The notes below the pieces were generated by a model, which worked only from the letters and a program-made list of their open reading frames with translations, had not been told where the DNA came from and searched no databases. Below, in pieces: positions 1-35,795 of a stretch of DNA of 35,795 bases (position 1 is its first letter; every line of letters starts with the position of its first letter). This DNA is from Flavobacteriales bacterium (lineage in GTDB: Bacteria; Bacteroidota; Bacteroidia; Flavobacteriales_D; Parvicellaceae). Location of the stretch: positions 1-35,795 of the forward strand of contig JAQXDK010000039.1 of assembly GCA_029251405.1 (NCBI GenBank), in the 5' to 3' direction. The translations under genes and the position numbers were made by a program.

Positions 1-2
1 GA

Positions 3-113
3 GATCCTTACACCAAATTGGTTTATTTCTCTGATTTTAAGGCGGAATTACAGGCCTATCTTACATATGACTCTGGGGGGAAATTCAGATATCTTGTGAT
101 GAAGTGTGTAGAT
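3..113 (+). pseudogene. Possible IS3-type transposase C-terminal remnant
   Basis: The reading frame that enters the window at base 3 encodes 36 residues (DPYTKLVYFSDFKAELQAYL and onward) and stops at 111-113. The pattern of aromatic residues followed by FKAELQAYLTY resembles the last helix of IS3-family DDE transposases, which normally continues as YYN-x-KR-I. Here that continuation is lost and replaced by unrelated sequence, which suggests a broken end or a junction with the recombinase fragment that follows. The assignment rests on a short stretch and is weak. It could instead be the tail of another gene. The upstream part lies outside the window. Confidence 0.3.
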
Positions 114-426
114 TGATTATGAGAACCAAATAAGTCAACTTAACAACTATGAAAAAGACACTAAAAAGTTTATAGACTATGGATTATATGTATTAAAGAA
201 CCTAAGTTCATTCTTCAATAATGCAAAAGTTTTGACTAAACAGAAGATTTTGAGTTCGATATTTAAAGAAAAGTTAGTTTTTAAAGACGAAGAGTATCGA
301 ACTCCTATTTTAAATTTTGGAATAGAGCTTATCTACAAGAGTATCAACGTTTTAGAAGATAATTTAAACAAAAACGGGAGACAATCTTTCGACTATCTCC
401 CGTTAAGTACCCGAGGCGGGACTTGA
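112..426 (+). pseudogene. Serine recombinase C-terminal fragment
   Basis: An open frame runs from just after an in-frame stop (109-111) to 426, about 104 residues, with no convincing start. Its sequence (coiled-coil-like start, then FIDYGLYVLKNLSSFF, KQKILSSIFKEKLVFKDEEYR, and a C-terminal NKNGRQS) has the form of the C-terminal end of the large resolvase/invertase-type serine recombinases common in Bacteroidota. The catalytic resolvase domain and zinc-ribbon region are absent, so this is a truncated relic. Its last residues are read through into the tRNA-Leu gene on the other strand, so the stop at 426 is not the original one. With the preceding transposase-like debris it marks an old mobile-element boundary beside tRNA genes. 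Confidence 0.6.
366..403 (-). terminator. Intrinsic terminator of the tRNA-Gly/tRNA-Leu transcript
   Basis: An 8-bp perfect stem (ACGGGAGA at 374-381, TCTCCCGT at 396-403) encloses a 14-nt loop. On the minus strand it is followed by TTTTTGTTT. It lies 4 bases beyond the 3' end of tRNA-Leu, so it is well placed to end the tRNA transcript. Confidence 0.78.
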
Positions 427-491
427 ACCCGCACGACCAGATGGTCACAAGATTTTAAGTCTTGCGTGTCTACCAATTCCACCACTCGGGC
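408..491 (-). tRNA. tRNA-Leu (anticodon UAA)
   Basis: The minus strand folds as an 84-nt class II tRNA. The acceptor stem is GCCCGAG paired with CTCGGGT (first pair G-U) and the discriminator base is A. The D arm contains GGTAGACACG, the anticodon stem is CAAGA/TCTTG with loop CTTAAAA (anticodon TAA), a long variable arm follows, and the T arm carries GGTTCAAGTCC. CCA is not encoded. It lies 34 bases downstream of tRNA-Gly on the same strand and ends at an intrinsic terminator. Confidence 0.95.
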
Positions 492-525
492 ATTTACTTA
501 ATAAAAAGTAAAAAAAGTGATTTAG

Positions 526-598
<73 letters not shown>

Positions 599-620
599 AT
601 GTAAAAGAACAATTGGATGA

Positions 621-628
621 CAAAAATA
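621..628 (-). promoter_or_regulatory. Candidate -7 box for the tRNA pair
   Basis: TATTTTTG on the minus strand matches the Bacteroidota -7 consensus TAnnTTTG and lies 22 bases before the 5' end of tRNA-Gly. A TTTG at a proper -33 distance is not seen (the nearest leaves only 13 bases), so the call is tentative. Confidence 0.35.
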
Positions 629-658
629 AATTAAATTTTGACAAATGCGTAAAGAAAT

Positions 659-3250
659 TTAATTACCTAGTTTTTTTTTAATTTCATTTAGTAAAATGAG
701 AGCATTTACAGGTGTTAAAGAATTCACATCTAAGTTTTCGATTTCATTTCTAATTTCACTTAAAATAGGATCTTCTAATTGAAAAAAACTTAACTGTTGT
801 TCTAAATCTCTTCCATTGTCAATATTGCTGTTAGAGGATTTATCTTTTTCTAATTCTTTTAAAATATTTTCTGCTCTTTTAATAATTTTAGAAGGCATTC
901 CTGCAACTTTTGCCACGTGTATTCCAAAACTATGCTCACTACCACCTTCAACTAACTTTCTTAAAAAATGAATTTTCTTATCAATTTCTTTTACAGAAAC
1001 ATTGAAATTTTTCACTCTTTTAAAATCTTTGGTCATGTTGTTTAGTTCATGATAATGAGTAGCAAACATGGTTTTTGGCCTAAACTTATTATTTTCATGT
1101 AAAAATTCTGCAATAGACCAAGCAATAGAGATCCCATCATAGGTACTTGTTCCTCTCCCAATTTCATCTAATAATATCAAGCTCTTTTCAGACAAATTGT
1201 TTAAAATACTGGATGTTTCATTCATTTCTACCATAAATGTAGATTCCCCAGAAGAAATATTATCATTTGCCCCAACACGAGTAAATAGTTTGTCAATTAC
1301 ACCAATTTCTGCTGATTCTGCAGGAACAAAACAACCAATTTGAGCCATAATAACAACCAATGCTGTCTGTCTAAGTAAAGCAGATTTTCCACTCATATTT
1401 GGCCCTGTTATCATCATTATTTGTTGCTTGTTGTTGTCCAATAAAACATCGTTCGGAATAAAAGATTCTCCTAACGGTAAAAATTGTTCTATTACTGGAT
1501 GTCTCCCCTCTTTAATATTCAGTACTTTTCCCTCGTTTACAATTGGTTTTACATAATTATTTTTTATAGAAACTTGTGAAAGTCCATGAATGACATCTAA
1601 ATATGCTATACACCTTGCATTATGAATGATAGTATCAATTTCATGAATGAGCTCGTGGACAAGATTTGTAAAAATTTGTTGCTCTAACTTTAATATTTTT
1701 TCCTCTGCACCTAATATTTTTTCTTCATAAATTTTCAATTCTTCAGTAACATATCTTTCTGCAGCGGTCAGTGTTTGTTTTCTGACCCAACTTGTAGGAA
1801 CTTTATCTTTATGAGTATTTCGTACTTCAATATAGTACCCAAAAACATTATTAAATGCAATTTTTAAGCTGGTAATTCCAGTGTTTTCTATTTCTCTATT
1901 TTGTATTTCTAACAATACCGATTTGGCGTCTGAAAGTAACAGCCTAAGTTCATCCAATTCTTTATGAAAACCTTCTTTTACTACCTGACCTTTTCCTATA
2001 ACGACAGGAGCTTCTTCAAAAATTATGGAATCTATTTTATCAATAAATTCACTATTGTCTTGTAATTCTTTAGCCCATTGATTGAGTTGATGATGCTTTA
2101 TAGATTGCAGTCGTTCTTTGAGAGGGTTTATAAGTTGTAGAGACTTTTTAAGCTGATTAAGCTCTCTAGGAGAAGTTTTTAAAACAGCTAATCTTGCACA
2201 CATTCTTTCTAAATCGCCAATTTCTGAAAATTGTTTTTTTATCAAGTCATAAATCGCTGAGTTTTTGGTAAGGTATTCTACAATATCTAATCTGTTATTT
2301 ATTTTCTTAGACGATATCAACGGAAATAGTAACCACTTTTTAAGCAATCTACCTCCCATAGCAGTTGAAGTTTCATCTAGTACTTCGACAAGTGTGTGTC
2401 CATTGTAATTCGAAGAATGTATAAGCTCTAAATTTGAAATGGTAAAGTCGTCCATCCAAAGATGGTTTCCTCTGTCAATTCTTTGAATGCTGGAAACATG
2501 ACTTGTATTATGATGTTCTGCAGTCGTTAAATAATGTAAAATTGCACCAGCTGAAATAATGGATTCATTCATTTTTGATATGCCGAATCCCTTAAGAGAA
2601 AGCGTACCAAATTGTTGGTTTAACTTTTCCAAGGCAAAATCTTTTTGGAACACCCATTCTTCTAATCTAAAAGTGTAAGATTTACTTTTAAAATTTTCTT
2701 GAAATAGAGTGTCGTGTTCTCTGGAATATAAAATTTCTGAAGGGGCATAATCATTTACAAGTTTTGAAATGTATTTTATATCTCCTTCTGCCACATAAAA
2801 CTCTCCAGTAGAAATATCTAAAAAAGCAATTCCACACATTTTTTTTGAAAAACTTAAGGCTGCTAAAAAATTATTTCCTTTGTTGTCCAATAGTTGATCG
2901 GTTAACGCAACACCCGGGGTAACCAATTCTACAACTCCTCTTTTAACAATCTTTTTTCCTTTAACGGGTGCTTCTAATTGGTCACATACAGCAACTCGGT
3001 GTCCAGCCTTTACTAATTTCGGTAAATAATTCCCAACAGAGTGGTGTGGGAATCCAGCCAGTTCAATTTTAGAACCACCATTGTTTCTAGCTGTAAGAAT
3101 TATGCCCAATACCTTTGAAGCTTTTATTGCATCTTCTCCAAATGTTTCATAAAAATCACCAACCCTAAACAATAGTAAGGTGTCAGGATACTTTCTTTTG
3201 ATGGAGTTGTATTGTTTCATCAAAGGAGTTTCTGATTTTACTTTAGACAT
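659..3250 (-). CDS. mutS: DNA mismatch repair protein MutS
   Basis: This 863-residue protein is of normal length for MutS, the cytoplasmic ATPase that recognises base mismatches and small loops and starts mismatch repair with MutL. The N-terminal recognition domain carries the mismatch-wedging F-x-E motif (GDFYETFG, F33 and E35). The core and clamp regions follow, then the ABC-type ATPase with Walker A TGPNMSGKS (about residue 615-625) and Walker B/signature DEIGRGTSTYDG (about 693-705) and a closing FATHYHEL. All key motifs look intact. It is transcribed leftwards, divergently from the SpoU methyltransferase, with overlapping promoters in the 72-bp gap. The two tRNA genes lie downstream on the same strand. 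Confidence 0.97.
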   Translation of the reverse strand: MSKVKSETPLMKQYNSIKRKYPDTLLLFRVGDFYETFGEDAIKASKVLGIILTARNNGGSKIELAGFPHHSVGNYLPKLVKAGHRVAVCDQLEAPVKGKKIVKRGVVELVTPGVALTDQLLDNKGNNFLAALSFSKKMCGIAFLDISTGEFYVAEGDIKYISKLVNDYAPSEILYSREHDTLFQENFKSKSYTFRLEEWVFQKDFALEKLNQQFGTLSLKGFGISKMNESIISAGAILHYLTTAEHHNTSHVSSIQRIDRGNHLWMDDFTISNLELIHSSNYNGHTLVEVLDETSTAMGGRLLKKWLLFPLISSKKINNRLDIVEYLTKNSAIYDLIKKQFSEIGDLERMCARLAVLKTSPRELNQLKKSLQLINPLKERLQSIKHHQLNQWAKELQDNSEFIDKIDSIIFEEAPVVIGKGQVVKEGFHKELDELRLLLSDAKSVLLEIQNREIENTGITSLKIAFNNVFGYYIEVRNTHKDKVPTSWVRKQTLTAAERYVTEELKIYEEKILGAEEKILKLEQQIFTNLVHELIHEIDTIIHNARCIAYLDVIHGLSQVSIKNNYVKPIVNEGKVLNIKEGRHPVIEQFLPLGESFIPNDVLLDNNKQQIMMITGPNMSGKSALLRQTALVVIMAQIGCFVPAESAEIGVIDKLFTRVGANDNISSGESTFMVEMNETSSILNNLSEKSLILLDEIGRGTSTYDGISIAWSIAEFLHENNKFRPKTMFATHYHELNNMTKDFKRVKNFNVSVKEIDKKIHFLRKLVEGGSEHSFGIHVAKVAGMPSKIIKRAENILKELEKDKSSNSNIDNGRDLEQQLSFFQLEDPILSEIRNEIENLDVNSLTPVNALILLNEIKKKLGN

Positions 3251-3281
3251 TTGTGCTTTTTATAAGTTCTAGATATGTTTG
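3250..3281 (+). promoter_or_regulatory. Bacteroidota-type promoter for the SpoU methyltransferase
   Basis: A TTTG at 3250-3253, a 20-nt spacer and TATGTTTG at 3274-3281 match the TTTG / TAnnTTTG consensus exactly. A start site near 3288 would give a leader of about 35 nt before the ATG at 3323. Confidence 0.62.
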
Positions 3282-3312
3282 TAAAATTAAACTAATTGAA
3301 TTTTCTAACAAA
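3282..3312 (-). promoter_or_regulatory. Candidate mutS promoter
   Basis: On the minus strand TTTG (3309-3312), 19 nt and TAATTTTA (3282-3289) match the consensus except for the last base. It overlaps the divergent promoter of the neighbouring gene, so the two may compete for RNA polymerase. Confidence 0.4.
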
Positions 3313-3322
3313 TTAAGTAATT

Positions 3323-3868
3323 ATGAATAAAAAATTAAAGTTAGAAGAACTTAAAAGATTAACAGTCTCTGAGTTTAAAAACTCTGTAAAAGAACCCATT
3401 GTAGTGGTTTTAGATGATGTTAGGAGTTTGAATAACATTGGTTCTATTTTTAGAACTTGCGATGCTATGGGTGTAGAAAAAATTTATTTATGCGGCATCA
3501 CAGCTCAGCCTCCCCACAGAGAAATTAGAAAAACAGCCATTGGAGCAACTGAAAGTGTGAATTGGGAATATTCTGCAGATGCTCTAAATATTGTTAGAAA
3601 GTATAAAAATCTAAAATTTTCTACAGTAGCTGTGGAGCAAACTTCGGCATCTATTTCTTTAGAAAAGTATCATTTCAAAAACGACAAAATAGTTCTTGTT
3701 TTTGGCAATGAAATAGAGGGCGTATCTCAAAAATTAATAAATGAATGTGACCTCAGTTTAGAAATACCTCAATATGGAACGAAACATTCTATGAATATTT
3801 CCGTTACAACAGGTATGGTTCTTTGGACTATAAAAATGAATAAATTACTTAAACAACACGAAATGTAA
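3323..3868 (+). CDS. SpoU/TrmH-family RNA 2'-O-methyltransferase
   Basis: The 181-residue protein is a compact SPOUT (trefoil-knot) methyltransferase that transfers a methyl group from S-adenosylmethionine to a ribose 2'-OH in tRNA or rRNA. The three SpoU motifs are present. Motif 1 is DDVRSLNNIGSIFRTCDA (31-48), with the conserved N37/N38 and R44. Motif 2 is FGNEIEGVS (127-135). Motif 3 is IPQYGTKHSMNIS (148-160), followed by the usual small hydrophobic helix. No N-terminal substrate-binding domain is attached, so the RNA target cannot be read from the sequence. It has its own promoter, and only 8 bases separate it from the following outer-membrane gene, suggesting cotranscription. Confidence 0.9.
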   Translation: MNKKLKLEELKRLTVSEFKNSVKEPIVVVLDDVRSLNNIGSIFRTCDAMGVEKIYLCGITAQPPHREIRKTAIGATESVNWEYSADALNIVRKYKNLKFSTVAVEQTSASISLEKYHFKNDKIVLVFGNEIEGVSQKLINECDLSLEIPQYGTKHSMNISVTTGMVLWTIKMNKLLKQHEM

Positions 3869-3876
3869 TTATATTT

Positions 3877-5130
3877 GTGAAAATTTTGAAAAAACGTATA
3901 TACATATTATCAGTTAGTTTCATTTTAATACCCTTTTTTCTTGGGGCACAATTTTACAATAGAAATACTTACAGGACACAAAGAAATGAAATCACTTTTG
4001 GTGTCGGAGCATCAGCTTGTTTGACCGATGTTGGTGGTGGTAAGGAATCAGAAGAAAGTTTCTTTGGAAATTCAGCTAGAGGCTTTTTATTTGATCTTAA
4101 TACAGATCAGACTAAATTTGCTGCCAACTTCTCCTACATATATTACCTAAAAGGGAATCTTACTTTTAGGGTGAATTTAGCCTATGCTAAAATATCCGGA
4201 AATGATGAATCTACGGAGGATTTGTCTAGAAAGATGCGTCAACTTAATTTTGAAACTGATATTTTTGAAGGTTCTGGTGTTTTCGAATGGATATTAGTTC
4301 AAGAAAAATCTGGGAATAGATACAATTTAAAAAATAAGTTTGGAAAAAGCATAGGTGCTAGTAATCCGCTTGGTTTTGGGCTTTACGTTTTTGGTGGTGT
4401 AGGAGGGTTTTTTTATGAACCATATGCTGTAGACAATTTCACTGGAACAAAAATTAAACATAAGCTGAGACCACTAAGAACTGAAGGTCAGGGGCTACTT
4501 GATCCTAATGACCCATTTTATGTTAAATATGAAAATAGTAAAGGAAAAGAAATAGACTATTCAAAATTCGCTTTCCCAGATGGTGGCACATATAAACCAT
4601 ATTCAGTTTGTATTCCTCTTGGCATTGGTATTAAAAAATCGTTTCACGGGACTGCAGGAATAAAGTTAGAAGCTGGATTTAGATTTACAAGAACAGATTA
4701 TTTGGATGACGTAAGTACCAGGTATTTTAATCCTGAAACTCTTTTAGCTTGGCATAATGATTTTGACGGCCCTAATTCAGCAATTATGTCGGGGACCAAT
4801 TACATGTTAAATCCTGAAGATGGTACATTTACCACTAATGTTAGATATAGTAACAATATACCTGCAACTTCGGATTATGTCAGCCTTGGTATTGTGGAGG
4901 GTAGTATTTCAGAAGAAATTGTAGATCAGAAGTTCGTAGAGCTCTATGGTGAAGGTTGGCACTCTGTTGATTTTTATAATACTGCTCCAGGTCAAATCCG
5001 TGGAAACCCTACAAATTTAGATTCTTACATGTTTTTAACACTGTCTGCTTACAAAAAGTTTAAAAACACTCAAAAATCATTTAAGGTTGCTAACTCTGGT
5101 TTAAAAAGAAAGATAAAAGCTTCCTTTTAA
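3877..5130 (+). CDS. Outer-membrane beta-barrel protein (DUF6089-like)
   Basis: This 417-residue protein starts at a GTG, and the deduced N terminus MKILKKRIYILSVSFILI ending at GAQ looks like a cleaved signal peptide. The mature start (EITFGVGASACLTDVGGG) has the form seen in the DUF6089 family, flavobacterial beta-barrel proteins that begin with an E-x-G-x-x-x-G...DxG stretch. It has alternating hydrophobic strands and glycine/aromatic pairs, and ends SYMFLTLSAYKKFK-like, as barrel proteins often do. It is longer than I would expect for this family, with a large insertion between about 180 and 350 that may form extracellular loops. No enzymatic motif is visible. Function unknown; the outer-membrane location is inferred. 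Confidence 0.7.
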   Translation: MKILKKRIYILSVSFILIPFFLGAQFYNRNTYRTQRNEITFGVGASACLTDVGGGKESEESFFGNSARGFLFDLNTDQTKFAANFSYIYYLKGNLTFRVNLAYAKISGNDESTEDLSRKMRQLNFETDIFEGSGVFEWILVQEKSGNRYNLKNKFGKSIGASNPLGFGLYVFGGVGGFFYEPYAVDNFTGTKIKHKLRPLRTEGQGLLDPNDPFYVKYENSKGKEIDYSKFAFPDGGTYKPYSVCIPLGIGIKKSFHGTAGIKLEAGFRFTRTDYLDDVSTRYFNPETLLAWHNDFDGPNSAIMSGTNYMLNPEDGTFTTNVRYSNNIPATSDYVSLGIVEGSISEEIVDQKFVELYGEGWHSVDFYNTAPGQIRGNPTNLDSYMFLTLSAYKKFKNTQKSFKVANSGLKRKIKASF

Positions 5131-5209
5131 TTTATAAAAGCTTGATTATTTGTAACTTTTTTCTATTTGTTACCCACTTTTTTTATAATTTATGATAAAA
5201 ATATAAAGA

Positions 5210-6370
5210 ATGCCTCGATACCATAAGTTAGGTAATGTTCCACATAAACGCCATACCACTTTTAGAAAAAAAGATGGAACCCTTCATTACGAGCAACTTT
5301 TTGGCACCGTTGGCTTCGATGGCATGTCCTCTTTATTATACCACTTACACCCTCCAACACAAGTAAAAGACATTAAAAAGGGGGTAGATGTTTCACCAAA
5401 AATTGCTGTAAGTCATAATATGAAAATGAGAGCATTTAAAGGTTTTCAAATGCAAAACAAATTAGATTTTTTATTTTCCAGAACCCCTGTTTTGACCAAT
5501 TCTGACGTAACCATTCATTTGGCAAGTCCTAAGCAAACAACCGCAAAATATTTTTATAAAAATGTAGATGCAGATGAAGTAATTTTCATTCATAAGGGCG
5601 AAGGAGTACTAAAATCACAACTAGGACAAATAGATTTTTTTCAAGGAGATTATTTAGTAATTCCTCGAGGAATTATTTACAATTTAGAGTTTAAAGATAA
5701 TGACAATAGACATTTTATTATTGAGTCTAAGCACCCTATTTACACCCCGAAAAGATATAGAAATTGGTTCGGTCAACATTTAGAACATGCTCCATTTTGC
5801 GAGAGAGACCTTCGAGTTCCAAAAAATTTAAAAACTTACGACGAGAAAGGTGACTTTTTAATTAAAATCAAAAAAGAAGGATTTTTGTATGATTACACAT
5901 ATTCTTCTCATCCATATGACGTTGTTGGATGGGATGGTTACAATTATCCATATGCATTTTCTATTCACGATTTTGAACCTATAACAGGTAGAGTCCATCA
6001 ACCACCGCCAGTTCACCAAACATTTGAAACTCCCGCTTTTGTAATCTGTTCTTTTTGCCCCAGACTTTACGATTACCATCCAGATGCAATTCCTGCTCCT
6101 TACAACCACAGCAATATTGATTCTGATGAAGTATTATACTATGTTGATGGTGATTTTATGAGCAGAAATGATATTGAAGTAGGGCAAATTACACTACATC
6201 CATCGGGTATTCCCCACGGTCCTCATCCAGGTGCCTATGAAAGAAGTATTGGGAAAAAGTTGACCGAGGAGTTGGCAGTTATGGTCGATACTTTTAAGCC
6301 TCTAAAATTAACGGTTCAAGCATTAGAATTAGAAGTTAAAGACTATTACAAATCTTGGATCCACGACTGA
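5210..6370 (+). CDS. hmgA: Homogentisate 1,2-dioxygenase
   Basis: The 386-residue protein belongs to the cupin-type homogentisate dioxygenases, cytoplasmic Fe(II) enzymes that open the homogentisate ring to maleylacetoacetate. The N terminus MPRYHKLGNVPHKRHTTF and the HPPTQVK segment are typical of the bacterial form. The likely iron ligands are H300 and E307 (YNHSNIDSDEVLYY) and H336 (GIPHGPHPG). The neighbour directly downstream makes homogentisate, which supports the call strongly. It is the first gene of a long rightward run (11-base gap to the next). A clean promoter is not obvious in the 79-base upstream gap; the best match (TTTG at 5166, TAATTTAT at 5186) has a spacer of only 16 nt. 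Confidence 0.92.
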   Translation: MPRYHKLGNVPHKRHTTFRKKDGTLHYEQLFGTVGFDGMSSLLYHLHPPTQVKDIKKGVDVSPKIAVSHNMKMRAFKGFQMQNKLDFLFSRTPVLTNSDVTIHLASPKQTTAKYFYKNVDADEVIFIHKGEGVLKSQLGQIDFFQGDYLVIPRGIIYNLEFKDNDNRHFIIESKHPIYTPKRYRNWFGQHLEHAPFCERDLRVPKNLKTYDEKGDFLIKIKKEGFLYDYTYSSHPYDVVGWDGYNYPYAFSIHDFEPITGRVHQPPPVHQTFETPAFVICSFCPRLYDYHPDAIPAPYNHSNIDSDEVLYYVDGDFMSRNDIEVGQITLHPSGIPHGPHPGAYERSIGKKLTEELAVMVDTFKPLKLTVQALELEVKDYYKSWIHD

Positions 6371-6381
6371 ACTAAATAAAC

Positions 6382-7542
6382 ATGGCAAAAAATTTAACAA
6401 ATACAGAGTACGGATTAGAAAAAATATTTAAAGATGCCCAAGATTTTTTACCGCTCTTAGGAACGGATTATATTGAGTTTTATGTTGGTAATGCCAAACA
6501 GGCAGCGCACTTTTATAAAACCGCCTTTGGATTTCAGTCGCTGGCTTATGCAGGTTTAGAAACGGGCTGGAAGGACAGAGTTTCTTATGTTTTAAAACAA
6601 GATAAAATTAAATTAGTATTAACCACCGCTTTAAATAGTGAATCTGAAGTAGGGAATCATGTGCAAAAGCATGGAGACGGGGTTAAAATAATTGCTCTTT
6701 GGGTAGAAGACTCTCAAAAGTCATACGATGAAACAATAAAAAGAGGTGCTAAATCGTATTTAAAACCTGTAAAGGAAAGTGATGAGCATGGAGAAGTAGT
6801 AAAGTCTGGGATATATACTTATGGAGAAACTGTTCACCTTTTCATAGAAAGAAAAAATTACAACGGAGAATTTTTGCCCGGTTTTAGAAAATGGGATTCT
6901 AGTTACAACCCTTCTGAAGTTGGATTAAAATACGTCGACCACATGGTGGGCAATGTAGGTTGGGGAGAAATGAATACTTGGGTGAAATGGTACGAAGATG
7001 TAATGGGATTTGTCAACTTTTTGTCTTTTGACGATAAGCAAATTCATACTGAATATTCTGCTTTAATGAGTAAGGTTATGAGTAATGGAAATGGCAGAAT
7101 AAAATTTCCAATAAATGAACCAGCCAAAGCTAAAAAAAGATCACAGATTGAAGAATACTTAGATTTTTATGAGGGTTCTGGGGTTCAGCATATAGCAATT
7201 GCAACAGATAATATTATTGAAACGGTTAAAAAGCTTAAATCAAGAGGTGTTGAATTCCTATCTGCCCCTCCAAACGAATATTATAACGAAATTCCCGAAA
7301 GGCTGGGGAGTCATATGAAAATTATGAAGGAGAATATTCAAGATTTGCAGGATTTAGCCATTTTAGTAGATGCTGATGAAGAAGGGTATTTATTACAAAT
7401 TTTCACTAAACCAGTAGAAGATAGGCCGACTTTATTTTTTGAAATAATTCAAAGAATGGGAGCTAGAGGATTTGGTGCAGGGAATTTCAAGGCTCTTTTT
7501 GAATCTATTGAGAGAGAACAAGCAAATCGAGGAACACTTTAG
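6382..7542 (+). CDS. hpd: 4-hydroxyphenylpyruvate dioxygenase
   Basis: This 386-residue vicinal-oxygen-chelate enzyme converts 4-hydroxyphenylpyruvate to homogentisate, the step before HmgA in tyrosine catabolism. Two glyoxalase-like halves are visible. The iron triad is H187 (YVDHMVGN), H270 (GVQHIAIAT) and E354 (LFFEIIQR). The C-terminal signature GFGAGNFKALFESIEREQ with a closing RGTL is classic for Hpd and forms the gate over the active site. Length and all catalytic residues are normal. It follows hmgA by 11 bases and is separated from the next gene by only 3 bases, so the genes are very probably one operon. Confidence 0.96.
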   Translation: MAKNLTNTEYGLEKIFKDAQDFLPLLGTDYIEFYVGNAKQAAHFYKTAFGFQSLAYAGLETGWKDRVSYVLKQDKIKLVLTTALNSESEVGNHVQKHGDGVKIIALWVEDSQKSYDETIKRGAKSYLKPVKESDEHGEVVKSGIYTYGETVHLFIERKNYNGEFLPGFRKWDSSYNPSEVGLKYVDHMVGNVGWGEMNTWVKWYEDVMGFVNFLSFDDKQIHTEYSALMSKVMSNGNGRIKFPINEPAKAKKRSQIEEYLDFYEGSGVQHIAIATDNIIETVKKLKSRGVEFLSAPPNEYYNEIPERLGSHMKIMKENIQDLQDLAILVDADEEGYLLQIFTKPVEDRPTLFFEIIQRMGARGFGAGNFKALFESIEREQANRGTL

Positions 7543-7545
7543 ATA

Positions 7546-8508
7546 ATGAGTAAAGAAATAGATAAAGAGATTTTAAAAACTTTAGCAGAAAAAGGATTAA
7601 ACACCGAATCGTTCTTAGAAGGCTTGAAGAGTTTTAAACCACTTACTTATTGGGATTACATCCAAACGGAATCATTATTAAATCTTCAAATACAAAGAAG
7701 TGATTTACCTGATGAAATGGTTTTTATAGTCTACCATCAAATAAATGAGCTGTTATTTAAAATGATCTTGTGGGAGCTGGAACAGCTGGCTAATAAAAAA
7801 CAACTTATTGCTGTTTTCTTTTCAGAGAGGCTGGAAAGGATAAGCAGATACTTTGACATGCTTTGTAGTTCTTTTAAGATTATGAAAGATGGTATGGAGT
7901 TGGAACAGTATATGAAATTTAGAAAAACACTTGCTCCAGCTAGTGGCTTTCAGAGCGCTCAATATAGAAAAATTGAGTTTGCTTGTACCGAGCTAATTAA
8001 TTTAATAGATTTTAGATTTCGCAAAACAATTAATAGAAACACACCTTTTAAACATGCCTTTGAACATCTTTATTGGCAAGCTGCAGGAAAAAATCACAAG
8101 ACAGGTGAAAAGTCTATTATGATTAAGCTTTTTGAAGAAAAATATATGGAAGATTTTATTGATTTTATGAAAAAGTATAACAATAAAAATATTTGGTCTC
8201 TGTTTGATAATCTTCCAGATAAAGAAAAAAATAATATTGATCTTGTTAATTCAATGAGACATTTAGACCATACGGTGAACATTAAATGGGTCATGCAGCA
8301 TTTTAATACAGCTTCAAAATATTTGGACGGAGCTAATAAAGTTGAAAAAGCTACTGGAGGAAGTGATTGGAAAAAATACATGCATCCAAAGTACCAGAGA
8401 AGAACATTTTTTCCGAAATTATGGTCAGTAACTGAGTTAGATAATTGGGGTGAACAAAATCTAGAGGGACATGAAATTCTTAGTAATTTTAATGACTTAA
8501 AAATTTAG
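7546..8508 (+). CDS. Tryptophan 2,3-dioxygenase family haem protein
   Basis: The 320-residue, mostly helical protein carries the tryptophan dioxygenase landmarks: YHQINELLFK (H64 region), FRKTLAPASGFQS (126-137, substrate-carboxylate arginine R126 and distal-pocket residues), QYRKIE, a likely proximal haem histidine in DHTVNIKW (H242), and ATGGSDW (269-275), which corresponds to the GTGG loop of the family. The family oxidises L-tryptophan to N-formylkynurenine. The protein is more divergent than standard KynA and sits between hpd and paaA with no other kynurenine-pathway gene nearby, so a different indole or aromatic substrate is possible. Gaps of 3 bases on either side show it is a core member of the aromatic operon. 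Confidence 0.85.
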   Translation: MSKEIDKEILKTLAEKGLNTESFLEGLKSFKPLTYWDYIQTESLLNLQIQRSDLPDEMVFIVYHQINELLFKMILWELEQLANKKQLIAVFFSERLERISRYFDMLCSSFKIMKDGMELEQYMKFRKTLAPASGFQSAQYRKIEFACTELINLIDFRFRKTINRNTPFKHAFEHLYWQAAGKNHKTGEKSIMIKLFEEKYMEDFIDFMKKYNNKNIWSLFDNLPDKEKNNIDLVNSMRHLDHTVNIKWVMQHFNTASKYLDGANKVEKATGGSDWKKYMHPKYQRRTFFPKLWSVTELDNWGEQNLEGHEILSNFNDLKI

Positions 8509-8511
8509 GAT

Positions 8512-9453
8512 ATGGAAAATCAAGACTTATTAAATCAATTTCAACAAAAAATTGATGCCGATATCAAAATAGAACCAAAAGACTGGATGCCTGATAAATA
8601 CAGGCAAACTTTAATTCGTCAAATTTCCCAGCACGCCCACTCAGAAATTATTGGAATGCAACCAGAAGGAAACTGGTTGACAAGAGCTCCAAGTTTGAGA
8701 AGCAAGAAAATTCTAATGGCAAAAATTCAAGATGAAGCTGGTCACGGTTTGTATTTGTATTGCGCTGCAGAAACTTTAGGTGTAAAAAGAGAACAATTCT
8801 TGCAATGGCTTCACGAAGGCAAAGCAAAATATTCAAGCGTCTTTAATTATCCAACCTTAAGTTGGGCAGATATGGGTGCTATTGGTTGGTTGGTTGATGG
8901 TGCAGCAATTGTAAATCAAGTTTCTCTTCAAGGAACCTCTTATGGCCCATATTCAAGAGCTATGGTTAAAATATGTATGGAAGAAAGTTTCCATCAAAGA
9001 CAAGGCTTTGAAATAATGGCTCAGTTAGCTGCTGGAACAGCTGAGCAAAAAGAAATGGCTCAAGATGCGATAAATCGCTGGTGGTGGCCATCTATAATGA
9101 TGTTTGGTCCGCATGATTCAGAAAGTGCCCATTCCAATCAGTCTTTAAAATGGCGAATTAAAAGAGAATCTAACGATGCATTAAGACAACGATTTATAGA
9201 CAAGACCATCGAGCAGGGACATCATTTAGGATTAACTTTTCCAGATCCTAAATTACATTTAAATAAAGAAACTCAACACTACGATTATTCTCCAATTAAT
9301 TGGGACGAATTTTGGAATGTAGTAAAAGGTAATGGCCCTGGTAACAAACGAAGAATAAGACATCACATCAAGGCGCATGATGATGGAAAATGGGTAAGAG
9401 AAGCTGCTAAAGCATACGCAGAAAAGATAAATGTAAAAAAGAAATCAGCATAA
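8512..9453 (+). CDS. paaA: Phenylacetyl-CoA epoxidase subunit PaaA
   Basis: PaaA is the catalytic di-iron subunit of the ring-1,2-phenylacetyl-CoA epoxidase, which makes the aromatic ring reactive by epoxidation. The 313-residue protein has the ferritin-like four-helix metal sites: E45 (HAHSEI), E75 and H78 (QDEAGHGLY), and E158 and H161 (EESFHQRQG). The conserved ESLANWW-like region appears as [15 protein letters not shown], and the C terminus carries the usual lysine-rich end. Length matches characterised PaaA. It is followed after one base by paaB, and PaaC completes the core complex. Confidence 0.96.
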
Positions 9454-9454
9454 T

Positions 9455-9745
9455 ATGGCTAACGATGATCAAGGAATACTTTGGGAAGTTTTTTTAAGAG
9501 TTAAGGCGGGACGTCCTTTTAAGCACGTTGGAAGTTTACATGCTTATGATAAAGAAATGGCAATGAAAGCAGCTAGAGATTTATATACAAGAAGAAATGA
9601 AGGGAATGGAATTTGGATTGTGAAAGCTGAAGATATAGTTTCTTCCGAGGCTAGTGATGGGGAAGCTTTTTTTGATCCATCTGATGATAAAATTTACAGG
9701 CATCCAACTTTTTATAAAATACCTGAAGGTGTAAAACACATTTAA
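9455..9745 (+). CDS. paaB: Phenylacetyl-CoA epoxidase subunit PaaB
   Basis: PaaB is a small subunit of the phenylacetyl-CoA epoxidase, thought to bridge or stabilise PaaAC units. The 96-residue length is normal. Family landmarks are LWEVFLRVKAGRPFKHVGSL near the start, MAMKAARDLYTRRNEG (33-50), and GIWIVKAEDI with the closing KIYRHPTFYKIPEGVKHI. The stop codon overlaps the paaC start by one base (TAATG), indicating translational coupling. Confidence 0.95.
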   Translation: MANDDQGILWEVFLRVKAGRPFKHVGSLHAYDKEMAMKAARDLYTRRNEGNGIWIVKAEDIVSSEASDGEAFFDPSDDKIYRHPTFYKIPEGVKHI

Positions 9746-10497
9746 TGAATAACAAATTACTAGATTTTTGCCTAAGATTAGGCGACACTTCTCTTATATT
9801 AAGTCATAGAATTGGAGAATACTGCAGTAAAGCTCCCTTGTTAGAGGAGGATCTGGCCATAACTAATGTTGGACTAGACCTTTTAGGTCAAGCAGAAAGC
9901 TTTTTAAAATATGCTGCAGAAATTAAAGGAAACACCACTGCTGATGAGTTAACATTTAAAAGAAAAGAAAAAGAATTTCGTTGCCTTCATCTGGTACAAA
10001 CCCCAAATACAGATTTTGCTTTCATCCTTAGCAGACAATTTTTCATGGATTGCTTCCATAAATTACTTTTTGAAAATTTAATTTCTAGTAAAGACGAAAC
10101 AATATCAGGAATTTCAAAAAAAGCAATTAAAGAAGTAAATTATCACTTAAAAAGGAGTTCAGAGTGGATGACCAGATTAGGATTAGGAACAGAAAAAAGT
10201 AATGAAAAATTACAAGTTGCAGTAGACGAACTTTGGATGTACACCGATGAACTGTTTATAGATAATGAAACTGATATATTTGCTAAGGAAAATCACATTG
10301 GCCCATTAAGCAGTAGTCTTAAAAAAGATTGGTCAGAATTAGTAACTCCAGTATTAGAAAATGCTTCAATCAAAGTGCCAGAAAACAATTTATTTAGTTT
10401 AAAGTATGGTAAAAATGGCTTTCATACTGAATATCTTGGATATATTCTAGCTGAAATGCAGCATCTTCCACTCTTATATCCAGATGCAATTTGGTAG
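9745..10497 (+). CDS. paaC: Phenylacetyl-CoA epoxidase subunit PaaC
   Basis: PaaC is the structural ferritin-like partner of PaaA in the phenylacetyl-CoA epoxidase. The 250-residue protein begins with the typical LRLGDTSLILSHRIGEYCSKAP and DLAITNVGLDLLGQAE helices, continues with FILSRQFFMD and AIKEVNYHLKRSSEWMTRLG, and ends with the HTEYLGYILAEMQ helix. It overlaps paaB by one base. In most paa operons paaD (an iron-sulfur maturation protein) and paaE (the reductase) follow or are close by. Here the next gene, after 12 bases, is a glycosyltransferase, so electron supply to this complex must be encoded elsewhere. Confidence 0.95.
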   Translation: MNNKLLDFCLRLGDTSLILSHRIGEYCSKAPLLEEDLAITNVGLDLLGQAESFLKYAAEIKGNTTADELTFKRKEKEFRCLHLVQTPNTDFAFILSRQFFMDCFHKLLFENLISSKDETISGISKKAIKEVNYHLKRSSEWMTRLGLGTEKSNEKLQVAVDELWMYTDELFIDNETDIFAKENHIGPLSSSLKKDWSELVTPVLENASIKVPENNLFSLKYGKNGFHTEYLGYILAEMQHLPLLYPDAIW

Positions 10498-10509
10498 TAA
10501 TTAAGCTTT

Positions 10510-11271
10510 ATGAAAGTTAAGTTATCAGCAGTTATAATAACTTTTAATGAGGAAGCTAATTTACATCGCTGCTTAAGTTCAATAACTGACGTGGTAGACG
10601 AAATTATTATAGTTGACTCTTATAGTACCGACGCTACTGAAAAGATCGCAAAAGAGTATAAAGTAAATTTTTTTAAAAATAAATTTGACGGACATATACA
10701 GCAAAAAAACTTTGCCATTACTAAAGCGAAACATAAACACGTACTTTCATTAGATGCTGATGAATGCCTATCGGAGGCTCTAAAAGAAAGCATTATAGAA
10801 ACTAAAAACAACTGGGTTTACGATGGATATTCATTTAATCGCTTAACAAATTATTGTGGGCAATGGATAAGGTATTGCGGTTGGTATCCAGATAAAAAGT
10901 TAAGATTGTGGGACTCTACAAAGGGAACCTGGCAAGGTCAGAATCCACACGATCAATTTAAACTTTATAAGATAGCTACTCATGGCTTTATAAAGGGAGA
11001 TCTGTTACATTACAGTATTGCAAGTATTGAAGAGCACTTATTGGTAATAGATAAATTTTCTACAATAGCTGCACAAGAAATGTATAATAAGGGAATTAAA
11101 TTTCCTAAAATCAGGTCTTGGGTACATCCGATTTTTAAGTTTATCAAACAATATATTTTAAGGTTTGGTTTTTTAGATGGAAAAAACGGGTTCAGAGTTT
11201 GTAACAATTCAGCGTTCTCTACACATATGAAGTATAAAAAGTTAGTAAAGTTATATGAACAAAATACTTAG
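10510..11271 (+). CDS. Family 2 glycosyltransferase (LPS core type)
   Basis: This 253-residue cytoplasmic or membrane-associated enzyme has the GT-A fold of family 2: SAVIITFNEEANLHRCL at the N terminus, EIIIVDSYSTDAT, QQKNFAI, and the metal-binding SLDADECL (about 80-87). The later CGWYPDKKLRLWD and GQNPHDQF segments are typical of the KdtX/WaaE-like group, which adds a glucose or heptose to the lipopolysaccharide inner core. No membrane helix is obvious. It overlaps the next glycosyltransferase by 17 bases, so the two are translated together. They follow the catabolic genes on the same strand without a visible terminator or promoter. Confidence 0.85.
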   Translation: MKVKLSAVIITFNEEANLHRCLSSITDVVDEIIIVDSYSTDATEKIAKEYKVNFFKNKFDGHIQQKNFAITKAKHKHVLSLDADECLSEALKESIIETKNNWVYDGYSFNRLTNYCGQWIRYCGWYPDKKLRLWDSTKGTWQGQNPHDQFKLYKIATHGFIKGDLLHYSIASIEEHLLVIDKFSTIAAQEMYNKGIKFPKIRSWVHPIFKFIKQYILRFGFLDGKNGFRVCNNSAFSTHMKYKKLVKLYEQNT

Positions 11272-12364
11272 GGTACTTCATGTTTCTTCAGCTCTGTCGT
11301 GGAGGGGAGGAGAACAACAAATAGTGAATCTTATTGAAGGGCTTAGTTCTGTGGATGAAAGCATTGAACAGATACTTTTCTGTAGTAAAAATAGCGCTAT
11401 TGAAAAATACGCCACAATTCAAAACATTAAATTTAAATCTGCTCAAAAAAAATCTGGATTCGATTTATTATATATTATTAAATTATTTAGGGTTATAAAA
11501 AGTTGTAATCCGAATATTATTCATGTTCATGACAGTCATGCACATACTGCATGTGTTGTAGCACACTTATTATTATTTTCAAAAATTCCTATTGTACTAC
11601 ACAGAAGGGTAGATTTTGATATTGGTAAATCTCTTTTTTCAAATTATAAGTACAATTATACCTACATAAAACAAATAATTACAGTTTCAAAAGCTATAAA
11701 AAATATAATTCAACCTAAAGTAAAAGCTCCAGTAGATGTAATCTACTCAAGTTGGAGAAAATCAGTACTTGAAAAATCTGGAGAAGCCAACCTTAGAAAA
11801 GAACTCGGACTCGCTAATTCATCCAAACTAATTGGCAACATCGCAGCATTAACTGATCATAAAGATTATCAAACTTTTGTTGAAACAGCAGCCCTCACCA
11901 TAAATAAGAATAATAGCATTCACTTTATTATTGCAGGTGAAGGAGCGTTAAAAGATCAAATTAATAGCCACATACATTCTTTATCACTTGAAAGTAATAT
12001 TCACCTTCTTGGATTTAGAGCGGATGTTACAGAAATCATGAAGAGTCTTGATGTTTTCTTTATGCCCTCTAAAATGGAGGGGTTGGGTTCTATATTATAC
12101 TTAGCATTTGGATGTAAAACACCTGTAGTTTCAACAAGAGCTGGTGGAATACCAGAATTAGTTAAGGACAAGGAGACTGGTTATCTTTGTGAAGTAGGTA
12201 ATTCAAAAGAATTAAGCCAATGTCTTAATATGGTTTTACAACAAAAGAATAATATCGTTACAGAAAAAGCCTATCAGCTTGCATTATCCAGCCAGTATAC
12301 CAATATGGCACAAATGAATCACAGTTTATATCTAGACATAATACAAAATACTTATGAAATATAA
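11255..12364 (+). CDS. Family 4 glycosyltransferase
   Basis: The 369-residue protein has the GT-B fold of family 4. The N-terminal half has VLHVSSALSWRGGEQQIVNL and IIHVHDSHAHT. The C-terminal nucleotide-sugar domain contains IGNIAALTDHKDYQ, FIIAGEGAL, IHLLGFRADVTEIM, FFMPSKMEGLG and TRAGGIPELV, including the E-x7-E type donor-binding stretch. The substrate cannot be read from sequence. Pairing with the upstream LPS-core type transferase suggests lipopolysaccharide or another surface glycan. It overlaps its upstream neighbour by 17 bases and its downstream neighbour by 11 bases. Confidence 0.88.
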   Translation: MNKILRVLHVSSALSWRGGEQQIVNLIEGLSSVDESIEQILFCSKNSAIEKYATIQNIKFKSAQKKSGFDLLYIIKLFRVIKSCNPNIIHVHDSHAHTACVVAHLLLFSKIPIVLHRRVDFDIGKSLFSNYKYNYTYIKQIITVSKAIKNIIQPKVKAPVDVIYSSWRKSVLEKSGEANLRKELGLANSSKLIGNIAALTDHKDYQTFVETAALTINKNNSIHFIIAGEGALKDQINSHIHSLSLESNIHLLGFRADVTEIMKSLDVFFMPSKMEGLGSILYLAFGCKTPVVSTRAGGIPELVKDKETGYLCEVGNSKELSQCLNMVLQQKNNIVTEKAYQLALSSQYTNMAQMNHSLYLDIIQNTYEI

Positions 12365-12938
12365 TCTAAGCGAAATAACCGATGTAATTAAAAATAGAAG
12401 GACCATATATCCTAAATTTTTTTCATCCAGAAAAGTACATAAAGAAATTGTTGAACATTTATTAAATAATGCAACTTGGGCACCAACTCATGGAAATACT
12501 CAGCCTTGGAAATTTCAAGTTTATATGGGAGATAGCAGAGAGAAACTTAGTAAAAACCTTGGAGAGTTGTACCAACTTTTAACTCCAAAAGATTTATATA
12601 ACGAAGGGAAGTTTAAAAAAATAAGTTCAAGACCTTTCCTTTCATCTGTAGCCATTGTAGTTTCTATGAAAAGAGGAGATAATGAGAAGATACCAGAGAT
12701 AGAAGAAGTTGAAGCTGTTGCTTGCGCAATCCAAAACATGTGCTTAACGGCAACTGCCTATGGTCTAGGTTCATTCTGGTCAAGTCCTAAAATTATATAT
12801 ACTCCAGAAATGAATAAATTTCTTAAATTAAAACCCGAAGATAAATGTTTAGGCGTTTTATATGTAGGTTACCCAAGTATAGATTGGCCAAAAGGACAGA
12901 GAAAGCCTATTGAATATTTAACAGAATGGAATGAATAA
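12354..12938 (+). CDS. Nitroreductase family FMN protein
   Basis: The 194-residue protein is of the short nitroreductase type. It carries the FMN phosphate-binding KNRRTIYPKFF near the start, the NNATWAPTHGNTQPWKF helix-loop (about 38-54) typical of the family, AVACAIQNMCLTATAYGLG (about 120-138), and GVLYVGYPS near the C terminus. Such enzymes use NAD(P)H and FMN to reduce nitro compounds, quinones or enones; the physiological substrate is not evident. The start codon overlaps the end of the preceding glycosyltransferase. Linkage to the surface-glycan genes is probably transcriptional rather than functional. Confidence 0.85.
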   Translation: MKYNLSEITDVIKNRRTIYPKFFSSRKVHKEIVEHLLNNATWAPTHGNTQPWKFQVYMGDSREKLSKNLGELYQLLTPKDLYNEGKFKKISSRPFLSSVAIVVSMKRGDNEKIPEIEEVEAVACAIQNMCLTATAYGLGSFWSSPKIIYTPEMNKFLKLKPEDKCLGVLYVGYPSIDWPKGQRKPIEYLTEWNE

Positions 12939-12946
12939 AATAGCTT

Positions 12947-13300
12947 ATGGATAACATGGACGAAGGGGTGCTTAAACTAACAAATCACAAAGACCACCCT
13001 ACAAATAAAGCTTACAAGATTTTTTTCTTTCATACAAAAAAACAAGCGGATTATTTCAAACAAATTCTAGAAACTAAGAATATTTTTTTCGAGTTCGCTG
13101 AAGATGAAAATAAAAGAGGTCCCGTTTATTTATTTGGAATTCGTAAAACAGATAATGCAATAGTTCAGGAGATTAATTATATAACTATAGGAAAGTTTAG
13201 AGAACCTTTTATTCCTCAGAAATGGGCCCAATATTTGGTGATTATATTAGGAATAGGAATTGTTGTTTTTTCAATAATTTCATATTTTAAAAATAATTAA
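12947..13300 (+). CDS. Small tail-anchored protein of unknown function
   Basis: I do not recognise this 117-residue protein with certainty. Residues 1-88 look like a small alpha/beta domain: KAYKIFFFHTKKQADYFKQI, then an aligned strand KNIFFEFAED and PVYLFGIRK. This strand-helix-strand order resembles the DUF2007 type of putative signal-transducing domain, but only loosely. A single membrane helix lies at about 93-113 (LVIILGIGIVVFSIISYF) with a positive tail, so the domain probably faces the cytoplasm. It is separated by 8 and 3 bases from its neighbours and belongs to the same transcription unit. Confidence 0.6.
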   Translation: MDNMDEGVLKLTNHKDHPTNKAYKIFFFHTKKQADYFKQILETKNIFFEFAEDENKRGPVYLFGIRKTDNAIVQEINYITIGKFREPFIPQKWAQYLVIILGIGIVVFSIISYFKNN

Positions 13301-13303
13301 GAT

Positions 13304-14035
13304 TTGAAAATTCCAAAAATAATTTTCTTTTTGTTCTTTACTTCAACAGTGTTTTGTCAAGGTCAGAACGACAAAAATCACAACATTGGCTTTTTACTGG
13401 GTTCTATTATTCCCATTAATTATTTTGGGGTTAGTGCAATAGATCTTACAGAAAATAACTCAACAATAAAATTAGAAAATAGGATTGGATACAATTTTGG
13501 GATGATTTTAAAAACAGACTATGATAAAAATTTTAGTGTAGAAGGTGGAATAGTTTTTTATCAAAGAAATTTTAAATTAACTGGAACAAGTGCAAATCAA
13601 TCCAATATTTTAAATGACACCAGCTCGTTCAGCTATATAAGTTATGGAATTCCATTACAAGCGATAATCTATGTTCAATTAGGCAATGAATTATATATGA
13701 GAAATGCTATAGGCGTTAATATAGATTTTTATGCATCTTCTGTAGCTAGCAAAGGAAATAATTTTGCAATTGATCATCTTTCTGAAAGAGCAAGGTGGAT
13801 TAATGGCTCAATAAGTGGAAATCTTGGAATTGAAAAAAGAGATTCTAAAATAGGATCCTATTATGTAGGAGCTGAAGTCAATATACCAATATCTGCAATA
13901 GCAGTGACTAAATTGAAATTCTATTATGATGGTAATACTTTTGACAGATACGATAAATTATTTCTAAGAGGAAATTATTTTGGTATCCAGTTTAAATATT
14001 ATTTGCCAGTTGGTATGGAAAACTCAAAAAATTAA
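13304..14035 (+). CDS. Small outer-membrane beta-barrel protein
   Basis: The 243-residue protein starts at a TTG. The resulting [21 protein letters not shown] is a good signal peptide with cleavage after CQ or QGQ. The rest has the alternating pattern of an eight- to twelve-strand barrel ([70 protein letters not shown]). The closing [12 protein letters not shown] is like the terminal strand of PorT/OmpA-type barrels. Specific function unknown. Its stop codon shares the tetranucleotide TTAA with the infB stop on the opposite strand. Confidence 0.65.
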
Positions 14036-16584
14036 AGTTTTCTACTCACTTCAACCTCTTCATAGGCTTCTACAATATCACCTACTCTTATATCGTTATA
14101 TTTTGCAATATTCAACCCACATTCGTATCCATTTTTAACTTCCTTCACATCATCTTTAAATCGCTTTAAAGATCCTAATTCACCAGAATAGACAACAATA
14201 CCGTCTCTTATTATCCTAACATTATGATTCCTATTAATTTTACCTTCTGTTACGTAACAACCTGCAATAGTACCGAATTTTGTAATTTTAAAAGTTTCTC
14301 TTATTTCAGCAGTACCAACAATTTCCTCTTTAAACTCTGGTGAAAGCATTCCCTCCATAGCTTCTTTAACTTCTTCAATTGCTTTGTAAATAACAGAGTA
14401 TAAACGAATATCAATTTCTTCTTTTTCAGCTATCTTACGAGCTCCCTGAGAAGGCCTTACTTGGAATCCAATAACAATTGCATCTGACGCTGAGGCTAAT
14501 AAAATATCCGATTCGGTAATTTGACCAACTGCTTTATGGATGATATTTATTTGAATAGATTCTTGAGAAAGTTTCAATAAAGAATCTGATAAAGCTTCAA
14601 TAGACCCATCAACATCTCCTTTAACTATGATATTAAGCTCTTGAAAATCTCCTAAGGCAATTCTTCTACCAATCTCATCTAATGTGATGTGTTTTGTAGT
14701 TCTTAGCCCTTGTTCTCTTTGAAGTTGTTGTCTTTTAGAAGCTATTTGCTTCATTTCTTTTTCGTCGTCTAATATATTGAAAACATCTCCTGCACTAGCA
14801 GCACCGTTCATACCAAGTACAGAAACAGGTCTGGAAGGACCAGCAGACTCAACAGGATTGCCACTTTCATCATGCATGGCTTTAATTTTACCAAATTCTT
14901 TTCCAGCAATTAGCGTATCACCTACCTTCATCGTACCATACTGCACCAACAATGTTGTAACGTAACCTCTACCTTTGTCCAAAGAAGCTTCAATTACTGT
15001 TCCTTTTGCATTTGTATCAGGATCTGCTTTTAATTCCAATAATTCAGACTCTAAAAGTACTTTTTCTAAGAGTTCATCAATACCGGTTCCATCTTTAGCA
15101 GATATTTCTTGACATTGATATTTTCCTCCCCAGTCTTCAACTAATATATTCATAGCTGATAATTCTTCTTTAATTTTGTCTGGGTTAGCTGTAGAACGGT
15201 CGCACTTATTAAGTGCAAATACCATAGGTACACCTGCAGCTTGGGAGTGATTGATGGCCTCTTTAGTTTGAGGCATAACTCTATCATCTGCAGCAATAAT
15301 AATAATAGAGACATCTGTCACCTGCGCTCCTCTTGCTCTCATTGCAGTAAATGCCTCATGTCCTGGAGTATCTAAAAAGGTTATGTCTTTTTTGTTGTGT
15401 TTTACAGAGTAAGCACCTATGTGCTGCGTTATTCCGCCAGCCTCCCCAGAAGTAACATCTGCACTCCTAATGTAATCCAAAAGAGATGTTTTTCCGTGAT
15501 CTACGTGCCCCATAACAGTAACGATAGGCGGTCTGTCCAGCATATTTTCAGGATTCTGAGAATCTTCAACAACTGAAGCGGTAACATCGGCACTAACAAA
15601 TTCTACAGTAAATCCAAATTCCTCAGCAACCATAGTAAGAGTTTCTGCATCTAATCTTTGATTAATGGATGCGAATATACCGATTGACATTAAAGTGCCT
15701 ATTACATCGTTTGGAGATTTAGACATCATGGACGCAAGTTCTGAAACCGATACAAATTCAGTTAATTTCAGTGTGCTTTTTTCTTGTTCTGAAATTAATT
15801 CTTCTATTTCCATTTTATCAGAAATAGCTTGTCTCTTTTCTCTTCTTAATTTAGAAGATTTAGATTTTCCTTTGTTACTTAACCTTGCAAGAGTTTCTTT
15901 AATTTCTTTTTGAATTTCTTCAGGAGAGGCCTCTGTTTTTTGAGGTGTTTTTGTAGTTTTTCTTTTGTCTCTAAAGACATTTTTACCTGCTTTTTCTACA
16001 TTGACTTTTTTAATTCTTTTTCTCTTTCTTTTAGATGCTTCAGAGTCTTCAGAAGGTTTAGATTTGACTGGAACTTTTGGTAGTTCTATTTTTCCTAAAA
16101 CTTTAGGACCAGTTAATTTTTTAGCCTCGGCCTTTATTGTTTCGGAAGGTTCTATCTTATTTTTATTAACTGGATCAGCAGTTTTTATTTCAGTTTTTTC
16201 TTCTTTTACCTCAACAGGCTCCTCAACAGTTTCTGCTACAGGATCAGCTTTTGGCTTCGGTGTTAAATCTATTTTACCAAGTACAGAAGGTCCAGAAAGG
16301 GCGTCGGCTTTAGCTACTATCTTTTCGATTTCTTTTTTTGGTTCTTCTTTCTTAATTGAAATGACTTTTCTTTCCGATTGGTCTATAACAACATTATCAG
16401 CTTTCTCTTTCTCAAATTTTTCTTTATGATATTCTTCTAATAATATCATATACAAGTCCTCACCAATTTTTGTGTTGGGATTAGAACTTACTTCTTTTCC
16501 TTGGGAGCCTAAAAACTCAACAATTGTTGATATTCCAACATTAAGTTCTCTTGCAACCTTACTTAGCCTTTTTACTACTGCCAT
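14032..16584 (-). CDS. infB: Translation initiation factor IF-2
   Basis: IF-2 is the GTPase that brings initiator fMet-tRNA to the ribosomal P site and promotes subunit joining. The 850-residue protein has an N-terminal helical IF2N-like segment (1-55), then a long lysine/glutamate-rich linker containing two copies of a GP-x-VLGKI motif (98-105 and 159-166). The G domain carries GHVDHGKTS (about 357-365), [13 protein letters not shown] and SAKDGTG, and domains II to IV follow to the end. All GTPase motifs are intact. It is the last gene of rimP-nusA-infB, 23 bases after nusA. Its stop codon overlaps that of the convergent outer-membrane gene. Confidence 0.97.
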
Positions 16585-16607
16585 AATGTTATTAATTTCA
16601 ATCTAGA

Positions 16608-17846
16608 TTATTTCTCAAATTCTGAGCTTAAAATCTTTAATATTTCATCTACTGTTTCTACTTCTAAATCTGTTCTTTTCACTAAATCATCTTTTCCAAT
16701 CTCTAAAACACTTTTAGCGGAATCGCATCCAATTGCTTTTAATTCGTCAATAATCCAATCATCAATTTCATCGGTGAATTCGTCTAAATCTACATCATCA
16801 ATATCTTCTGCACCTTCTCTGTATACATCAATTTCAAGCCCTGTAAGTTTAGATGCTAATTTAATATTATGTCCACCTTTACCTATGGCTTTAGAAACTT
16901 CGTCCGGCTTTAAAAAGACCTCGACTCGAGATTCCTCTTCGTTAATTTCCATATTACTAATTTTAGCAGGATTTAAAGATCGCTGTATTAGAAGTTGCAT
17001 GTTTGTTGTCCAAGGAATAACATCTATATTTTCGTTTCTAAGTTCTCTAACTATACCGTGTATTCTTGAACCGTTCATCCCCACACAAGCACCTACTGGA
17101 TCGATTCTATCATCATAAGACTCAACAGCTACTTTTGCTCTTTCACCTGGATTTCGAACAATTTTTTTAATGGTAATTAATCCATCAAAAACTTCTGGTA
17201 CTTCTTGCTCGAACAACCTCGCTAAAAATTCAGGAGCTGTTCTGGAAAGTATAATCACTGGATTATTATTTCTTAAATCCACTTTAGAAACGACTGCTCT
17301 TGTGGTGTCACCTTTTCTAAAATAATCAGAAGGTATTTGTTCCGATTTCGGTAAAATTAATTCATTACCGTCATCGTCTAAAATTAGTATTTCTCTTTTC
17401 CAAATCTGATAAACTTCACCGTTTACTATATCTCCAACTCTCTCTTTATATTTTTGATAGATACTGTCTTTTTCTAATTCTAATACTTTAGAAGCAAGAT
17501 TTTGTCTTAGTGATAAAATATTTCTCCTCCCGAAATCCTCAACTTTAACTTCTTGAGAAACTTCTTCCCCAATTTCAAAATCAGGCTCGATTTTAAGCGC
17601 TTCGCTATATTTAATTTGGGTTCCCTCGTCTTCAAAGTCCTCGTCTGGTACAATTTCTCTGTTTAACCAAATCTCTAAATCACCTTTGTCTGGATTTATA
17701 ATGACATCAACATTTTCGTCTGATCCATATTTTCTTTTTAAAGTAGATCGAAAAACATCTTCTACTATTCTCATCATGGTTACTCTATCGATATTCTTAA
17801 TTTCTTTAAATTCTGAAAAAGAGTCAATTAATTCTATTGCATTCAT
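16608..17846 (-). CDS. nusA: Transcription termination/antitermination factor NusA
   Basis: NusA binds RNA polymerase and nascent RNA and modulates pausing, termination and antitermination. The 412-residue protein has the N-terminal polymerase-binding domain (1-130), an S1 domain (about 133-200; VGDIVNGEVYQIWKREILI), and two KH domains (about 230-345; PVGACVGMNGSRIHGIVREL and VSKAIGKGGHNIKLASKL). A short helical C-terminal segment contains a helix-hairpin-helix-like DELKAIGCDSAKSVLEIG. It lacks the two acidic repeats of the E. coli protein, as usual in this phylum. It lies between rimP (9 bases) and infB (23 bases). The hairpin in front of rimP is a plausible site for feedback by this protein. 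Confidence 0.96.
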   Translation of the reverse strand: MNAIELIDSFSEFKEIKNIDRVTMMRIVEDVFRSTLKRKYGSDENVDVIINPDKGDLEIWLNREIVPDEDFEDEGTQIKYSEALKIEPDFEIGEEVSQEVKVEDFGRRNILSLRQNLASKVLELEKDSIYQKYKERVGDIVNGEVYQIWKREILILDDDGNELILPKSEQIPSDYFRKGDTTRAVVSKVDLRNNNPVIILSRTAPEFLARLFEQEVPEVFDGLITIKKIVRNPGERAKVAVESYDDRIDPVGACVGMNGSRIHGIVRELRNENIDVIPWTTNMQLLIQRSLNPAKISNMEINEEESRVEVFLKPDEVSKAIGKGGHNIKLASKLTGLEIDVYREGAEDIDDVDLDEFTDEIDDWIIDELKAIGCDSAKSVLEIGKDDLVKRTDLEVETVDEILKILSSEFEK

Positions 17847-17855
17847 AGGGTTTAT

Positions 17856-18329
17856 TTAAAATGATATAATCAGTTTAGTTTCTTTTATTTCACTCATTAG
17901 TAATTGGTGAGTGGTTTCTATTTTATCTTTTTTCTTGGTTATTTTGTTTTTTTCAATTTTAATCTCTCTCAAGAAAATTTCTTGGTCGTTGGCTTTAAGA
18001 AGTTCTCCATTTAAAACTTCGTTACTAGTTTTTGTAACAGTTACCTGATTGCCTAAATTTTTTAGATATTGTTTAGCTACTACAAATGGTTGATCTAATC
18101 CAGGAGATGAAACTTGTAAATCAAAGTCTTCTTTTTCTCTGTCTAAATTATGTTCAATATTTCTACTAACACTTACACAGTCTTTCACGCTAACTCCACC
18201 ATTTAAATTATCCATTTTAACTCTAATGGAGTTTTTGGATGAGATACTAACACTTACTAAATAATTTCCATTATCGAGTTCATTTATTCTTTCTTCTGCC
18301 AACTTTATTACTTCGTTTTTTGAAATCAT
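17856..18329 (-). CDS. rimP: Ribosome maturation factor RimP
   Basis: RimP is needed for maturation of the 30S ribosomal subunit. The 157-residue protein has the typical two-domain form. The N-terminal alpha/beta domain includes SIRVKMDNLNGGVSVKDCVSVSRNIEHNLD (a variant of the family's DGVTVDDC region) and DFDLQVSSPGLDQPF (the family's VSSPGLDRPL motif, about residues 79-90). The C-terminal SH3-like barrel follows (NQVTVTK, LNGELLKANDQEIFL). It opens the operon with nusA and infB. The predicted promoter (18390-18421) leaves a leader of about 55 nt that contains a terminator-like hairpin ending 12 bases before the start codon. Confidence 0.93.
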   Translation of the reverse strand: MISKNEVIKLAEERINELDNGNYLVSVSISSKNSIRVKMDNLNGGVSVKDCVSVSRNIEHNLDREKEDFDLQVSSPGLDQPFVVAKQYLKNLGNQVTVTKTSNEVLNGELLKANDQEIFLREIKIEKNKITKKKDKIETTHQLLMSEIKETKLIISF

Positions 18330-18336
18330 AGTAAGT

Positions 18337-18367
18337 AAAAAAAAGAGGGGACTTTCGTCCCCTCTTT
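18337..18367 (-). terminator. Terminator-like hairpin in the rimP leader (possible attenuator)
   Basis: On the minus strand an 11-bp perfect stem (arms 18357-18367 and 18342-18352) closes a GAAA tetraloop and runs into a T tract (18337-18344, eight T in total). It has every feature of an intrinsic terminator. It lies between the predicted rimP start site and the rimP ATG at 18329, with no minus-strand gene upstream that it could otherwise terminate. On the plus strand it is not followed by a T tract. Confidence 0.72.
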
Positions 18368-18389
18368 AGTTTTCATCTTTATAATGATC

Positions 18390-18421
18390 CAAAAGTACAT
18401 TATTTTAAGAAGCCTTACAAA
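18390..18421 (-). promoter_or_regulatory. Promoter of the rimP-nusA-infB operon
   Basis: On the minus strand TTTG (18418-18421), a 20-nt spacer and TACTTTTG (18390-18397) match the Bacteroidota consensus fully. The start site is expected near 18383, about 15 bases before the leader hairpin. Confidence 0.68.
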
Positions 18422-18464
18422 TAAAACGTAAAAAAACTATGTACTTCAACTATTACCTTGTGGT

Positions 18465-19553
18465 TTGATGATAGATAAAATAGTATATTCTTTAATAAAA
18501 GGTGTTTCTATTAGAACAAAGAAACTGATAGCAGATCAGGCTGATGATTCAGAATCAATTCTTAGAGAATTAAGATTAAAAATGATAAATCTTAATACCA
18601 AATCTAGTTACAAGGTATTGAATCAACTTAACTCTAAAAATATATACAAGGAGGCGCAAACAATATTAAATATATGCACAGAAAATAATATTGAAATCAT
18701 TTTTTATAAAGAAGAAAACTATCCAAAAAATTTAATACAATGCCAAGATGCTCCCTTTCTTATATACTGTAAGGGCAAAAAACACTCAAATAACATCCCA
18801 TTATTATCTGTTGTTGGCACACGTGACTGCAGTGATTATGGCTTGGGACAATGTAAAGATTTCATTTCTTATTTAGCAAATTATAATATTGGATTGGTGA
18901 GCGGTTTGGCCTATGGAATTGATATTTATACCCATAAAATAGCGAACCAGTTAGATGTACCGAATTATGCAGTTTTAGGAAGTGGGATATTAAATATTTA
19001 TCCTAAAAAACATTTTACAGAAAGCGAACGGACTGCTGAAAATGGGATGATAATTTCTGAATTCACTCCTTTTTCTTCTCCAAAGAGCTATCATTTTCCT
19101 CAACGCAATAGAATTATTGCAGGAATGAGTATGTGCACTGTGGTGGTAGAATCTCCTATTAAAGGAGGAGCAATAATAACGGCATGTTTAGCAAATGACT
19201 ACAATAGAGATGTATTTGCAATCCCAGGAAATAACAATCAATCAACTTCAAAAGGAACCAATACTTTAATAGAAAAAAATCAAGCAGCTATTTTAAATAA
19301 TCCAGAACAAATTATAGATTTATTAGGGTTGAGCACCAGCAATAAAAATCCAGTAGGAACACAAAATGACATTCAATTAAATTCACAAGAAACTATAATT
19401 TATGAGCTAATTGCTAAGAGTAAAGACCTATCTTTCAATAAAATACAGATGGCAAGTAATTTTCCAACTTCTTATCTGAATGTGATTCTAACTAATTTAG
19501 AACTTAAAGAACTTATTACACCAAAATTTGGTAATTTTTACAACTTAAAATAA
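18465..19553 (+). CDS. dprA: DNA processing protein DprA/Smf
   Basis: DprA binds incoming single-stranded DNA during natural transformation and loads RecA onto it. The 362-residue protein has an N-terminal helical region, then the Rossmann-like DprA domain: LSVVGTRDCSDYG, NIGLVSGLAYGIDIYTHKIA, AVLGSGILNIYPKKH, FPQRNRIIAGMS, VVESPIKGGAIITA and DVFAIPGN. A C-terminal winged-helix region (about 310-360) completes it. All conserved blocks are present. It is divergent from rimP with 135 bases between. No strong promoter of its own is seen. The permease gene follows after 33 bases. Confidence 0.95.
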   Translation: MMIDKIVYSLIKGVSIRTKKLIADQADDSESILRELRLKMINLNTKSSYKVLNQLNSKNIYKEAQTILNICTENNIEIIFYKEENYPKNLIQCQDAPFLIYCKGKKHSNNIPLLSVVGTRDCSDYGLGQCKDFISYLANYNIGLVSGLAYGIDIYTHKIANQLDVPNYAVLGSGILNIYPKKHFTESERTAENGMIISEFTPFSSPKSYHFPQRNRIIAGMSMCTVVVESPIKGGAIITACLANDYNRDVFAIPGNNNQSTSKGTNTLIEKNQAAILNNPEQIIDLLGLSTSNKNPVGTQNDIQLNSQETIIYELIAKSKDLSFNKIQMASNFPTSYLNVILTNLELKELITPKFGNFYNLK

Positions 19554-19586
19554 AGATGCTGTTTGGTATTTATTAGTTTAGCATAA

Positions 19587-20798
19587 ATGAATGTTTCTAG
19601 TTTTATTGCAAAAAGATATTTATTCGCTAAAAAATCTAGGAATATTATCAATTTAATTTCTCTTATATCTTTTATTGGAATTCTAGTTAGTACAGCTTCT
19701 TTAGTTATTATTTTAAGTGGTTTTAATGGCATTCAAAAATACGTAGAAGATGTTTATGGGAAATTTGCTGCCGACCTTTATGTTTATCCAAAAACTGGGA
19801 AAATAATAGAAGAGTCTAATGACATATTTAAAGTTCTAAAAAACAATAAAGAAGTTGAATTTTTTGGCAAAGTTATTGAAGAAACCGCACTTTTAAAATT
19901 TGAAAATAAATGGGCTACTGTTTCTATTAAAGGAGTGGACGAAAGATCTTACAATAAAAATAAATGGGGTAATAATTTATTAGAAGGGAGTGGTAGTTTC
20001 AGTAAAGAAGGAATACCAACTATTCTTCTAGGATACGGCATACAAAATGAATTACAAATTCCCTACAATACAAGATTTACTAACGAAATTAAAATATTTA
20101 GTATATCAAAAAAACAAAAACTAAAGGTTCAAAACAAGCAATCTCTTCAACAGAATAATTTAATTTTTGGCGGAGTTTACTCTATAAACCCAGAACTAGA
20201 CCAATCTTCAGCAATAGTTAGTTACAGTACAGCAAATAAGATTTTTGAACGTGATAATAGCTCTAATCACATTGAAATATTTATGAAAAATAAAAAGCTA
20301 TTACAACAATTCAAAGAAGAATTAACTATGAAGAATCCAAATTTTCTTTTTAAAACGCATGAAGAAAATAACCAACTAATTTATGCTGCTAACGATGCTG
20401 AAAAATGGATGGTTCTCGCTGTTTTAATTTTTGTTTTGATATTATCTTCTTTTACAGTAATAGCCTCAATTACCATGTTAATTATTGACAAGAAAAAAGA
20501 TATTAAAAGTTTAATTGCTTTAGGTTCAAATACATCAACTATTAAAAACATATTTTTTAAAGAAGGGTTAATGATTAGTTATTTTGGAAGCATTGGAGGT
20601 CTTTTAATTGGTGTCCTGGTTTGTTGTTTACAAATTAAGTTTCATTTACTTAAATTAGATAATGCTTCTATTCCGTACTGGCCTGTATTAATAAAGTTAG
20701 AGGATATAATAATGTTATTGATTATTTTATTTCTCACAGGTTTATTAGCTTCTTTTTTGCCTGGAAAATTTCTAGTAAAGAAACTCTTAAAGAGTTAA
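19587..20798 (+). CDS. LolC/E-type ABC transporter permease (FtsX family)
   Basis: The 403-residue inner-membrane protein begins MNVSSFIAKRYLFAKKSRNIINLIS, with one membrane helix (about 20-45). A periplasmic MacB-like core domain (50-265) follows, then three C-terminal helices in the FtsX domain (about 275-300, 325-348, 370-392) around the IDKKKDIKSLIALG coupling loop. This is the arrangement of LolC/LolE, which release lipoproteins from the inner membrane towards LolA using the ATPase LolD. No ATPase gene is adjacent. Its stop shares TTAA with the convergent CNNM gene. Confidence 0.85.
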   Translation: MNVSSFIAKRYLFAKKSRNIINLISLISFIGILVSTASLVIILSGFNGIQKYVEDVYGKFAADLYVYPKTGKIIEESNDIFKVLKNNKEVEFFGKVIEETALLKFENKWATVSIKGVDERSYNKNKWGNNLLEGSGSFSKEGIPTILLGYGIQNELQIPYNTRFTNEIKIFSISKKQKLKVQNKQSLQQNNLIFGGVYSINPELDQSSAIVSYSTANKIFERDNSSNHIEIFMKNKKLLQQFKEELTMKNPNFLFKTHEENNQLIYAANDAEKWMVLAVLIFVLILSSFTVIASITMLIIDKKKDIKSLIALGSNTSTIKNIFFKEGLMISYFGSIGGLLIGVLVCCLQIKFHLLKLDNASIPYWPVLIKLEDIIMLLIILFLTGLLASFLPGKFLVKKLLKS

Positions 20799-22060
20799 TC
20801 GTCTTTGCTGATTGAAAGCTGAACTTTACTAATTTTCGTGTCGTCAGCTTCTATTATTTTAAAATTAAAACTTTCAATATTAACATTTGAACCACTTTCT
20901 GGTATAGTTTCTGCATAATATATGATCATCCCAGATAATGTTTCATAATCTTCCTTTACAGGAAGCTGTATTCGGTACTTTTCATTAATAAAGTCAATTT
21001 CTAAACGTGCAGAGAAAATGAATATATTTTCTTCGATCATCTCATGAATTAATTCTTCTTGATCATGTTCGTCATCTATTTCTCCAAAAATTTCTTCAAT
21101 TATATCTTCCATAGTTAAGATTCCGGAAGTTCCCCCGTATTCATCTACTACAACTGACACACTTCGTTTCTTTTCAATAAAATCTTCTAGTAACTTAATT
21201 CCTGACATGGATTCGGGGACAATTGAAACTGGAATAAGCATAGATTTAATACTTATGGGTATTTTAAATAATTCAATACTATGTACGTAACCAATAATGT
21301 TGTCAATATTATCTTTGTAAATAATAATTCTTGAATGTCCTGATTCTAAAAAAAGATTTTTTAAATCCTCTATATTGTCATTGATTTCCATAGCAATTAT
21401 TTCGTTCCTTGGAACCATACAATCCCTTGCTATAACCTCAGAAAAACTTAAAGCATTATGGAAAATTTTCACGTCATGTTCCATTTCTTCACCTTCTTCT
21501 AAATCTGTTTTTAGTTCTTTAATATACAAATCCAAATCTGTTTTCTTAAAACTAACTTTATCTATAGATTCCTTATTTCCAAATACTTTTAAAATGGTGT
21601 TAGTTAAAAAAACAACTACAGCTGTTAAGGGCCAAAGAAATACGTAGATAATAAATAATATAACACTAAAAAATCGGAGCGTATAATTAGGATTCAGCCT
21701 AAAAATAGCTTTAGGTAAAAACTCGGCAAATAGTAAAATAAAAAAGGTGGAAAACAATGTTTGAAGTAACAAAACTAGTGGGCTATTTAAATCAAAAGTT
21801 AATAAATAGGGCTCTACTAAATCTGCAACATATAGTGTAAATACGACTAAAGCAGTATTGTTTCCAATTAGCATTGCAGCGATAAACCATGCGGGCTTGC
21901 TAGAAAAAAACGATAAAATTTTAGCACTGAAAAGACCCTTTTTATAATCTAATTCAATTTTGAGTTTGTTTGATGAAATAAAAGCGATCTCCATTCCTGA
22001 AAAAAAAGCTGAAAAAGACAGAGATATCGCTGCTATTGAAATTAAAAAAAGTGTAGACAT
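20795..22060 (-). CDS. CNNM/CBS-domain membrane protein (hemolysin C / CorC-like)
   Basis: The 421-residue protein has an N-terminal CNNM membrane domain with four hydrophobic segments (about 3-25, 55-80, 90-115, 125-155) and the family's FSGMEIAFIS and IGNNTALV motifs. A CBS pair follows (about 205-325; RDCMVPRNEI and VVDEYGGTSGILTMEDIIEEIFGEI), then a C-terminal CorC/HlyC domain (about 340-420). CNNM proteins are linked to magnesium or cobalt homeostasis and were historically named hemolysins; in gliding flavobacteria the related GldE has the same layout. I cannot tell from sequence whether this is GldE. It is the last gene of the coaX-lptC cluster, 3 bases after its upstream neighbour. Confidence 0.86.
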   Translation of the reverse strand: MSTLFLISIAAISLSFSAFFSGMEIAFISSNKLKIELDYKKGLFSAKILSFFSSKPAWFIAAMLIGNNTALVVFTLYVADLVEPYLLTFDLNSPLVLLLQTLFSTFFILLFAEFLPKAIFRLNPNYTLRFFSVILFIIYVFLWPLTAVVVFLTNTILKVFGNKESIDKVSFKKTDLDLYIKELKTDLEEGEEMEHDVKIFHNALSFSEVIARDCMVPRNEIIAMEINDNIEDLKNLFLESGHSRIIIYKDNIDNIIGYVHSIELFKIPISIKSMLIPVSIVPESMSGIKLLEDFIEKKRSVSVVVDEYGGTSGILTMEDIIEEIFGEIDDEHDQEELIHEMIEENIFIFSARLEIDFINEKYRIQLPVKEDYETLSGMIIYYAETIPESGSNVNIESFNFKIIEADDTKISKVQLSISKDD

Positions 22061-22063
22061 TTT

Positions 22064-22261
22064 CTAATTCTTATTTAGTCTTTTCGCCAAGCCTCTTCTT
22101 ACAAGATAGATTCCCCAAGCCATCAGCGCTAAAAGAAAATAAACAAGATCATCATTGAATTCATCGGTAATATAGAAGAATATAGCTGTAGCCGTTGAAA
22201 TAATAGCAATGACTAACCAAATTTTCTCTAAACGTTTATTCCATTTTTTTAAACCTTCCAT
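22064..22261 (-). CDS. Small two-helix membrane protein
   Basis: The 65-residue protein has two membrane segments (about 13-31 IWLVIAIISTATAIFFYI and 38-54 LVYFLLALMAWGIYLV) with lysine/arginine-rich ends, so both termini probably face the cytoplasm. I do not recognise a named family. Its start codon overlaps the lptC stop by one base (TAATG), and the CNNM gene follows after 3 bases, so it is clearly part of this operon and may assist the envelope functions encoded there. Confidence 0.7.
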   Translation of the reverse strand: MEGLKKWNKRLEKIWLVIAIISTATAIFFYITDEFNDDLVYFLLALMAWGIYLVRRGLAKRLNKN

Positions 22262-22821
22262 TATTCTGTTTCAAAGTTAACGTGACCTTCAGAAATATTT
22301 GACAACTGAAAGAAAGTAAAGTTGCTGTTGGCTTTTAATTTGGTTCCTGATATACGACCTTCACTATTTGAAAAGATAACCATTTTTTCAGAATATATGC
22401 TATCCTTAGCAAAATCTATATCCAATTCATTTGCAAATAATGTATCTAAATTAAAATTGTCAAAACGAACATTATTTCTAACATGTAAGAATTCTTTCTC
22501 AGTAAAAAGCTTTCCATAATCTGCTATTAATGTAGATTCTATATTGTTTAACGAATCGTAAAAGATAAGTTTTAAACCTTCAGGGCACTCCATAATTAAA
22601 TGCTCTTCCTCAGATAAGATTTTAATTAGTTTGGGGGCTGTTAGAAGTAATTTGGACTTGCCGAAATCTGAAAAACCTAGTGTTACACCATAGGCTGTCT
22701 CTAAAGATTCAGAATTTCCTTCTAGTTGAGAAAGCTTTAATTCAGGGTTCTCTACACAAGAAAGTAAAAAATAAGTACTATAAAAAAATAGTAAAAAAAT
22801 TATTGAAGATTGATTGATCAG
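22261..22821 (-). CDS. lptC: LptC-like LPS transport lipoprotein, non-canonical start
   Basis: LptC couples the inner-membrane LPS extractor LptBFG to the periplasmic bridge. The frame open from 22824 to 22261 encodes a hydrophobic segment ending in a lipobox (FLLSC, Cys 22 if the start is 22821). A LptC-type domain follows (SLETAYGVTLGFSDFGKSK, KLIFYDSLNNIESTLIADYGK, NNVRFDNFNLDTLFANELDIDF, GRISGTKLKAN). No ATG, GTG or TTG occurs in frame before 22593, which would delete the lipobox and 76 residues. The best candidate start is CTG at 22821, overlapping the stop of the upstream gene; ATA at 22803 or ATT at 22800 are alternatives. A small sequencing error cannot be excluded. Confidence 0.78.
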   Translation of the reverse strand: MINQSSIIFLLFFYSTYFLLSCVENPELKLSQLEGNSESLETAYGVTLGFSDFGKSKLLLTAPKLIKILSEEEHLIMECPEGLKLIFYDSLNNIESTLIADYGKLFTEKEFLHVRNNVRFDNFNLDTLFANELDIDFAKDSIYSEKMVIFSNSEGRISGTKLKANSNFTFFQLSNISEGHVNFETE

Positions 22822-24116
22822 TCTCTAGTTTTTAGTCCAACATTTTGCCCCCAAAAAGGAACTTGCTGAGAAGATCCGCTTTTAACATCTAACATAATTA
22901 ATTCACTTTTTGGTAATAATTGTCCTTTCCAGCTATTGATTGCGTTAGCACTTGTTTTACCACAAGAATTTGAGGCGTATTGCAAGGCCAAACAATAGAT
23001 TAAACTTTTATTGAATGCAGAGCTTCCATATTTAATAGAACTTGATGCAATTATTCTAGCTTTTTTATCATTTGCTGCGCAATTATCTGTTAAATTACCC
23101 GCAATACTGAAAGCCTTCTTGTATTGTTTCTTATTGAAGGCAATATCATAGAGTATTTCGTACATTTTTTGATTTAAAATTTCATCATCCGAAATACTTA
23201 TCGCTCTATTAAATCTTTCTCCTGCCTTTGTGAAATTTTTTCTTTTGTAATCAGCTACAGCTGCATTATATAAGTCTTTGGCTGTTGGTGGGTTATTAGG
23301 ATCATTTAAAACTTTATCCAGTAATTCAAGATATAAGCTAGACTCTGTGCATTTATTGTTACTGAGTCTTTCAAATATTTTTTTTGTAAGAAGCATATCC
23401 TCTTTTGCAGCATTGTATTTTGAAGTGTATATTTCCTCCAATTTATCACAACTGGCACAAGGACTGATTTCCTTATCTAAAAACGCTTGCACATTTGCAT
23501 ATTTCTCTGCTTTAATAGCTTTCGCAATATTTTTATCACAAATTCCTGAAAGAATTTCATAATTTTCTAAAAATTGGTCGCATTCAATTTTTTTTGTTTT
23601 TAGCATATATTTATTAGCATAAACAAAATATTTAATATCGTTGTAAGAGGTAAACTCAGGAGATTTATCAAAAACTTCCTTATATAATTCATAAGCTTTT
23701 GGGAAGCCCTTAGAAGCGTCAAAAGCCATTATATCTGCAGCTAAATCGGCTTTTATTTGATTGCAATTACCAAAATTAGAAACCCATTGGTCATAAATAA
23801 AGTAAATGGTATCAACATACAACTTTAGTTCAGCAGATTTAGACTTTTTCTTTTCTTTTGCTATTTGTTTATAAATATAAATTCCGTTTTTATAAAGATT
23901 GGGCTTGTACTGAGGACATACTATTTGAGTTTTTCTCCAAAATTTTGCTGCATCTGCATACACTTTCTGCTTCATAAATTCTGAATAAAGAGATACATTT
24001 TTTCTACACTCTAAGCTGTCATTTCCCCAATTGGCTTTAGTAGCTTGAAAACAATCCTGAGACGTTATTACTAATAAAGAAAAAAAGAAGCTAATAGTTA
24101 CAAATAATTTATTCAT
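22818..24116 (-). CDS. Periplasmic TPR-like repeat protein
   Basis: The 432-residue protein starts with a signal peptide (MNKLFVTISFFFSLLVITSQ). The rest is predicted helical with TPR-like pairs, for example DLYNAAVADYKRKNFTKAGE (about 285-305) followed by MYEILYDIAFNKKQYKKAF, and an earlier AYELYKEVFDKSPEF. It is rich in cysteine for an exported protein (more than ten), so disulfides are likely. Similar proteins sit between coaX and lptC in other flavobacteria as conserved genes without an assigned role. It ends with a TGA that overlaps the presumed CTG start of lptC. Confidence 0.72.
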   Translation of the reverse strand: MNKLFVTISFFFSLLVITSQDCFQATKANWGNDSLECRKNVSLYSEFMKQKVYADAAKFWRKTQIVCPQYKPNLYKNGIYIYKQIAKEKKKSKSAELKLYVDTIYFIYDQWVSNFGNCNQIKADLAADIMAFDASKGFPKAYELYKEVFDKSPEFTSYNDIKYFVYANKYMLKTKKIECDQFLENYEILSGICDKNIAKAIKAEKYANVQAFLDKEISPCASCDKLEEIYTSKYNAAKEDMLLTKKIFERLSNNKCTESSLYLELLDKVLNDPNNPPTAKDLYNAAVADYKRKNFTKAGERFNRAISISDDEILNQKMYEILYDIAFNKKQYKKAFSIAGNLTDNCAANDKKARIIASSSIKYGSSAFNKSLIYCLALQYASNSCGKTSANAINSWKGQLLPKSELIMLDVKSGSSQQVPFWGQNVGLKTRD

Positions 24117-24126
24117 GTATTTTTTT

Positions 24127-25488
24127 TTAATCGTATTTTCTTTTTCTAAACCATCGGTCGTATCTAGTGTCAGGTGCTAAAGAAAAACCTATGGAGAAAT
24201 TAAAATAATTTTCTTCAATATTATTAACCTCTAAATCACCTAGTCTTCCCAATTCAAAACCTAAATTTAGTCTTGATAATGATCTAGAACTTATCATTGG
24301 TATGGATATACCAAAATTTATGCCATTATTTAATAATCCTTTTTCATTTACTATAATCTTAGATTTACTTTGGTGATATCCAAATGAATAAGAAGATTTA
24401 CTAAAAATAGATTTACTAGAGTTAGACCAATCTAAATTAGGAGTTATTCTGTATCCTACCGCTAATCTCGAAGAGGCTCCTAAAGAATTAATATTGTTGG
24501 ACACAAAGCTAGAATTATCTTTAAATTCAGTCCAATCCATAATAGAATATTGTATCCCAAAGTCCCACCTTCTTTTGTTCTTAAAAGATTTACCAATTAC
24601 AATTCCAAATTCCAATTTCTGTGGTAAGGTGATGGAAGAGGTATCGCTATTTATTTCTAAAGTGTCCTTAGCCGATTCTTGAACACCGAAGTTGTATTTG
24701 AAGGTGTAAGCAAAAAAATCATTTTGAGTAGACACGTTAGAATTGAGAGAATAGTTTACTCCTAAATTGAAAAAATATCTGTTTTCTTTTGCGGTCTTTA
24801 TTTTTTTATAGAATTGCATTCCTCCGTCAAAACTCCAACCACTTAATGATGAACGGTATTGTAATCGGGTATTGTAATCATTAGAATAATTGAATATTAC
24901 AGAGCTTGTTCTTCCTAAGTTTCCGAATAGGTAGGAACTATTTACTCCAATGGCTAATCTGGTTGTATCGCCTTTATTTACGATGTTAAAACCATTTCCA
25001 ATCATGAGTCTGTTTACAGAACCATCTCCTTTAAAAACATACGAAACCGTTGAGGTATCTAAAGGAACAGTACTTCGAACTTCGTAACCAAGTGAAGAAA
25101 CAGGTGCAATTCCTAAGACCATTCCCCAGTTTTTAGTTATGGGAAGACCTAAAAAAAGATTATTCAATCCAAAATGAGCTCCTGAAGAAGAGGTTTCATT
25201 CCCACCGTAATTTGAATTGTAGGAGGCTGCTTTTCCAGATAAAGAAACGTTATAAATAGGATTGTGTTTTAGAAATGAGGCATAAGAGGCTGGATTATTG
25301 ATGTTAATATATTGCGGTTCTGACATAGGTGCGGTAATATTTCCCCACCCAAAGTAATGAGAAGACTGAATATTATTCATTTCTCCAATACCGTACCTAG
25401 AAAAAGGAGAGGTGTTTAATACCTGAGCCTGAATAGAAAAACTTAGTAGTCCAAGAAATATAATATTGTATTTAATTATTTTTAGCAT
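24127..25488 (-). CDS. Outer-membrane beta-barrel protein of the coaX-lptC cluster
   Basis: The 453-residue protein has a signal peptide (MLKIIKYNIIFLGLLSFSIQAQ). It then has the NTSPFSRYGIGEM opening that marks a conserved flavobacterial barrel family, followed by NPASYASF and many alternating strands (GAHFGLNNLFLGLPITKNWG, LEFGIVIGKSF, FNFSIGFSLAP). It has features in common with FadL-type barrels, but a substrate cannot be named. It overlaps the end of coaX by 17 bases, and the TPR-like gene follows after 10 bases, so it is cotranscribed with both. Confidence 0.72.
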   Translation of the reverse strand: MLKIIKYNIIFLGLLSFSIQAQVLNTSPFSRYGIGEMNNIQSSHYFGWGNITAPMSEPQYININNPASYASFLKHNPIYNVSLSGKAASYNSNYGGNETSSSGAHFGLNNLFLGLPITKNWGMVLGIAPVSSLGYEVRSTVPLDTSTVSYVFKGDGSVNRLMIGNGFNIVNKGDTTRLAIGVNSSYLFGNLGRTSSVIFNYSNDYNTRLQYRSSLSGWSFDGGMQFYKKIKTAKENRYFFNLGVNYSLNSNVSTQNDFFAYTFKYNFGVQESAKDTLEINSDTSSITLPQKLEFGIVIGKSFKNKRRWDFGIQYSIMDWTEFKDNSSFVSNNINSLGASSRLAVGYRITPNLDWSNSSKSIFSKSSYSFGYHQSKSKIIVNEKGLLNNGINFGISIPMISSRSLSRLNLGFELGRLGDLEVNNIEENYFNFSIGFSLAPDTRYDRWFRKRKYD

Positions 25489-26200
25489 TGTAATTTAAAA
25501 TACAGTTTAAACCAATAAGGGTTAAATTTTCATGTGCAAAGATGCTATTTTTTTTAATTGATACAATTGATTTTATGAAAGCACTATCACCACCTGTCAA
25601 AATAATGTTAGTTTTTGGATATAAGTCTGTATAGTTTTTAACGATTTCAGTTATTTCTGCTTTAACACCGTTTATAACACCACTTTCAATAGATTTAACG
25701 GTATCTGAACCAATGAGTTTAGGTTCCTTTAGCTCTAATTTCACGTTTGGAAGACTTTCTGTATATTTATTCAATGCTTTAAATCTAATAGAAAACCCAG
25801 GTGAAATACTGCCACCTAAATAATGGTTTTTGAAGTTTATAAAATCATAAGTAATACAAGTTCCAATATCTATTATTAGATTATTTTGATTTGGTAAAAT
25901 AGAATAAGCTCCTACAGAATTTGCGATTCTGTCTAGTCCTAAACTAGAGTATGAATTGTATTTTATTTCAATAGGAAACAAAAGTTGACGATTCATAGCA
26001 ACAAGCTTTGGGTAAGTAGAGATTAATTTTTTTGTAAGGTCAGGGTTGGATACATTTGAAATTATTCCAGACGACACAGCTATAGTTTTTAGATAACTAA
26101 AGACAGCATCAAAATTATCGGTACAAATTTTTTTAATTCTTTGGTTTTCGAAAATAGCAAGTTTTGTTCTGGTGTTTCCTATGTCAATAGCTATATTCAT
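25472..26200 (-). CDS. coaX: Type III pantothenate kinase
   Basis: CoaX phosphorylates pantothenate, the first step of coenzyme A synthesis, and needs a monovalent cation. The 242-residue protein shows the ASKHA-fold signatures: DIGNTRTKLAIF (phosphate 1), GLDRIANSVGAY (substrate binding), LIIDIGTCITYDF (phosphate 2), GGSISPGFSIRFKAL, and ILTGGDSAF (adenosine). Length is normal. It is the first gene of the envelope cluster. An intrinsic-terminator-like hairpin ends 5 bases before its start codon. It presumably ends the hppA transcript, so coaX must be read from a promoter inside the 64-base gap or by read-through. Confidence 0.93.
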   Translation of the reverse strand: MNIAIDIGNTRTKLAIFENQRIKKICTDNFDAVFSYLKTIAVSSGIISNVSNPDLTKKLISTYPKLVAMNRQLLFPIEIKYNSYSSLGLDRIANSVGAYSILPNQNNLIIDIGTCITYDFINFKNHYLGGSISPGFSIRFKALNKYTESLPNVKLELKEPKLIGSDTVKSIESGVINGVKAEITEIVKNYTDLYPKTNIILTGGDSAFIKSIVSIKKNSIFAHENLTLIGLNCILNYNAKNN

Positions 26201-26204
26201 AAAT

Positions 26205-26227
26205 AAAAAATCCGGATTTAACCGGAT
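26205..26227 (-). terminator. Terminator-like hairpin between hppA and coaX
   Basis: The stem ATCCGG/CCGGAT (26222-26227 with 26210-26215) has a 6-nt loop and is followed on the minus strand by six T (26205-26210, the first paired). It lies 37 bases after the hppA stop codon and 5 bases before the coaX ATG, so it also sits in any coaX leader. Confidence 0.58.
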
Positions 26228-26264
26228 CTAAATTAATCGAAATATTTGGACTAATTTAATTTCA

Positions 26265-28781
26265 TTATTTGAAGTTTGGATTACAACAAGAGTGATCTGC
26301 TAAGCAGGTAGCCGCTAATTCAAGTGTATCTGTAGCTTTACAACCCATACAACATGGTTTTTTACAATCAGCAGAAGTTTTAAAAAGTCTATTTGCTTTT
26401 TCTTTTGCAAGGTTTACAATAGAGTCTATATCTAAATCATTTCCTGCAACTGTAATTACTTCATTTGTAAGAGTATCTTTTCCGGATATTGAAGTAATAT
26501 TAAGAACGCTGGTATCTGATAGTTTTGTATCCATATCTACAAAAACCAACAATTCTTTATCACTCTTCATAGAACAACATTTTTTTTCACAATTTTTTTG
26601 AATTGCAGATTGTTTTGGAGGTGGAGGAGGTAAAGTTTTATCTTCATCGTGATGACTTCCTCCTAGTATTGGCGCAATTACAAGACCAACTAAACAAGTA
26701 AGTTTGATTAAGATATTCATAGATGGTCCCGAAGTGTCTTTAAAAGGATCACCTACAGTATCACCTGTTACAGCAGCTTTATGTGCGTCAGAACCTTTAA
26801 AAGTCATTTCTCCATCAATTTCAACACCAGCTTCGAAAGATTTTTTTGCGTTATCCCAAGCGCCACCTGCATTGTTTTGGAATATGGCCCAAAGGACACC
26901 AGAAACAGTAACACCAGCCATATAAGAACCAAGAGCTTCAGCTCCCATTGCGAAACCAATAATAATTGGAGACACGATAGTTACCAAACCAGGCAACATC
27001 ATTTCTTTTAAAGCAGCTTTCGTAGAAATATCTACACATTTTTCATACTCAGGTTCTGATTCACCTTTCATGATTCCAGGAATTTCTTTAAACTGTCGAC
27101 GGACTTCTTTAACCATAGCCATCGCTGCTTTTCCAACTGAACTCATAGCCATCGCTGAAAATACAACAGGGATCATTCCACCTATGAATAATGCTGCTAA
27201 AACCTTAGCTTTAAAAATATTTATCCCATCGATTCCGGTAAAAGTTACGTAGGCTGCAAATAACGCTAATGCAGTTAATGCAGCAGAAGCAATAGCAAAA
27301 CCTTTTCCTACTGCAGCGGTGGTATTACCTACAGCATCCAGAATATCAGTTCTTTCACGTACTTCTGGATCTAACTCAGCCATTTCAGCAATTCCTCCTG
27401 CATTGTCTGCAATTGGACCAAAAGCATCAATAGCTAGTTGTAAAGCAGTTGTGGCCATCATTGCTGAGGCACCTATAGCAACACCGTAAAAACCAGCGCA
27501 TGCATAAGCTCCCCAAATAGCACCAGCAAATAGGATTATTGGTGCTGCAGTAGACATCATCCCAAGAGACAGTCCAGAAATAATATTTGTAGCTGCTCCA
27601 GTTGAAGAGTTTTGTATAATGCTATTTACGGGCTTTTTACCCATAGCAGTATAATATTCGGTTAACATAGAAATTAATCCTCCAACAGCCAAACCAATAA
27701 GTACAGCATAAAAAACTCTATTGTATCCAATTTCTCTTACTCCTTCTCCGAAAAATTCCATATTCATTTTTGCAGGCAACATCCATTGTATTATAAAAAA
27801 GGAGGCAACAGCAGTAAGTAATAATGATCCCCAATTACCTAAATTGAATGCTCCTTGAACTTCCTTTTCCTTAGCGTCGTTATCTTTAATTTTTATAACC
27901 CAGGTACCAATTATGGAAAATAATAATCCAACACCAGCAATCAAAACAGGCATAAGAATTGGCCCTAAACCGTTAAATTTTTCAAAAGATGAAGGGTCTT
28001 GTAAGATTAAGTAATTACCAAGAACCATAGCAGCTAGCATAGTAGCTACGTAAGAACCAAATAAATCTGCACCCATTCCAGCAACATCACCAACATTGTC
28101 ACCAACGTTATCTGCTATAGTAGCAGGATTTCTAGGGTCGTCTTCAGGAATTCCAGCTTCAACTTTTCCAACTAAGTCCGCACCCACATCTGCAGCTTTA
28201 GTATAAATACCTCCACCAACTCTTGCAAATAAAGCGATACACTCAGCACCTAAAGAAAAACCAGCAAGGGTTTCTAAAATGATTTCCATATCTGGAGCGT
28301 CACCAGCACTTAGTAGTAAGAAAATAAATATTGAAGACAATCCAAAAACAGCTAATCCGGCAACACCTAGTCCCATTACTGTTCCTCCTCTAAATGCAAC
28401 CTTCATTGCATTGGGCAAACTAGTTTTTGCAGCTTCAGCTGTCCTTACATTTGCTTTTGTAGCAATTCTCATTCCTATATTTCCAGCTAAAGCAGAAAAA
28501 ACAGCTCCAATAACAAACGAAACAACTATAAACATTCCAGCAGGAATTAAATTGGTAGCAGATAATGCTCCTAAAGCAGCTCCAGCAATTAAAACAAATA
28601 CTGCTAACATTTTATATTCCGCCTTTAAAAATGCCAATGCTCCACTTGCTATATATCCAGATAGTTTTGTCATTTTCTCATTTCCAGCAGGTTGTTTATT
28701 AACCCATGAGGATAGAAATAACATATATAGTAATCCAACGACTCCGAAGGCAGGTAAAATGTAAATTAAATTTGATTCCAT
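26265..28781 (-). CDS. hppA: K+-dependent-type membrane pyrophosphatase with Cys-rich tail
   Basis: This 838-residue inner-membrane pump uses pyrophosphate hydrolysis to move H+ and/or Na+ outwards. The active-site motifs are intact: [11 protein letters not shown] (198-208), [19 protein letters not shown] (214-232), a third acidic set at DTVGDPFKD (674-682), and about 16 membrane helices up to residue 706. GNTTAA (485-490; A489, G492) is the K+-dependent signature, where K+-independent enzymes carry Lys. The gate glutamate usual in helix 6 (DLFE) is Gly242 here, while a Glu appears in helix 5 (GAE180). Residues 707-838 form an extra tail with HHDED, five prolines and ten cysteines. A terminator-like hairpin follows the gene. 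Confidence 0.95.
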
Positions 28782-28834
28782 AATATTTTAAGAATTATTT
28801 TTTGGATGGCGAAATTATATTTTTATAAATTATT

Positions 28835-28848
28835 GTGCAAATATGCAC
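28835..28848. promoter_or_regulatory. Inverted repeat upstream of hppA
   Basis: A perfect 5-bp inverted repeat with a 4-nt centre (GTGCA-AATA-TGCAC) lies 54 bases before the hppA start. On the minus strand it overlaps CATATTTG (28838-28845), a one-mismatch version of the -7 consensus. It could be a binding site or chance. Confidence 0.3.
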
Positions 28849-28880
28849 TGATAAATATGTACTTTACAGAGTAAAGAATA

Positions 28881-30308
28881 ATGATAAGTAGTTTACTAAA
28901 TACAATTAAATTTAAAAAAAAGGTTCTTTTGATTCAACTAAGAACCAAAAAAAAGCTGATACAAGTTTTTAAAATATTTAGTTTGATAGTTCTTTTTCAC
29001 GACTCAAATTCTTTAATAGGACAGTATGAATATTTACATCCCTATATTCCATATGATAGTTGTAATTTTGATTCTCATCCAATAATTGAAATAAAATTAT
29101 GGATTCACATCCTTCAAAAAGACAAAAAAAATCCAGAAAATCTAACTTCAGATTCTTTAAAATTCATAAATCAACAATATAAATGGATTAATAATTTCTA
29201 TAAAAATATAAAGCCACCAACTCTAAAAATTAAGAATCAGTTGCATTATGTAAAAGATTCAAGAATTAGGTTTTTAGTAGACACTGTAACCTATCACATA
29301 AACGAAAATGGATGGGACAGAATAAAATATATAAAAGAAACAAACTCACAAAGATGGATGAAAATATTGGCAATAAATCCTGATTCTGGGATTATCGAAA
29401 TAGAGGGTGTAAGGGATAGATTTGCTTTAATTCAAGACAGTATATTGATTGAAAACAGTCTACTAAATAACGGTGTATACAAAGTTGCTAATTTATCCAG
29501 AAAGAAAGGGAATACTATTCTTACTTTAATTAACGGTTCTGCACTTAAAAAAGACACTTCTGGTTATGTGAGTTATTATAAAAAAATTGATAAAAACTGT
29601 CACAAGGACAATTGGATAAATTTCACCAATGAAAATAAAGATTTTTTGCATGTTTTTTACACAGGTTCTTCTGTTTCTGTTCCTGCATTTGGTTGTGGTC
29701 CCTCCCCATTTTTTTTAAATATTTCAAGTGTTTTAGAAAATGGAGCTTTTGCAACAGCACAATTAACGGCACATGAAATAGGACATTGTCTAGGGTTAAG
29801 ACATACCAACACCCCTCAATTTAGTGATTTGCCACTGACCGACCAATTTGGATGGCTAAAATGTAACAATAGTACAGTAAGTAATAATATTATGGGTTAT
29901 AATAAATGTCGAAATTATTTATCACCTCTACAAATAGCATATATACATTATAGATATTCTAGCAACAATGATTTGTATAACACCCTCACCAATAAAGAGA
30001 ATAAAGATATTACTATTATAACAACACCTTCTGTGTGGGAAAAAAATGTAATTGGGAAAAAACGAATTTTAATTAAAAAAAATCAATCTCTAACAGTTAA
30101 AAAGCACTTAATTATCCCAAATAACGGTATTATAATTTTAGAAAAAAATAGTCAACTAATAATTGATAATGGAAAAGTATATGCACCCAATGAAAATTGG
30201 AAAGGCATTCGAACCAAACGGAGCATCTTAAATTTTTTTAAGAAATTTTTTTCATCAAATAATGAAGATCAAATATTTCTTAAAGATGATGGAGTTGTTA
30301 TTTATTGA
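28881..30308 (+). CDS. Secreted metzincin-type zinc metalloprotease
   Basis: The 475-residue protein carries HEIGHCLGLRH (298-308), the HExxHxxGxxH zinc site of metzincins, and a Met-turn (NNIMGY, 335-340), so it is probably an active peptidase of the pappalysin (M43) or related type. A hydrophobic segment at about 30-47 (FKIFSLIVLFHDSNSLIGQ) is the likely signal peptide. It lies unusually far from the first ATG, so a start nearer residue 18 (TTG) is possible. The C-terminal part (about 378-445; LIKKNQSLTVKKHLIIPNN, NENWKGI) looks like short beta-repeats that could bind a substrate or the cell surface. Flanking genes are on the opposite strand, and the stop overlaps the AsmA-like gene by 7 bases. 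Confidence 0.75.
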   Translation: MISSLLNTIKFKKKVLLIQLRTKKKLIQVFKIFSLIVLFHDSNSLIGQYEYLHPYIPYDSCNFDSHPIIEIKLWIHILQKDKKNPENLTSDSLKFINQQYKWINNFYKNIKPPTLKIKNQLHYVKDSRIRFLVDTVTYHINENGWDRIKYIKETNSQRWMKILAINPDSGIIEIEGVRDRFALIQDSILIENSLLNNGVYKVANLSRKKGNTILTLINGSALKKDTSGYVSYYKKIDKNCHKDNWINFTNENKDFLHVFYTGSSVSVPAFGCGPSPFFLNISSVLENGAFATAQLTAHEIGHCLGLRHTNTPQFSDLPLTDQFGWLKCNNSTVSNNIMGYNKCRNYLSPLQIAYIHYRYSSNNDLYNTLTNKENKDITIITTPSVWEKNVIGKKRILIKKNQSLTVKKHLIIPNNGIIILEKNSQLIIDNGKVYAPNENWKGIRTKRSILNFFKKFFSSNNEDQIFLKDDGVVIY

Positions 30309-32917
30309 TCAATTTCAAATTCAGGTTTTTCTTTTTCTTCTTCTTCAACACCTATCTTTTTTAAAAATTTATTGAATTTAGAAGAATCTTTTTTCTTGAC
30401 ATTTTTCTTGTTTTTTTTATCTTTTTTTAACTCTGTCTTTTCTATTTCTTTACCTTCATTCCAATCCACTTCGATGACCTCTGATTTGCTTTCTTTCTGG
30501 TCAACTACTTTTTCTCCTTTAATAATTTCTTTGATAATTTCTTTTTCATTTTGTATTTTTTGTTTCCTTTCATTTTTAATTTCTTTCTTATCAAATCCAT
30601 AGTTTAATTGATCGGTAGGGCCATAGATTTTAAAAAACAATTGCTTTCCACGAGTCTTTTTTTCTTCAACAATTGTAGAAGAAGAATTGTTTTTCTTAAC
30701 TATATCAGACCAATTAAAATTTAAATGATAGTCAACAGAGTTTTCAATATTATAATTTCCAAAAAAAATAAAATTTAGTATGTTATTTTTGATTTCAGAT
30801 TTAGGGAAAGAAATCAAGCCGTCGGTGAGATTTACTGAGGAAGAAAAATTCTTAAAATAAACACTATCTATTTTGTCAGTATAGTAATTTATATCGATAA
30901 TGTTTCTAGTAACGATACTGTTCTCAAAATAATCTAAAATTTCTCTTAAAATAGGATATTTCAGTAGCGAAATATTTTTAAAATTATTTTGAGAGACAAT
31001 AATTGATTTTCTCAAATCAAGTTCCTCATTTAAATCTAATATTAGTTTTGTATTAAAATTACTTGAAATACTTCCCTTAATATTTTCACTTAGTAAAACA
31101 GCTTGATTAAAATCACTAAAAGCAGACATTGTTTTTGGAATGTCAAGATTATTTAAGTTTCCGGAAACTTTCCAAACCTGCCCCTCTTCATTAGAGTTTA
31201 TTTGAAGCCGATCCAGCTTGATATTTCCTTCAAATCCTTTCATCTGTAAATCATTAATTGCAATATTATTTTCAATGGCTATTCTTTTAGCTTTCACATC
31301 AAAAAATGAGAAGTTTCTATAGGTAACTTCATCAGCTTTTAGGGAGCCTTCAAGTACATAATTGTATTTACTTTGAGAAGAGTCTTCGGAAGACACAACA
31401 TCCAAAAATTCATCTAAATGAAAATTTTTAATTTTTGCATCATATAAAATTTCAACGGAGTTACTATTTAAATAAACGAAGTCATACCAATTATCCCAAT
31501 TTGCATCTACAGAAAAAGTATCCCTATTAAAAATAGATTTCTCTAGTGAAATATTCATGAAATCTTTTGCGAATCGAACATCAAAAGCACTAGTTTTTAA
31601 ATAAATATTTTCTTTAGGATATTTAATTTCGAGATGATCTCCATTTAAGCTTCCAGAAATAGTTTCAATAATTGTATTGTTGTTATTTGACGAAATATTG
31701 GAACTCAGATTAAAATTAGCAAAGCCTTCTAAGTCTAGATCTTTATTTTGTGCTACCTTTTTTAGAATAGCTAGGTCTATTCCTCCTTTTAAATTCAATA
31801 AATATTTAGGATTATTAAAATCTTTTAACTGTAGATTACCGCTTATTAAATGAGTTTCTAAATATGTTGAAAACTGATTTATAATTAGATGTTCTTGTTT
31901 GTTATTAAAACTTCCAATTAAGTTAATTTTTGTAAATTTTAAATTATTTTCTAAATCTTCTAAGGAAGAATTCTCAGCATTAAAATCAACATCAAAAGAA
32001 AGTGTTTTTTTGCTATTTAATTCGCCTTTTAAATGGCCATTGAAATTTAAAACTCCATTAGAGCGATAGTTATTTGAAATATTGGAAACCGAAGAAGGTA
32101 AGACACTAAAAATTTCTGAAATTTCAATTTTATTTCCCTTTAAGGATAAATCAATAAGATCTTTTTTATGACTTTTATAACTCCCGCTTAATAAGAAATT
32201 GGTCTTCTCTAATTTTATCTTCCCCAATTCAACTTCCACAGAGAAGGGGTTGTTAATAACTTTCAATTTGGTATCTAAAGTTGCATATTTATATTTTATA
32301 TAGTTTACGTTATTTACAATAAAATTTTTGATGGTTAAATTAGAAAAAAGTTCAAGTTGGTATTCTTTTTCTGAAAAAGCACCTTTAAACTTAGAAGTCT
32401 CTATTAAAAAATTATAATCTTGTTTTAATAAGACATTGGAATAAATAATATTAAAATTCTTGATAACTACTTGGTCCAAGCCAAAATTAAATTCGTTAGT
32501 TAGAGTATCAGCACTTTCTTTGAAAATAGTATAATTGTTATTTCCCTTTTTATCGATGGAAATATTTAGAAATCCTGTATTTAAAATCAGCTTTGTAACT
32601 TTGTAATTTTTCTCCCATAAATCATAAATATCAAAATTTAAATACCCTTTTTCTGAGAATATTAGAGTGTCTTTTTTAGAAATAGGATTTTGAATTTTAA
32701 AATTGGTGAATTCTAGAGAAATAAATGGGAACTGACTAAAAGCATTTAAGCTAATTTTGTCAGCAGCTATTGGTTGATTTAATTGTTGATTGATTTGTTC
32801 AAGAGCAATGTTTTTAATTTCGTTATTGTAATACTTTGCTAAAGAAAATAAGCTTCCAATTATTAGAATAATTATTATTGAAACAGTTAGGACTAGGTAT
32901 TTGATAATTTTCATCAT
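30302..32917 (-). CDS. AsmA-like envelope protein
   Basis: The 871-residue protein has one N-terminal membrane helix (about 5-28, LVLTVSIIIILIIGSLFSLA). The AsmA start follows (NNEIKNIALEQINQQLNQPI, then LNAFSQFPFISLEFTNFKI), then a very long run of beta-strands. This is the layout of AsmA/TamB-type proteins, which are thought to form periplasmic bridges for lipids between inner and outer membranes. The last 90 residues or so (from about 780) are extremely rich in lysine and glutamate (for example KKDKKNKKNVKKKDSSK), which is unlike the rest. It follows the M23 gene by 35 bases on the same strand. Confidence 0.82.
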   Translation of the reverse strand: MMKIIKYLVLTVSIIIILIIGSLFSLAKYYNNEIKNIALEQINQQLNQPIAADKISLNAFSQFPFISLEFTNFKIQNPISKKDTLIFSEKGYLNFDIYDLWEKNYKVTKLILNTGFLNISIDKKGNNNYTIFKESADTLTNEFNFGLDQVVIKNFNIIYSNVLLKQDYNFLIETSKFKGAFSEKEYQLELFSNLTIKNFIVNNVNYIKYKYATLDTKLKVINNPFSVEVELGKIKLEKTNFLLSGSYKSHKKDLIDLSLKGNKIEISEIFSVLPSSVSNISNNYRSNGVLNFNGHLKGELNSKKTLSFDVDFNAENSSLEDLENNLKFTKINLIGSFNNKQEHLIINQFSTYLETHLISGNLQLKDFNNPKYLLNLKGGIDLAILKKVAQNKDLDLEGFANFNLSSNISSNNNNTIIETISGSLNGDHLEIKYPKENIYLKTSAFDVRFAKDFMNISLEKSIFNRDTFSVDANWDNWYDFVYLNSNSVEILYDAKIKNFHLDEFLDVVSSEDSSQSKYNYVLEGSLKADEVTYRNFSFFDVKAKRIAIENNIAINDLQMKGFEGNIKLDRLQINSNEEGQVWKVSGNLNNLDIPKTMSAFSDFNQAVLLSENIKGSISSNFNTKLILDLNEELDLRKSIIVSQNNFKNISLLKYPILREILDYFENSIVTRNIIDINYYTDKIDSVYFKNFSSSVNLTDGLISFPKSEIKNNILNFIFFGNYNIENSVDYHLNFNWSDIVKKNNSSSTIVEEKKTRGKQLFFKIYGPTDQLNYGFDKKEIKNERKQKIQNEKEIIKEIIKGEKVVDQKESKSEVIEVDWNEGKEIEKTELKKDKKNKKNVKKKDSSKFNKFLKKIGVEEEEKEKPEFEIDQ

Positions 32918-32952
32918 TATTACTGCATAACTTGCAATTTTATTTTCTGTTT

Positions 32953-34218
32953 TTAAGAATCAAGGAAAGTAATGCTGTCTAATGTTCCTTTAATTTTATC
33001 AATATCTGAAATGTATTTGGCTTTTAATTTATCTTCAATAGGATCTTTACTTGGCAAGTCTAATTTCAATGGGTTTTGTGGGCTCCCATTTATATAAACT
33101 CTGTAGTCAAGATGAGGGCCAGTACTGAGTCCGGTACTTCCTACTTCACCTATTTTTTGCCCCTGTTCAACATATTTTCCCACTGTAATTCCTTTTGCAT
33201 ATTTATGTAAGTGTAAATATTTAGTTATTACATTCCCAAAAGCATGTTTAATTTTAATCATTTTTCCAGCTCCTCCAGAGCGCCCTACAAAAATAACCTC
33301 TCCGTCACCAGTTGAAACTACATCGGTTCCCAACGGAGCCGCATAGTCAACACCGTAGTGAGGACGATAAATTTTCTTAATAGGATGAAGTCTACTGTGT
33401 GAAAATTTGGAAGAAATTCTTATGTATTCTAAAGGTGCTGATAATAATGCTTTTTGCATGCTTTCGCCATTTTCATTAAAGTAACTTTCTATTTTTTTAC
33501 TTTCAGATAAATAACGAAAAGCGTAATAATCTCTTCCTTTATGATTGAATAGTATGGCTTTGATGTTACCGACTCCAATAAATTCATTTTCAACATATTT
33601 AGCTTCATATATGATCTTATAATAATCGTCTTTCTGAATGTCAAAAAAATCGATGGTCCAAGAATAAAGAATTGCTACTTTTGAAACTAATGCAGGTGTT
33701 AATTGATTGCTGATAAAGCTTTGCCACAGGCTGTATTTAATTTTGCCATCTGCTTTTAATGTTCTGATTTCTATCGGTTTCTTTACTACTTCTACATTAA
33801 GAGAATCCTGAAAATTCATTACAATATTATCAGTTACTGAGTGCTGATATATTAGCTTAGATAATGTGGAACTGTCTTTAATCTTTAGAGTATAATACTT
33901 TTTACCTGGATATATGTTTCTAATATCGTAGACACTTTTAAATTCTTTACCAATTCTAAAAATACTTTCATAGGAAATATTTAAGTTCTGAAGAATTTCA
34001 CTAAAATTTTGTCCCTGACGGACAACGCCACTATCAATTTCATATTTTTTTAGACTATAGCCTTCTATTTTAGGATCTTCGACAATAGAGTCTTTAGTGA
34101 TGTTAGAAACATTATTTTTTTGATTTTTCGCTTTTTCGAATGTTTTTTCTTTACAGCTAGAAATAAAAAATAGTATAATTATGATGAAATATTTTATTCT
34201 TTTAAAGACAATTTTCAT
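32953..34218 (-). CDS. M23 family peptidoglycan endopeptidase lipoprotein
   Basis: The 421-residue protein has a lipoprotein signal (MKIVFKRIKYFIIIILFFIS, lipobox ISSC, Cys 22). A middle region includes a LysM/OapA-like part (QGQNFSEILQNLNISYESIF, about 74-93). The C-terminal LytM/M23 domain has RPHYGVDYAAPLG (zinc ligands H and D, about 284-296), YLHLH (about 335) and GPHLDYRV (about 368). Such enzymes cut peptide cross-links in peptidoglycan. All zinc ligands are present, so it is probably active rather than an EnvC/NlpD-type activator. It precedes the AsmA-like gene on the same strand. Confidence 0.92.
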   Translation of the reverse strand: MKIVFKRIKYFIIIILFFISSCKEKTFEKAKNQKNNVSNITKDSIVEDPKIEGYSLKKYEIDSGVVRQGQNFSEILQNLNISYESIFRIGKEFKSVYDIRNIYPGKKYYTLKIKDSSTLSKLIYQHSVTDNIVMNFQDSLNVEVVKKPIEIRTLKADGKIKYSLWQSFISNQLTPALVSKVAILYSWTIDFFDIQKDDYYKIIYEAKYVENEFIGVGNIKAILFNHKGRDYYAFRYLSESKKIESYFNENGESMQKALLSAPLEYIRISSKFSHSRLHPIKKIYRPHYGVDYAAPLGTDVVSTGDGEVIFVGRSGGAGKMIKIKHAFGNVITKYLHLHKYAKGITVGKYVEQGQKIGEVGSTGLSTGPHLDYRVYINGSPQNPLKLDLPSKDPIEDKLKAKYISDIDKIKGTLDSITFLDS

Positions 34219-34280
34219 ATCATCTACAATAATAATGTAACTGAGTTTTTTCAGTTCACTAGTGAGGACAAATTATAAAC

Positions 34281-34300
34281 ACTGTATTGTGTTTTACAGT
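34281..34300 (-). terminator. Weak terminator candidate after the methyltransferase gene
   Basis: A 6-bp stem ACTGTA/TACAGT with an 8-nt loop starts one base after the methyltransferase stop codon and is followed on the minus strand by GTTTATAATTT. The stem is AT-rich and the T tract interrupted, so it is a weak call. Confidence 0.3.
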
Positions 34301-35089
34301 TCAATAAAAGTTGCAATTATGAATCAAATTTATGTGTTTTTTTTCTGTATTCTTACTTAAGAACACAATCCCCAATGAAAAAATATTTATGCTCAATATG
34401 GTTTTAGGGTTGCTACAAATTTCTAACCAAGCCTGCTTCATTTCTAAAGACCAATAGATGTCGTCAAAAATAAAAATAGCATCGCTATGGTGACTTTCGA
34501 GAGCCCAGTTGAAGTATTTTAAGGTAGCATCTTTTGAATGGTTGCCATCAAAAAAAATCAAATCATATTTATTTTTTAAAAATTCAGGTAATGAATTGTC
34601 AAAAGACTTATTGTAAATGGCTACATTTTGAAGCCCTAATTTTTGGAAATTTTGCTTAGCTAGTTCATAAATGGTGGGATCACCTTCGATGGTAGTTACT
34701 TTTCCATTCTTATTTCCATTTGAAAGATAAGCTGTTGTTATTCCTAAGGAAGTTCCGATTTCTAAAATATTTTTTCGTTTATAGAAATTAATTAGTCTAA
34801 AAATTAATTGTCCTTTTAAGGCACTCGATTGTACATTTTTGGTAAGTGCTCCAATATTTGTTTTTTTATTTTTGATTGTTTTGGAACCTTCTCCTAAATC
34901 GTAAAGAATTATTTCTGATTGATTTTTTAATAATATTTTTCTGTAGTGTTCAATTCCAATAAAAGCATAATAATTAATTTTAGGATCAAGAACATATTCA
35001 GTTAGTTCATCAATAATTGGAGAGTTTATGTTGTTTTTAGTAACACCATTGATTAAAAAACTTAAATAAAAACCAATTTTTTGTAGCAT
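34301..35089 (-). CDS. Class I SAM-dependent methyltransferase
   Basis: I place the start at the ATG at 35089 (MLQKIGFYLSFLINGV, 262 residues) rather than the TTG six bases upstream, because a perfect -7 box (35093-35100) covers that TTG. The SAM-binding motif is ILEIGTSLGITTAYL (about 108-122). The acidic post-motif KVTTIEGDP follows, then DLIFFDGNHSKDATLKYF and AIFIFDDIYW. The pattern is like the caffeoyl-CoA/catechol O-methyltransferase type (methyltransferase family 24), but the substrate is unknown. The N-terminal 60 residues are an extra helical part. It is divergent from tatC. Confidence 0.82.
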   Translation of the reverse strand: MLQKIGFYLSFLINGVTKNNINSPIIDELTEYVLDPKINYYAFIGIEHYRKILLKNQSEIILYDLGEGSKTIKNKKTNIGALTKNVQSSALKGQLIFRLINFYKRKNILEIGTSLGITTAYLSNGNKNGKVTTIEGDPTIYELAKQNFQKLGLQNVAIYNKSFDNSLPEFLKNKYDLIFFDGNHSKDATLKYFNWALESHHSDAIFIFDDIYWSLEMKQAWLEICSNPKTILSINIFSLGIVFLSKNTEKKHINLIHNCNFY

Positions 35090-35092
35090 ATA

Positions 35093-35100
35093 CAAAACTA
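35093..35100 (-). promoter_or_regulatory. -7 box directly upstream of the methyltransferase start
   Basis: TAGTTTTG on the minus strand matches TAnnTTTG and ends 3 bases before the ATG at 35089. A convincing TTTG at -33 is missing. If used, the mRNA would begin at or very near the start codon. Confidence 0.38.
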
Positions 35101-35124
35101 AGCGTTTACTTCTAAAACATATAA

Positions 35125-35155
35125 TTTATATTAAAGACAATATCTATTAGATTTG
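35125..35155 (+). promoter_or_regulatory. tatC promoter giving a near-leaderless mRNA
   Basis: TTTA (35125-35128, one mismatch to TTTG), a 19-nt spacer and TAGATTTG (35148-35155, perfect) form a Bacteroidota-type promoter. The expected start site lies at about 35160, at the tatC ATG (35161). Confidence 0.48.
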
Positions 35156-35160
35156 CATGT

Positions 35161-35795
35161 ATGAAAAATGAAAATGAAGAAAAAGATCTTTCTTTTTTAG
35201 GTCACCTTGAAGAGCTTCGTTGGCGACTGGTGAGATCCAGTATCGTAATATTGGTTTCTGCAGTTGTCTTATTTTACTTCACCGACCCCATTGTTAATAA
35301 ATTCTATATTAACATGTCTTCCACCTCATTTCCAACCTATAAATTTTTCTGTTTATTGTCTCAGAAACTAAATATTTCAGACGCTCTTTGTGCGAGTGAG
35401 ATTCCAATACAAATTCAATCTATTGAAATGACGAAACAATTTTCTACTAATATGTATTTCGCTTTAATTGGAGGGTTGATAATTTCTTTTCCATTTACTT
35501 TTTATCAAATATGGTCTTTTATAAAACCGGGACTGAAACAGCCTGAACTAAAAGCGACTAGATGGATCGTTGTAAATGCAAGTATTCTCTTTTTTTTAGG
35601 CATTTTATTTGGTTATTTTTTAATTAGTCCACTCTGTGTCCAGTTTTTCGGTGGTTATAAATTAACAGCTCAAATACAAAATAATTTTACCATTAGTTCT
35701 TACATGTCTATGATAACTACTTCAACTTTTTTATCAGGACTCTTTTTTGAATTGCCTATTGTCATGTATATTTTAGCTAAGATTGGAATTCTAGG
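35161..35795 (+). CDS. tatC: Sec-independent translocase subunit TatC (3' end cut off)
   Basis: TatC is the core membrane receptor of the twin-arginine translocase, which exports folded proteins. The first 211 residues are in the window. The N terminus KDLSFLGHLEELRWRLVRS carries the conserved cytoplasmic signal-peptide-binding motif (LSFLxHLEELR). Helix 1 (about 25-42) follows, then a periplasmic loop with an insertion containing two cysteines (FFCLLSQKLNISDALCASE), which is longer than in E. coli. Helix 2 and the FYQIWSFIKPGLKQPELKAT motif come next, and helices 3 and 4. The reading frame runs off the end at 35795. No tatA is visible upstream. Confidence 0.95.
   Translation, partial: MKNENEEKDLSFLGHLEELRWRLVRSSIVILVSAVVLFYFTDPIVNKFYINMSSTSFPTYKFFCLLSQKLNISDALCASEIPIQIQSIEMTKQFSTNMYFALIGGLIISFPFTFYQIWSFIKPGLKQPELKATRWIVVNASILFFLGILFGYFLISPLCVQFFGGYKLTAQIQNNFTISSYMSMITTSTFLSGLFFELPIVMYILAKIGIL

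Follow-up and report, generated by a model that had tools for sequence, protein, structure and literature searches.

The rimP-leader, which has been described in Firmicutes and Gammaproteobacteria, carries a terminator hairpin with a U tract in the 5′ UTR of the rimP-nusA-infB operon, and feedback by NusA was proposed for it (Naville and Gautheret 2010, PMC2965389). In the main text of that paper no word begins with "Bacteroid", its supplementary species tables lying outside this search. According to a review, NusA of B. subtilis controls its own expression by stimulating termination in the leader (PMC12288461), and E. coli mutants in which NusA termination is reduced have higher levels of the operon transcripts (PMC6511841). 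In the rimP-nusA-infB operon of S. agalactiae (gbs0413-gbs0418), transcription terminates 31 nt past the start at a predicted intrinsic terminator; the short terminated RNA and the long transcript have a common start site, and NusA feedback was proposed (PMC4448216). Within the Bacteroidota, a conserved, structured 5′ element without an Rfam hit was reported at rimP in Flavobacterium psychrophilum and also in other genera of Flavobacteriaceae (PMC9723704). This element concerns the same phylum and the same gene as the present study, but it is described in one sentence, in a section without sequence, mechanism or link to NusA (PMC9723704). A fuller account for Bacteroidota was not found in the literature that we searched, which included few subscription journals and no supplements.

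We analyzed a stretch of 35,795 nucleotides (hereafter, the window), which forms one part of a 2.23-Mb genome of 53 contigs from a Flavobacteriales bacterium. Among named genomes, the closest relatives of its RimP come from MAGs of marine-type Crocinitomicaceae and Flavobacteriales. Pfam and NCBIfam searches bore out the expected rimP-nusA-infB operon with dprA diverging from it, and the 135 bases between the dprA and rimP ORFs contain a promoter and a hairpin. The features of the locus are as follows:

18390-18421, minus strand: Bacteroidota-type promoter of rimP-nusA-infB, consisting of TTTG at 18421-18418, N20 and the -7 box TACTTTTG at 18397-18390
18368-18389, minus strand: short A/T-rich leader of 22 bases from promoter to stem, the segment with the lowest conservation across 10 close loci
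18342-18367, minus strand: leader terminator hairpin with an 11-bp stem and a GAAA loop, based on sequence, terminator scan, fold, conservation, covariation and the covariance model R1
18337-18344, minus strand: U tract of eight T, the first three of which also close the stem, based on sequence
17856-18329, minus strand: rimP, 157 aa, with its ATG at 18329, 12 nt past the hairpin (Pfam RimP_N; NCBIfam NF002531 above cut-off)
16608-17846, minus strand: nusA, 412 aa (Pfam NusA_N, S1 and KH domains; TIGR01953 above cut-off)
14032-16584, minus strand: infB (IF-2), 850 aa (Pfam and NCBIfam)
18468-19553, plus strand: dprA, the divergent neighbour, with its ATG at 18468 (TTG at 18465 in the ORF list; Pfam and NCBIfam)

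The hairpin (minus strand, 18367-18342) has the form AAAGAGGGGAC-GAAA-GTCCCCTCTTT, with 11 pairs, six of them G-C. Folded alone it reached -19.1 kcal/mol (z -4.96), a value equalled by 0/200 shuffles. A terminator scan over 2 kb returned three terminator-like sites against 0.6 expected, two of them being the same hairpin on either strand. Both the sequence and the scan agree with the original prediction of an 11-bp stem, a GAAA loop and a T run, with 12 bases to the rimP ATG. By its position relative to the promoter, the hairpin with its U tract lies in the predicted 5′ UTR of the operon, as in the rimP-leader of PMC2965389, whose G-rich 5′ arm and C-rich 3′ arm it resembles in part. The stem motif published there is GGGc(...)gCCC, compared with GGGGAC(...)GUCCCC in the window, and the rimP leader of B. 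subtilis is 180 nt long (PMC2965389), compared with about 45-50 nt here. The leader of S. agalactiae is equally very compact, but it belongs to a Firmicute and has RNA-seq evidence (PMC4448216), whereas the leader in the window is known from sequence alone. The very compact version that had been proposed was already on record as a promoter-plus-hairpin form in that organism, at 31 nt (PMC4448216).

The Rfam family for rimP (RF01770; gathering threshold, 47 bits) gave no match in the window and was not among the 59 matches listed in a lenient search. In 20 relatives it matched once, below the cut-off (0/20 above), and among 14 control genomes E. coli alone matched. The lenient Rfam matches that did appear (sraA and others) scored under their gathering values and were dismissed as chance likeness to terminators.

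Upstream of rimP, a GGGGAC(N4-5)GUCCCC hairpin was present in 15/15 loci from named genomes, with one 3′-arm C changed to U in L007. These loci had been picked by RimP similarity alone, and they reach Bacteroidales loci with 34-42% RimP identity. Across 10 close loci, mean pairwise identity was 96% in the hairpin, 89% in the -7 region, 84% in the T tract, 83% in the -33 region, 78-82% in the rimP coding sequence and 54% in the leader between promoter and stem, figures for which the segment borders were displaced by one base from the -7 box proper. Lack of the hairpin in close relatives had been named as a result that would speak against the prediction; instead, the hairpin is the best conserved of the segments compared in these 10 loci.

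For comparison at the level of the class, we assembled 62 non-redundant loci: the window, 15 loci found by RimP similarity, 19 relatives, and loci from 27/38 same-order and same-class genomes that came from a phylum-wide RimP_N search, the remaining 11/38 being left out, as were nine rows without a locus in the relatives' set. Ten duplicate loci (L113, L115-L122 and L133) were removed ahead of this count, and the hairpin played no part in choosing any of the 62. For L011-L016 the class was read from record titles, and those of L011 and L012 go no further than Bacteroidota. Under a strict terminator test (at least seven unbroken pairs, four of them G-C, and at least five T in nine), 57/62 loci passed, compared with 7/1240 shuffles (20 per region). 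By eye, weaker hairpins are carried by the remaining five, L014, L061, L123, L129 and L132. L014 keeps the stem and has a broken T run, failing the strict test and passing a looser U-tract count; the hairpin of L061 is imperfect; and those of L129 and L132 have six pairs. Past the last G or C of the stem, at least five T in nine were found in 61/62 loci, the sole miss being L070, whose T run was counted into the stem. Hairpin and predicted start codon lay 8-112 nt apart (median 15) in the 62 loci and 12 nt apart in the window, compared with 4-130 nt in the general form of the rimP-leader, which has no antiterminator (PMC2965389); none was predicted in the window either. In L123, just before rimP, the 5′ arm of the hairpin is duplicated (GGGGACGCGGGGAC), which gives two pairing registers for one 3′ arm.

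When the class hairpins were aligned, 90% of cells paired. Compensatory changes in the stem, which had been suggested as a check in related genomes, were indeed found: both sides had changed in 7/11 pairs (shuffled mean 4.2; 13/500 shuffles reached 7), and cells with both-side changes numbered 39, against 8.0 in shuffles (0/500 reached 39), and slid controls never exceeded 19. Alignment slips (e.g. L053, L070, L136, L139 and L140) may blur these counts.

The promoter consensus of Bacteroidota has TTTG near -33 and TAnnTTTG at -7 (PMC7366714). The site at 18421-18390, TTTG-N20-TACTTTTG, is a full-consensus promoter under this rule only; an E. coli-type promoter scan did not include it among its matches, so that the predicted "full-consensus promoter" stands in the Bacteroidota sense and falls in the other. 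The pattern matched four times in the window against 1.6 expected, and 9/100 shuffles had at least four matches. Taken alone, such a match would be evidence of little force, and the real evidence is its conservation. A -7 box of the form TAnnTT[TC][GA] lay at most 55 nt upstream of the hairpin in 61/62 class-level loci (2-8 of 61-62 in control windows of equal size), and the strict TAnnTTTG lay there in 52/62 (1-3 of 61-62 in control windows). From the -7 box to the first GGG the distance was 16-43, with a median of 28, in the 62 loci. In the window, 16-18 nt would be transcribed before the stem, assuming a start 5-7 nt past the -7 box. For the predicted leader, sequence comparison establishes the promoter box, the hairpin and the U tract, the order and spacing of these three elements, and selection for base pairing. 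The lone locus without a -7 box, L012, has a tRNA-Gln (L012:2884-2955) just upstream of its leader hairpin, an arrangement reminiscent of E. coli, whose operon carries the metY tRNA (PMC6511841). In 10 close loci, no strict TAnnTTTG box occurred on the coding strand over 500 nt counted from the start of rimP; a bypass promoter within rimP was rejected on this ground, and nusA therefore seems to depend on read-through.

Between dprA and rimP, a further block, GTTTTTTTACGTTTTATTTG (18418-18437, minus strand), is conserved and overlaps the -33 region. Its core, TTTTTACGTTWTA, also occurs upstream of rimP in L002-L010, L112, L114 and L123, and the block has one exact copy genome-wide. The block may serve the promoter as an upstream element or be bound by a regulator.

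We then extended the comparison to the phylum, in which RimP_N was present in 156/158 genomes. In classes other than that of the window, 117 genomes had a RimP match; 63 loci were examined (26 from the 30 best-scoring loci and one from each of 37 further genera) and 54 were left out. Only 33/63 of these loci passed the strict test, many of their hairpins being shorter or imperfect, a result that counts against the attenuator reading. A looser test looked for a folded hairpin at or below -8 or -10 kcal/mol plus a T tract, at most 300 nt upstream of the RimP match; -5 kcal/mol was too weak because shuffles reached 102/248 and 125/252. At -8 kcal/mol, hairpins were found in 63/63 loci of the other classes (57/252 shuffles) and in 62/62 of the class (39/248 shuffles), or 125/125 phylum loci versus 96/500 shuffles when pooled. 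The stricter -10 kcal/mol gave 57/63 (32/252 shuffles) and 62/62 (8/248), respectively. Starts of other genes gave 16/112 at -8 and 6/112 at -10 kcal/mol, in a control that used loci of at least 1700 bases and excluded 70 start regions containing the rimP leader. The background of the looser test in the other classes is sizeable (57/252 shuffles and 16/112 gene starts at -8), and the hairpin picked for L033, L041, L049, L050, L097, L100 and L107 may differ from the leader hairpin. In an earlier gene-start control with the strict test, 13/102 passed, and most of these positives look like divergent dprA starts that face the same hairpin on the other strand. With a terminator-like hairpin of at most -8 kcal/mol in 125/125 sampled loci, the element is not peculiar to this genome. 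We class it as a known kind of putative attenuator in a new lineage.

The association with rimP was also seen from the side of the hairpin. R1, a covariance model of the class hairpin, was searched blind to rimP, and its best match in the window's own genome was the window hairpin (48.4 bits; 34.7 on the opposite strand; 31.2 at the next site). At E ≤ 0.001 with strict filters, R1 had a match in 73/148 class genomes, and RimP lay just downstream on the same strand in 26/30 examined R1 loci. At least seven of the 30 loci come from genomes that supplied rows to the model; without these seven, 19/23 are next to RimP. RimP was absent from the locus in L158, L161, L162 and L165, where R1, despite good matches, may have picked up common terminators or the leaders of genes other than rimP. 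Both the limited reach (only 73/148 class genomes) and the 4/30 loci without RimP weigh against the attenuator reading. A multi-copy regulon was considered and rejected: the hairpin core has one exact copy in the genome, and the sole site with one mismatch is inside a long ORF.

With a probability of roughly 0.68, we regard the structure as a promoter-proximal transcription attenuator of rimP-nusA-infB, with NusA as the natural candidate for negative feedback. RNA polymerase would start a few bases past the -7 box and make an RNA of about 45-50 nt, in which the G-rich/C-rich hairpin and the U residues would stop a share of transcripts ahead of the start codon of rimP, and the operon mRNA would come from polymerases that pass the hairpin. 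Premature termination of the operon, as originally proposed, is well supported as a predicted function by the conservation of the promoter, the stem pairing and the U tract. No antiterminator appeared in the predicted folds, the stem being kept in both the minimum-energy and the centroid folds of two leader stretches. A leader peptide, encoded by a 16-codon frame that runs from a leader ATG through the hairpin and ends over the rimP start, was rejected, as 45/62 loci have no ATG among the 22 nt that precede the hairpin; in the other 16 loci with a leader ATG, the frames vary in length and frame, that of L016 also having 16 codons. With neither an alternative antiterminator fold nor a conserved upstream frame, a protein that targets the polymerase or the nascent hairpin would most likely determine the terminating share. 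As rimP also has no strict internal box, expression of the operon would largely hang on the fraction of polymerases passing the hairpin. Feedback through NusA would be a reasonable extrapolation from other phyla. In B. subtilis an effect of NusA is reported (PMC12288461), whereas for the window, where the leader lies upstream of nusA, we infer the effect of NusA, along with termination in the cell and its nature as feedback. High NusA would then lead to more termination and thus to less NusA, a self-limitation that is the most likely role of the attenuator and that is already known from other groups of bacteria.

A NusA-dependent terminator is expected to be weak. The strong stem and unbroken U tract of the window therefore count against NusA dependence, and they would suit a real leader terminator that is fixed, lowering operon expression by a constant factor and tuned by no factor, NusA included. 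The predicted folds, which offer no antiterminator partner, and the short leader, which has no conserved sensor region, are consistent with such a terminator as well. A weaker promoter, however, would achieve the same with less, and the presence in every sampled locus of the phylum, together with the control of the nusA leader by NusA in B. subtilis (PMC12288461), favours regulation; we consider a fixed terminator rather unlikely.

The closeness of the hairpin to the start codon (12 nt in the window; median 15 nt in the 62 loci, with predicted starts) and its well conserved stem sequence would also fit a role in translation or in the stability of the mRNA, with RimP, the ribosome or some other protein binding the hairpin. 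Against this, the distance between hairpin and start varies over the 8-112 nt given above, and the U tract, for which such a role has no need, is kept in 61/62 loci; we consider this role improbable. Even less probable is a trans-acting small RNA of 45-50 nt. Such an RNA would be made from a promoter of its own and end at its own terminator, as intergenic sRNAs in Bacteroides do (PMC7366714), but it shows no conserved seed, the part before the hairpin having 54% identity against 96% in the hairpin in 10 close loci, and the element stays beside rimP in 26/30 examined R1 loci. The short RNA of about 45 nt that had been offered as the alternative thus loses ground on account of its poorly conserved leader.

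Just past the promoter, the inverted repeat might instead be a DNA operator to which a dimeric repressor binds, given that GAGGGGAC-N4-GTCCCCTC is a good palindrome and that the 5′ arm ends exactly in GAGGGGAC in 35/57 strict loci. The loop, however, has 3, 4, 5 or 6 nt in 11, 33, 11 and 2 of the 57 strict loci, respectively, a variation that would turn the half-sites on the helix; the T tract stands on one side only; and the pairing survives sequence change between lineages, all of which makes an operator very improbable. Finally, an ordinary terminator stopping read-through from an upstream gene is scarcely credible: by a rough automatic reading of the 62 loci, the upstream ORF is codirectional in 19, and L012 has its upstream tRNA-Gln, but the upstream ORF is divergent in 37 (no call in 6), as in the window, where dprA diverges and nothing upstream needs terminating, just as first argued, and a -7 box lies at most 55 nt upstream of the hairpin in 61/62.

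Returning to the attenuator, this analysis adds how far it extends through the phylum as sampled, how tightly it is linked to a TAnnTTTG promoter, the covariation and the reversal of stem polarity. A widespread bacterial attenuator is thereby extended to a phylum with its own type of promoter. Its minimal form, namely promoter, about 20 nt, hairpin and start codon, would make a simple test bed for the action of NusA on a promoter-close terminator.

Stem sequences are lineage-specific across the phylum. In the class of the window, the G run comes first in 56/57 strict loci, and an A-U pair mostly precedes the C-G pair, in contrast to the published GGGc(...)gCCC. In the families f15 and f33, stems resemble TCGCCC/GGGCGA, with the C run first in 14/14 loci, whereas f16, f14 and f27 have GTGGG/CCCAC stems and part of f23 has GATGGGC/GCCCAT. 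The reversed polarity in some lineages lends no support to NusA reading a single fixed RNA motif, and in these sister lineages it tests the published idea of a fixed GGG...CCC motif read by a factor. Drift through G-U pairs can preserve purine-first polarity, and the class-wide sequence thus suggests recognition without proving it. We put forward only tentatively, and hold to be rather doubtful, the idea that a co-evolving factor, NusA or RimP, specifically recognizes the class-wide stem GAGGGGAC/GUCCCCUC, with specificity switched in other classes, where the stem is reversed (TCGCCC/GGGCGA) or different (AGTGGG/CCCACT). If this were true, one phylum would hold a natural series of matched leader/factor pairs. 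Within the class itself, the leader hairpin of L070 is reversed, with the C run on its 5′ arm.
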